A DNA stretch of 39,005 bases from Patescibacteria group bacterium (GTDB lineage: Bacteria; Patescibacteriota; Patescibacteriia; UBA1558; UBA10009): positions 1-39,005 of the forward strand of contig JAHISB010000044.1 of assembly GCA_018818425.1 (NCBI GenBank). Reading direction: 5' to 3'. The notes beneath the pieces were generated by a model. It saw nothing but the letters and a program-made list of their open reading frames with translations. It had not been told where the DNA came from and did no database searches. A program made the translations under genes and the position numbers. Shown here piece after piece: positions 1 through 39,005 of this stretch. Positions within the stretch are counted from its first letter, which is position 1. The number at the start of each line of letters is the position of its first letter.

Positions 1-66
1 AACGAGAAAAGAAGACATCAATCGCTTGATTACAAAACTCCAGCACAAATATATTTTGCCAAATAA
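1..66 (+). CDS. C-terminal end of an integrase-core transposase (partial)
   Basis: The window opens inside a reading frame that ends with TAA at 64-66. Its last 21 residues include RRHQSLDYKTPAQIYFAK, the typical C-terminus of rve-type (IS3/IS481-like) transposases, where a 'RPHQSLGYKTPAE' motif follows the catalytic Glu. Only this tail is visible, so family and integrity cannot be judged. The element's right end should lie within the next 100-150 bases, but I cannot define its inverted repeat without the left end. Together with the IS630-type gene at the other edge, this shows the window is bounded by insertion sequences. Confidence 0.7.
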   Translation, partial: NEKRRHQSLDYKTPAQIYFAK

Positions 67-245
67 TTTTTAAATAACTAACTAACTAAAAATCCACCAA
101 ATACACCCAATACTACTGTCTTGACAAGGGGAACACTATACTACTAAGACGAGTTATAGATAAAAATTTTAATTACATCACCCACCACACAATCGCCAAT
201 TCCCGAGCTAAATAAAATTATTTTTTACAACTAACAAAAATATTT

Positions 246-401
246 ATGTCAGAAGAAAAAAATCAACAACAAGAGGAACACAAAAAAAAGAAACACGGCT
301 TAGGCAAAATTCTTTTTAAACTTATAACTCTGGGAGGATTATTGGCGCTGCTTTACAGATTTTTTCAAAAGAATCAAGTCAAATCTGATTCAAAGAAATA
401 A
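246..401 (+). CDS. Small single-helix membrane protein, 51 aa
   Basis: This short frame starts at ATG 246 and encodes a highly charged N-terminus (about residues 1-18, rich in Glu, Gln and Lys), one hydrophobic helix (about 20-42, with GKILFKLITLGGLLALLY) and a Lys/Ser tail. The layout suggests a single-pass membrane protein with a basic cytoplasmic head. I recognise no family. A strong hairpin terminator follows at 440-468, which supports a real transcription unit. There is no clear Shine-Dalgarno sequence upstream. Confidence 0.55.
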   Translation: MSEEKNQQQEEHKKKKHGLGKILFKLITLGGLLALLYRFFQKNQVKSDSKK

Positions 402-439
402 GATTAAGAAAATTTCAGTTAATCTCTGCTTAAAAAATA

Positions 440-468
440 CCCCGAACAAAGCTTGGTCCGGGGTTTTT
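440..468. terminator. Bidirectional intrinsic terminator
   Basis: A CCCCG/CGGGG stem (440-444 with 459-463), continued by several inner pairs, is followed on + by TTTTT and flanked on the left by AAAAAA, so it can terminate on both strands. It lies between the convergent 51-aa (+) and 55-aa (-) genes. Confidence 0.8.
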
Positions 469-493
469 ACGAGTTCTAAGACTCGCAACAATT

Positions 494-661
494 TTAATGA
501 TCGTTTTTTTGCTCAAGAATCAATTTGCTGGCTGCAAATACATTTTCAGCATAAACGATCTGAACATAACCATACGAATCTAAATAATAAAATGGTAAAA
601 GATTCGTGTTTTTTTGATTTTGCTTAGAACCCGCAGTCCGTTCTTGGGACTCTGAGTTCAT
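494..661 (-). CDS. Hypothetical protein, 55 aa
   Basis: A minus-strand frame starts at ATG (659-661), preceded by an AAAGGA ribosome-binding site at good spacing, and ends at TAA (494-496). The first 20 residues are polar (Gln, Lys, Asn, Ser). The rest has an aromatic stretch (LLPFYYLDSYGYVQIVYAEN) and an amphipathic end. No membrane helix and no recognisable family. It converges on the shared terminator at 440-468, which together with the Shine-Dalgarno site argues it is expressed. Confidence 0.5.
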   Translation of the reverse strand: MNSESQERTAGSKQNQKNTNLLPFYYLDSYGYVQIVYAENVFAASKLILEQKNDH

Positions 662-735
662 AATAAATCCTTTCAGTTAAATAAAGGTTATGGTTTGATG
701 GCAGTCTAAAAGAGCAGGGCTATTATTTAATATAG

Positions 736-774
736 ACTCTATAACAAAAATTTGCAAATAGAGTTTATTTTTTT
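736..774 (+). terminator. Intrinsic terminator upstream of mraZ
   Basis: ACTCTAT (736-742) pairs with ATAGAGT (758-764) and is followed by a T-rich run to 774. No + gene immediately precedes it; it may insulate the mraZ promoter from read-through. Confidence 0.55.
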
Positions 775-791
775 ATCCACAATCAAAGTGG

Positions 792-820
792 TTGCCAAGA
801 GAATTAAGGTGGGGTATAAT
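792..820 (+). promoter_or_regulatory. Sigma-70 type promoter of mraZ
   Basis: TTGCCA (792-797), a 17-nt spacer and TATAAT (815-820). Transcription should start near 827, giving a leader of about 130 nt before the mraZ start codon. Confidence 0.8.
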
Positions 821-829
821 GTTTGTAGA

Positions 830-853
830 GTGGTGGAAAGTGGATAAATGTGG
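830..853 (+). promoter_or_regulatory. Probable MraZ operator (10-bp spaced GTGG repeats)
   Basis: GTGG occurs at 830-833, 840-843 and 850-853, exactly 10 bp apart and just downstream of the -10 box. Known MraZ operators are short TGG-containing direct repeats with 10-bp periodicity near the dcw promoter, so this is very probably where MraZ represses its own operon. Confidence 0.75.
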
Positions 854-912
854 GGATAACCACTCATTTCTGGGTATAAGTAAATTATCTAAAAGGGCGC
901 AAAAGTATTGGG

Positions 913-941
913 ATAGCTGCTAGTTTTTTAGCTATTTTTTT
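913..941 (+). terminator. Terminator-like hairpin in the mraZ leader
   Basis: ATAGCT (913-918) and AGCTAT (930-935) form a perfect stem followed by seven T residues, ending 20 nt before the mraZ ATG. It sits inside the predicted 5' leader, so if functional it would attenuate the dcw operon. The stem is short (6 bp, AT-rich), so termination may be weak. Confidence 0.5.
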
Positions 942-960
942 GGCTCTTAATCGCAACCTA

Positions 961-1392
961 ATGTTTATTGGCGAATATTCTCATTCAATTGATGAAAAAA
1001 ACAGATTGGCCATTCCCGGCAAATTCCGTTTGGAGCTAAAAAATGGCGCCGTTGTTACCAGAGGATTGGATAACAGTCTTTTCCTATATCCTAAAAAGGC
1101 CTGGAACGAACTGGCGGAGAAATTAGCGAAGTTGCCTATTAGCCAAGCGGGCAGCCGGGCTTTTTCACGGTTAATGCTGGCCGGAGCCATGGATGTTTTG
1201 TTGGATAAGCAGGGGAGAATCAATTTGCCCGATTATTTAAAAAAATACGCCGGTCTTAAAAAAAAGGTGGTTATCGCCGGTTTGTATAATCGTTTAGAGA
1301 TTTGGGATCAGCAAACCTGGGAAAAATATAAAGCAGGGACAGAAAAAAACAGCGGAGATATTGCCGAAGCGCTGGGAGAATTGGGAGTATAA
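961..1392 (+). CDS. mraZ: MraZ transcriptional regulator
   Basis: MraZ is the DNA-binding repressor that heads the division and cell-wall (dcw) cluster. The 143-aa product has the normal length and two AbrB-like repeats: an N-terminal half beginning MFIGEYSHSIDEKNRLAIPG and a second half with DVLLDKQGRINLPDYL. I chose ATG 961 because MFIGEY is the conserved family start; an in-frame TTG at 940 would add seven residues inside the leader hairpin. It is followed by a 216-nt gap holding a word-repeat hairpin and then rsmH. GTGG repeats at 830-853 suggest autoregulation. Confidence 0.95.
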   Translation: MFIGEYSHSIDEKNRLAIPGKFRLELKNGAVVTRGLDNSLFLYPKKAWNELAEKLAKLPISQAGSRAFSRLMLAGAMDVLLDKQGRINLPDYLKKYAGLKKKVVIAGLYNRLEIWDQQTWEKYKAGTEKNSGDIAEALGELGV

Positions 1393-1530
1393 ACAAAATC
1401 ACAAATTATAAATTCCAAACTCCAAATAAATTCTAATATCAAAATCCAAATGCTCAAAACAGCGTTAAGCTAAAAAATGTTGATATTTAATGTTTTGGAT
1501 TTAGATTATTTGAATTTTGATATTATTTAG
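1393..1530. repeat. AT-rich long-hairpin repeat W1, copy 1
   Basis: The region consists of short words (AATCCAAA, AATATCAAA) in the left half and their inverted counterparts in the right half, giving an imperfect long hairpin. Its core (GTTAAGCTAAAAAATG followed by TTGATATTTAATGTTTTGG) recurs at 10245-10410 and, inverted, at 35740-35940. A short GC-rich inverted repeat follows at about 1535-1590. Confidence 0.7.
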
Positions 1531-1608
1531 GATTTGCCTCTCGGCCATGAGCTCGCCTCCGTGTCGAGTCGGCATCGAGACGAGGCCGAATGGAAATTTA
1601 ATCATATT

Positions 1609-2550
1609 ATGTCATATTTTCACCAGCCGGTTTTACTTGGGGAAGTTTTAGAATATTTACAGCCAAAGCCCAACCAAAATTTTATCGACTGCACCGTGGG
1701 CGGCGGCGGCCATGCCGAGGCCATTTTAGAAAAAACTTCGCCTCGGGGGAAACTATTAGGCCTGGACCGCGACCCGGCTGCCATTGCCGCCTCGTTAAAA
1801 AGATTAAATAAATATAAAAACAGAATTACTTTAATCCAAGATTCATACAAAAATCTGGATAAAATATTATATGGAAAGAGATTATTTTTACAGCTTAGCG
1901 GTATTCTGCTTGATTTGGGCATTTCTTCTTATCAAGTATCAATTGAGGACCAAAGAGGTTTTTCTTTTCGGAAAGAAGCTCCGCTAGATATGCGTTTTGG
2001 CCCCGATGGCGAATTAACAGCTGAAAAAATTTTAAATAATTATTCAGAGAAAAAACTTACAGAAATTTTTAAGAAATTTGGCGAAGAACCAAGAGCCAAA
2101 CAGCTGGCTAAACAGATTATTCTTTTTCGAAAACGAGAGCCCATCAGGACAACTAGCGCCCTTATGGGGACGATAAAAAAATTATCGGCTATCCAAAGTT
2201 GTTCTGATGGGCTCCATCCGGCTACCAGAGTTTTTCAGGCCTTAAGAATCGCCGTTAACGATGAATTAAACGTTCTTGAAGAATCACTGCCTAAGTTGCT
2301 AAAAATACTGCCGGTAGGAGGCAGATTGGCCGTAATCAGCTTTCATTCTTTAGAGGACAGGATAGTTAAGCAATACTTTAATCAGGAAAGCAAGGATTGT
2401 TTATGTCCTAAAGAAATTCCAGTCTGCCGTTGCAGTCATCAAAAAACAGTTAAAATTTTAAATAAAAAAGTTATTATTCCCCGGCCAGAAGAAGTCAGAA
2501 AAAATCCCAGGAGCCGGAGTGCTAAATTGAGGGTGGTTGAGAGAATATAA
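1609..2550 (+). CDS. rsmH: 16S rRNA (cytosine(1402)-N(4))-methyltransferase RsmH
   Basis: RsmH (MraW) methylates N4 of C1402 in 16S rRNA using S-adenosylmethionine. The 313-aa product has the SAM-binding loop FIDCTVGGGGHAEAILE, the acidic LDRDPAAIAA strand end, ILLDLGISSYQV, the family signature RGFSFRKEAPLDMRF, and the C-terminal ISFHSLEDRIVKQYF and NPRSRSAKLRVVER motifs. The frame is open upstream to 1534, but the family starts at MSYFHQPVLLGEVL, so ATG 1609 is preferred; the upstream part is GC-rich repeat sequence. It is second in the dcw cluster, as usual. No clear Shine-Dalgarno site. Confidence 0.96.
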   Translation: MSYFHQPVLLGEVLEYLQPKPNQNFIDCTVGGGGHAEAILEKTSPRGKLLGLDRDPAAIAASLKRLNKYKNRITLIQDSYKNLDKILYGKRLFLQLSGILLDLGISSYQVSIEDQRGFSFRKEAPLDMRFGPDGELTAEKILNNYSEKKLTEIFKKFGEEPRAKQLAKQIILFRKREPIRTTSALMGTIKKLSAIQSCSDGLHPATRVFQALRIAVNDELNVLEESLPKLLKILPVGGRLAVISFHSLEDRIVKQYFNQESKDCLCPKEIPVCRCSHQKTVKILNKKVIIPRPEEVRKNPRSRSAKLRVVERI

Positions 2551-2619
2551 CAATGGAAAGCGAAACAGGGAAAGCTTATATCGTTCATACATCACCCATT
2601 TCATAATCAAGAACCAATA

Positions 2620-2940
2620 ATGATTATAAAACAAAAACAAAAATGGCTTAAAGGAGCGGGTTATAACCTCAAATTGATTATTTTTTCTTTAAGCATTATC
2701 AGCATAGTCGCTTATTTATTGGTGGTTAATTATACTAATACTTTGGGCATTGAGATGGGGGAGATGCAATGGAAAATCAATCAGTTAGAAAAACAGCGCC
2801 GCGACTTGCAGAGCCAAGCTACGGCTTTGCAGTCCATGACCCGCATAGAAGAAATCAGCAACCTGCAGCTTAGCATGGTCATGGCCGATAACTTTGATTA
2901 TCTTCTGCCGGAAGAAAAAACATTTGCCGCCAGAAAATAA
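2620..2940 (+). CDS. ftsL: FtsL/DivIC-like septum protein
   Basis: FtsL-type proteins are small bitopic membrane proteins that bridge the divisome through a coiled coil. The 106-aa product fits: a basic N-terminus (MIIKQKQKWLK), one membrane helix at about 17-38 (LIIFSLSIISIVAYLLVV) and a Glu/Gln/Lys-rich coiled coil at about 45-75 (INQLEKQRRDLQSQATAL). Sequence identity in this family is low, so the call rests on architecture and on its place between rsmH and ftsI. The gap to ftsI (2941-3048) holds two GC-rich hairpins (CGCCTTG/CAAGGCG near 2945-2977 and GGTCGCC/GGCGACT near 3003-3026). Confidence 0.8.
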   Translation: MIIKQKQKWLKGAGYNLKLIIFSLSIISIVAYLLVVNYTNTLGIEMGEMQWKINQLEKQRRDLQSQATALQSMTRIEEISNLQLSMVMADNFDYLLPEEKTFAARK

Positions 2941-3048
2941 ATTCCGCCTTGCGGGCTGATCCGGCGCTAACAAGGCGGCGCGGGATTAATTTGTCCAAGT
3001 TAGGTCGCCCAAAGCATAGGCGACTTAATTAAATCTTTTAGGACGGTT

Positions 3049-4794
3049 ATGATATTAAGGTCCAACAGAAACAGTTCCTGGCTTTTAAAAACCGATCGGC
3101 TAACTATCTTGAGCATAGTTATTTTTTTATTTATGGGTTTAATTATTATTCAGCTTATCAACTTGCAGATTTTTCAGCATGGCAAGTATAAAGACATGGC
3201 CGAACTTCAGCATTTATCCGAGAAAGAACTGATACCAGATAGAGGAGGCATTTATATACACGATTATCAGGCAGGCGAAAATATCTTGTATCCGGCGGCC
3301 ATTAATAAAAAGTTTTATCTGGTTTATGCCGTGCCTACTCAAATTAAGAATATTAATGCAGTTGTAAAAATATTGGCCCCGGTTTTAGAGATGGATGAGG
3401 AGGCGCTGTATCAGCGGCTGGCTAAAGAAGATGACATTTACGAACCTTTGAAACGGAAGCTTGAAGAAGAAAAGAAAATAGAAATAGAAGCTTTAGGCCT
3501 GGAGGGAATTAGATTTGAAGAAGAAGTTTACCGATATTATCCGGAAAAAAATATTGGCGCTCAGGTAGTCGGCTTTGTGGGCTACAGCGGCGACGATTTA
3601 GTGGGCCGTTACGGAGCCGAGGGCTATTGGCAGGAAGAGCTGGCCGGCGAGAGGGGCTCCTTTGTTTTTGAGCGCGATGCTTTTGGCCGCTTGATCCCGG
3701 TGGCTAAAAGAACCAAAGCGGCGCAAAGAAACGGCGCTGACCTTGTTTTAACCTTAGATCGTTCGATTCAGTTTACTGCCTGCCGGTCGTTGGAAGCCAC
3801 TGTTTTAAAATATGGCGCCGATAACGGGACGGTTATTATTATGGATCCTAAAACCGGCGCCATCCTTTCTATGTGCGATTATCCCAGTTTTGATTTGAAT
3901 GAATATAATAAAGTTGAAGATATTGCCATTTATAATAATTCAGCTATTTTTGAGCCCTATGAGCCGGGCTCGGTTATTAAAGGCATTGCTATGGCCGCCG
4001 CCCTGGATGTGGGCGGAGTAACGCCAGCCACCACTTACGAAGACACCGGCACGGTGGAGATCGCCGGCTATACTATTCATAATTCGGACGGCGAAGCTCA
4101 CGGCATAAAAAATATGACCCAGGTTTTAGAAGAATCGCTTAATACCGGCGCTATCTATGCGGCTCAAACAGTGGGGACAGAGATGTTTTATAATTATATG
4201 CTGCGTTTTGGCTTTGGCCAGCCAACCGGCATTCAGCTGGATACAGAAAAAATCGGCGATATAGCCAATATCTCGTATAAGAAGGAAATTTTTATGGCTA
4301 CTGCTTCTTTTGGCCAGGGCTTTACCGCTACCCCCCTCCAGGTTTTAAACGCTTTTGCCGCCATTGCCAATAAAGGCAAATTAATGAAGCCCTATATTAT
4401 TGATGAAGTTAGGCATCCGGACGGCAAGGTAGAGAAAACTCAACCTCAATTTTTAAGACAAATTATTTTAGAAAAAACTGCCAACACCTTAGGTGCTATG
4501 CTGGCCTCGGTAGTCAAATATGGCCATGCCGATAAAGCGGCGGTGGAGGGCTATTATATCGCCGGCAAAACCGGCACGGCCCAGGCCGTTGATCCGGGCA
4601 CCGGCAGATATTCAGCAGACATAACCAACCATACGTTTGTGGGCTTTGCGCCGGTTGACAACCCGGCCTTTGTTATGTTAATTAAACTAGACAGGCCGCG
4701 CAATGTAGAGTGGGCCGCTTCGTCGGCCGCGCCGCTGTTTGGCGAGATTGCCCAGTTTCTGCTTAATTATTTAGAGATCCCGCCTTCCTATTAA
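3049..4794 (+). CDS. ftsI: Penicillin-binding protein 2/FtsI, septal transpeptidase
   Basis: Class B penicillin-binding protein that cross-links septal peptidoglycan. The 581-aa product has an N-terminal membrane anchor (about 18-40), the dimerisation domain starting at the LIPDRGGIY motif, and a complete transpeptidase domain: S308-V-I-K (SxxK with the catalytic Ser), S363-L-N (SxN) and K507-T-G (KTG). No C-terminal PASTA domain is present. AGGA lies about 8 nt before ATG 3049, one of the better ribosome sites here. It follows ftsL in the dcw order, but mraY, murD, ftsW, murG, murC, ftsA and ftsZ do not follow in this window. Confidence 0.95.
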   Translation: MILRSNRNSSWLLKTDRLTILSIVIFLFMGLIIIQLINLQIFQHGKYKDMAELQHLSEKELIPDRGGIYIHDYQAGENILYPAAINKKFYLVYAVPTQIKNINAVVKILAPVLEMDEEALYQRLAKEDDIYEPLKRKLEEEKKIEIEALGLEGIRFEEEVYRYYPEKNIGAQVVGFVGYSGDDLVGRYGAEGYWQEELAGERGSFVFERDAFGRLIPVAKRTKAAQRNGADLVLTLDRSIQFTACRSLEATVLKYGADNGTVIIMDPKTGAILSMCDYPSFDLNEYNKVEDIAIYNNSAIFEPYEPGSVIKGIAMAAALDVGGVTPATTYEDTGTVEIAGYTIHNSDGEAHGIKNMTQVLEESLNTGAIYAAQTVGTEMFYNYMLRFGFGQPTGIQLDTEKIGDIANISYKKEIFMATASFGQGFTATPLQVLNAFAAIANKGKLMKPYIIDEVRHPDGKVEKTQPQFLRQIILEKTANTLGAMLASVVKYGHADKAAVEGYYIAGKTGTAQAVDPGTGRYSADITNHTFVGFAPVDNPAFVMLIKLDRPRNVEWAASSAAPLFGEIAQFLLNYLEIPPSY

Positions 4795-4795
4795 T

Positions 4796-4920
4796 AAATA
4801 ATCAATAACCAAAAACCAAAATAAAAAGAACCAAACAAATCAAAAATCAAAAATCAAAACTTTTTAATTTATAATTTTTTATTTGTTTGATAATTGGTTC
4901 TTAGGTTCTTGGAATTTTTT
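4796..4920. repeat. AT-rich long-hairpin repeat W2, copy 1
   Basis: Words such as AACCAAA and AAATCAAAAATC in the left half are matched by inverted words (TTTGTTTGAT, TTGGTTCTT) in the right half. Related hairpins lie at 20908-21020 and 28731-28860. The right arm ends immediately before the start codon of the downstream gene. Confidence 0.65.
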
Positions 4921-4921
4921 T

Positions 4922-6205
4922 ATGAGAAAGCTTTTATATTTCATTCTAAAAATCATCACCAAAAAGATAATTAAAAAGTATCGGCCTTTTATTATTGCTA
5001 TAACCGGCAGCGTAGGCAAAACCAGCGCTAAAGAGGCAATTTATTCAGTTGTAGCTAAACATCATCAAGTCAGAAAAAACGAAAAGAATTATAACAACGA
5101 AATCGGCGTGCCTCTGACCGTTATCGGCGCCAATGAGCCGGGCGGAAAATCAATTTTTAAATGGTTCAAGATTTTTATTCAAGGTCTAAAAATCAGTTAT
5201 AAAAAACCGGAGGATTTTCCGGAGATGCTGATTTTGGAATATGGCGCCGACAGGCCGGGGGATATAGATTATCTTTTAAACATTGTTCCCTGCGATATCG
5301 GCGTGCTGACGGCCATAGCCCCGGTTCATCTTGAATTTTTCGGCTCCTTGGAAAATGTTTTTTCCGAAAAGAGCAAAATCATCACTAAGCTGGCCAATGC
5401 CCACATAGCTGTTTTCAACGGCGATGATTCAAAAATCAAAGAACTAAAAAATCAAACCAAGGCCAAGGTTTTCACTTATGGTTTTAATGACGGTAATAAT
5501 TTTAGGGCGCAGGACGTTAAAATCAGCCATAAAAATGGCCAGCCGGGCATGAGTTTTAAACTTAAATATGACGGCAAAACTATTCCGGTGTTTCTGCCGA
5601 ATATCTTGGGCAAGCCCCAGGTTTTTGCCTGTTTGGCGGCTATAGCCGTGGGCAGAGTTATGAATATTAATGTTTTGGATATTATTGAAAATCTTCAGAG
5701 CTATAAAGCGCCCAAGGGCAGAACTAATTTAATCGAAGGTATTAAAAATTCAACAATTCTTGATGACAGTTACAATTCATCGCCAACATCAGCCAGCGCG
5801 GCTCTGGAGATTCTATCAGAAATCCAAATACCCGAAGGTTGCAAACGAGTCGCTGTTTTGGGAGATATGTTGGAGCTGGGGAATTATACCGAACAAGGAC
5901 ATCAGCAAGTGGGTGAGAAAGCCGCTAACATCGGAGCGGATTTATTAATCGTAGTCGGTGAAAAGTCCCGCGACATTATCCGAGGCGCAATAAAAGCCGG
6001 TATGCCCGAAGAAAGAACTGCCCATTTTAACAATAATCACGATGCCGGAATTTTTGTCCAGGAAAAAATCCATCAGGGCGACATTGTTTTAATCAAGGGC
6101 TCGCAGGGCGCCAGAATGGAGCAGATTGTCAAAGAACTTATGGCTGAACCGATGAGTGCGGAAAAATTGTTGGTTCGTCAGTCAGAAGAATGGTTAAAAA
6201 AGTAA
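4922..6205 (+). CDS. murF: MurF-like Mur ligase with shortened N-terminus
   Basis: MurF adds D-Ala-D-Ala to UDP-MurNAc-tripeptide using ATP. The 427-aa product has the ATP loop AITGSVGKTSAK, the NEKNYNNEIGVPLTV substrate loop, EYGADRPGDIDYL, APVHLEFFGSLENV, and the C-terminal ligase domain with LDDSYNSSPTSASAALEIL and VLGDMLELG. The ATP loop begins at about residue 28, whereas MurF normally carries an 80-100 residue uridine-nucleotide-binding domain first; here there is only a short hydrophobic and basic stretch (LLYFILKIITKKIIKKY). I chose ATG 4922; a TTG at 4883 lies in the hairpin. It may be a true MurF with another way of binding the nucleotide, or a related amide ligase. Confidence 0.8.
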   Translation: MRKLLYFILKIITKKIIKKYRPFIIAITGSVGKTSAKEAIYSVVAKHHQVRKNEKNYNNEIGVPLTVIGANEPGGKSIFKWFKIFIQGLKISYKKPEDFPEMLILEYGADRPGDIDYLLNIVPCDIGVLTAIAPVHLEFFGSLENVFSEKSKIITKLANAHIAVFNGDDSKIKELKNQTKAKVFTYGFNDGNNFRAQDVKISHKNGQPGMSFKLKYDGKTIPVFLPNILGKPQVFACLAAIAVGRVMNINVLDIIENLQSYKAPKGRTNLIEGIKNSTILDDSYNSSPTSASAALEILSEIQIPEGCKRVAVLGDMLELGNYTEQGHQQVGEKAANIGADLLIVVGEKSRDIIRGAIKAGMPEERTAHFNNNHDAGIFVQEKIHQGDIVLIKGSQGARMEQIVKELMAEPMSAEKLLVRQSEEWLKK

Positions 6206-6320
6206 CAAGATACAATCAACAAGATACAAACAAATCTCAAACGTTTAAATTTTGAATTTTGGAATTTGTTTGGAATTTGAGATTTGTAATTTGTTTGTAT
6301 CTTGTATCTTGTTGGTTGTA
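6206..6320. repeat. AT-rich long-hairpin repeat W3
   Basis: The words CAAGATACAA and ACAAATCTCAAA are followed by inverted words (TTTGAGATTTGT, TTGTATCTTG). Part of its right arm (TTGTATCTTGTTGGTTG and neighbours) is repeated at about 6455-6484, as part of a duplication that includes the tRNA-Glu 5' half. Confidence 0.65.
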
Positions 6321-6332
6321 TCTTAGTAAAAT

Positions 6333-6405
6333 GCCGTCTTCGTCTAGTGGTCAGGACGCCAGGTTCTTCCTCCTCCGCTAAAGCTATGGAGGACAGGCAT
6401 CCTGG
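6333..6405 (+). pseudogene. Broken tRNA-Glu copy with a 30-bp insertion in the anticodon loop
   Basis: Bases 6333-6367 match the 5' half of a tRNA-Glu (acceptor strand, D arm CGTCTAGTGGTCAGGACG, anticodon stem CCAGG). After GGTTCT the sequence is interrupted by 30 bp (6368-6397) forming a CCTCC...GGAGG hairpin with a GCTAAAGC loop, then resumes with CATCCTGG (6398-6405). No T arm or acceptor 3' strand follows, so it is not a functional tRNA with an intron. The intact gene lies 160 bp downstream. Confidence 0.8.
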
Positions 6406-6484
6406 CTGACGCAAAAATAAAAAAATAATTGGAATTTGGTGCTTGATTTTTGAAATTTGTTTGTTTCTTGTATCTTGTTGGTTG

Positions 6485-6550
6485 CCGTGCCTGCCGGTCT
6501 TCGACTCTAAGGGATGAGCCCTCAGGCTCAGACTCGAATGAGCAGGCAGG
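6485..6550 (+). repeat. 66-bp nested-hairpin mini-element E1, copy 1
   Basis: Outer arms CCTGCC/GGCAGG, a middle stem TTCGACTCT/AGACTCGAA with a C-C mismatch, and an inner stem GAGCC/GGCTC. It splits the sequence GTTGGTTG|TATCTTAGTAA, which is uninterrupted in the first copy of this duplicated locus (6312-6330), so the insertion boundaries are directly visible. Other copies: 18966-19031 and 24765-24833. Confidence 0.85.
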
Positions 6551-6564
6551 TATCTTAGTAATGT

Positions 6565-6639
6565 GGCCCTATCGTCTAGTGGTTAGGACGCCAGGTTCTC
6601 ATCCTGGTAACCGGGGTTCGACTCCCCGTGGGGTCACCA
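6565..6639 (+). tRNA. tRNA-Glu (CTC anticodon)
   Basis: The 75-nt cloverleaf has acceptor strand GGCCCTA pairing with TGGGGTC (two wobble pairs), D arm GTCTAGTGGTTAGGAC, anticodon stem CCAGG/CCTGG with loop TTCTCAT (anticodon CTC, reads GAG), T arm CGGGG-TTCGACT-CCCCG, discriminator A and an encoded CCA end. A terminator follows at 6812-6836. Confidence 0.95.
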
Positions 6640-6763
6640 TTAAATTAGGGTGTTAGGAGCATAGGAGGTTAGAAATTTAATACATAATAAGCTTTCTTTC
6701 GTTACTCCTGTCCTCCTGACCTTCTAGACCCCTGATTTTCTATCCTCCTAATAATAGCGGGAG

Positions 6764-6795
6764 AAATAAAAAAGGAGCGTTTTTGATGTGCGCTC
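6764..6795 (-). terminator. Intrinsic terminator on the minus strand
   Basis: GGAGCG and CGCTCC form a stem that on the minus strand is followed by TTTTTTA. It lies just past the stop codon of the minus-strand 47-aa frame (6828-6971), evidence that this strand is transcribed. Confidence 0.65.
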
Positions 6796-6811
6796 CTTCA
6801 ATGTTTGTTTG

Positions 6812-6836
6812 ATGACCTTAATTTAGGTCATTTTTT
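6812..6836 (+). terminator. Intrinsic terminator after tRNA-Glu
   Basis: ATGACCT-TAATTT-AGGTCAT is a perfect 7-bp stem followed by a run of T residues. Confidence 0.8.
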
Positions 6837-6971
6837 GAGCTGTTTGAGACAGCGAGCAGCCATGGCTTTGGCCAAATGCCCGCCGATTCTTTGAAGGTTA
6901 ATAATTTGTTTAAGCATGGCTTTTGACCCCTGCTCATCACCAGTTCTTTGCAAAGCTTGAGCGTGGAACAA
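6828..6971 (-). CDS. Possible small protein, 47 aa
   Basis: A minus-strand frame from TTG (6969-6971) to TGA (6828-6830) encodes a basic, helix-forming peptide with SKAMLKQIINLQRIGG and a Lys-rich end. There is no ATG at the start and no family I recognise. It overlaps the promoter of the divergent M23 gene. The main support is the minus-strand terminator at 6764-6795 right after it. It could instead be a small RNA or the remnant of a gene. Confidence 0.35.
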   Translation of the reverse strand: MFHAQALQRTGDEQGSKAMLKQIINLQRIGGHLAKAMAARCLKQLKK

Positions 6972-6986
6972 TTTTTATGCTAGAAT
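6957..6986 (+). promoter_or_regulatory. Promoter of the M23 peptidase gene
   Basis: TTGAGC (6957-6962), an 18-nt spacer and TAGAAT (6981-6986). The start codon is only 8 nt past the -10 box, so the mRNA is probably leaderless or nearly so. Confidence 0.6.
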
Positions 6987-6994
6987 AGAAAAAC

Positions 6995-8281
6995 ATGAAA
7001 AATCTCAAACCATTATATATCATCATACTTTTGCTGATTATCAGCGCATTTTTGATTTGGCAGTATGGCTTAAGTTCGGAACCTCAAATTGATAATCAAA
7101 TTATTCAGGAAGAGCCAATAGTCCAAGATAGAATCGTGGAAATCAAGATTGAGCCGAATTCTACTTATGGCCAGTTAATGAAAGAGGCAGGCGCAGAGCC
7201 GGTTGTTTATGCAGCGATTTTTAATGCCGCCAAGGATGTTTACAATTTAACCAGCATCAGAGCAGAACGCTCATTGTTTTTGTATTTTGACGGCGAAACA
7301 GATGAGTTTAAACGGCTTGTCTATCAAATTGATTCAGAAGAAGAACTTTTTGTCGTGTATCGCGAATCGTGCCGGCCAGAGGCCGGTCAGCCTTTGGCTG
7401 ATATAGTGTATCGTAATGCGACTTCAACTGATCAAATTGAAGATCAGGGTTGCTGGGAGGCAGAACGTCTGCCGATTGTATATGAGATTAAAGAAGTAAC
7501 GCAAGAAGGCGAGCTGGAAACATCGTTGTACCAATGGGCGCTGGATAACGAGGTAGATGTCAGGGCAATTTTGGATTTGGCCGATGCTTACCAGTGGACC
7601 ATTGATTTTGCCATTGACCCGAAAGCGGGCGACACTTTCAAATTTATTTACGAAGAAAGATACCGCGATGGCGAATATATTATGCCGGGCAAAATTTTAG
7701 CAGCTAAATATATTAACGAAGGCGCTGAATATCAAATTTACTACTTTGAGGAAACTGATGAAAACAAAGGCCACTTTGATGAAAACGGAGTTTCGGTTCA
7801 AAAAGATTTATTAAAAGCGCCGATAAATTATAAATACATAACTTCCGGATTTACCACCGGCTTAAGATGCCTTTCGTATTTTAGCTTATGCACTAATCAC
7901 AGAGCAATCGATTATGCGGCGGCCGCCGGTACGCCAATCAGATCGGTAGGCGACGGCACGGTTGTTTTTGCCGGCTGGAACAGCGGGGGTTATGGCTATT
8001 TAACAACCATTCGCCATAACGATACTTATTCTACAAACTATGCGCACCAGTCAAAGATCCTTGTCAGTTACGGGCAAAAAGTAAAACAGGGCGATATCAT
8101 CGGCAAGGTCGGTTCAACAGGGCTTTCCACCGGACCTCATTTGCATTACGAAATATTAAAACACGGAACTAAAATAAATCCGCTGACTTTAGAACTGCCG
8201 CCAGGCGAACCTATCAAAGAAGAGAATAAAGAAAGATTTTTTCAAGAAATTGAGAAATATCAAGATATGTTAAATCAATAA
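6995..8281 (+). CDS. M23-family peptidoglycan endopeptidase, membrane anchored
   Basis: M23 (LytM/OapA-type) zinc metallopeptidases cut peptide cross-links in peptidoglycan outside the cell. The 428-aa product has a signal anchor (about 6-24), an OapA/LysM-like N-terminal region, a middle domain (about 195-255, with GDTFKFIYEERY) and a C-terminal M23 domain (about 285-405). The zinc ligands are present: H302xxxD306 and the H382-L-H384 pair in GPHLHYEI. The usual 'GxRxHPxxG' segment is replaced by one carrying two Cys residues (LRCLSYFSLCTNHRAID), possibly a disulfide. It is likely used in wall remodelling. A strong terminator follows. Confidence 0.92.
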   Translation: MKNLKPLYIIILLLIISAFLIWQYGLSSEPQIDNQIIQEEPIVQDRIVEIKIEPNSTYGQLMKEAGAEPVVYAAIFNAAKDVYNLTSIRAERSLFLYFDGETDEFKRLVYQIDSEEELFVVYRESCRPEAGQPLADIVYRNATSTDQIEDQGCWEAERLPIVYEIKEVTQEGELETSLYQWALDNEVDVRAILDLADAYQWTIDFAIDPKAGDTFKFIYEERYRDGEYIMPGKILAAKYINEGAEYQIYYFEETDENKGHFDENGVSVQKDLLKAPINYKYITSGFTTGLRCLSYFSLCTNHRAIDYAAAAGTPIRSVGDGTVVFAGWNSGGYGYLTTIRHNDTYSTNYAHQSKILVSYGQKVKQGDIIGKVGSTGLSTGPHLHYEILKHGTKINPLTLELPPGEPIKEENKERFFQEIEKYQDMLNQ

Positions 8282-8311
8282 TAATCGCCAGGCTCAAAAT
8301 TTTTATATCAT

Positions 8312-8334
8312 AACGACGCCATTTATGGCGTCGT
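8312..8334. terminator. Intrinsic terminator between convergent genes
   Basis: AACGACGCCA and TGGCGTCGTT form a perfect 10-bp stem followed by TATATTTATTT. It separates the M23 gene (+) from the GH99-like gene (-). Confidence 0.75.
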
Positions 8335-8360
8335 TTATATTTATTTCAGCCAACGCAATG

Positions 8361-8407
8361 TAGCGGCGCAATCCTTCGGCTCGGCTCAGGATGACAATGC
8401 GTCGCTA
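8361..8407. repeat. 47-bp inverted-repeat element E4, copy 1
   Basis: The ends TAGCG and CGCTA frame a segment containing ATCCTTCGGCTCGGCTCAGG. Its reverse complement recurs at 22184-22230 with only 3 differences in 47 bp. A second small hairpin (GTACGC/GCGTAC) follows at about 8412-8431. Confidence 0.85.
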
Positions 8408-8454
8408 CGAGGTACGCGCCTCGGTGCGTACGTACATTTTATTTATAGCAATCC

Positions 8455-10230
8455 CTACCAGCTTAGAATTAATTCGGTTTCTTTTTCGGTTAGAGGACTG
8501 CCGGTCGTATAGACAAAACCATCATTAATCTCCAGCAGAAATTCCCACCTGAATCTGTTCTGGAAGAAAGCGCTTTCGCTGGCAATGGGCCTTTTATGAA
8601 CGCCGTCCCAGTAATAAACAGCGGGATTGTTAGAATATTTAATCAGTACTCCGGCAGGATGAACATTGCCGGCGGTGAGGGGTTCTGCTTCGGTATAGTT
8701 TTGGAAGAAGACATCCTGGACATCAACCACCATAGAAAAGTTATAGCCCAGAGCATAGAAAGCCGGCTCATCTACAATCCAGCGGATAATGCCTCCGGGC
8801 TCTACGGCATACACCTTATCGTTGGCCTGAATCTTAATAGGATGAGTGCCAGGCCTCATAGTAATATTGCCTGCCAAAGGATAAGTTATCAGTTCGCTGA
8901 TATTAATTACTTCTACATCATTAAAATTATAGTACCAGGAATAATAAACTTTTTCGTCAGGGAAAACATAGCGGGTATGAGAATTTTCCGAAAGGTAATA
9001 AACCGCCGGCGAAGCAGGAGTTTTAGCTAAACGGCCCTCTTCAAGAACAATCGGAGGTTCAATGCCCTGGTTAGTGTTCGTATTAGTATTAACGTTAGTA
9101 TTAGTATTGGTGTTCACATTAGTGTTCGTATTAACGTTAGTATTGGTATTAGTGTTAGTGTTAGTATTTACATTGGTATTTATATTAGTGTTGGCGCTTC
9201 CGGACTGCTTAAACTGGTCAACAAATTCAGCGGTTTTGTTGATATAATACCAGCCATATTCCTCTGTCGGTTCAATATGAGTATGTTCGCCCAGTTCATT
9301 AAAACTGGTAATATGAAGCCAGTCAGGGTTAGAAGACATAGCGGCGTCAAACGTCATCTGATAATATTGGCCGTTGTTGCGATCTTTCCAACCAGCAACA
9401 CTGGGAGGAACATCCCGGCCAGCAATATTTCTTTCATCAAAACCCGGCATAATGGTAGCGTGCCACTGGGCAAGATTATTGGGATGGCTGTTATTATACT
9501 GTTCCGTTGCTGTTCTGAAACTCTGAAAGAGAGCCGGCAATTCACTATCTTGAGTATCAACAGAAACATACTGTTCTAGGCATCTGAACGGGCCAAGATA
9601 GCGGGGACCGGTTTGGCCGGAAACTAAATAAAAAGCTGGCAGGCCTTCGGCTGTTAAATTATCAAAAAGTGACTGCCACTCATCTGGCGAATAGTTCCAA
9701 CTACCCCAAATAAGCGCTACTGGCTTGCCGTCTACTTTTAAGGTAGCCGGGAGATTGCTAAAATTACTTAAATAATAATGAAGGTTTTCATAAATTTCAT
9801 CCATAGTCATGTAGGCGCCTTCTAAATCAATTGAAATTTTTAAATCATAAAGAGCGGCTTTTTCAAATAAAGTGTTTAAACGATAATTCATGCCATAAGC
9901 GCTGGCATCATACCACCAGGAAGCGGCAAAAGCATCAATTTTGGCTTGTTTAGCCATTTTAACATGCTCTTCTATAATATAAGGGTCAGAGGAATTATAA
10001 GCGCCAAGCGTAGGGTGAATATCTTGAAGTTCGGGCGCGGTAGAAAAAGTATCAGCTTTATACCACATATAATAATAGGCAATAACAACTTTGTCGGAAA
10101 AAGAATAACCGTTATTGGTGGCTGAAGATTTGGTAATAATTCCGTTGAATATCATTATGCCGGTAATTAATATAGCTACGGCTGCTCCGGCAAAACTAAT
10201 GGATTTTAATTGTTTTTTGGGTATTTTCAT
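8455..10230 (-). CDS. GH99-like (WbsX-type) glycoside hydrolase with Asn-Thr linker, membrane anchored
   Basis: The family includes endo-alpha-mannosidases (GH99) and WbsX-like polysaccharide-associated proteins. The 591-aa product has a signal anchor (about 10-32), a catalytic-type domain (about 45-340) with VVIAYYYMWYKADTF, KIDAFAASWWYD and the signature ITSFNELGEHTHIEPTEEYG containing the family's acidic residues, a low-complexity linker of Asn-Thr/Asn-Val repeats (about 346-387) and a C-terminal region (390-591) with repeated SPAVYYL/NPAVYYW units. I chose ATG 10228-10230; an upstream ATG at 10290 lies in repeat sequence. Substrate is unknown; a surface glycan is likely. The NT linker and YY repeats are common in CPR surface proteins. 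Confidence 0.8.
   Translation of the reverse strand: MKIPKKQLKSISFAGAAVAILITGIMIFNGIITKSSATNNGYSFSDKVVIAYYYMWYKADTFSTAPELQDIHPTLGAYNSSDPYIIEEHVKMAKQAKIDAFAASWWYDASAYGMNYRLNTLFEKAALYDLKISIDLEGAYMTMDEIYENLHYYLSNFSNLPATLKVDGKPVALIWGSWNYSPDEWQSLFDNLTAEGLPAFYLVSGQTGPRYLGPFRCLEQYVSVDTQDSELPALFQSFRTATEQYNNSHPNNLAQWHATIMPGFDERNIAGRDVPPSVAGWKDRNNGQYYQMTFDAAMSSNPDWLHITSFNELGEHTHIEPTEEYGWYYINKTAEFVDQFKQSGSANTNINTNVNTNTNTNTNTNVNTNTNVNTNTNTNVNTNTNTNQGIEPPIVLEEGRLAKTPASPAVYYLSENSHTRYVFPDEKVYYSWYYNFNDVEVINISELITYPLAGNITMRPGTHPIKIQANDKVYAVEPGGIIRWIVDEPAFYALGYNFSMVVDVQDVFFQNYTEAEPLTAGNVHPAGVLIKYSNNPAVYYWDGVHKRPIASESAFFQNRFRWEFLLEINDGFVYTTGSPLTEKETELILSW
9070..9195 (-). repeat. Tandem codon repeat encoding an Asn-Thr/Val linker
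   Basis: A degenerate 6-bp repeat (Asn-Thr or Asn-Val codons on the minus strand) runs in frame through the GH99-like gene. It is a protein linker and not a CRISPR array or noncoding satellite. Confidence 0.9.
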
Positions 10231-10244
10231 ATAACAGATATCTT

Positions 10245-10410
10245 TATAATAAATCCAAAATCCTAAATTCCAAATCCTAAATAAATCCAAAATCCAAAAT
10301 TTTAATAACCAAAATAGTATTGGGTTAAAGAATGTTGATATTTAATGTTTTGGATTTTGGTCATTAGAATTTTGATATTATTTAGGATTTGGTGCTTAGT
10401 GCTTAGGATT
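10245..10410. repeat. AT-rich long-hairpin repeat W1, copy 2
   Basis: Left half built from AAATCC/AATCCTAA words, right half from inverted words ending TTTAGGATTTGG. It shares the core TTGATATTTAATGTTTTGG with 1393-1530. It fills most of the gap between the divergent GH99-like and Memo-AMMECR1 genes. Confidence 0.7.
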
Positions 10411-10529
10411 TATTAGTCTTTATAGTTATACGTTTAAAACGCTTAAAAATTACATTTATTTCATGAATTTTTTAAATTTCGCCTTGCAGGATATTGTTAT
10501 TCTAGCTTAAAAGCTTATATAGTTCAATC

Positions 10530-10557
10530 TTTTGAAAATTCATATTTTTGCTATAAT
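10530..10557 (+). promoter_or_regulatory. Promoter of the Memo-AMMECR1 gene
   Basis: A weak TTTTGA (10530-10535), a 16-nt spacer and a perfect TATAAT (10552-10557). Only 6 nt separate the -10 box from ATG 10564, so the mRNA is probably leaderless. Confidence 0.6.
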
Positions 10558-10563
10558 CACATT

Positions 10564-12111
10564 ATGAAATATACTAAAATCACAATAATCGTTATAATCA
10601 TTATTATTGTAATTACTGGTTTGATTATTGCTTGCGATAATTTATTTAATCAGGATAATCATCTAACTGATAAAAATATGAAAATTGCTAAAAATGTGCG
10701 AAAGCCGGCAGCGGCCGGGGCATTTTATCCAGGAAGCGCTGATGAGCTAAATCAAGCTATGTTGTCATTAATTGGCCAAAAAAAGCCTGCAGAAGGCAAA
10801 ATTATGGCTCTGGTAGCGCCCCATGCCGGCTATACGTATTCTGGCAAGGTAGCGGGCCAAGCTTTCAGCAGTCTTAAGGGGGAAAACTATAAAACTGTCT
10901 GGCTTTTAGGCCCAAGCCATCAAACATCGTTTGCCGGCGTTTCGGTGCCTAGCTACACTCATTATCAAACACCGCTGGGCGAGGTTCCGGTTTCGTCAAT
11001 AGTCCGGGAGTTGCTTAACGAAAAGAATTTTCAGAACATCACACAGGCTCATCAACAGGAACATGCCCTGGAAGTTGAGCTGCCATTTCTTCAATCAACA
11101 TTAGAAAACTTTGAAATTGTGCCGATGATTTTTGGCAATCAAACATCCCTTGAGCAAATCAGGGAAATTGCCTCAATCTTAAAAAAATATTATACCAGCG
11201 ACACCTTGATAATCATCAGCTGTGACTTTACTCATTACGGCCCCAACTACGGCTATGTTCCCTTTACTGAAAATGCTTCAGAAAAAATTAAAGCCATAGA
11301 TGGCCAGGTCATCAGCTATCTTTTGGATTATCAAACCGATGAACTATTCAACTATCTGCAAACCACTGCCATAACCAACGACGGCGCCGGAGTATTAACC
11401 TGGCTCGCTGAATTTTTTAGTGATTCAGATGTCAAAGGCGAATTAGTTGCTTATGATACTTCAGGCAATATCACCGGCGATTCCGCCAATTCAGTCAGCT
11501 ATACCAGTTTGATTTTTACAGGCGAAATGCCCGCTGATTCAGCTGGCCGTGCTTTAAATCAAAATGAAAAAAATTATCTTTTGAATCTGGCGCGCCAGAC
11601 TTTGAATCATTATTATGATACTGGTGAAAAATTAACAGTCAACGAATCTCAAATACCCCCAAGATTAAAAGTAGAACAGGGAGTTTTTGTTACTTTAGAA
11701 AAAAATAAGCAGCTGCGCGGCTGTATCGGCTATATTGAGCCCGTCAAGTCTATCTATCAATCAGTCATTGACAATGCCATTTCCGCGGCTGTCAACGATC
11801 ACAGATTTCAGCCGGTGACCAAGGATGAACTCAATGATATAGAAATCGAAATATCAGTTCTTTCTGTTCCTCAATTACTGGCTGTGCCTGCCTTGGATCG
11901 GTTGACGGCGCTTCGTCCTTTAACTGACGGAGTAGTTTTAAGAGAAGGCCAGAGAAGTTCAACTTATCTGCCGCAAGTCTGGGAAGATTTAAAAGATCCG
12001 GAAGATTTTTTACAAAGCTTGTGCCAAAAAGGCGGCTGGCCATCCACTTGCTGGAAAGATGATGAGGTTCAGCTGTACACTTATCAGGCCGATGTGTTTG
12101 GAAAACACTGA
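10564..12111 (+). CDS. Memo-AMMECR1 fusion lipoprotein (AmmeMemoRadiSam system B + A)
   Basis: The protein joins a Memo domain (about 37-325) to an AMMECR1 domain (about 334-515), the A and B parts of the widespread but poorly understood AmmeMemoRadiSam system. Memo motifs include APHAGYTYSG (H87), LLGPSHQTS (H119), EHALEVELPF and SCDFTHYG. The segment aligned with the usual Cys-Gly metal-site motif reads TNDGAG (near D273), so that Cys seems lost. The AMMECR1 part keeps the LRGCIGYIEP signature. The N-terminus is a long hydrophobic helix ending IIAC (Cys24), a plausible lipobox, so the fusion appears exported and lipid-anchored although the family is usually cytosolic. No radical SAM partner lies in the window. 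Confidence 0.88.
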   Translation: MKYTKITIIVIIIIIVITGLIIACDNLFNQDNHLTDKNMKIAKNVRKPAAAGAFYPGSADELNQAMLSLIGQKKPAEGKIMALVAPHAGYTYSGKVAGQAFSSLKGENYKTVWLLGPSHQTSFAGVSVPSYTHYQTPLGEVPVSSIVRELLNEKNFQNITQAHQQEHALEVELPFLQSTLENFEIVPMIFGNQTSLEQIREIASILKKYYTSDTLIIISCDFTHYGPNYGYVPFTENASEKIKAIDGQVISYLLDYQTDELFNYLQTTAITNDGAGVLTWLAEFFSDSDVKGELVAYDTSGNITGDSANSVSYTSLIFTGEMPADSAGRALNQNEKNYLLNLARQTLNHYYDTGEKLTVNESQIPPRLKVEQGVFVTLEKNKQLRGCIGYIEPVKSIYQSVIDNAISAAVNDHRFQPVTKDELNDIEIEISVLSVPQLLAVPALDRLTALRPLTDGVVLREGQRSSTYLPQVWEDLKDPEDFLQSLCQKGGWPSTCWKDDEVQLYTYQADVFGKH

Positions 12112-12112
12112 C

Positions 12113-12210
12113 CACGCGAACAGCCACTGACTTACCACGAACCACTGACAAAAAATGTCGGTGGTCAGTGAACTGTCAGTGGTGAGTCCGTGTGGTCTGT
12201 GGTTGTCAGC
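12113..12210. repeat. Long-hairpin repeat W4, copy 1
   Basis: Words around CCACTGAC/CCACGAAC are followed by inverted words (GTCAGTGG, GTGGTCTGTGG), forming an imperfect hairpin. Related hairpins lie at 12480-12595, 13240-13360, 26030-26130 and 33717-33850. Confidence 0.65.
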
Positions 12211-12217
12211 GATGGTA

Positions 12218-12251
12218 ATAAAAAACCGCCCCATTGCCATATTTGGGACGG
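12218..12251 (-). terminator. Intrinsic terminator of the 48-aa gene
   Basis: On the minus strand CCGTCCC pairs with GGGGCGG (one wobble) and is followed by TTTTTTATT. It lies 10 nt past the stop codon of the gene at 12261-12407. Confidence 0.8.
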
Positions 12252-12260
12252 CGATTACAA

Positions 12261-12407
12261 TTAAAACGAAAAGTAAAAATTTAGACCTGCAAGAAACAGC
12301 ATAAACATTATGCTGTTTAAAATCCATGCTTTGCTTAATTCCGGACTGCGGTAAATGATGAACCAGTCGTTTTCCAAGATTGTTTTCGGTTCGTCATCTT
12401 TTCTCAT
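12261..12407 (-). CDS. Small single-helix membrane protein, 48 aa
   Basis: ATG (12405-12407) is preceded by a strong GGAGG ribosome-binding site. The product has a charged N-terminus (MRKDDEPKTILEND) and one hydrophobic segment at about 27-46 (SIMFMLFLAGLNFYF) that reaches almost to the end. The terminator right after the stop codon supports a complete single-gene unit. No family recognised; a single-pass membrane protein with a cytoplasmic N-terminus is likely. Confidence 0.7.
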   Translation of the reverse strand: MRKDDEPKTILENDWFIIYRSPELSKAWILNSIMFMLFLAGLNFYFSF

Positions 12408-12479
12408 TTTATCCTCCACATTAAGAACATTTTAAATATCTTATCATAAAATTTAATAAAAAGAAAAGATCGGTATTTA

Positions 12480-12595
12480 AGAGCGCGCTGATTGCGCGAA
12501 CAAACGCGAATATTCGCAGACCGCGAACATACTTTGTCAGCCCAGTCAAACTTGGTCAGCGATAAGTCAGCGTCGTTTGTGTTCATTTGTGGTGG
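12480..12595. repeat. Long-hairpin repeat W4, copy 2
   Basis: GCGCGAACAAACGCGAA-type words are followed by TTTGTGTTCATTTGTGG-type inverted words, with GTCAG repeats between. Same construction as 12113-12210. Confidence 0.55.
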
Positions 12596-12599
12596 TAAT

Positions 12600-12633
12600 A
12601 AAAAAACCGCTCCTTAAAATAAATTTGGAGCGG
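12600..12633 (-). terminator. Intrinsic terminator of the 138-aa gene
   Basis: On the minus strand CCGCTCC pairs perfectly with GGAGCGG and is followed by TTTTTTT. Confidence 0.85.
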
Positions 12634-12649
12634 CGTTTGCCTAAAGGCG

Positions 12650-13066
12650 CTATCGTGCACGCGTCCAATATTCAGACGGTGCTTGTAACACCTTTACTTT
12701 ATACGGTTTGGGGAGGAATAAGTTTAGAGAATCACTGTAGTCGGTGAAGAGTAGTTTGTAGGCAGAATCTATCACAGCGTTGGTTTTAAGTGAATCGCTG
12801 TAATAAATTCCAGGCGCGTGCATTGTTAATTGAATTTGGTTTTTGTCGATGGCTACAATCTCGCCCATTTTAGGATTAGTTGGCGAGGAGAAGGGCGAGG
12901 GATAGTAAGTTACTTCTATGCCCCCTGTAGTTGTTGTGGTGTGAGTGGGAGTTTTTCCCCACCAACTGAATATTAAGAGTAATAACACAGAGATTCCTGT
13001 CAGTGGCAGGGCTATATACCACTTGCGTATATACCACTTGCAGAGAATTGTGAGTATTGCTCCCAT
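12650..13066 (-). CDS. Hypothetical membrane-anchored protein, 138 aa
   Basis: I chose the ATG at 13064-13066, which follows an excellent AGGAGG site 4 nt upstream; the frame is open further upstream but without ribosome site. The product has a short N-terminus with a small internal duplication (CKWYIRKWYI), one membrane helix at about 19-36 (PLTGISVLLLLIFSWW), a Thr-rich spacer (HTTTTTGG) and an outer domain of about 85 residues with GEIVAIDKNQIQLTMHAPGI and AYKLLFTDYSDSLNLFLP. A consensus promoter (13102-13130) and a clean terminator make this a self-contained, probably well-expressed gene. The outer domain resembles no family I know. Confidence 0.75.
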   Translation of the reverse strand: MGAILTILCKWYIRKWYIALPLTGISVLLLLIFSWWGKTPTHTTTTTGGIEVTYYPSPFSSPTNPKMGEIVAIDKNQIQLTMHAPGIYYSDSLKTNAVIDSAYKLLFTDYSDSLNLFLPKPYKVKVLQAPSEYWTRAR

Positions 13067-13101
13067 ATTACCTCCTTTTTTGAGAGAGCTTATTTTAATA
13101 A

Positions 13102-13130
13102 AAGATATCACATTTTTATTATTTTGTCAA
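13102..13130 (-). promoter_or_regulatory. Promoter of the 138-aa membrane protein
   Basis: On the minus strand: TTGACA (13125-13130), a 17-nt spacer and TATCTT (13102-13107). A perfect 14-bp palindrome (GCTAATTAATTAGC, 13212-13225) and a TATAAT (13184-13189) that may serve uppS lie further right in the same gap. Confidence 0.7.
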
Positions 13131-13239
13131 ATTAAAATTTTTAGGTTCCAGCTATAAGTATTTCCCTAAATAAAAGATAGCGCTATAATAAGAAGCAAAT
13201 TTATGAATTATGCTAATTAATTAGCGTAAATTAAGCTAA

Positions 13240-13360
13240 AGTACGGATAGTTCGCGGATAACGCACAGATAGCTCACGGATACGTTTTATTATCAATCGG
13301 TGAGTCATCGGTGTGATATCTGTGAACTATCGGTGATTATCAGTGAGTTATCCGTGAAAT
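13240..13360. repeat. Long-hairpin repeat W4, copy 3
   Basis: Words such as CGGATAGTTCGCGGATAACG and CACAGATAGCTCACGGATA are followed by inverted words (CTGTGAACTATCGGTG, GAGTTATCCGTG). It lies directly upstream of uppS. Confidence 0.7.
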
Positions 13361-13400
13361 TAATTTAAAATTAACGATTTAACTAGCACAATCTATAAAT

Positions 13401-14087
13401 ATGTCTAAGCCAATTTTAAAACATTTGGGAATAATAATGGACGGCAACAGGCGTTGGGCTAAAAAGCGCGGTTTGCCCACTCTTTACGGCCATAAAAAGG
13501 GCTATGACAAGGTTCTTAAAGTCGGCGACTGGTGCCTGGACAGGGGAATCGAGGTATTAACGGTTTGGGCTTTTTCAACGGAAAACTGGAACCGCAGTAA
13601 AAAGGAAGTCGGTTATTTAATGAATCTTTTGAAAAAAGGACTTCGGAATGAAATAAAAAGTTTTCATAAAAAAAATGTTAAGGTTCAAATTTTGGGCCGG
13701 CTGTCGCAGTTGCCTCAAGATTTACAAAAAGCCTGCCAAGAAGTTATGGAACTGACAAAGAATAATACTCGAGCCATCTTAAACATCGCCATAAACTATG
13801 GCGGTCAGGCAGAAATTATTGATGCGGTCAATAACATTATCAAAGATAAGGTGAAGAAAGTAACTCCAACTGTATTCCAGAAATATTTATACGACCCTAA
13901 AATGCCGTTGCCGGATTTAATTATCAGAACATCAAATGAATACAGAACATCAGGTTTTTTATTATGGGAAGCGCCTTACAGCGAACTGTATTTTTGTAAT
14001 AACCCATGGCCGGCTTTTTCGGAGAAAGATTTAGATACTGCCCTGGCCGATTATCAAAAAAGGCAAAGAAGGTTCGGTGGTAACTAG
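13401..14087 (+). CDS. uppS: Isoprenyl transferase (undecaprenyl diphosphate synthase)
   Basis: The enzyme makes the C55 polyprenyl diphosphate carrier for peptidoglycan and surface glycans by cis-condensation of isopentenyl diphosphate. The 228-aa product has GIIMDGNRRWAKKRGLP (catalytic Asp in MDGN), YGHKKGYDKV, TVWAFSTENWNRSKKEV, AINYGGQAEI and the C-terminal DLIIRTSNEYRTSGFLLWEAPYSE. Family proteins usually read 'RTSGExRxSNFLLWQ', so SGE is replaced by SNE here. Normal length. It stands alone, without the usual cdsA or dxr neighbours. A terminator follows. Confidence 0.95.
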   Translation: MSKPILKHLGIIMDGNRRWAKKRGLPTLYGHKKGYDKVLKVGDWCLDRGIEVLTVWAFSTENWNRSKKEVGYLMNLLKKGLRNEIKSFHKKNVKVQILGRLSQLPQDLQKACQEVMELTKNNTRAILNIAINYGGQAEIIDAVNNIIKDKVKKVTPTVFQKYLYDPKMPLPDLIIRTSNEYRTSGFLLWEAPYSELYFCNNPWPAFSEKDLDTALADYQKRQRRFGGN

Positions 14088-14115
14088 GCAGTAGTGAGTA
14101 GACAGTATGTGGTAG

Positions 14116-14136
14116 TCGAGCTTAACTCGATTTTTT
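14116..14136 (+). terminator. Intrinsic terminator of uppS
   Basis: TCGAG-CTTAA-CTCGA followed by six T residues. Confidence 0.8.
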
Positions 14137-14142
14137 ATTTTT

Positions 14143-14171
14143 ATGACAAATTTGTTAAAAAATGGTATAAT
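14143..14171 (+). promoter_or_regulatory. Promoter of the 107-aa gene
   Basis: ATGACA (14143-14148), a 17-nt spacer and TATAAT (14166-14171). Confidence 0.6.
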
Positions 14172-14216
14172 TACTGTTGATAAGTAAAATTAAGTGTTAA
14201 GTCATTTAAGTCATTT

Positions 14217-14540
14217 ATGTACCCAGATAAATGGGAGGAAATAAAAGTAAAAATTAAGAATAATTTTGAGGTTATAGAAGAATTTAAAGAAAATGATGAA
14301 GAGCGGCGCGAAGACATCGAAGCTATTGAGTTTAAAGGCCCTTTGGGCAAAATGAAAGTGGAATGGATTACCCGGCCTAAAGTTTTAGATAAAAAAACCC
14401 AGTATTCCAGAAGAATCGGAGGCGACATTAGCGTTGATTATGTTTATTCGGAAGACGAGGTAACCCACACTTTTAAGGTTTATAAATACGATGAAGCAGG
14501 GGGCAATTGGCAGGAAATGAGAGGCGATAGTTTTATTTGA
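14217..14540 (+). CDS. Hypothetical soluble protein, 107 aa
   Basis: The product is hydrophilic and acidic at the N-terminus (VIEEFKENDEERREDIEAIE) and then predicted mainly beta (FKGPLGKMKVEWITRPKVLD and VTHTFKVYKYDE). There is no signal or membrane segment, so it is probably cytosolic. It has its own promoter just downstream of the uppS terminator. I do not recognise a family; it looks like a conserved small protein and not a random frame because length, composition and promoter agree. Confidence 0.65.
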   Translation: MYPDKWEEIKVKIKNNFEVIEEFKENDEERREDIEAIEFKGPLGKMKVEWITRPKVLDKKTQYSRRIGGDISVDYVYSEDEVTHTFKVYKYDEAGGNWQEMRGDSFI

Positions 14541-14690
14541 ACACGAGAACACTTGAACACGAGAACATTTGAGCATGAGAACATTTGAGCATGAGAACAT
14601 TTGAGCATGAGAACATTAGAACACTGGAGCATTAGAACATTTAGAGCACATGCTCCCATGCTCTAATGTTCTAATGCTCCAATAATTTAC
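14540..14690. repeat. Direct and inverted word repeat W5
   Basis: A unit like GAGCATGAGAACATTT recurs several times from 14540 to 14640, then its inverted form follows (ATGTTCTAATGCTCC and similar), giving a hairpin with internal tandem repeats. Confidence 0.75.
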
Positions 14691-14728
14691 ATACTCAATC
14701 AATTTTAATTATTAATATTCAAACAAAA

Positions 14729-15151
14729 ATGGTGAAACAAAATCAAGGCAGAATTTTTCAAGCCGGTATTTTAATCGGCATTATACTTTTAGTTCTTAAT
14801 TCAATTGAGGGCTGGCTGTTCAGCGGTTTATACGCTAACTCCGATCCTGCCCTATGGCAGAAAATGAGCGGCAACTGGTGGCTGCAAATACTGATTTTTA
14901 ATCTAGTGGTTGGTCTAATTTTAGCCCTAGTTTATTCGGTGATGTATAAGGGAATTCCTGATAAAGGTTTGGGCAAGGGCATTCAGTATGGTTTTTGGAT
15001 TTGGTTAGTGGGGACGGTGCCCGGTTTGTTGATTACAATGTTAACCATGACAGTGCCGGCCGAACTGGTGGTAGTATGGATAATAACCGGTTTAATTAAT
15101 CTGCTGATAGCGGGCATGATTTTGAGCAGTTTAATTAAGATTAAGGAATAG
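14729..15151 (+). CDS. Four-helix membrane protein, 140 aa
   Basis: The product shows four hydrophobic segments at about 10-30, 51-72, 86-107 and 112-134, joined by short loops (GLYANSDPALWQKMSGNWW; YKGIPDKGLGKG). No catalytic motif or family is evident. The next gene, a slipin, starts 31 nt downstream, so the two may be cotranscribed. Confidence 0.7.
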   Translation: MVKQNQGRIFQAGILIGIILLVLNSIEGWLFSGLYANSDPALWQKMSGNWWLQILIFNLVVGLILALVYSVMYKGIPDKGLGKGIQYGFWIWLVGTVPGLLITMLTMTVPAELVVVWIITGLINLLIAGMILSSLIKIKE

Positions 15152-15182
15152 TCAAAGTTTCGATTATTAAAAATTCTATAAA

Positions 15183-15923
15183 ATGTATTATACAATTATA
15201 GGAGTTGTAATTTTTTTGGTTCTTATCTCTTTGAGACAGATTAATCAATACCAGAGAGGGGTAATGTTTACCTTTGGCCGCTATACCGGCACCAAGATGC
15301 CTGGCTGGCGCTTGGTTATTCCGATTTTTCAGATGATGAAGAAAGTTGATATCAGAGTTAAGGCCGTAGATGTGCCCGACCAGGAGGCCATTACCAAGGA
15401 TAATGTTTCGGTCAGGGTTAACGCGGTTATTTATTATAAAGTAGTTGATGCCGCTAAATCGTTTATTGAGGTGGAAAATTTTTACTATGCTGTCTCCCAG
15501 CTGGCTCAAACTACCATGAGGAACGTGGTGGGCGAGGTTGATTTAGATGAGTTATTAACTGGTCGCGATGCTGTTTCTAACAAGATTCAAATTATTGTTG
15601 ATAAAGCCACCGACCCTTGGGGCATTAAAGTAGAAAGCGTGGATTTAAAGGACATTGTTTTGCCGGAAGAAATGAAGAGGACTATCGCCAAGCAGGCCGA
15701 AGCGGAACGGGAGCGCCGGGCCGTTATTATTAAAGCCGAAGGCGAGGTTATTGCCGCCAAGAATATATCTAAAGCCGCCGAAATGCTTTCCGGCTCTAAA
15801 GGCGCTTTGCATTTAAGGACTTTGCAGTCTATCAACGACCTTTCTTCCGATCAGTCCAATACTGTGATTTTTGTCCTGCCTTTAGAAGTGCTGCAGGCGT
15901 TTGCGGGGTATAAAAAGGACTGA
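15183..15923 (+). CDS. Slipin/stomatin-like SPFH (Band 7) protein
   Basis: SPFH proteins form membrane-bound oligomeric scaffolds. The 246-aa product starts with one membrane helix (about 3-18), followed by the Band 7 domain with YQRGVMFTFGRYTGTKMPGW, VDIRVKAVDVPDQEAITKDN, VSVRVNAVIYYKVVDA and DPWGIKVESVDLKDIVLPEE, then a coiled coil (AKQAEAERERRAVIIKAEGE). This matches bacterial slipins. Slipins often sit next to an NfeD protein; none is recognisable here, although the upstream four-helix protein could be a membrane partner. Confidence 0.9.
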   Translation: MYYTIIGVVIFLVLISLRQINQYQRGVMFTFGRYTGTKMPGWRLVIPIFQMMKKVDIRVKAVDVPDQEAITKDNVSVRVNAVIYYKVVDAAKSFIEVENFYYAVSQLAQTTMRNVVGEVDLDELLTGRDAVSNKIQIIVDKATDPWGIKVESVDLKDIVLPEEMKRTIAKQAEAERERRAVIIKAEGEVIAAKNISKAAEMLSGSKGALHLRTLQSINDLSSDQSNTVIFVLPLEVLQAFAGYKKD

Positions 15924-15946
15924 GGACTGAGGATTTCGGCCAGGGG

Positions 15947-15994
15947 CCGATCAGCCTTTCGGCCAAAAGCCGATGACCTATGGCTCATGGCTGG
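15947..15994. repeat. GC-rich element E3, copy 1
   Basis: The segment contains GCCTTTCGGCCAAAAGCCGA and CCTATGGCTCATGGC. A close copy lies at 35775-35822, where it interrupts another repeat. Confidence 0.75.
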
Positions 15995-16035
15995 GAGGAT
16001 TAATTTTTTAAATTATCGTTGAATCATAAATTATT

Positions 16036-16473
16036 ATGAATATCGGACGAGTTTTATTTATAGCCATTTTTCTTTTTTCTTCGGCTACTCTTTTAACAGT
16101 TAGCTCGGCTTTAGAAATGGTTAAGAACAGCATTGTTTCGCCCTGGGAGCAAGATTTAAGAGGGCAAAAAAAACAGTTGGAATTAGAGCAAGAGTATAAA
16201 GAGAATTTGTTAAAAATTCTGGAAACTTTTAACACCGGCAATGCTCAATTAACCGATGAACAGCTTAGTAATTTTGAGGAAGAACTTTTATCTTTAACTG
16301 TGCCGGCAGAATTAAAGGATCTGCATTTTGAATTAGTGGCTTCGCTGGCTTTGATTAATCAAAAATCAGATGAGAGCGATAAGGAGATTATTCTTCAAAA
16401 AATAGAAAGGATGCTGGAACAGTATAGCTGGCTGACTTCCAGCTGGTCAATGTTTTTAATGAACAATTTTTAA
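16036..16473 (+). CDS. Hypothetical exported coiled-coil protein, 145 aa
   Basis: An N-terminal hydrophobic segment (about 4-25, RVLFIAIFLFSSATLLTVSS) acts as signal or anchor. The rest is almost wholly helical and charged (LRGQKKQLELEQEYKENLLK; EEELLSLTVPAELKDLHFEL), ending with LTSSWSMFLMNNF. Function unknown; the layout suggests an extracytoplasmic helical-bundle protein. Confidence 0.65.
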   Translation: MNIGRVLFIAIFLFSSATLLTVSSALEMVKNSIVSPWEQDLRGQKKQLELEQEYKENLLKILETFNTGNAQLTDEQLSNFEEELLSLTVPAELKDLHFELVASLALINQKSDESDKEIILQKIERMLEQYSWLTSSWSMFLMNNF

Positions 16474-16555
16474 AAGTAGCGAGAGATGATTATAAATTTT
16501 TTTCTGCCGCAATTTTATATTTTCGGCTGCGACATAGCTTTGTAACCCTCTCTAA

Positions 16556-17338
16556 TTGATTATTTTTCTTATGCTTTTTTTTTATCGCCTTTGGGCTTTA
16601 CTGCTGACATTATTTACTGCCGCCTGTTTATTCTTCATCTTTTATAAAGGCCGTTATTTATATTCAGGGGCTTTTTTTTGTTTTATTATAATTTTTTTGG
16701 GCACTTATTTTTTATTAAACCCAAAACTAAAAAATTGGCGGCAAAGCGTTAGTTACTCTTTTTTCTCTTTCCTGCTTTTAGCCAGCGGAATTTTTTATTT
16801 AGTTTTTGCGGAGGACCTGATAATCAAGGCGGGAATTATTATTTTAGTTAACTCGTTATTATTTATTTATTTAAATGAATTTTCAAAACAATTTTTTACT
16901 CCGCAGAAAGCAATGGAGGAAAGGCAGTTATCAACTTTTTTGCTGATTGAGTCGGTAATTGTTTTTTTTATTTCTGCCGGCTTATTGGGCTTAAGAGATT
17001 TTTTAAATTTGTCTTTAGTAATTTTAATTCTGCCTTTTGCTTTATTGATATTTACCTTGTTTAATTATTTGGCGGTTATAAACAAGAAACCGAGGCTTAA
17101 TAAGATACTGTTTTCTTTGATTATTACCCTGGTTATGATAGAATTATTTTGGGCCATGGCTATTTTATCTTTAGTTTATTATTTAAAAGGCCTAATTATC
17201 AGTTTTTTGTATTTGTTGACGGTTAAGTTTCTTATCAGCAATTTATCCAAAAGGGATTTTTATAAAGTTATGCGAAATTATTTGGCGGTTATTTTAATTA
17301 TCCTGGGCATTATTTTGTTTACCAGCCGCTGGTTTTAA
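16556..17338 (+). CDS. Multi-pass membrane protein, about 260 aa
   Basis: The product is very hydrophobic with about eight predicted membrane segments and short Lys/Arg-containing loops (NPKLKNWRQS, NKKPRLNK, SNLSKRDFYKVM). The start may be TTG 16556 or ATG 16571; neither has a clear ribosome site. No polar catalytic residues stand out in the helices and I recognise no family. Confidence 0.65.
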   Translation: MIIFLMLFFYRLWALLLTLFTAACLFFIFYKGRYLYSGAFFCFIIIFLGTYFLLNPKLKNWRQSVSYSFFSFLLLASGIFYLVFAEDLIIKAGIIILVNSLLFIYLNEFSKQFFTPQKAMEERQLSTFLLIESVIVFFISAGLLGLRDFLNLSLVILILPFALLIFTLFNYLAVINKKPRLNKILFSLIITLVMIELFWAMAILSLVYYLKGLIISFLYLLTVKFLISNLSKRDFYKVMRNYLAVILIILGIILFTSRWF

Positions 17339-17374
17339 TTACATTATCGCTTAACTATATTGTTTTGAGATTTT

Positions 17375-17520
17375 ATCCAGCACCTTTCTGGAATATTTAA
17401 GCGCCATTTAATTGATGCTGGGGATAAGTCTATCACCATATATCTAAAAAAGTAATGACGGAGGTATGGGTATTAAAAAATTCTTTCAGCGGGGTATAAT
17501 ACCCCTGGAAGGTGCGGGAT
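17375..17520 (+). ncRNA. Possible structured RNA or leader between two genes
   Basis: Bases 17375-17391 pair with 17504-17520 at 15 of 17 positions (core GCACCTT/AAGGTGC), closing a region of about 145 nt. Inside, GGGTATTA and TAATACCC pair perfectly and CCATA/TATGG can pair. No good promoter is visible at its 5' edge. It could be part of a leader for the HtrA-like gene, an independent RNA, or a DNA-level palindrome. I cannot assign a family. Confidence 0.4.
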
Positions 17521-17534
17521 TTATTAAAATAGGT

Positions 17535-17540
17535 TATAAT
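17535..17540 (+). promoter_or_regulatory. -10 box of the HtrA-like gene
   Basis: TATAAT lies 7 nt before ATG 17548, with no good -35 at 17 nt. If used, the mRNA is leaderless. Confidence 0.45.
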
Positions 17541-17547
17541 AGAAATA

Positions 17548-18783
17548 ATGACTATTGTAAAAAAAGATAAAAAAAATAAATCAACAGATGCCATAGAGGA
17601 AATTTATAAACAGGACATTCAAGCGCCGACTATTATCAAAAATAGGACGGGGTTTAAAATTATTATTGTTTGTTTGATTATTTCCTTTTTAAGCGGTTTT
17701 ATCGGCGCCTGGTTAAAAGATGCTTTAATTGGCCAGAGCATTATTACTTATGCTCCCACGGCTGCGCAGCCAAACACCGAAACTGAAATTTTAGATTTAG
17801 AATTCTTACTTTCTAAAGAAGACCAGCAGTATAATAAAGTTTTAAGCGAGCTCAAGGGCCAGCTGGTCGGTTTTTATAAAAAAAGGAGCGGCCAGGGTAT
17901 TTTAGATTCAATTTATTTACAAAAGGATTTTTTGGGCTCGGGCATAATTGTCACCAGCGACGGCTGGCTTTTAACTCATAGCCAGGTGGTCGGCAACGAA
18001 GATTATGTAGTTATTACCGCCGATAAAAAAGTTTTAGAGCCGCTTAAAGAAGTGGCGGATGATTTCACCAAAACGGTTTTAGTTCAGGTTTCGGCCAAAG
18101 ATTTAACACCCGTTAAATTTGCCGACTTAAATTATTTACAAGTGACCGATCCTTTGCTGACGGTTCGTTACTCTGCCCAAAATCATGGCTCGGACATTGT
18201 TTTAACTTCTATTCAACGGTTCGCTTATCATGACCAAGTTAAGCCGACTGATTTTTTGCTGTCTACAGAAAAGATTGACCATTATTTAAAGGTAACTGAT
18301 GATTTTGATTTAGTTTATAACGGCGCGGCTGTTTTCAACAATCAAAGCGAGGTTGTCGGTTTGTTGTTTAAATCGGGGCGCGAAGAAATTAGACTAGCCG
18401 TTCCAGGCTATTATTTAAAGTCGGCGGTCAGCAATTTCCTTTCTTCTTCCGCCGAAGTTATCAGAAGCAGTTTAGGGGTTTATTATGTTGATTTATCAGA
18501 ATCACTGGGCTTGCCGGAAGAAGTGGCCGGGGGCAGGTTAAAAGGAGCTGTTCTTTTGGGCGATTTAGATGCCAATGTTATGGCCGTGGCCGAGGGCAGC
18601 AGCGCCGCCGAAGCCGGTTTGGAAGCCGGCGACATTATTCTTAAAGTCAATAACGAAGAAATAAACGAAAAAAATTCCTTAACCAAACTAATTCAGGATT
18701 ATACTCCGGGCCAGGAACTGACTCTTTTAGTTTTCAGAGCAGGGGAGGAGCTGGAAATTAAGGCGGTGCTGGGGGAGATATAG
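17548..18783 (+). CDS. HtrA/DegP-like PDZ protein with a degenerate protease domain
   Basis: HtrA proteins are membrane-anchored, extracytoplasmic serine proteases that act in protein quality control. The 411-aa product has an anchor (about 34-55), a trypsin-like fold recognisable by FLGSGIIVTSDGWLLTHSQV, AKDLTPVKFADLNYLQVTDP and GAAVFNNQSEVVGLL, and a C-terminal PDZ domain (about 310-410, with AGLEAGDIILKVNNEEI). All three catalytic positions appear changed: the family His (TNxHVV) is Q146, the Asp (TDLAV) is about K175, and the Ser (GNSGGP) is N258. I infer a non-proteolytic scaffold, chaperone or binding protein. Lone gene with its own terminator. Confidence 0.85.
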   Translation: MTIVKKDKKNKSTDAIEEIYKQDIQAPTIIKNRTGFKIIIVCLIISFLSGFIGAWLKDALIGQSIITYAPTAAQPNTETEILDLEFLLSKEDQQYNKVLSELKGQLVGFYKKRSGQGILDSIYLQKDFLGSGIIVTSDGWLLTHSQVVGNEDYVVITADKKVLEPLKEVADDFTKTVLVQVSAKDLTPVKFADLNYLQVTDPLLTVRYSAQNHGSDIVLTSIQRFAYHDQVKPTDFLLSTEKIDHYLKVTDDFDLVYNGAAVFNNQSEVVGLLFKSGREEIRLAVPGYYLKSAVSNFLSSSAEVIRSSLGVYYVDLSESLGLPEEVAGGRLKGAVLLGDLDANVMAVAEGSSAAEAGLEAGDIILKVNNEEINEKNSLTKLIQDYTPGQELTLLVFRAGEELEIKAVLGEI

Positions 18784-18858
18784 TTATTAGATTATTTGAG
18801 TATTAGATTATTTGAGTATTAGATTATTTGAATATTAGATTATTTGAATATTTGGTTT
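18781..18858. repeat. AT-rich word repeat W6, copy 1
   Basis: The word GATTATTTGAATATTA (with G/A variation) repeats four times in tandem. Related sequences occur at 27558-27628, 37888-37934 and 38218-38303. Confidence 0.75.
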
Positions 18859-18881
18859 CCGTCAAAATAGGCGGTTTTTTT
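18859..18881 (+). terminator. Intrinsic terminator of the HtrA-like gene
   Basis: CCGTC pairs with GGCGG (one wobble), followed by seven T residues. Confidence 0.65.
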
Positions 18882-18887
18882 ATTAAT

Positions 18888-18917
18888 TTGACTTTCGGTT
18901 TATTTTCGGTGTATAAT
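18888..18917 (+). promoter_or_regulatory. Promoter of lexA
   Basis: TTGACT (18888-18893), an 18-nt spacer and TATAAT (18912-18917). The leader of about 170 nt contains mini-element E1. I see no GAAC-N4-GTTC or CTGT-N8-ACAG type LexA box over the promoter, so any autoregulation would use another operator. Confidence 0.7.
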
Positions 18918-18965
18918 GAAAGTGTAAAAAGGGGATTGTGGATAACTGTTGAATTTCAAATTTTG

Positions 18966-19031
18966 CCATGCCTGCCGGTCTTCGACTCTGAAGGATGAGC
19001 CCTCATGCTCAGACTCGAATGAGCAGGCAGG
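18966..19031. repeat. 66-bp nested-hairpin mini-element E1, copy 2
   Basis: Exactly the same length as the copy at 6485-6550, with the same CCTGCC/GGCAGG ends and the same conserved C-C mismatch in the middle stem; a few point differences. Confidence 0.85.
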
Positions 19032-19097
19032 AAAAAACCTAATTTCGAAATTCGAGCTTCAAAATTTATTCAAAATTATCAATTAATCACCAAATAT

Positions 19098-19715
19098 ATG
19101 GAAAAACTATCTAAACGTCAAAAAGAAATCCTTGATTTCATCACCTATTATTTAAAAGAAAATGACTATGCGCCCAGCTATATGGAAATAGCCGAACATT
19201 TTGGCCTGACTTCGCCGGCCACGGTTCATCAGCACATTAAAGCTTTAGAAGATAAGGGCTATTTAAAATCAGAAAAATATCAAAAAAGAGCTTTAGAGCC
19301 GATGTATTTGTCCAGTTATCGTGATTCCACCATAATCGACCTGCCTTTGGTGGGCCTTATTACGGCCGGCGAGCCCATTGAAGCTGTTGAGGAAAAGGAA
19401 ACCATGGCCGTGCCTTCCAACTTTATTAAAGATTCGGAAAATTCTTATGTCTTAAAAGTTAAGGGCCAATCAATGATTGACGAAGGCATCTGGGACGGCG
19501 ACTATGTTATTGTGGAAAGGAATCACAGCCCGCAGAACGGCGATGTGGTGGTGGCGCTTTTGGATAATGCCTATGCCACCTTGAAAAAATTTTATCGCGA
19601 AAAAAACAGCATTAGGTTGCAGCCGGCCAATCCATCAATGAAACCCATTTACACCAAAGACCCTCTGATCCAAGGAATAGTCAGAGCAGTTATTAGAAAG
19701 TTTGCGGCGGTTTGA
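19098..19715 (+). CDS. lexA: LexA repressor (self-cleaving, S24 family)
   Basis: LexA represses DNA-damage genes and cleaves itself when stimulated by RecA-ssDNA. The 205-aa product has a winged-helix N-terminus (YAPSYMEIAEHFGLTSPATV), the cleavage site A90-G91 in ITAGEPIEAVEE, catalytic S125 in VKGQSMIDEGIWDGDYV and the general-base Lys near K163 in ATLKKFY. All elements needed for autoproteolysis are intact and length is normal. It lies alone between its promoter and a strong hairpin. I cannot define its operator, so its regulon is unknown from this window. Confidence 0.96.
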   Translation: MEKLSKRQKEILDFITYYLKENDYAPSYMEIAEHFGLTSPATVHQHIKALEDKGYLKSEKYQKRALEPMYLSSYRDSTIIDLPLVGLITAGEPIEAVEEKETMAVPSNFIKDSENSYVLKVKGQSMIDEGIWDGDYVIVERNHSPQNGDVVVALLDNAYATLKKFYREKNSIRLQPANPSMKPIYTKDPLIQGIVRAVIRKFAAV

Positions 19716-19763
19716 GCGCTTTAGTCATAAGTCATTGATAGTCTTCAACTCTCAAAAATAAAG

Positions 19764-19798
19764 AAAGTCCTCGCTGTTTTGCGCTTAGCGAGGACTTT
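19764..19798. terminator. Strong hairpin after lexA
   Basis: AAAGTCCTCGCT and AGCGAGGACTTT form a perfect 12-bp stem. Only TTT follows on +, so it is a probable terminator with a weak U-tract. Confidence 0.6.
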
Positions 19799-19883
19799 GA
19801 TAATCAGGCACGCATCAAGGCACTCGAGATTTGTCAGACAGCAGATTCTGTGTTAGGATAATTCACGTTAAATCAGCAAAAAT

Positions 19884-20906
19884 ATGTTGCATATGCTGCA
19901 AAAGAAAATAGGCATAGACTTAGGCACCACCAGTACTTTAGTTTACCTGCCCAAGCGCGGGATTATTATTAATGAGCCGTCGGTGGTGGCTATTTCGTTA
20001 TTGGATAAAAAAGTTCTGGCCGTGGGCGACGAAGCCAAAGACATGATTGGCCGCACTCCCGATACTATTGTGGCCAAGCGCCCTTTGCGCGACGGCGTGA
20101 TTGCCGATTATAAAACAACCGAAAGCATGCTGCGCTACTTTATCAATAAAGCCATTGGCGGCATCAAGCTGTTTAGGCCGGAAGTAATGATTGCGGTGCC
20201 GGCAGGCATTACCTCCACCGAACGCCGGGCCGTGATTGACGCCACCATGTCGGCCGGGGCCAAGGCCGCTTATATAATTAAAGAGCCGATTGCTTCGGCC
20301 ATTGGCGCCAATATTCCCATCGGGTCTGCCTCGGGGCATATGGTGGTGGATATGGGCGGCGGCACCAGCGAGATTGCGGTGATTTCTTTGGGCGGCATTG
20401 TTACCAATACTTCCATCAGAATTGGCGGCGTAAAATTCGATTATGCCATTGCTGAATTCATCCGGAAAAAATACGGCTTAGCCATCGGCGAAAGAACGTC
20501 CGAAGAAATCAAAATCAGAATCGGCTCGGCCATGTATTTAGATGATAATGAACGGCTCAAAATGAACATTAAGGGCCGCGATATGATCTCCGGCCTGCCC
20601 AGATCCATTGAAGTTAATTCCGATGATGTTACCGAAGCTTTGCAGAACGACTTGCAGGGCGTTATCTCGGCCGTTAAAACAGTTTTATTTAATACCCCGC
20701 CGGAGCTTTCTGCCGACGTAATGGATAAAGGCATGATTTTAACCGGCGGTTCTTCGCTTTTAAGAAATATCGATACCTTGCTTTCTCAGGCCACGGGCGT
20801 GCCGGCTTATGTGGCCGACGATGCTATTTTGTGCGTGGCCAAAGGAACGGGTGTGGCTCTGGATAATCTGGAGTCGTATAAGCGAAGCATACTTTCTACG
20901 AAATGA
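19884..20906 (+). CDS. mreB: Rod-shape-determining protein MreB
   Basis: MreB is the bacterial actin that guides lateral wall synthesis. The 340-aa product has the actin-type nucleotide motifs: phosphate 1 IGIDLGTTSTLVYL, connect 1 VIADYKTTESMLRYF, phosphate 2 MVVDMGGGTSEIAVIS and adenosine loop MILTGGSSLLRNI. Length is normal. An alternative start at ATG 19893 would remove three residues. mreC, mreD and rodA do not follow, so the usual shape operon is broken up. It argues for a rod or otherwise non-spherical cell, or for MreB use in wall placement. Confidence 0.96.
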   Translation: MLHMLQKKIGIDLGTTSTLVYLPKRGIIINEPSVVAISLLDKKVLAVGDEAKDMIGRTPDTIVAKRPLRDGVIADYKTTESMLRYFINKAIGGIKLFRPEVMIAVPAGITSTERRAVIDATMSAGAKAAYIIKEPIASAIGANIPIGSASGHMVVDMGGGTSEIAVISLGGIVTNTSIRIGGVKFDYAIAEFIRKKYGLAIGERTSEEIKIRIGSAMYLDDNERLKMNIKGRDMISGLPRSIEVNSDDVTEALQNDLQGVISAVKTVLFNTPPELSADVMDKGMILTGGSSLLRNIDTLLSQATGVPAYVADDAILCVAKGTGVALDNLESYKRSILSTK

Positions 20907-20907
20907 T

Positions 20908-21020
20908 CAAATTAAAAGAACCAAAGATCCAAACAAATCAGAAATCAAAAGAACCCATTTTTTTATTTTTAATTTTTTATTTGTTTGGCATTTTTGATTT
21001 TGGTTCTTGGAAATTTTAAT
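20908..21020. repeat. AT-rich long-hairpin repeat W2, copy 2
   Basis: AAAAGAACCAAAGATCCAAA words are followed by inverted TTTGTTTGGCATTTTTGATT and TTGGTTCTTGG. Like copy 1 it ends just before a start codon. Confidence 0.65.
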
Positions 21021-21023
21021 TTT

Positions 21024-22130
21024 ATGATTATAGCCATTGATGCCTCGCGGGCCAATAAAACTAAACGATCAGGGATAGAGTGGTATTCCTATTATCTGTT
21101 AAAACAGCTTTATCAGCTCGATGATCAGAACCGCTATTTTTTATATACGCCGGAAAAGCTGATTGACGACCTTAAACCCCCGCCTTCTAATTTTACCGAA
21201 AAGGTTTTAAAATGGCCTTTAAAAAAATTATGGACTCTGGGCCGGTTTAGTTTAGAGATGCTTTTTAATAAACCCGATATTTTATTTGTTCCTTCCCATA
21301 CTTTTCCTTTAATCGGCGCTAAAAAAAATATTATCACCTGGCACGATGTTGGCTATAAGAAGTTTCCGGAAACTTATACTAAATGGGAGCTTTGGTCATT
21401 GAACCAGGGTAATAAAAGGGCGGTTAAGATAGCGGATAAAATTATTACTATCTCTCATTTTTCCAAAAAAGAAATTTTAAAGTTTTATAAAATTGATCCG
21501 GAAAAAATTTCGGTAATATATCTGGGTTGCAACCACGATCTCTGGCAGCCGGCGCCGGCTGATGCAGTCAGAGATTTTTTACAAAGAAATAGTTTTAAGG
21601 CGCCTTATTTTGTTTATTTAGGCCGACTGGCTTTAAGGAAAAATATTGTCGGCCTGATCAGAATTTATAATCGTTTCAGGGAAAAATATCATAAGCCGCA
21701 TCAGCTGATTTTAATTGGTTCGGCCGAGCCGCAGCAGGATGAAATTAATCAGGAAATTCAGGCCTCGCCCTTTAAAGATGAGATAAAAAAAATGGGCTGG
21801 CTGCCAACAGAACAATTGCCGATTTTATTGAGTGGCGCCAGCGGCTTTGTTTTCCCTACTATTTACGAGGGATTTGGCTTGCCGGCCGTAGAAGCCATGG
21901 CCTGCGGCTGTCCGGTAATTGCCAGCAATTCCGGGGCTTTGCCCGAGATTATTGATGAAGCCGGCCTTTTAACAGAAGCCCATGATGTTGACGGCTTTGC
22001 CCAAAATATGATAAAAGTAATTGAAGATTCAGAATTTCGCCAGGATTTAATCAGTAAAGGATTACAAAGATCTAAGGAATTCAGCTGGGAAAAGTGTGCT
22101 CAAGAAACGTTAAAAATTCTACAATCATAA
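21024..22130 (+). CDS. GT4-type glycosyltransferase (A)
   Basis: A retaining GT-B glycosyltransferase that would transfer a sugar from a nucleotide donor onto a growing surface glycan at the inner membrane face. The 368-aa product starts MIIAIDASRANKTKRSGIEW (glycine-poor acceptor loop), contains ITWHDVGYKKFP and VYLGRLALRKNI, and has the donor-site EX7E signature in PTIYEGFGLPAVEAMACGCP. I chose ATG 21024; an earlier start at 20985 lies within the hairpin repeat. First gene of the glycan block; the sugar cannot be named. Confidence 0.88.
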   Translation: MIIAIDASRANKTKRSGIEWYSYYLLKQLYQLDDQNRYFLYTPEKLIDDLKPPPSNFTEKVLKWPLKKLWTLGRFSLEMLFNKPDILFVPSHTFPLIGAKKNIITWHDVGYKKFPETYTKWELWSLNQGNKRAVKIADKIITISHFSKKEILKFYKIDPEKISVIYLGCNHDLWQPAPADAVRDFLQRNSFKAPYFVYLGRLALRKNIVGLIRIYNRFREKYHKPHQLILIGSAEPQQDEINQEIQASPFKDEIKKMGWLPTEQLPILLSGASGFVFPTIYEGFGLPAVEAMACGCPVIASNSGALPEIIDEAGLLTEAHDVDGFAQNMIKVIEDSEFRQDLISKGLQRSKEFSWEKCAQETLKILQS

Positions 22131-22149
22131 ATAATTTGTTTTAAAATGG

Positions 22150-22172
22150 CTGACCAAATAGGTCGGTTTTTT
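22150..22172 (+). terminator. Intrinsic terminator of glycosyltransferase A
   Basis: CTGACC-AAATA-GGTCGG (one wobble) followed by six T residues. Confidence 0.75.
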
Positions 22173-22183
22173 AATTAAAAAAG

Positions 22184-22230
22184 TAGCGACGCATTGTCAT
22201 CCTGAGCCGAGACGAAGGATTGCATCGCTA
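22184..22230. repeat. 47-bp inverted-repeat element E4, copy 2
   Basis: 44 of 47 bases match the reverse complement of 8361-8407. Its flanks extend the end stem to AAAAGTAGCGA/TCGCTACTTTT. Confidence 0.85.
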
Positions 22231-22272
22231 CTTTTATGCTCATTCAAATTAATAAGCCGAATTTTGTAGCCC

Positions 22273-22312
22273 CGCTTTGTAGCTACGCGCCGCGGCGCGT
22301 AGCTACAAAGCG
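22273..22312. repeat. Perfect 40-bp palindrome
   Basis: CGCTTTGTAGCTACGCGCCG is followed immediately by its exact reverse complement. It lies 8 bp past the 3' end of rnpB (minus strand) and could terminate that transcript or form a cruciform; there is no U-tract on either side. Confidence 0.9.
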
Positions 22313-22320
22313 AGGCCGAT

Positions 22321-22660
22321 GATCATCTATCTAGCCACGCTTGTTGCCAAGCGGATCAAGCTCCCAACCCGCCCTTCAACAATGTTCAGGGCCTACTTGG
22401 GATTGCACCGAATAGAAGTTTACCTCTTTTTCTATGTCGCCATAGAAACGGGTCAGCTGATTATCTGACCTTTTCACCCTTAATTCACGGAGGGTATACC
22501 CTTGATCCACGAATAGGAATATTTTCTGTTGCACTTGTCCTAATCCGAGAGTTGCCTCTCGAATCGGTTGGCGTTACCAACTATTCTCGTTTTTTAATGG
22601 AACGATAACCGCGGTGTTCGGACTTTCCTCTCACGCCTAAATGGCGCAAGCGATCATCTA
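22321..22660 (-). ncRNA. rnpB: RNase P RNA (bacterial type A-like)
   Basis: RNase P RNA is the catalytic subunit that trims tRNA 5' ends. On the minus strand the 5' part holds the conserved GAGGAAAGTCCGAACACCGC (CR I), followed downstream by GGGTGCAATCCCAAGTAGG-type P15/P16-region sequence and a GGCTAGATAGATGATCAT 3' end. The termini pair (GATGATCGCTTG with CAAGC...GATCATC) to form P1. About 340 nt. Ends are estimated from P1. A consensus promoter lies 20-48 nt upstream. Confidence 0.93.
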
Positions 22661-22679
22661 AATTTGAATGAGCAAAATG

Positions 22680-22708
22680 AGTATAGCACAATAGAATTGT
22701 TTTGTCAA
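22680..22708 (-). promoter_or_regulatory. Promoter of rnpB
   Basis: On the minus strand: TTGACA (22703-22708), a 17-nt spacer and TATACT (22680-22685), near-consensus as expected for a stable RNA. Confidence 0.85.
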
Positions 22709-22719
22709 CATGAAAATTT

Positions 22720-22748
22720 TTGCCTAAAGAGCTTTGTTTTGCTATGAT
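22720..22748 (+). promoter_or_regulatory. Promoter of the sugar transferase gene
   Basis: TTGCCT (22720-22725), a 17-nt spacer and TATGAT (22743-22748). The ATG at 22755 is 6 nt past the -10 box, so the mRNA should be leaderless. It is divergent from the rnpB promoter. Confidence 0.65.
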
Positions 22749-22754
22749 ACTCAT

Positions 22755-24143
22755 ATGAAAAAATTGGAATTAACCTTTGCCGCAATTTTAGTCCCTTTGG
22801 ACTATTTGGCCCTGCTGATGGCCGGCACGCTAGCCTATTTTTTAAGGTTTGAGTCTTTTGTCACAGAAATTCGGCCGGTGATTTTTGAAATGAATTTTCA
22901 GATTTTTTTTCGGATTTTATCGTTCGTGGCCATTGCCTGGATTATCGTCTTTGCCTTAAACGGCTTATATACCATCAAACGTCATAAATTAATCAGTGAT
23001 TTTTCCAAAATTTTTGTGGCCTGCAGCGCCGCCACTTTGATAATTGTGGTGGCCTTTTTCTTTAATTTTAATCTGTTTTCTTCAAGACTGATTATTTTAA
23101 CCGGTTGGCTGCTTTCCATAATTATCATCAGTCTAGAGAGAGTAGTCATCCACTACATTAAAAAGATTTTTTACAAAAAAGGCATCGGCGTTCGCCAGGT
23201 AGTAATAATCGGTGATAATAAAAACGCCCAAGACATAATCAACGAATTCAATAATAAGCCAACGTTCGGCTTTAAAGTTTTAAAGAATTTTTCTAACTTC
23301 GATTCTTCAACCGGAGAACAATTAAATGAGATTTTAAAAGAGCAAGAAATTGATGATGTAATTTTAGCAAATCCAGAATTGCCCTTAGAACAAAAAAACA
23401 GCTTGGTTAATTTTTGTACCGACCATCAGCTTAATTATAAATACGCCGCTTCGTTGTTAGAAACTAAGCTGATAAATTTTGATTTGAGCGCGGTCGGCGG
23501 CGTGCCTTTGATTGAAGTCAAGCAGACGCGCTTAGACGGCTGGGGCAGAATCATTAAAAGATTATTCGATCTCATCACGGCTTTGCTTATTTTAATAATT
23601 TTATCGCCCTTGCTCATCATTTTGGGCTTGTTTGTCAAATTAACGTCAGCCGGTCCGATGATCGTCAAATTGCCGCGCATTGGCGCTAATGGCCAAAGGT
23701 TTAGTGTTTTAAAATTCCGTTCGATGATTAAAGACGCTCATAAATTAAAGCCCGAATTAGCTGAATATAATGAACGGATAGACGGTCCTTTGTTTAAAAT
23801 GGAAGACGATCCCCGCATTACCAAATTCGGCAAATTTTTGCGAAGGTGGAGCTTAGATGAGCTGCCGCAGATCATCAATGTCATCAGCGGCCAGATGAGC
23901 CTGGTCGGCCCCAGGCCCCACGAACCAGAAGAGGTAGCCAGATATAAAACCCGCCAAAAAAAACTGCTGGCCATTAAGCCAGGCATCACCGGCATGGCCC
24001 AGGTCTCGGGCCGCAGCGATTTACAATGGGAAGAAGAAGTCCGTTTAGATACTTACTATGTAGAAAACTGGAGCCTGGCTCTGGATATTCAGATATTGTT
24101 GAAGACGCCGCGGGCGGTGGTTGGGAGAAGGGGGGCTAGTTAA
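22755..24143 (+). CDS. Polyprenyl-phosphate glycosyl-1-phosphate transferase (WbaP/CpsE type)
   Basis: This enzyme starts surface-glycan synthesis by moving a sugar-1-phosphate from a UDP-sugar to undecaprenyl phosphate. The 462-aa product has four N-terminal membrane helices (about 5-140), a CoA-binding-like domain (about 150-250, VRQVVIIGDNKNAQDIINEF), a further helix (LITALLILIILSPLLIILGL) and the catalytic domain with KLPRIGANGQRFSVLKFRSM, DDPRITKFGKFLRRWSLDEL, MSLVGPRPHEPEE and GITGMAQVSGR. I chose ATG 22755 because it follows the promoter directly. It anchors the glycan block; its product would be extended by the neighbouring GT4 enzymes and its lipid carrier made by UppS. Confidence 0.93.
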   Translation: MKKLELTFAAILVPLDYLALLMAGTLAYFLRFESFVTEIRPVIFEMNFQIFFRILSFVAIAWIIVFALNGLYTIKRHKLISDFSKIFVACSAATLIIVVAFFFNFNLFSSRLIILTGWLLSIIIISLERVVIHYIKKIFYKKGIGVRQVVIIGDNKNAQDIINEFNNKPTFGFKVLKNFSNFDSSTGEQLNEILKEQEIDDVILANPELPLEQKNSLVNFCTDHQLNYKYAASLLETKLINFDLSAVGGVPLIEVKQTRLDGWGRIIKRLFDLITALLILIILSPLLIILGLFVKLTSAGPMIVKLPRIGANGQRFSVLKFRSMIKDAHKLKPELAEYNERIDGPLFKMEDDPRITKFGKFLRRWSLDELPQIINVISGQMSLVGPRPHEPEEVARYKTRQKKLLAIKPGITGMAQVSGRSDLQWEEEVRLDTYYVENWSLALDIQILLKTPRAVVGRRGAS

Positions 24144-24145
24144 AT

Positions 24146-24649
24146 ATGAAGGAAAAAGAAAACAATTTTGCATTTATTGATAGTCAAAATCTTAATTTGG
24201 GTATTCAGAGTTTAGGTTGGAAATTAGATTTTAAGAGATTCAGAAAGTATTTAGAAGAGAAGTATAGTGTTTCTACTGCGTATTTATTTTTAGGATATAT
24301 TCAAGAAAATCAAGATTTATATTCATCTTTACAGAAAGCAGGCCATACATTAATTTTTAAACCGACTTTACCTAATAGCGATGGAGAAGTAAAAGGAAAT
24401 GTTGATGCTGATTTAGTTTTACAAGCGATGATAGATTTCAATAATTATGATAACGCCGTTATTGTCACTAGCGATGGCGATTTTTATTGTTTAGTCAGAT
24501 ATCTATACAAGAAGAACAAATTAAAGAAAGTTTTAAGCCCTTACGTACATACATGCTCGATTTTATTGAAAAGATCCGCTAAAGAGAAAATAGTAGATAT
24601 GGCTAATTTAAGGCGAAAATTAGAGTATAAAAAGAAAAACACCGCCTAA
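24146..24649 (+). CDS. NYN-domain (PIN-like) putative ribonuclease
   Basis: NYN proteins (LabA/DUF88 type) are small PIN-fold nucleases that usually cut RNA. The 167-aa product shows the three acidic clusters: FIDSQNL near the N-terminus, KGNVDADLVLQAM in the middle and VIVTSDGDFYCLV, followed by a basic C-terminal tail (RRKLEYKKKN). It starts 2 nt after the sugar transferase stop codon, so it is translated from the same mRNA. Why an RNA nuclease is joined to a glycan initiator is unclear. A terminator follows, so the two genes form one unit. Confidence 0.85.
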   Translation: MKEKENNFAFIDSQNLNLGIQSLGWKLDFKRFRKYLEEKYSVSTAYLFLGYIQENQDLYSSLQKAGHTLIFKPTLPNSDGEVKGNVDADLVLQAMIDFNNYDNAVIVTSDGDFYCLVRYLYKKNKLKKVLSPYVHTCSILLKRSAKEKIVDMANLRRKLEYKKKNTA

Positions 24650-24676
24650 GGACGGAACCTTAAGAGGTATTTTTCG
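24641..24676 (+). terminator. Intrinsic terminator after the NYN gene
   Basis: An imperfect stem (ACCGCCTAAGG with CCTTAAGAGGT, 9 of 11 paired) followed by ATTTTT; its 5' arm overlaps the stop codon. Confidence 0.6.
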
Positions 24677-24764
24677 TATGGATTCTGAATTAATGATAGC
24701 ATATAGTTAAAATAAGTCAATATTTACTTTTTCCACATTTTCTCAATTTGAGTTTACAGATTAA

Positions 24765-24833
24765 CGCACCTGCCTATCGGTCTTCGACTTTTAGGGATGA
24801 GCCCTCAGGCTCAGACTCGAATGAGCAGGCAGG
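24765..24833. repeat. Nested-hairpin mini-element E1, copy 3
   Basis: Same nested hairpin as 6485-6550, with a 2-bp insertion near the left end and a C-to-T change that turns a C-G pair into a T-G wobble in the middle stem. A further GC-rich stretch with GCTTGCTTCGCTTCGGAGGC follows before the next gene; I see no promoter in this 270-bp gap. Confidence 0.8.
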
Positions 24834-24919
24834 GACGACGCGGACATTCGCTTGCTTCGCTTCGGAGGCAAAGCGGGCTGACTTTCCACAGACTTTATTC
24901 AGTTTATTTATCGAAATAT

Positions 24920-26038
24920 ATGAAAATCGCCTTAACACACGATCATTTATTCCAGCTTGGCGGGGCCGAGCGGGTGCTTTTGGAACTGCATAATATGTTT
25001 CCGGAGAGTCCGGTTTATACCTTGATTCATAACCCCGAGAAAGCCGGTTTGTTTAAAGATTTAGACATTAAAACTTCGTTTTTAGAAAAACTGCCTTTTG
25101 GCAAAAATCATTTTAAATGGTATTTGTGGCTGATGCCTATTGCCTGGGAGCAGATGAATTTTTTTGGTTATGATATTGTTATTTCCTCATCCTCGGCCTT
25201 TTCCAAAGGCGTAATCACTCCGCCCAACACTTTGCATATTTGCTATTGCCATTCACCGACCCGCTATTTATGGTCCGACGCCCATAACTATGTCGAGGAG
25301 CTTAAGCAGCCCAAGATTATTAAAAAAATCCTGCCGCTGATTATGAACAAACTGCGGATCTGGGACCACATTGCCGCCCAGCGAGTCGATAAATTTATTG
25401 CCAATTCCGAGTTTGTGGCCAAGAGAATCAGAAAATATTATCAGCGGGAATCAACGGTCATCTATCCGCCTGTCGATACCGGGCAGTTTCGGATTTCTTT
25501 GGAAATCGAAAATTATTATGTAGTTGTTTCACGGCTCCGTCCTTACAAAAGGGTGGATATAGCCATTAAGGCCTTTAATCAGCTGGGCATGCCGTTAAAA
25601 ATAATCGGCAGCGGCGAAGAGGAAGCCAATCTTAAAAAAATGGCCAAAAGTAACATTGAGTTTCTGGGTGAATTACCCGATCAGGAAAGAAACAAAGTCT
25701 TAGCCAGAGCCAGGGCCTTTATCCATCCTCAAGAGGAAGATTTTGGCATTGCTGTGGTCGAGGCCATGGCCTGCGGACGGCCGGTCATCGCCTATAAATC
25801 GGGCGGCGCCTTAGAAACGGTCATAGAAAACGAAACCGGCCGGTTTTTTATTGAACAAACCTGGGAGTGCTTGGCCGATACAGTCATCAGATTTAATCGC
25901 GAACTGGATCAATTTGATCCAATAAAAATTAAAAAACATTCCGAGAATTTTGATAAAGAAATTTTTCAGCAAAAAATAAACGATTTTGTCAGCCAGAGCT
26001 GGCAGGAATTTTCCGGCAAAACACTGATAAAACACTGA
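24920..26038 (+). CDS. GT4-type glycosyltransferase (B)
   Basis: The 372-aa product starts MKIALTHDHLFQLGGAERVL, with the GGAE acceptor loop typical of GT4 enzymes, has CYCHSPTRYLWSD in the N-terminal domain, VVSRLRPYKRVDIAIKAF at the start of the donor domain and the EX7E motif in HPQEEDFGIAVVEAMACGRP. I chose ATG 24920; translation upstream reads only through the E1 repeat. The HSPTRYLWxD segment is frequent in capsule and O-antigen mannosyl- or rhamnosyl-type transferases, but the sugar cannot be fixed from sequence alone. Confidence 0.9.
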   Translation: MKIALTHDHLFQLGGAERVLLELHNMFPESPVYTLIHNPEKAGLFKDLDIKTSFLEKLPFGKNHFKWYLWLMPIAWEQMNFFGYDIVISSSSAFSKGVITPPNTLHICYCHSPTRYLWSDAHNYVEELKQPKIIKKILPLIMNKLRIWDHIAAQRVDKFIANSEFVAKRIRKYYQRESTVIYPPVDTGQFRISLEIENYYVVVSRLRPYKRVDIAIKAFNQLGMPLKIIGSGEEEANLKKMAKSNIEFLGELPDQERNKVLARARAFIHPQEEDFGIAVVEAMACGRPVIAYKSGGALETVIENETGRFFIEQTWECLADTVIRFNRELDQFDPIKIKKHSENFDKEIFQQKINDFVSQSWQEFSGKTLIKH

Positions 26039-26130
26039 TGGCGCACAGATAACCCGCAGATAACACACAGATATAAATAATCAGTGAACCATCTGTGCGC
26101 TATCAGTGAACTGCCAGTGATTATCCGTGA
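26030..26130. repeat. Long-hairpin repeat W4, copy 4
   Basis: CACTGATGGCGCACAGATAA words are followed by inverted ATCTGTGCGCTATCAGTG. Its left arm overlaps the last codons of glycosyltransferase B. Confidence 0.7.
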
Positions 26131-26136
26131 GCGATA

Positions 26137-26165
26137 TTTTCAAACAATAATTTTAATGATATAAT
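26137..26165 (+). promoter_or_regulatory. Promoter of the Cys-rich mini-protein
   Basis: TTTTCA (26137-26142), a 17-nt spacer and TATAAT (26160-26165). Confidence 0.6.
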
Positions 26166-26211
26166 GAAAATCACCTCAACTGGGGATTTTAATCATTAAT
26201 TTATAAAACAT

Positions 26212-26337
26212 ATGGACACTTGTACCAAATGCACTATGCCCTTAACTGATGATACTAAATGCAGTTGTCAGGATGGGGTTTGCTGCCATTGCTGTGATTG
26301 CGATGAAGGTTGCGCTTGCGGCTGCAAGGATAAATAA
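26212..26337 (+). CDS. Cysteine-rich, metallothionein-like mini-protein, 41 aa
   Basis: The frame encodes 41 residues of which 12 are Cys and one is His, arranged as CTKC, CSC, CCHCCDC and CACGC. This density and the CxC/CC pattern are those of metal-thiolate cluster proteins, so binding of several Zn, Cd or Cu ions is likely. There is no signal peptide. It matches no metallothionein family that I can name. Its own promoter lies 47 nt upstream and a GC-rich hairpin terminator 29 nt downstream, so it is a complete single-gene unit inside the glycan block. Confidence 0.75.
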   Translation: MDTCTKCTMPLTDDTKCSCQDGVCCHCCDCDEGCACGCKDK

Positions 26338-26365
26338 TCATTATTGTTGATATACAGGGGCCTGC

Positions 26366-26395
26366 CCCCGCCTCGAGCGCAGTCGAGAGGCGGGG
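26366..26395 (+). terminator. GC-rich hairpin after the Cys-rich gene
   Basis: CCCCGCCTC and GAGGCGGGG form a perfect 9-bp stem, followed by TTGCTTTATTT, a weak U-tract. Confidence 0.6.
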
Positions 26396-26432
26396 TTGCT
26401 TTATTTAGTCAATTTTATAGAATGAATCTATT

Positions 26433-27557
26433 ATGGTCATAGGCATAGATATCAGAACTTTTGTTATCAGCCAGCTTACCGGCATTGGTATTTATACTTG
26501 GGAGATTTTAAACCATCTGTTTAAAGAAAATACTGGCACTCAATACAAGCTGTTTTATAACCAGGGCTTTGGCCGGCAGATTAAGCAGGTTCAGGAGTTT
26601 AAAAATTATCCAAATGTCAGCTTGCATTATCATCGCTGGCCCAACAAATTTTTGAATTTTTCTTTAAAATACTTTAAAGGACCCTGTTTAGACGAATTGC
26701 TTGGCGGGACAGATATTTTTTGGTTTCCTAACCTTAATTTTTGGCAAGTCAGCCATAAGTCAAAAACTATAATAACTATCCACGATTTATCATTTATCCG
26801 GCTGCCCTGGGCTTATAGTCCCAAGATGCGCTGGTGGCATAAGCTGATAGATTTATCGGAAAAGTTAAAGTCTGCTGATAAAATAATCGCTGTTTCAGCC
26901 AATACCAAAAATGATTTAATTGAACTTTATAAATTGCCTCAAGACAAGATTGAAGTTATTTATTCAGCCGTTAGCGCAGAACCTAAGGCCAATAATCTAA
27001 TTTCAATCAAGCAAAAGTATAATCTGCCGAATAAATTTATTTTATTTTTAGGAACCTTGGAGCCAAGAAAAAATGTAGAGGGGATAATTCAGGCCTTTAA
27101 ATCTTTGAATCAAATTGATGTTGATTTAGTTATTGCCGGCGGCCAGGGCTGGCTTTATAAAAGAATTTATCAAAAAGCTAATCAGTCAAAGCTAAAAAAC
27201 AGAATTCATTTTATCGGCTATATTAAACCAGATGACAGATTCGCTTTTTATAAAATGGCTCAAGCCCTTGTTTGGCCGTCGTTTTACGAGGGCTTTGGCT
27301 TTCCACCTCTCGAGGCGATGAGTTGCGGCTGTCCGGTGATAACTTCGGCTAATTCATCACTGCCCGAAGTTGTTGGCAATGCCGCGCTCCTTGTCGACCC
27401 ATATAATATCAATGAGATTTCATTAGCCATTAATCAAATATTGACTAGTAGTCAGCTGCGTCAGAACCTCATCAACAAGGGCTATGAGCAGGTTAAAAAA
27501 TTTGACTGGCAAACAAGCGCTAAAAAAATGGCAGAGGTTTTTAGGCAAATTGAATAA
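26433..27557 (+). CDS. GT4-type glycosyltransferase (C)
   Basis: The 374-aa product begins [20 protein letters not shown], has [38 protein letters not shown] (donor-domain start with the Arg-Lys pair) and the EX7E signature in [20 protein letters not shown]. It resembles the mannosyl-type GT4 branch whose members begin 'GIDxR'. It is followed by a closely similar enzyme 72 nt downstream, suggesting tandem duplication and successive transfer steps. Confidence 0.9.
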
Positions 27558-27628
27558 TTGGTTAATTGTTGCTGTTTGCCAATGATTCAATGATTCTATT
27601 ATTCAATTATCCAAATAATCTATTATCC
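27558..27628. repeat. AT-rich hairpin repeat W6, copy 2
   Basis: TTGGTTAATTG and CAATGATTCAATGATTC words are followed by CAATTATCCAAATAATC. It fills the short gap between glycosyltransferases C and D. Confidence 0.6.
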
Positions 27629-27629
27629 T

Positions 27630-28739
27630 ATGAAAATAGGCATCGACGCACGTCTCTACGGCACCAAACATCGCGGATTGGGGCGTTACGTGCAAAAATT
27701 AGTTGACGGTGTAGCTAAAGCTGATGATAATAATCAGTATGTGGTTTTTTTGGCTTCAGAAAATTTTGATTCTTTCAATTCTAATAATCAGAGAGTTAAA
27801 AAAGTTCTGCTTAACGTTCGGTGGTATAGTTTTAAGGAACAGTATTTAGTTCCGCTGGTCATCAAAAAGGAAAAAGTTGACTTAATGCATTTTCCTCATT
27901 TTAATGTGCCCCTGGCGTATAATCGGAGATTTATTGTTACGATCCACGATTTAATTATTAAGCATTTTCCTAATTCCAGAGCCACTAATCTGCCAAATTG
28001 GAAATACAAATTAAAGCTCAAGGGGTTTGACAGAGTTTTGAATCATGCCGTTCAAAAATCAGAAAAAATTATTGTGCCGTCAAACTTTGTTAAAGGTGAT
28101 ATTGTCAGCCAATTTCAAATTTCTGACAGCAAAATCAAAATTATTTACGAAGGTTATTTTTTGGAAACTCACAAAGAGGCGGCTGATATATCAAGGTTCG
28201 GCATCTGTAAGCCCTATCTTTTATATGTGGGCGCCGCTTATCCTCACAAAAATTTAGAAAGACTGGTTAGGGTTTTTAAAAAATTAAATCAGAATTGTGA
28301 ATATCAATTGATATTTGTCGGCGACCTGGATTCTTTTTATCAGAGAATCCAAAAGCTGGCAGGTGATTGTCCGGATATAATATTTACCGGTTATGTGGCG
28401 GAAAGTGAATTAGCCGGCTTATATCAGCAATCAATTCTATATGTTTTTCCATCATTATACGAGGGCTTTGGCCTGCCGCCGATAGAGGCCCAGGCCCACC
28501 AAGCGCCGGTGGTTTCTTCGAATCGCTCCTCGTTGCCGGAAGTTTTAAAAGATTCAGCAGTTTATTTTAATCCTGAAAACGAAGAAGAAATGCTGGAAAA
28601 AATAAAATCGGTTTTAACTGATGAAAATTTTCGTCGGCAATTCATTAATCGCGGTTTAGAAAATATCAAAAGATTCAGCTGGGAGAAGATGGCCAGCGAG
28701 ACAATTAATTTATATAAAATATCCAAGAACCAAAATTAA
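27630..28739 (+). CDS. GT4-type glycosyltransferase (D)
   Basis: The 369-aa product starts MKIGIDARLYGTKHRGLGRY and shares the whole architecture of glycosyltransferase C, including TIHDLIIKHFP, YVGAAYPHKNLERLVRVF and PSLYEGFGLPPIEAQAHQAP. In this EX7E motif the usual 'AMACGCP' is AQAHQAP, so the Cys-Gly after the second Glu is lost but both Glu residues stay. Fourth GT4 enzyme of the block. Confidence 0.9.
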   Translation: MKIGIDARLYGTKHRGLGRYVQKLVDGVAKADDNNQYVVFLASENFDSFNSNNQRVKKVLLNVRWYSFKEQYLVPLVIKKEKVDLMHFPHFNVPLAYNRRFIVTIHDLIIKHFPNSRATNLPNWKYKLKLKGFDRVLNHAVQKSEKIIVPSNFVKGDIVSQFQISDSKIKIIYEGYFLETHKEAADISRFGICKPYLLYVGAAYPHKNLERLVRVFKKLNQNCEYQLIFVGDLDSFYQRIQKLAGDCPDIIFTGYVAESELAGLYQQSILYVFPSLYEGFGLPPIEAQAHQAPVVSSNRSSLPEVLKDSAVYFNPENEEEMLEKIKSVLTDENFRRQFINRGLENIKRFSWEKMASETINLYKISKNQN

Positions 28740-28860
28740 AAATGCCCCTTCGACTCGTTGAGCAAAGCTCAACTCGCTCAGGGCAGGCAAACAAATCAAA
28801 AGAACCGAAATAAGATATTTTGTTTTTTATTTTGAAAATTGTTTGGTTCTTAGTTCTTTT
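28731..28860. repeat. W2 hairpin, copy 3, interrupted by a GC-rich palindrome
   Basis: The arms carry AACCAAAATTAAAAA and inverted TTGTTTGGTTCTTAG. Between them, 28744-28788 is a different GC-rich element with a perfect inner stem GTTGAGC-AAA-GCTCAAC and outer GCCC/GGGC ends, apparently inserted. Confidence 0.65.
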
Positions 28861-28863
28861 AAT

Positions 28864-28893
28864 TTGGTGATTTTAGCTTATTTGTGTTATAAT
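28864..28893 (+). promoter_or_regulatory. Promoter of the DUF4012 gene
   Basis: TTGGTG (28864-28869), an 18-nt spacer and TATAAT (28888-28893). The ATG is 27 nt past the -10 box. Confidence 0.6.
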
Positions 28894-28919
28894 TATGTCG
28901 TTGAAATAACTTTTCCCCA

Positions 28920-31613
28920 ATGAAAAAAACTATAAAAAGTTTGGCTAAAGGCCAATCCGCCTTTGGCGGAAAAAATAAAACAGAATCGAGAAAAAAAAGA
29001 ATAGCCCCAATAGCCCCCAAAACCTCAACTAAGAAAACAACAAAAAAGAAAAGAAGTTCTGTGAACAAGTCTGCTGTTTTTAATCCGTCTTCAGCCAAAA
29101 ACATTGAAGAAAAATTAACCGATCAAGCCAGTTTATCGCTTGACAGTTTTTTAGTTAATGAACAAATAAATTATTCAGATAAGTTGCCGGCTAAAAAGGC
29201 AGAACAGCCGTTTTCAAATATTGAACCGATAATTAATGATTTAGATAAATTAATTTTAGGAGAGCGCAGGGCCGGCAGTTTTAAGGGAATTCTGCCCTCT
29301 AATCAGATACAAATTTCTTTAAATAAGCAAGGACAGGTTAAACGGGAGAAAATGGTTAAATTTTCCGGCTCTATTCATCAATTAGATTTAAAAAAAGAAA
29401 AGGAAGATTTTAAAGAAACCGAAGCGCTTCAGCCGGCTAAATCCAAAAAGTTAGAGGCGGCCCGGGTTAATTTTGATGAATTTAAAATTTTTGATGCTGC
29501 TTTGACTATTCCCAAAACAACTTTGATTAAAAAAGAGAAGCTGACTAAATGGTTTGTTGATAAATGGATTAACCTAAAAACCAGTTTAAAAAATCGTTCT
29601 AAAGATTCTCCGGCTTCTATTAAATCTTCTTGGATACTGAGCATTAAAACAACTTTAAATTTTATGCTGGTGGCCTTGTTGTTAATTTTGCCCATCAGAG
29701 CCCTGTTTTTTTATCAGCATTTAGAAATAACCAAAGGACAGGTTTTGGGCATCAGCGAAAACGCTTTAAGCGATCTGGAGTTAGGCGCCCAGGCGGCTAG
29801 CCAAGCTGATTGGCTGGAGGCCGGCAACTATTTTTTATCGGCCAGCAATTACTTTAATTTAGCTCAAGAGAATTTAGAATCTTATAATCAAACCTTAATT
29901 CAGATTGCCAAAAATCTGCCGGCCACGGGGGATTTAATTAAGTCGGGGGAGAGTCTTTTAAAAGCAGGACAACATCTGACTAAAGCGGCCGGCAATTTAA
30001 CCACCGTTTTGAATCAAATTAAGCAAAGCGAGGATTTTCAGCAAACTATTACCGATAACCTTTCTTTAATTAACTTGGCCTTAAATAACGCCCAAGAGGA
30101 AGTAAATTTGGCCAGCGATTATATTTTAGAAGTTCAGCCCAAAGTTATTCCTGAACAATACCGGGATTATTTTATTCAGGTTCAGAATAAATTGCCGGAT
30201 TTTTCCTCCGGCTTAAAAGCCACTCAAAATTTTATCAAATTTAGTTTAAATGTTTTAGGCCACCAAGTTCCTAAACGATACCTGTTTTTATTTCAGAACA
30301 ATAACGAATTAAGAGCTACGGGCGGCTTTTTAGGCAGCGCTGCTTTGGTAGACCTTAAAAAAGGCGAAATCACCAATCTGGAGGTTCCGTCCGGCGGGCT
30401 TTACGATTTGAAAGGCGATTTTTTTGAAAAGATTATCGCCCCGGCTCCCATGCATTTATTAGGCACTCCTTGGATGGCGTGGGATGCTAACTGGTGGCCG
30501 GATTTTCCCACTTCTGCTAAAAAAATAACCTGGTTCTGGGAAAAATCGGGCTGGCCCACGGTAGACGGAGTAATTACTTTTAATGCTTCGTTGTTGCCAA
30601 AGCTGTTGGAAATAGTGGGTGATATCGAGATGCCGGATTATAATCAGCTGCTGACTCCGGAAACGGTAATTTTGGCTTTGCAGCACGAAGTAGAGTTTGA
30701 ATACGATAGGGCAGAAAACCGGCCTAAAAAGATTATTGCCGAATTAATGCCCATCATTATAGAAAAACTTTTGGAAATTCCCACCGATCAGACCCTGCCT
30801 TTATTGCTTACCCTTAATCAGGCCCTGACCGAAAAGGAAATTCAGTTCTATTTTTTAGACGAGGAACTGCAAAAGCAGGTTGAGGAAAAAAAGTGGGCCG
30901 GCCAGGTATTAAACAGCCAGCGGGATTATTTATTGGTGGTCAACCAGAATATTGCCGGCGGCAAATCCGATGCGGTGGTTGAGCAGAAAATTAACCATTA
31001 CGCCTATCTTCAGCCCGACGGTTCGCTTATCGATACCGTGGCCATCACCCGGACCCACCGGGGCAGCCCGGATGATGTTTTTGAAAAAGTTCAGAATAAT
31101 TCTTATATCAGAGTTTATGTTCCTTTAGGCAGCCAGATTTTAGAAGTTACCGGTTACGATGTCATTGATCCTGAACTATTTAAAGAAGTTTATGAAGGCT
31201 ACCATCAAGATGAGGATTTGTTAACCATCAGCGGACAAATAACTAAGGATGCCAAAACTAATACCGATGTTTATTCAGAATTTGGCAAGACCGTTTTTGG
31301 CAACTGGCTGATGGTTGAGCCGGGCGAAGCTAAGACCATCACTTTTTCTTACCGCCTGCCTTTTAGCTTGGATTTTTCTTCAGCTTCCTGGCTATCCAAG
31401 AAAAAAAGCCAGCCCTACAGTCTTTTGGTTCAGAGCCAGTCCGGCAGAAACCAGACTGTTTTTTCCAGCCAGCTGTATCTTGATAAAAACCTGAAAATAA
31501 ACTGGTCCGGCGGAACTGCGGCTGGTCAGCCAGCCGTGGTTAATAACGAAGTTAAATTCAATACATTATTAAATACTGACCATTATTACGGCGTTCTGAT
31601 CGGCCAAAGGTAG
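28920..31613 (+). CDS. DUF4012 membrane protein, 897 aa
   Basis: DUF4012 proteins are large, single-anchor surface proteins common in CPR and Actinobacteria, often in polysaccharide loci; their role is unknown. The product has a Lys/Ser/Thr-rich cytoplasmic N-terminus (1-235), one membrane helix at about 243-262 (LNFMLVALLLILPIRALFFY), a helical segment (about 280-430) and the DUF4012 core with RYLFLFQNNNELRATGGFLG and TPWMAWDANWWPDFPTSAKK. The C-terminal 200 residues look beta-rich (SYRLPFSLDF). Location directly after four glycosyltransferases supports a part in assembly or attachment of the surface glycan. The next gene starts 3 nt downstream. Confidence 0.88.
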   Translation: MKKTIKSLAKGQSAFGGKNKTESRKKRIAPIAPKTSTKKTTKKKRSSVNKSAVFNPSSAKNIEEKLTDQASLSLDSFLVNEQINYSDKLPAKKAEQPFSNIEPIINDLDKLILGERRAGSFKGILPSNQIQISLNKQGQVKREKMVKFSGSIHQLDLKKEKEDFKETEALQPAKSKKLEAARVNFDEFKIFDAALTIPKTTLIKKEKLTKWFVDKWINLKTSLKNRSKDSPASIKSSWILSIKTTLNFMLVALLLILPIRALFFYQHLEITKGQVLGISENALSDLELGAQAASQADWLEAGNYFLSASNYFNLAQENLESYNQTLIQIAKNLPATGDLIKSGESLLKAGQHLTKAAGNLTTVLNQIKQSEDFQQTITDNLSLINLALNNAQEEVNLASDYILEVQPKVIPEQYRDYFIQVQNKLPDFSSGLKATQNFIKFSLNVLGHQVPKRYLFLFQNNNELRATGGFLGSAALVDLKKGEITNLEVPSGGLYDLKGDFFEKIIAPAPMHLLGTPWMAWDANWWPDFPTSAKKITWFWEKSGWPTVDGVITFNASLLPKLLEIVGDIEMPDYNQLLTPETVILALQHEVEFEYDRAENRPKKIIAELMPIIIEKLLEIPTDQTLPLLLTLNQALTEKEIQFYFLDEELQKQVEEKKWAGQVLNSQRDYLLVVNQNIAGGKSDAVVEQKINHYAYLQPDGSLIDTVAITRTHRGSPDDVFEKVQNNSYIRVYVPLGSQILEVTGYDVIDPELFKEVYEGYHQDEDLLTISGQITKDAKTNTDVYSEFGKTVFGNWLMVEPGEAKTITFSYRLPFSLDFSSASWLSKKKSQPYSLLVQSQSGRNQTVFSSQLYLDKNLKINWSGGTAAGQPAVVNNEVKFNTLLNTDHYYGVLIGQR

Positions 31614-31616
31614 AAT

Positions 31617-32684
31617 ATGAAATCTAAATTATTAAGGTTATTTAGCGCAGTTTTATTTCTTTGGTTGGCGCTAACAGGTTTAGTTCAGGCAAATCCTTTT
31701 TTTTGTAATGGCGAAGAACTATTAGGCGAAGCTGATTTTGCCATCGAGGGTTATGTAACGGCCGTGGCCTGCGGCCAGAGTTATAATTCCGGCGAATGTC
31801 AGCCGTATCCGGAATGCGATGGCTCTTGCCCCGAACGTAATTTTATGCCGGAGCTCGTGGCCGATTGCGCGGCCACTATCGGAGTCACAGCCAATCTAAA
31901 AGGCTGGCATAATATCGGCGAAGAAGTCGCTATTCCTTTTGTCAAACTTACGCAAGCTTGCCAGGACGGCGAGTATCTGATTCCCGGCACTTCTAAAAAA
32001 GATTTTCAATTAAATTCCAAAGTGAGATTTTATAATATTTCAGACAATTGCCGTTTTTACAATCTGGAAGAGTTAGAGCCGCCGCCCGAAGAACCGGAAG
32101 CTGAATCGCCCGCGGAATCCGGCCAAAGTTTAGCGGCGGAGCTAAAAGGCAGGATTCTTTTACAGGTCGAAGCCAATGGCGAAGCCTGGTATGTTAATCC
32201 TTTAGACGGTAAAAGAATTTATTTAGCGGACGGCGGAGCCGCCTTTGTTTTAATGACTAATTTAGGCCTGGGAATCACTAATGCTGATTTAGCAAAAATT
32301 CCTGTCGGCCTGGCAGAAAATTTAAACGGTTCGGAAGCAGACGCCGATAACGACGGTTTATTCGATCTGTTGGAAGACGGCCTAGGCACAGAAAAAAATA
32401 ATCCCGATTCCGACGGCGACGGTTATCTGGACGGACAAGAAATAAATAACGGCTATAATCCGCAGGGCAGCGGCAAAATGGCCATTGATGCTAATTTAGC
32501 CAATTCAGTTAAAGGCAGAATACTGCTGCAGGTGGAAAACGTTGGCCAGGCCTGGTATGTTAATCCGGCGGACAACAAGCGCTACTATATGAAAAACGGC
32601 CCGGCCGCTTATTGGCTGATGCGTTCGTTAAGCTTAGGCATCAGCAACGAAGACTTAGCCAAAATTGAAGTAGCTGACTACTAA
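31617..32684 (+). CDS. Secreted protein with paired surface repeats and a calcium-binding segment, 355 aa
   Basis: A cleavable signal peptide (1-25, ending VQA-NP) precedes a Cys-rich domain (about 28-150, ten or more Cys, likely disulfides). A Pro/Glu linker is followed by two similar repeats, KGRILLQVEANGEAWYVNP (about 176-235) and KGRILLQVENVGQAWYVNP (about 297-355), which flank a thrombospondin-3-like segment rich in DxDxDG (DADNDGLFD, DSDGDGYLDGQEI) that should bind calcium. These repeats recur in CPR cell-surface proteins; function unknown. Starts 3 nt after the DUF4012 stop codon, so both are one unit. Confidence 0.8.
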   Translation: MKSKLLRLFSAVLFLWLALTGLVQANPFFCNGEELLGEADFAIEGYVTAVACGQSYNSGECQPYPECDGSCPERNFMPELVADCAATIGVTANLKGWHNIGEEVAIPFVKLTQACQDGEYLIPGTSKKDFQLNSKVRFYNISDNCRFYNLEELEPPPEEPEAESPAESGQSLAAELKGRILLQVEANGEAWYVNPLDGKRIYLADGGAAFVLMTNLGLGITNADLAKIPVGLAENLNGSEADADNDGLFDLLEDGLGTEKNNPDSDGDGYLDGQEINNGYNPQGSGKMAIDANLANSVKGRILLQVENVGQAWYVNPADNKRYYMKNGPAAYWLMRSLSLGISNEDLAKIEVADY

Positions 32685-32700
32685 ACATATTAATATTTTT

Positions 32701-33252
32701 ATGAAAATCGGTGTTTATGGTTCGGCAGCCGGCTCCATTCCGGCTGAACTAAATAAAAAAGCCGGAGCAATCGGCAGGCAAATCGCTGTTAAAGGGCATA
32801 CTTTAGTCACCGGAGCTTGTCCCGGCCTGCCTTACGAAGCGGTTTTAGGCGCTCAAGAAGCCGGCGGCGAATGCCTTGGCTTTTCTCCGGCAGTCAATTT
32901 GAATGCTCATATTCAAAAAGATAAATTTCCCACCGAAGGATTTACCAAGCTGATTTTTATTCCAAAGGATTTTATTTATGCTGACAATCCTTTGATTTGC
33001 AGAAAATATAGAAATGTGTTTTCGGTCGCCGAAATAGATGCCGCCATCTTTATCAGCGGCCGGACCGGCACCATGAATGAATTCACTATTGCTTATGATT
33101 TAGGAAAGAAGATAGGCATTTTAAAAAACAGCGGGGGAGCGGCCGATGGAGCCATTCAGGTTCTTCTAAAAAATTTAGGCAAAGAAACAGGGGCAAAAAT
33201 AATATATGAGGCTGATCCAATATCTTTGGTGGACAAGTTAATAGGTTTATAG
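32701..33252 (+). CDS. SLOG/LOG-like Rossmann nucleotide-binding protein
   Basis: The 183-aa product has the Rossmann-type start MKIGVYGSAAGSIP, GHTLVTGACPGLPYEAVLGA and an SGRTGTMNEFTIAYDLGKKI segment corresponding to the 'PGGxGTxxE' signature of the LOG/lysine-decarboxylase-like superfamily, with the Pro-Gly-Gly replaced by Ser-Gly-Arg. True LOG enzymes release cytokinin bases from nucleotides. The variant motif points to the TIGR00725-like or SLOG nucleotide-sensing groups instead, with unknown ligand. It follows 16 nt after the surface protein and ends at a terminator (33285-33319). Confidence 0.8.
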   Translation: MKIGVYGSAAGSIPAELNKKAGAIGRQIAVKGHTLVTGACPGLPYEAVLGAQEAGGECLGFSPAVNLNAHIQKDKFPTEGFTKLIFIPKDFIYADNPLICRKYRNVFSVAEIDAAIFISGRTGTMNEFTIAYDLGKKIGILKNSGGAADGAIQVLLKNLGKETGAKIIYEADPISLVDKLIGL

Positions 33253-33284
33253 AATATCTTAAAATTAAATTATTTTGCTAATTT

Positions 33285-33319
33285 TAGCCAAAAAGTAATA
33301 AAAAAATGGCTATTTTTTT
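33285..33319 (+). terminator. Intrinsic terminator of the SLOG gene
   Basis: TAGCCA and TGGCTA form a stem followed by seven T residues. Confidence 0.75.
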
Positions 33320-33328
33320 ATTTTATGC

Positions 33329-33357
33329 TTGACAAGATTATTAAAGTATGCTATAAT
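33329..33357 (+). promoter_or_regulatory. Consensus promoter of noncoding RNA 1
   Basis: Perfect TTGACA (33329-33334), a 17-nt spacer and perfect TATAAT (33352-33357). This is the strongest promoter in the window, yet no protein frame of note follows for 780 nt. Confidence 0.9.
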
Positions 33358-33363
33358 ACTTTA

Positions 33364-33711
33364 TTAAACTAAAAATCGGGGAGAGAACTTTAAATTAATC
33401 CCTCTCATTTTTATGGGGAGGGAATTGGGGAGAGAGTATTTTAGGGGGCACTTATTAATAAATTTATTATAGGCCTTACCTAATCTCATCCTCAATTCTT
33501 TTCTTGTAAGAAGGATGAATAGAATTTTGTCACTGACCGTTAATTATTTGTTATTTTTAATAAAAAATAGTTATTGGAGGGAGAGAGCTTCCCATGCTAA
33601 CATAGGAGGCTTTTAAGGAAAATCATTTAGCTTTCTTTTTCGGTCGGGTCTCTTTCATGACTGAAAAATCGCTATCTAATTTTCCGTTTCGCCCTCCAGT
33701 AATTGTTTTTT
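33364..33711 (+). ncRNA. Structured noncoding RNA 1 (unassigned)
   Basis: No coding frame fills this stretch. From 33562 to 33711 it folds as a branched RNA: helix P1 (33562-33581 with 33692-33711) has 20 unbroken pairs including three G-U wobbles; P2 (33583-33592 with 33605-33614) has 10; P3 (33617-33623 with 33679-33685) leads to TAGC/GCTA and P4 (33636-33645 with 33659-33668, 10 pairs). The 5' part has a hairpin (33399-33406 with 33416-33423) and another near 33487-33517. The P1 3' strand ends in six T residues. Purine runs GGGGAGAGAA (33378), GGGGAGAGAG (33427) and GGGAGAGAG (33579) recur. It does not show tmRNA, SRP or RNase P signatures; a 6S-like role is possible but the branching does not fit. 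Confidence 0.75.
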
Positions 33712-33716
33712 AAAAG

Positions 33717-33850
33717 AACACTGATCACCCGCTTACGCTAAAGCTTCAGCGGGCAAGCGCGAACCGCGCTGACTTTCGCGAACCGCAAACACTAATTTGT
33801 CAGCGGTCAGCGTTAGTCAGTGAATGTCTGCGTGGCCAGTGTTTGTCAGC
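33717..33850. repeat. Long-hairpin repeat W4, copy 5
   Basis: GAACACTGATCACCCGCTTA words and GCGAACCGC repeats are followed by inverted GCGTGGCCAGTGTTTGTCAG. It includes a short GCTAAAGC-loop hairpin (about 33728-33752) related to the one in the broken tRNA. Confidence 0.65.
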
Positions 33851-33870
33851 GCCGGTAAATATGATATTAT
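33843..33870 (+). promoter_or_regulatory. Promoter of noncoding RNA 2
   Basis: TTGTCA (33843-33848), a 16-nt spacer and TATTAT (33865-33870). Confidence 0.55.
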
Positions 33871-33876
33871 ATAGAT

Positions 33877-34047
33877 AGTTCATCAATCCGTTTGGTGGAT
33901 AAAAAGCTGCGTTTTTAGAAGCTGGATTATAAAACTTTATTTCGTCGAGTTTTACTCAACGAAAAAAATCTCTCTCCTCAAAGTTCTATAATTCACGCAA
34001 TTTTCTAGAGCGCAGCTTTTTGGTTTATAAAAAATTTGCAGCCAGAG
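33877..34047 (+). ncRNA. Structured noncoding RNA 2 (rod-like, unassigned)
   Basis: AAAAAGCTGCG (33901-33911) pairs perfectly with CGCAGCTTTTT (34011-34021), and the helix continues through TAGAA/TTCTA. Next come TGGATTATA (33923-33931) with TATAATTCA (33987-33995), AACTTT (33933-33938) with AAAGTT (33980-33985), and an end hairpin (33940-33949 with 33955-33964). The result is a nearly linear rod with one bulge, 33965-33979, containing CTCTCTCCTC. That bulge is complementary to GGGGAGAGAG (33427-33436) of RNA 1 (10 pairs, one wobble). A terminator follows at 34048-34075. Confidence 0.65.
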
Positions 34048-34075
34048 ATGCCCTTAAACGAAAGAGGCATTTTTT
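34048..34075 (+). terminator. Intrinsic terminator of noncoding RNA 2
   Basis: ATGCC/GGCAT with an inner CTT/AAG extension and a one-base bulge, followed by TTTTTT. Confidence 0.8.
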
Positions 34076-34077
34076 AC

Positions 34078-34106
34078 TTCACAAAAAATAAAAAAAATGC
34101 TATAAT
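34078..34106 (+). promoter_or_regulatory. Promoter of murJ
   Basis: TTCACA (34078-34083), a 17-nt spacer and TATAAT (34101-34106), giving a leader of about 38 nt. Confidence 0.75.
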
Positions 34107-34150
34107 CAGGGCGTTAACCTCATGAATATATTGAGGTATTATTTAAATTT

Positions 34151-35734
34151 ATGGTTAAAGTCTTTTGGCATAAACTGATTACTACCGTCACGGGCGGAGC
34201 TGTGCTTATTGCCACTTTTTCTGTTGTCAGTAAAATACTCGGCTTAGTTAGAGACAGATTGCTGGCCTCTTATTTTGGCGCCGGCGATATTCTTGACAGT
34301 TATTATGCGGCTTTTAGATTGCCGGATTTAATCTTTAATACTTTGGTTCTGGGCGCACTGGCTTCTGCTTTTATTCCGGTTTTTACCAAGCTTTGGTTTA
34401 AAAATAAAGAAGAAGCTTTAAAGCTTTCTAATGCAGTATTGAATTATTTGGTAATGTTTTTGGTTTTGGTCGGCATAGCAGTTTTTGTTTTAGCGCCGCA
34501 GATTGTTGCTGTTATCACACCGGGATTCAGCGGCGCTAAGCTAGTTCAGACAATTAATTTAACCAGGATAATGCTTATTAGCATTGTTTTTTTTGGCATC
34601 AGCAATGTTATCGGAGGCATCCTCAATTCTTTAAAAAGATTTTTAAGTTTTTCTTTGGCGCCGGTTTTTTACAATCTGGGCATAGTATTCGGCATTACTG
34701 TTTTTTATAAATTATACGGCGTAGCCGGACTGGCTTGGGGCGTTGTTTTAGGCTCGGTATTGCACCTGCTGATCCAGCTGCCGGAAGTATTAATATCTGG
34801 CTGGAAATACCACTGGTCTTTTAAAGCGACTGCAGAAGTTAAAAAAGTGTTAAAGCTAATGGTCCCGCGAACCGTGGGGCTGGCCGGCAATCAGATTAAT
34901 CAGATTGTTATTACTATAATTGCTTCCACCCTGGCAGCCGGCAGCGTGGCTATTTTTAACTTAGCCAATAATTTACAGAGTTTCCCCATTTCCATTTTCG
35001 GCGTTTCTTTGGCCATTGCCGCCTTTCCCGTATTTAGCGAAGCCTTAGGCCTGGGCGACCGCGAAGGATTTAAAAAAATATTTTCTGTTCATTTCAGAAG
35101 AATTTTATTTCTGATTATTCCCGTTTCGGTGTTTATCCTCCTTTTAAGAGCCCAGATTGTCAGGGTAATTTTGGGCGCCGGCAATTTTGACTGGTCCGAT
35201 ACCTATTATACGGCTCAAGCTTTGGGCTGGTTTATTATTTCTTTATTCGCCCAAAGCACCATTCCCATGCTGGCCCGCTCTTTTTATGCTTTGGAAGATA
35301 CCAAAACACCGGTCATCATCAGTTTGGCCGCTATGGTAGTTAACATTGCCGGTTCTTATTTTTTAGGCGCCAGGATGGGCGTGGAGGGTTTGGCTTTGGC
35401 TTTTTCCATAGCTTCTATATTAAACATGATTGCTTTAACTATGGCTTTAAGGCTTCGTTTGGGCTATCTTGATGATAAAAAAATCATCTGGTCTACTTTT
35501 AAAATCAGCCTTAATTCTTTGATAGCCGGCGCCGGGGTTTATTTTATGCTTAGAGTTATGGCCGATTTAGTTAATATGCGCACTTTTGCGGGAGTTTTTA
35601 TTCAGGGTTTAGCGGCCGGCATCGTCGGCATAGTGATTTATTTAATTATCAGCTTCTTTACCAATTGTGAGGAGATTGTTATGGTGAAGAGGTTTTTTCA
35701 GAAGCATTTAGAGCCGATAATAAAAAAATCCTAA
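34151..35734 (+). CDS. murJ: Lipid II flippase MurJ (MviN family)
   Basis: MurJ flips lipid-linked peptidoglycan precursor across the membrane. The 527-aa product has about 14 membrane helices and the family N-terminus with SVVSKILGLVRDRLLASYFG, AGDILDSYYAAFRLPDLIFN, LGALASAFIPVFTKL and, further on, QINQIVITIIASTLAAGSVA and YALEDTKTPVIISLAAMVVN. The Arg-Asp pair of the substrate cavity (VRDR) is kept. It has its own promoter and lies between the noncoding RNA region and lepA. MviN-family members can also flip other polyprenyl-linked glycans, so a role in the surface-glycan block cannot be excluded. Confidence 0.92.
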   Translation: MVKVFWHKLITTVTGGAVLIATFSVVSKILGLVRDRLLASYFGAGDILDSYYAAFRLPDLIFNTLVLGALASAFIPVFTKLWFKNKEEALKLSNAVLNYLVMFLVLVGIAVFVLAPQIVAVITPGFSGAKLVQTINLTRIMLISIVFFGISNVIGGILNSLKRFLSFSLAPVFYNLGIVFGITVFYKLYGVAGLAWGVVLGSVLHLLIQLPEVLISGWKYHWSFKATAEVKKVLKLMVPRTVGLAGNQINQIVITIIASTLAAGSVAIFNLANNLQSFPISIFGVSLAIAAFPVFSEALGLGDREGFKKIFSVHFRRILFLIIPVSVFILLLRAQIVRVILGAGNFDWSDTYYTAQALGWFIISLFAQSTIPMLARSFYALEDTKTPVIISLAAMVVNIAGSYFLGARMGVEGLALAFSIASILNMIALTMALRLRLGYLDDKKIIWSTFKISLNSLIAGAGVYFMLRVMADLVNMRTFAGVFIQGLAAGIVGIVIYLIISFFTNCEEIVMVKRFFQKHLEPIIKKS

Positions 35735-35739
35735 CGGCT

Positions 35740-35940
35740 AAATCCTAAATAATATCAAAATCCTCAACCCAAGACTGATCCGCCTTTCGGCCAAATGGCC
35801 GATGGCCTATGGCTCATGGCGGAAAATAATCTAAATCCAAAACATTAAATATCAACATTTTTTTAGCTTAACACTGTTTTGAACATTAGGATTTTGAATT
35901 TTGATATTATTTAGAGTTTAGTATTTAGTGCTTAGAATTT
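35740..35940. repeat. W1 repeat, copy 3 (inverted), interrupted by element E3
   Basis: The sequence follows the reverse complement of 1393-1530 (ATCCTAAATAATATCAAAAT, CCAAAACATTAAATATCAAC, TTAGCTTAACACTGTTTTGA). Between AATATCAAAATC and AAAATAATCTAAATCC, which adjoin in copy 1, about 60 bp are inserted that include the E3 copy at 35775-35822. Confidence 0.75.
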
Positions 35941-35962
35941 TATCTATTACTCATAATCAATT

Positions 35963-36121
35963 ATGAATCAAATCCGTAACTTCTGCATCATTGCCCACAT
36001 TGATCACCCGCCTACGCCTCTCAATTCGTTACACTCACTCGATGCTTCCTCCTTCGCTAAAGCTACGGCGGACAGGTCGGCGAGGCAGGACTCAAATAAT
36101 TCAAGTAAATCTATTTTATGA
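35963..36121 (+). pseudogene. Truncated duplicate of the lepA 5' end with inserted repeat
   Basis: Bases 35963-36007 repeat the first 15 codons of lepA (MNQIRNFCIIAHIDH versus MNNIRNFCIIAHIDH), differing only in codons 2 and 3. Directly after the GATCAC of the GTP loop the sequence changes into repeat DNA (36008 to about 36090), including a GCTAAAGC-loop hairpin element (36047-36076) like that in the broken tRNA-Glu. The frame stays open for 52 codons, translating the repeat as SSFAKATADRSARQ, and its TGA (36119-36121) overlaps the lepA ATG. It cannot be a working GTPase. It may be a relic or provide upstream translation coupled to lepA. Confidence 0.85.
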
Positions 36122-37887
36122 ACAACATCCGTAACTTCTGCATCATTGCCCACATTGATCACGGCAAGTCAACGCTCGCTGACAGATTTTTGGAAATTAC
36201 CAATACCGTTGATAAGCGCAAGATGAAAGACCAGGTTTTAGACAGAATGGATTTAGAGCGCGAACGCGGCATTACCATTAAGCTTCAGCCGGTCAGGATG
36301 CATTATCAGGGCTATCAGATGAATCTTATCGATACCCCAGGTCACGTTGATTTTACCTACGAAGTTTCCAGATCACTGGCCGCTGTGGAAGCAGCTGTTT
36401 TATTAGTGGATGCCAGCCAAGGAGTAGAAGCCCAAACAGTGGCCAATCTTTATTTAGCTCTGGAACAAAATCTGACTATTATTCCAGTCATTAATAAAAT
36501 AGATTTGCCGGCCGCTCGTCCGGAAAAAGTTAAAAAGGAACTGGTTAGCTTGCTGGGCTGCGGCGAGGAAGAGATAATTGAAGTCTCGGCCAAAACCGGA
36601 AAAAATGTTGAATCAGTTCTTCAGGCAATAATTAACAATACCCCGAGCCCTGAAGGAATCGCCTCAGATAAAGCGCAGGCCTTGATATTTGATTCAGAAT
36701 TCGACGAGTATAAAGGCGTGGTGGCTTATGTCAGGATGGTCAGCGGCCTGGTAAAAGCTGATGATAAGATTAAGTTTTTAGCCACCGGCGCTGAATCGGA
36801 AGTTTTGGAAGTCGGCTTTTTTAACCCCGATTATCAAAAATTAGACAAGCTATCTGCCGGCGAAATCGGCTATATGGTTACCGGCCTTAAAAATTTAGAA
36901 GAAGTCAGGGTCGGCGATACAATATCATCCGTCAAAGATCAGGCCAAACCATTACTCGGTTATAAGGAGGTTAAACCCATGGTTTTTGCCGGCATTTTTT
37001 GCCAGGAGGGCGATGAATACCACGAGCTTAGAGAAGCCATCGAAAAGCTCAAGCTCAACGATGCTTCGTTATTTTACGAACCGGAGAATTCGCCGGCTTT
37101 GGGCATTGGCTTCCGTTGCGGCTTTCTAGGCCTTTTGCATCTGGAAATTTTTCAGGAAAGATTAAAGCGGGAATATAATTTGGATTTGGTTATTACTACT
37201 CCGTCGGTGGCCTATAAAATTAATAAAAAAGACGGCCAGGAAATTATTATTCACAGCCCGCAGGAACTGCCGGAACAAAATTTAATCGTCTCGGTTGAAG
37301 AGCCCTTTGTTAGAATCGATGTCGTAACTCCCAAAGAATATATTGGCGCTATTATGAAGCTGATTCAGGAAAGAAAAGGCGAATATTTGAATATTGAATA
37401 TTTAGAGGAAAACCGGGCCATACTTCATTACGACATTCCACTGGCTTCTGTTTTGGTTGATTTTTACGATAATCTAAAAAGCGTATCATCCGGCTATGCC
37501 TCGCTCAACTACGAATTTTTGGAATATCGGCCGGCCGATGTCGTCCGAATGGATATTTTGGTGGCCGAAGAACCGGTTGAAGCCCTTTCCACAATCGTTT
37601 ATCAACAAGAAGCTCATCAAGCAGGCAAAAGAATCATCAGAGCCTTAAAGGAAACATTGCCCAAGCAGATGTTTGTGGTTAAACTGCAGGCCGCGGTGGG
37701 CGGCGCTGTTGTGGCCGGCGACCGTTTGTCGGCCGTGAGAAAAGATGTAACGGCTAAACTTTATGGCGGCGATGTCACCAGAAAGCGCAAACTCTTAGAA
37801 AAACAGAAAAAAGGCAAAAAGAAAATGATGAAAGCAGGCAAAGTTAATATTCCTCAAGAAGCGTTTATGGCGGTGCTTAAGCGATAG
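36118..37887 (+). CDS. lepA: Elongation factor 4 (LepA)
   Basis: LepA is a ribosome-bound translational GTPase that aids initiation and back-translocation under stress. The 589-aa product has all G motifs: AHIDHGKSTL (G1), RGITIKLQPVRM (G2), DTPGHVDF (G3), NKIDLP (G4) and SAKTGKNV (G5), then domain II, the EF-G-like domains III and V (GFRCGFLGLLHLEIFQERLK) and the LepA-specific C-terminal domain with YGGDVTRKRKLLEKQKKGKK. Full length. No Shine-Dalgarno sequence; its ATG overlaps the TGA of the duplicate 5' fragment, so reinitiation may contribute. Confidence 0.97.
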   Translation: MNNIRNFCIIAHIDHGKSTLADRFLEITNTVDKRKMKDQVLDRMDLERERGITIKLQPVRMHYQGYQMNLIDTPGHVDFTYEVSRSLAAVEAAVLLVDASQGVEAQTVANLYLALEQNLTIIPVINKIDLPAARPEKVKKELVSLLGCGEEEIIEVSAKTGKNVESVLQAIINNTPSPEGIASDKAQALIFDSEFDEYKGVVAYVRMVSGLVKADDKIKFLATGAESEVLEVGFFNPDYQKLDKLSAGEIGYMVTGLKNLEEVRVGDTISSVKDQAKPLLGYKEVKPMVFAGIFCQEGDEYHELREAIEKLKLNDASLFYEPENSPALGIGFRCGFLGLLHLEIFQERLKREYNLDLVITTPSVAYKINKKDGQEIIIHSPQELPEQNLIVSVEEPFVRIDVVTPKEYIGAIMKLIQERKGEYLNIEYLEENRAILHYDIPLASVLVDFYDNLKSVSSGYASLNYEFLEYRPADVVRMDILVAEEPVEALSTIVYQQEAHQAGKRIIRALKETLPKQMFVVKLQAAVGGAVVAGDRLSAVRKDVTAKLYGGDVTRKRKLLEKQKKGKKKMMKAGKVNIPQEAFMAVLKR

Positions 37888-37934
37888 ATTATTTGACTAT
37901 TCGGATATTGAATAATTGAATATCAGAATTTTTA
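37888..37934. repeat. AT-rich repeat W6, copy 3
   Basis: GATTATTTGACTATTCGGAT and ATTGAATAATTGAATATC words. It forms the left boundary of the PEP-synthase remnant that follows. Confidence 0.5.
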
Positions 37935-38066
37935 TCTCACGCCGCCATTGTCTCCCGTGAACTAAAAACCCCCTGCATCATCGGCACCAAAATCGCTACT
38001 CAAGTTTTAAAGGACGGTGATATGGTGGAAGTTGATGCTAATAAGGGGATTGTTAAGAAAATATAA
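37935..38066 (+). pseudogene. C-terminal remnant of PEP synthase / pyruvate phosphate dikinase mobile domain
   Basis: The 43 codons before TAA (38064-38066) read [20 protein letters not shown] and later [19 protein letters not shown], the PEP-utilising swivelling domain that carries the phosphorylated His (SHAA). The frame is closed by TGA just upstream, in repeat W6, and there is no start codon or any upstream part of the enzyme. Thus the piece is a truncated gene end, probably left after deletion or repeat-mediated rearrangement. Confidence 0.85.
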
Positions 38067-38108
38067 AAACCGAGCCATATTTTTGACTAGCAGAAACCCG
38101 GTTTTTTT
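38067..38108. terminator. Bidirectional hairpin terminator
   Basis: AAACCG (38067-38072) and CGGTTT (38099-38104) with T runs on + and, in reverse, TTTTTAT on -. It serves the remnant (+) and the 31-aa gene (-). The loop is long, about 26 nt. Confidence 0.55.
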
Positions 38109-38114
38109 AGTATA

Positions 38115-38210
38115 TTAATAATACAGCGCTCCCAGAGTCCAAATTAACATCGAAATAATGATCATCGCCGCCAGGAGGATCCAGATTGTTTTTAGGGTTT
38201 TTCGTTTCAT
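38115..38210 (-). CDS. Very small membrane protein, 31 aa
   Basis: From ATG (38208-38210) to TAA (38115-38117): a basic start (MKRKTLKT) and one hydrophobic helix (IWILLAAMIIISMLIWTLGA) ending YY. The layout of positive residues followed by one helix is that of a single-pass membrane mini-protein. A terminator follows at once. No ribosome site is visible. I recognise no named family. Confidence 0.6.
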   Translation of the reverse strand: MKRKTLKTIWILLAAMIIISMLIWTLGALYY

Positions 38211-38217
38211 TTAGATA

Positions 38218-38303
38218 ATAGAATAATTGATTAATTGTCTAATTGAATCATTGGAAGATAGTAACAATTAATCTATTAGACTATTATACAATTAATCAAT
38301 TAT
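38218..38303. repeat. AT-rich hairpin repeat W6, copy 4
   Basis: AATAATTGATTAATTGTCTA words are followed by inverted TCTATTAGACTATTATACAA and TTAATCAATTAT. It abuts the right end of the IS630-type element. Confidence 0.6.
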
Positions 38304-38320
38304 ACTATAGTGGTCGGACT

Positions 38321-38866
38321 CTAATCCCGACCAAACAAACTTTCAAATTTAATAGATTTAAAATTGTTGCGATTTAGATATTTCAAACAATCTTTTATTA
38401 AAACATCAAAGTCCTTTTCAAAACGGTTATGAGTAACATTTTGCCTTAAAGCTTTCCAAATCCGCTCTTGAGGATTAAACTCGGGGGTGTAAGGCGGGAA
38501 ATTCATTAAAGTGAATCGCTTAGTGGTTTTTAGAAAAGCTTTGATCAGCTTGGATTTGTGCCAGCTGGCATTGTCCCAGATTAAGAAAATCTTTCTGTTT
38601 TGATAAATTTTCCCCAGTTTCTTTAAAAATTCAATACTGGCCTTACTATTCTGCCGTTTGACGGTTATAGCCGTCTCTTTGCCGGTCTTAAGATTTAAAG
38701 CGCCGTAAAAACTCTGATTTTGGCCTTTCCTTTTGGCTTCAATTAGTGGTTCCTGTCCTTTAAAGTACCAGATATTCTTGGTCTTGGTCTCTTGGTTCAA
38801 GCTCATTTCATCTTCTACCAAGAGAACCGAATCTTTGTGCTTTTGTAAGTTTTTTTTAAAGCGCCC
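38321..38866 (-). CDS. IS630-type transposase, DDE domain (frame B)
   Basis: The frame encodes the RNase-H-fold DDE catalytic part: LVEDEMSLN (first Asp), IFLIWDNASWHKS (second Asp) and the YTPEFNPQERIWKALR motif with the final Glu, all typical of IS630. It opens after a TAA at 38867-38869 and has no ATG before the first catalytic Asp (a TTG lies at 38819-38821), so it is probably read by a -1 ribosomal frameshift from the overlapping upstream frame at a run of eight A (minus strand, 38850-38857). All three catalytic acids are intact, so the enzyme could be active if the shift works. Confidence 0.85.
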   Translation of the reverse strand, partial: GRFKKNLQKHKDSVLLVEDEMSLNQETKTKNIWYFKGQEPLIEAKRKGQNQSFYGALNLKTGKETAITVKRQNSKASIEFLKKLGKIYQNRKIFLIWDNASWHKSKLIKAFLKTTKRFTLMNFPPYTPEFNPQERIWKALRQNVTHNRFEKDFDVLIKDCLKYLNRNNFKSIKFESLFGRD

Positions 38867-39005
38867 TTAAAGGCCTTAATTTTCTCATGGTCTTGACGAA
38901 AATCTACTGGTTTTGGCTTATGAAAGGAAAACCCCGCCTTTTTAAACAGCTCGCGATAGCTCCTTTCGTCCTTATAGACAATATGATATTGTTTGTTAAT
39001 TAGTT
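38815..39005 (-). CDS. IS630-type transposase, upstream frame A (partial)
   Basis: The minus-strand frame enters at the window edge and ends at TAG 38815-38817. Its 62 visible codons (LINKQYHIVYKDERSYRELF, KKAGFSFHKPKPVDFRQDHE) are the helix-turn-helix and linker end of an IS630 transposase. It overlaps frame B by about 50 nt, and the overlap contains A8, which includes the slippery heptamer A-AAA-AAA in this frame. A -1 slip would join both frames into one protein. Confidence 0.75.
   Translation of the reverse strand, partial: LINKQYHIVYKDERSYRELFKKAGFSFHKPKPVDFRQDHEKIKAFKGALKKTYKSTKIRFSW

Follow-up and report, generated by a model that had tools for sequence, protein, structure and literature searches.

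The window analyzed here comprises 39,005 nucleotides of contig JAHISB010000044.1 from an uncultured, ultra-small Patescibacteria group bacterium (genome G000, assembly GCA_018818425.1), in which two structured RNAs, RNA 1 and RNA 2, adjoin the cell wall gene murJ. No gene was found between positions 33252 and 34151, such that 33253 to 34150 is gene free, as an earlier note made from the sequence had claimed for the stretch following the RNA 1 promoter. The neighboring gene murJ, encoding lipid II flippase, occupies 34151 to 35734 of the plus strand, outside both RNAs (PF03023; E value, 1.3e-95). A separate murJ promoter, TTCACA-17-TATAAT (34078 to 34106, plus strand; 11/12 match), lies 3′ of RNA 2, and TATAAT-like boxes were seen by eye at the same position in genomes G002, G003, and G015. 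Just before the murJ start, the leader contains a short hairpin, CCTCA...TGAGG (34118 to 34136, plus strand), and inspection by eye indicated a similar hairpin in G001, G002, and G003. Dispersed palindromic, REP-like repeats (CCCGCTTACGCTAAAGCTTCAGCGGGC and neighbors; 33727 to 33851, no strand assigned) are inserted between RNA 1 and RNA 2; this genome contains additional copies at other sites, as do other genomes in the class, and the repeats are not present between the two RNAs in G001 or G002. A BLAST search with the whole 771 nt recovered the G001 homologue, and the majority of its matches were REP-like repeats. Farther along the window, a DDE_3 transposase fragment lies on the minus strand at 38321 to 38821.

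RNA 1 is preceded by a TTGACA-17-TATAAT promoter with a TG extension (33329 to 33357, plus strand) that matches the consensus at 12/12 positions, the perfect match given in the earlier note, and a strong promoter occupies the equivalent position in G001 and G003. The predicted fold of RNA 1 (33365 to 33715) has an energy of −115.9 kcal/mol, with a z score of −7.35, in standard deviations below shuffled sequence. In the minimum free energy fold, the 5′ domain (33365 to 33555, plus strand) is a long hairpin that includes purine motifs at 33378 to 33387 and 33427 to 33436, and the sequence of this domain is unconserved in G001 to G003. The core (33562 to 33711, plus strand) is a three-way junction closed by helix P1 and includes a conserved purine motif, GGAGGGAGAGAG, at 33576 to 33587. 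The 20 unbroken P1 pairs claimed earlier, three of them G-U, were recovered (33562 to 33581 with 33692 to 33711), and one further pair extends the helix. Covariance searching identified core homologues in G001, G002, and G003, and the alignment of the four genomes contains 50 consensus pairs, 10 of which show two-sided change, with several consensus pairs broken in one sequence. A small peptide starting at an ATG after GAGAGAG in RNA 1 was considered and rejected, as the frame is not kept between the window and G001.

RNA 2 is predicted to form a rod with a tip hairpin and a pyrimidine loop (33900 to 34028, plus strand), and covariance matches were obtained in G001, G002, G015, G157, G175, and G124. 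The fold of the region from 33877 to 34080 has an energy of −62.4 kcal/mol and a z score of −6.19 relative to shuffled sequence, and the strong structure proposed for both RNAs is thus borne out. The near-invariant unpaired loop AAAUCUCUCUCCUC lies at 33966 to 33979 on the plus strand, as defined by a class-wide pattern search and a geometry test, and the portion CTCTCTCCTC at 33970 to 33979 is predicted to be 99% unpaired. The claim that RNA 2 has its own promoter and terminator fared less well. The candidate promoter, TTGTCA-16-TATTAT (33843 to 33870, plus strand), matches the consensus at only 10/12 positions, and the terminator scan made no call; a U-tailed, terminator-like hairpin is predicted 3′ of RNA 2 at 34043 to 34070 but has no counterpart in G001.

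According to BLAST and two covariance models, relatives also have the RNA 1 core and RNA 2 between a DUF4012 gene and murJ, and these two genes flank the loci of G001, G002, G003, and G015. Both RNAs are present in G001 and G002; in G002 they lie 6 nt apart without a promoter or terminator between them. RNA 2 is present in G015, which belongs to another family. RNA 1 is also present in G003, in which the RNA 2 position is occupied by a rod remnant without the CU loop (G003:C30, about 41260 to 41340, locus L030). In place of that loop, the G003 rod carries AAAAGAGGTGATCA, which is nearly perfectly complementary to the 3′ end of 16S rRNA. The covariance search, which the earlier note had proposed as a check, found homologues of both RNA 1 and RNA 2 with covarying helices. 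We conclude that both noncoding RNAs are real.

To place the RNAs among described families, the window and 19 RNA 2 loci were compared with Rfam 15. At the gathering threshold only RNase P and tRNAs were reported, and at an E value of 10 the sub-threshold best matches were attributable to chance. Neither RNA 1 nor RNA 2 matched an Rfam 15 family, 6S RNA included, in agreement with the claim that no described family has these features, and no description of the RNA was found in the literature searched. Moreover, 6S RNA itself (RF00013) had no match in G000 at an E value of ≤1, whereas the same search was positive in 6 of 14 control genomes, and SRP RNA (RF00169) had no match in any of 16 genomes with RNA 2, G000 among them, whereas 11 of 14 control genomes were positive. 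This class may have lost SRP RNA, or its SRP RNA may have diverged strongly.

Searching the class with the RNA 2 model returned three distant matches having the same unpaired AAAUCUCUCUCCUC on unrelated stems. The exact loop 14-mer, AAATCTCTCTCCTC, was found in 53 of 381 class genomes, nearly always once per genome, and the reversed pattern gave a single hit. All 53 loci were inspected, and 48 were used after five had been set aside as chance by their folds. The 48 loci share an architecture built from entirely different stems, namely, a rod, usually a tip hairpin, and then the unpaired motif. When folded with the motif held open, 35 showed the canonical order of hairpin, motif, and enclosing rod strand, 8 showed a permuted form with the hairpin 3′ of the motif, and 3 had hairpins on both sides. 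Canonical or related geometry was therefore present at 46/48 loci, as opposed to 160/960 shuffles of the flanks put through the same test (29 canonical, 50 permuted, and 81 both-sided). The median energy z score over the RNA 2 loci was −6.6, and the loop was predicted to be unpaired in 44 of 48 homologues. To measure covariation, 30 sequences were cut back to a shared core, with loops shortened and junctions closed up. Paired cells made up 93.3% of the core compared to 48.2% when shuffled and about 40% when partners were slid; stem covariation was overwhelming, with a score of 1.181 compared to 0.257 when shuffled, and two-sided changes were found in 11/11 pairs, although the pairs were derived from single-sequence folds, which favors pairing, and the shuffled-flank geometry test is the fairer control.

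Some lineages have variant loops, such as AAACUCUCUCC, AACCUCUCUCC, and AAACUCUCC. A search for the variant AAACUCUCUCCUC found roughly a dozen loci whose folds are highly stable and mostly rod-like, and G219 carries the variant AACCUCUCUCCUC. The genes downstream of RNA 2 cluster by lineage and include murJ, ftsK, ftsW, rpoB, and lysS. That RNA 2 is found once per genome, next to an essential gene that differs among lineages, fits a free-standing RNA better than it fits a cis regulator of one gene. With about even confidence, given jointly to this statement and to the pairing of its loop with purine RNAs discussed below, we regard RNA 2 as a structured RNA of Patescibacteria that stands free of its neighboring genes and is normally present in one copy.

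Two scans extended beyond the class. In a 15-mer scan of GTDB contigs, 80 loci were read among the matches listed; most matches were chance, 11 were judged convincing by fold, and the convincing ones that bore a name were, among those listed, all Patescibacteria (Uhrbacteria, Harrisonbacteria, and others). The second scan, of the phylum, used R3, a class-wide model trimmed around the loop that proved too weak: beyond the window and G080, already a locus of the pattern search, only G404 and G065 look genuine and the rest were chance. G404 is the one genome outside the class in which that scan placed RNA 2. From the scans made, we therefore place the family in Patescibacteria, and it may occur elsewhere. 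At the Uhrbacteria loci L098 to L110, RNA 2 is preceded at a distance of 1 to 2 kb by fast-evolving open reading frames of about 350 to 440 amino acids, which in some genomes separate it from a promoter-linked purine element. These reading frames are mostly 26 to 38% identical where alignable, and the one examined had no Pfam family above its cutoff.

The earlier note had proposed that RNA 1 and RNA 2 bind each other. The purine motif GGGGAGAGAG of RNA 1 (33427 to 33436, plus strand) is complementary to the RNA 2 loop, and the 10 pairs attributed to it were recovered in a predicted duplex of 10 or more base pairs worth −20.3 kcal/mol before opening costs. The RNA 1 motifs at 33378 and 33427 are unconserved in G001 to G003, where only the P1/P2 motif at 33576 to 33587 is kept. 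Across the class, the motif GGAGAGAG was found within 800 nt of the 48 RNA 2 loci 18 times upstream on the same strand and never downstream, with one site upstream and none downstream on the opposite strand; reversed GGAGAGAG gave 1, 0, 3, and 0, respectively, and the 18 upstream sites sit in 12 loci, some of related lineages. The upstream motif often falls just after a strong promoter. In 13 genomes, elements of the form TTGACA-N38-68-GGAGAGAG precede RNA 2 on its own strand at a distance of up to 5 kb. None was detected downstream, and the sole opposite-strand match was the RNA 2 loop of G128 itself, read as its complement. G179 contains an array of four GGAGAGAG sites, two of which are in near-identical tandem hairpins, and in G081 both GAGGAGAGAG and, after it, RNA 2 lie downstream of a single promoter, within about 170 nt. 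Moreover, the variant loop AACCUCUCUCCUC of G219 is matched upstream by an exact 13-nt complement, GAGGAGAGAGGUU. When loops were swapped between genomes in a small test with mixed results, G015, G002, and G065 scored best with their own loop and G147 and G000 scored slightly better with another genome's loop. These comparisons are suggestive, short of proof, of coordinated change of loop and purine motif across the variant-loop lineages.

Several observations weigh against pairing. About two-thirds of RNA 2 loci lack GGAGAGAG within 1.5 kb, and the U that usually follows GGAGAGAG opposes a U in the common loop. Both motifs had been described as exposed, and that description holds for the pyrimidine loop but not for the purine side. 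The three RNA 1 motifs have mean unpaired probabilities of 0.32, 0.11, and 0.10 and are predicted to be mostly paired, and the accessibility of the purine motifs was 0.31 versus 0.41 for random upstream 8-mers. As the motifs are no more accessible than random, pairing would need to open weak, G-U-rich helices. Promoter-linked GGAGAGAG was found in 28/48 genomes with RNA 2 and 75/333 genomes without it, and this co-occurrence was dropped as evidence, as the reversed control was enriched too (12/48 and 30/333). Hairpin elements with the purine motif GGRGAGAG, many of them behind strong promoters, also occur away from RNA 2 (G001:C4:6010, G102:C27:22901 and 29972, and loci L319 to L356); in several, a hairpin farther downstream contains a UCUCUCC stretch, and some have a second purine motif. 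The proposal of mutual binding thus gains indirect support from the strand-specific upstream enrichment across the class and from the few altered-loop lineages that keep or improve the match, and it loses from the predicted pairing of the purine motifs. Given the matching motifs upstream of RNA 2, RNA 1 and RNA 2 probably pair.

Base pairing with purine RNAs, with RNA 1 as a partner, is the most likely action of the RNA 2 loop as judged from sequence and folding models, and we hold that reading with the same even confidence. The main rival, a possible explanation that we consider appreciably less probable, is that the loop is a binding site for a protein, such as one with a KH, S1, or cold shock domain, and that RNA 2 is a scaffold or decoy. 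Binding by a protein would fit a loop that is unpaired in nearly all homologues and almost invariant, including an AAA(A)U part that lies beyond the reach of GGAGAGAG, but it leaves unexplained both why the exact complement is enriched upstream on the same strand and why G219 shows matching changes. Y RNAs, which have paired ends and a pyrimidine-rich loop and are thought to be protein-binding scaffolds or decoys, resemble RNA 2 in that arrangement; RNA 2 differs in that no tRNA-like module was seen and no Rfam family matched. We give very little weight to RNA 2 being a highly diverged housekeeping RNA. Like SRP RNA and 6S RNA, it is rod-like and normally single copy, and covariance models find neither SRP RNA in 16 of these genomes nor 6S RNA in G000. 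The Rfam search, however, yielded only chance matches, and the tip hairpin of RNA 2 has a variable sequence, whereas SRP domain IV is strictly conserved. 6S RNA binds the sigma-70 RNA polymerase and templates pRNA, and RNA 2 lacks the 6S-like central bubble, presenting instead a single-stranded element beside the tip hairpin.

A role for RNA 2 in general translational repression, with its CU loop masking Shine-Dalgarno sites across many mRNAs, is also unlikely. GA-rich ribosome sites could pair with CUCUCUCCUC, their complement, and LhrC-type sRNAs, which carry a UCCC motif in an unpaired C-rich loop, act by pairing with Shine-Dalgarno regions (PMC4132741). Yet an open reading frame of at least 50 amino acids starts within about 10 nt at only 2 of the 39 promoter-linked GGAGAGAG sites examined, and GGGAGAGAG is scarce in G000, with four sites, two of them inside RNA 1. 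The earlier suggestion that the pyrimidine loop binds ribosome sites, with RNA 1 as a decoy, gains no support from the sites examined. RNA 2 does resemble the C-rich-loop sRNAs of Firmicutes (LhrC of Listeria; RNAIII and RsaE of S. aureus) in its unpaired, CU-rich loop, for which purine-rich sites are the expected pairing partners. It departs from them in that the UCCC motif is absent from AAAUCUCUCUCCUC, and from its stretch UCUCUCUCCUC, in carrying an invariant 14-mer on a covarying rod, in the linked purine RNAs that its own locus encodes upstream, and in having been found only in Patescibacteria. That RNA 2 is a cis-acting 5′ leader of the downstream gene, here murJ, seems slightly less credible even than a housekeeping role: its usual place just upstream of an essential gene on the same strand fits a leader, but that gene differs by lineage, RNA 2 is normally present once per genome, and murJ in the window has its own promoter after RNA 2. 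Finally, REP-like repeats between the two RNAs might point to chance hairpins or to structure at the DNA level, such as a repeat or transposon end, but covariation, a normally single copy, and class-wide conservation leave almost no room for that explanation.

Conserved structure, the invariant loop, genomic linkage, and strand-specific complementarity are computational observations. In the base-pairing mechanism that we propose, both RNAs would be transcribed and paired in the cell. The RNA 2 rod would present the unpaired, nearly invariant AAAUCUCUCUCCUC, which would pair with GGAGAGAG motifs of purine RNAs. The partners would be the RNA 1 modules of the RNA 2 locus, which in some lineages plausibly share a transcript with RNA 2, and perhaps also comparable purine RNAs encoded at other sites in the genome. 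As the nearest partner, RNA 1 might be a target, a sponge, or the docking half of one larger RNA. The duplex could form in cis within one transcript or in trans between two RNAs and would control the activity or stability of the partner. Large ornate bacterial RNAs such as OLE, ROOL, and GOLLD make loop-loop contacts (PMC12286853), and RNA 1 and RNA 2 resemble them as multidomain noncoding RNA with conserved loops that possibly make such contacts. Unlike those RNAs, to which they have no Rfam match, RNA 1 and RNA 2 are smaller and built of modules, the purine modules varying in number. We judge RNA 2 to be a new RNA family, new at the level of RNA class; loop pairing, by which we propose that it acts, is a mechanism of a known type. 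More tentatively, and with somewhat less than even confidence, Patescibacteria may have a dedicated RNA-RNA pairing system in which a single-copy CU-loop RNA, preserved with little change in scores of genomes, is the hub for strongly promoted purine-motif RNAs, the nearest encoded just upstream.

Very little is known of regulatory RNA in Patescibacteria, a mostly uncultured group with small genomes, and in the present searches 6S RNA was not found in G000, nor was SRP RNA in 16 genomes with RNA 2. The proposed interaction predicts precisely which 8 to 13 bases pair and in which lineages both sides have changed. Widespread and structured, with a 14-nt loop that hardly varies and a strand-specific partner, complementary to that loop, lying upstream, RNA 2 is a strong candidate for an ancient and important RNA of Patescibacteria.
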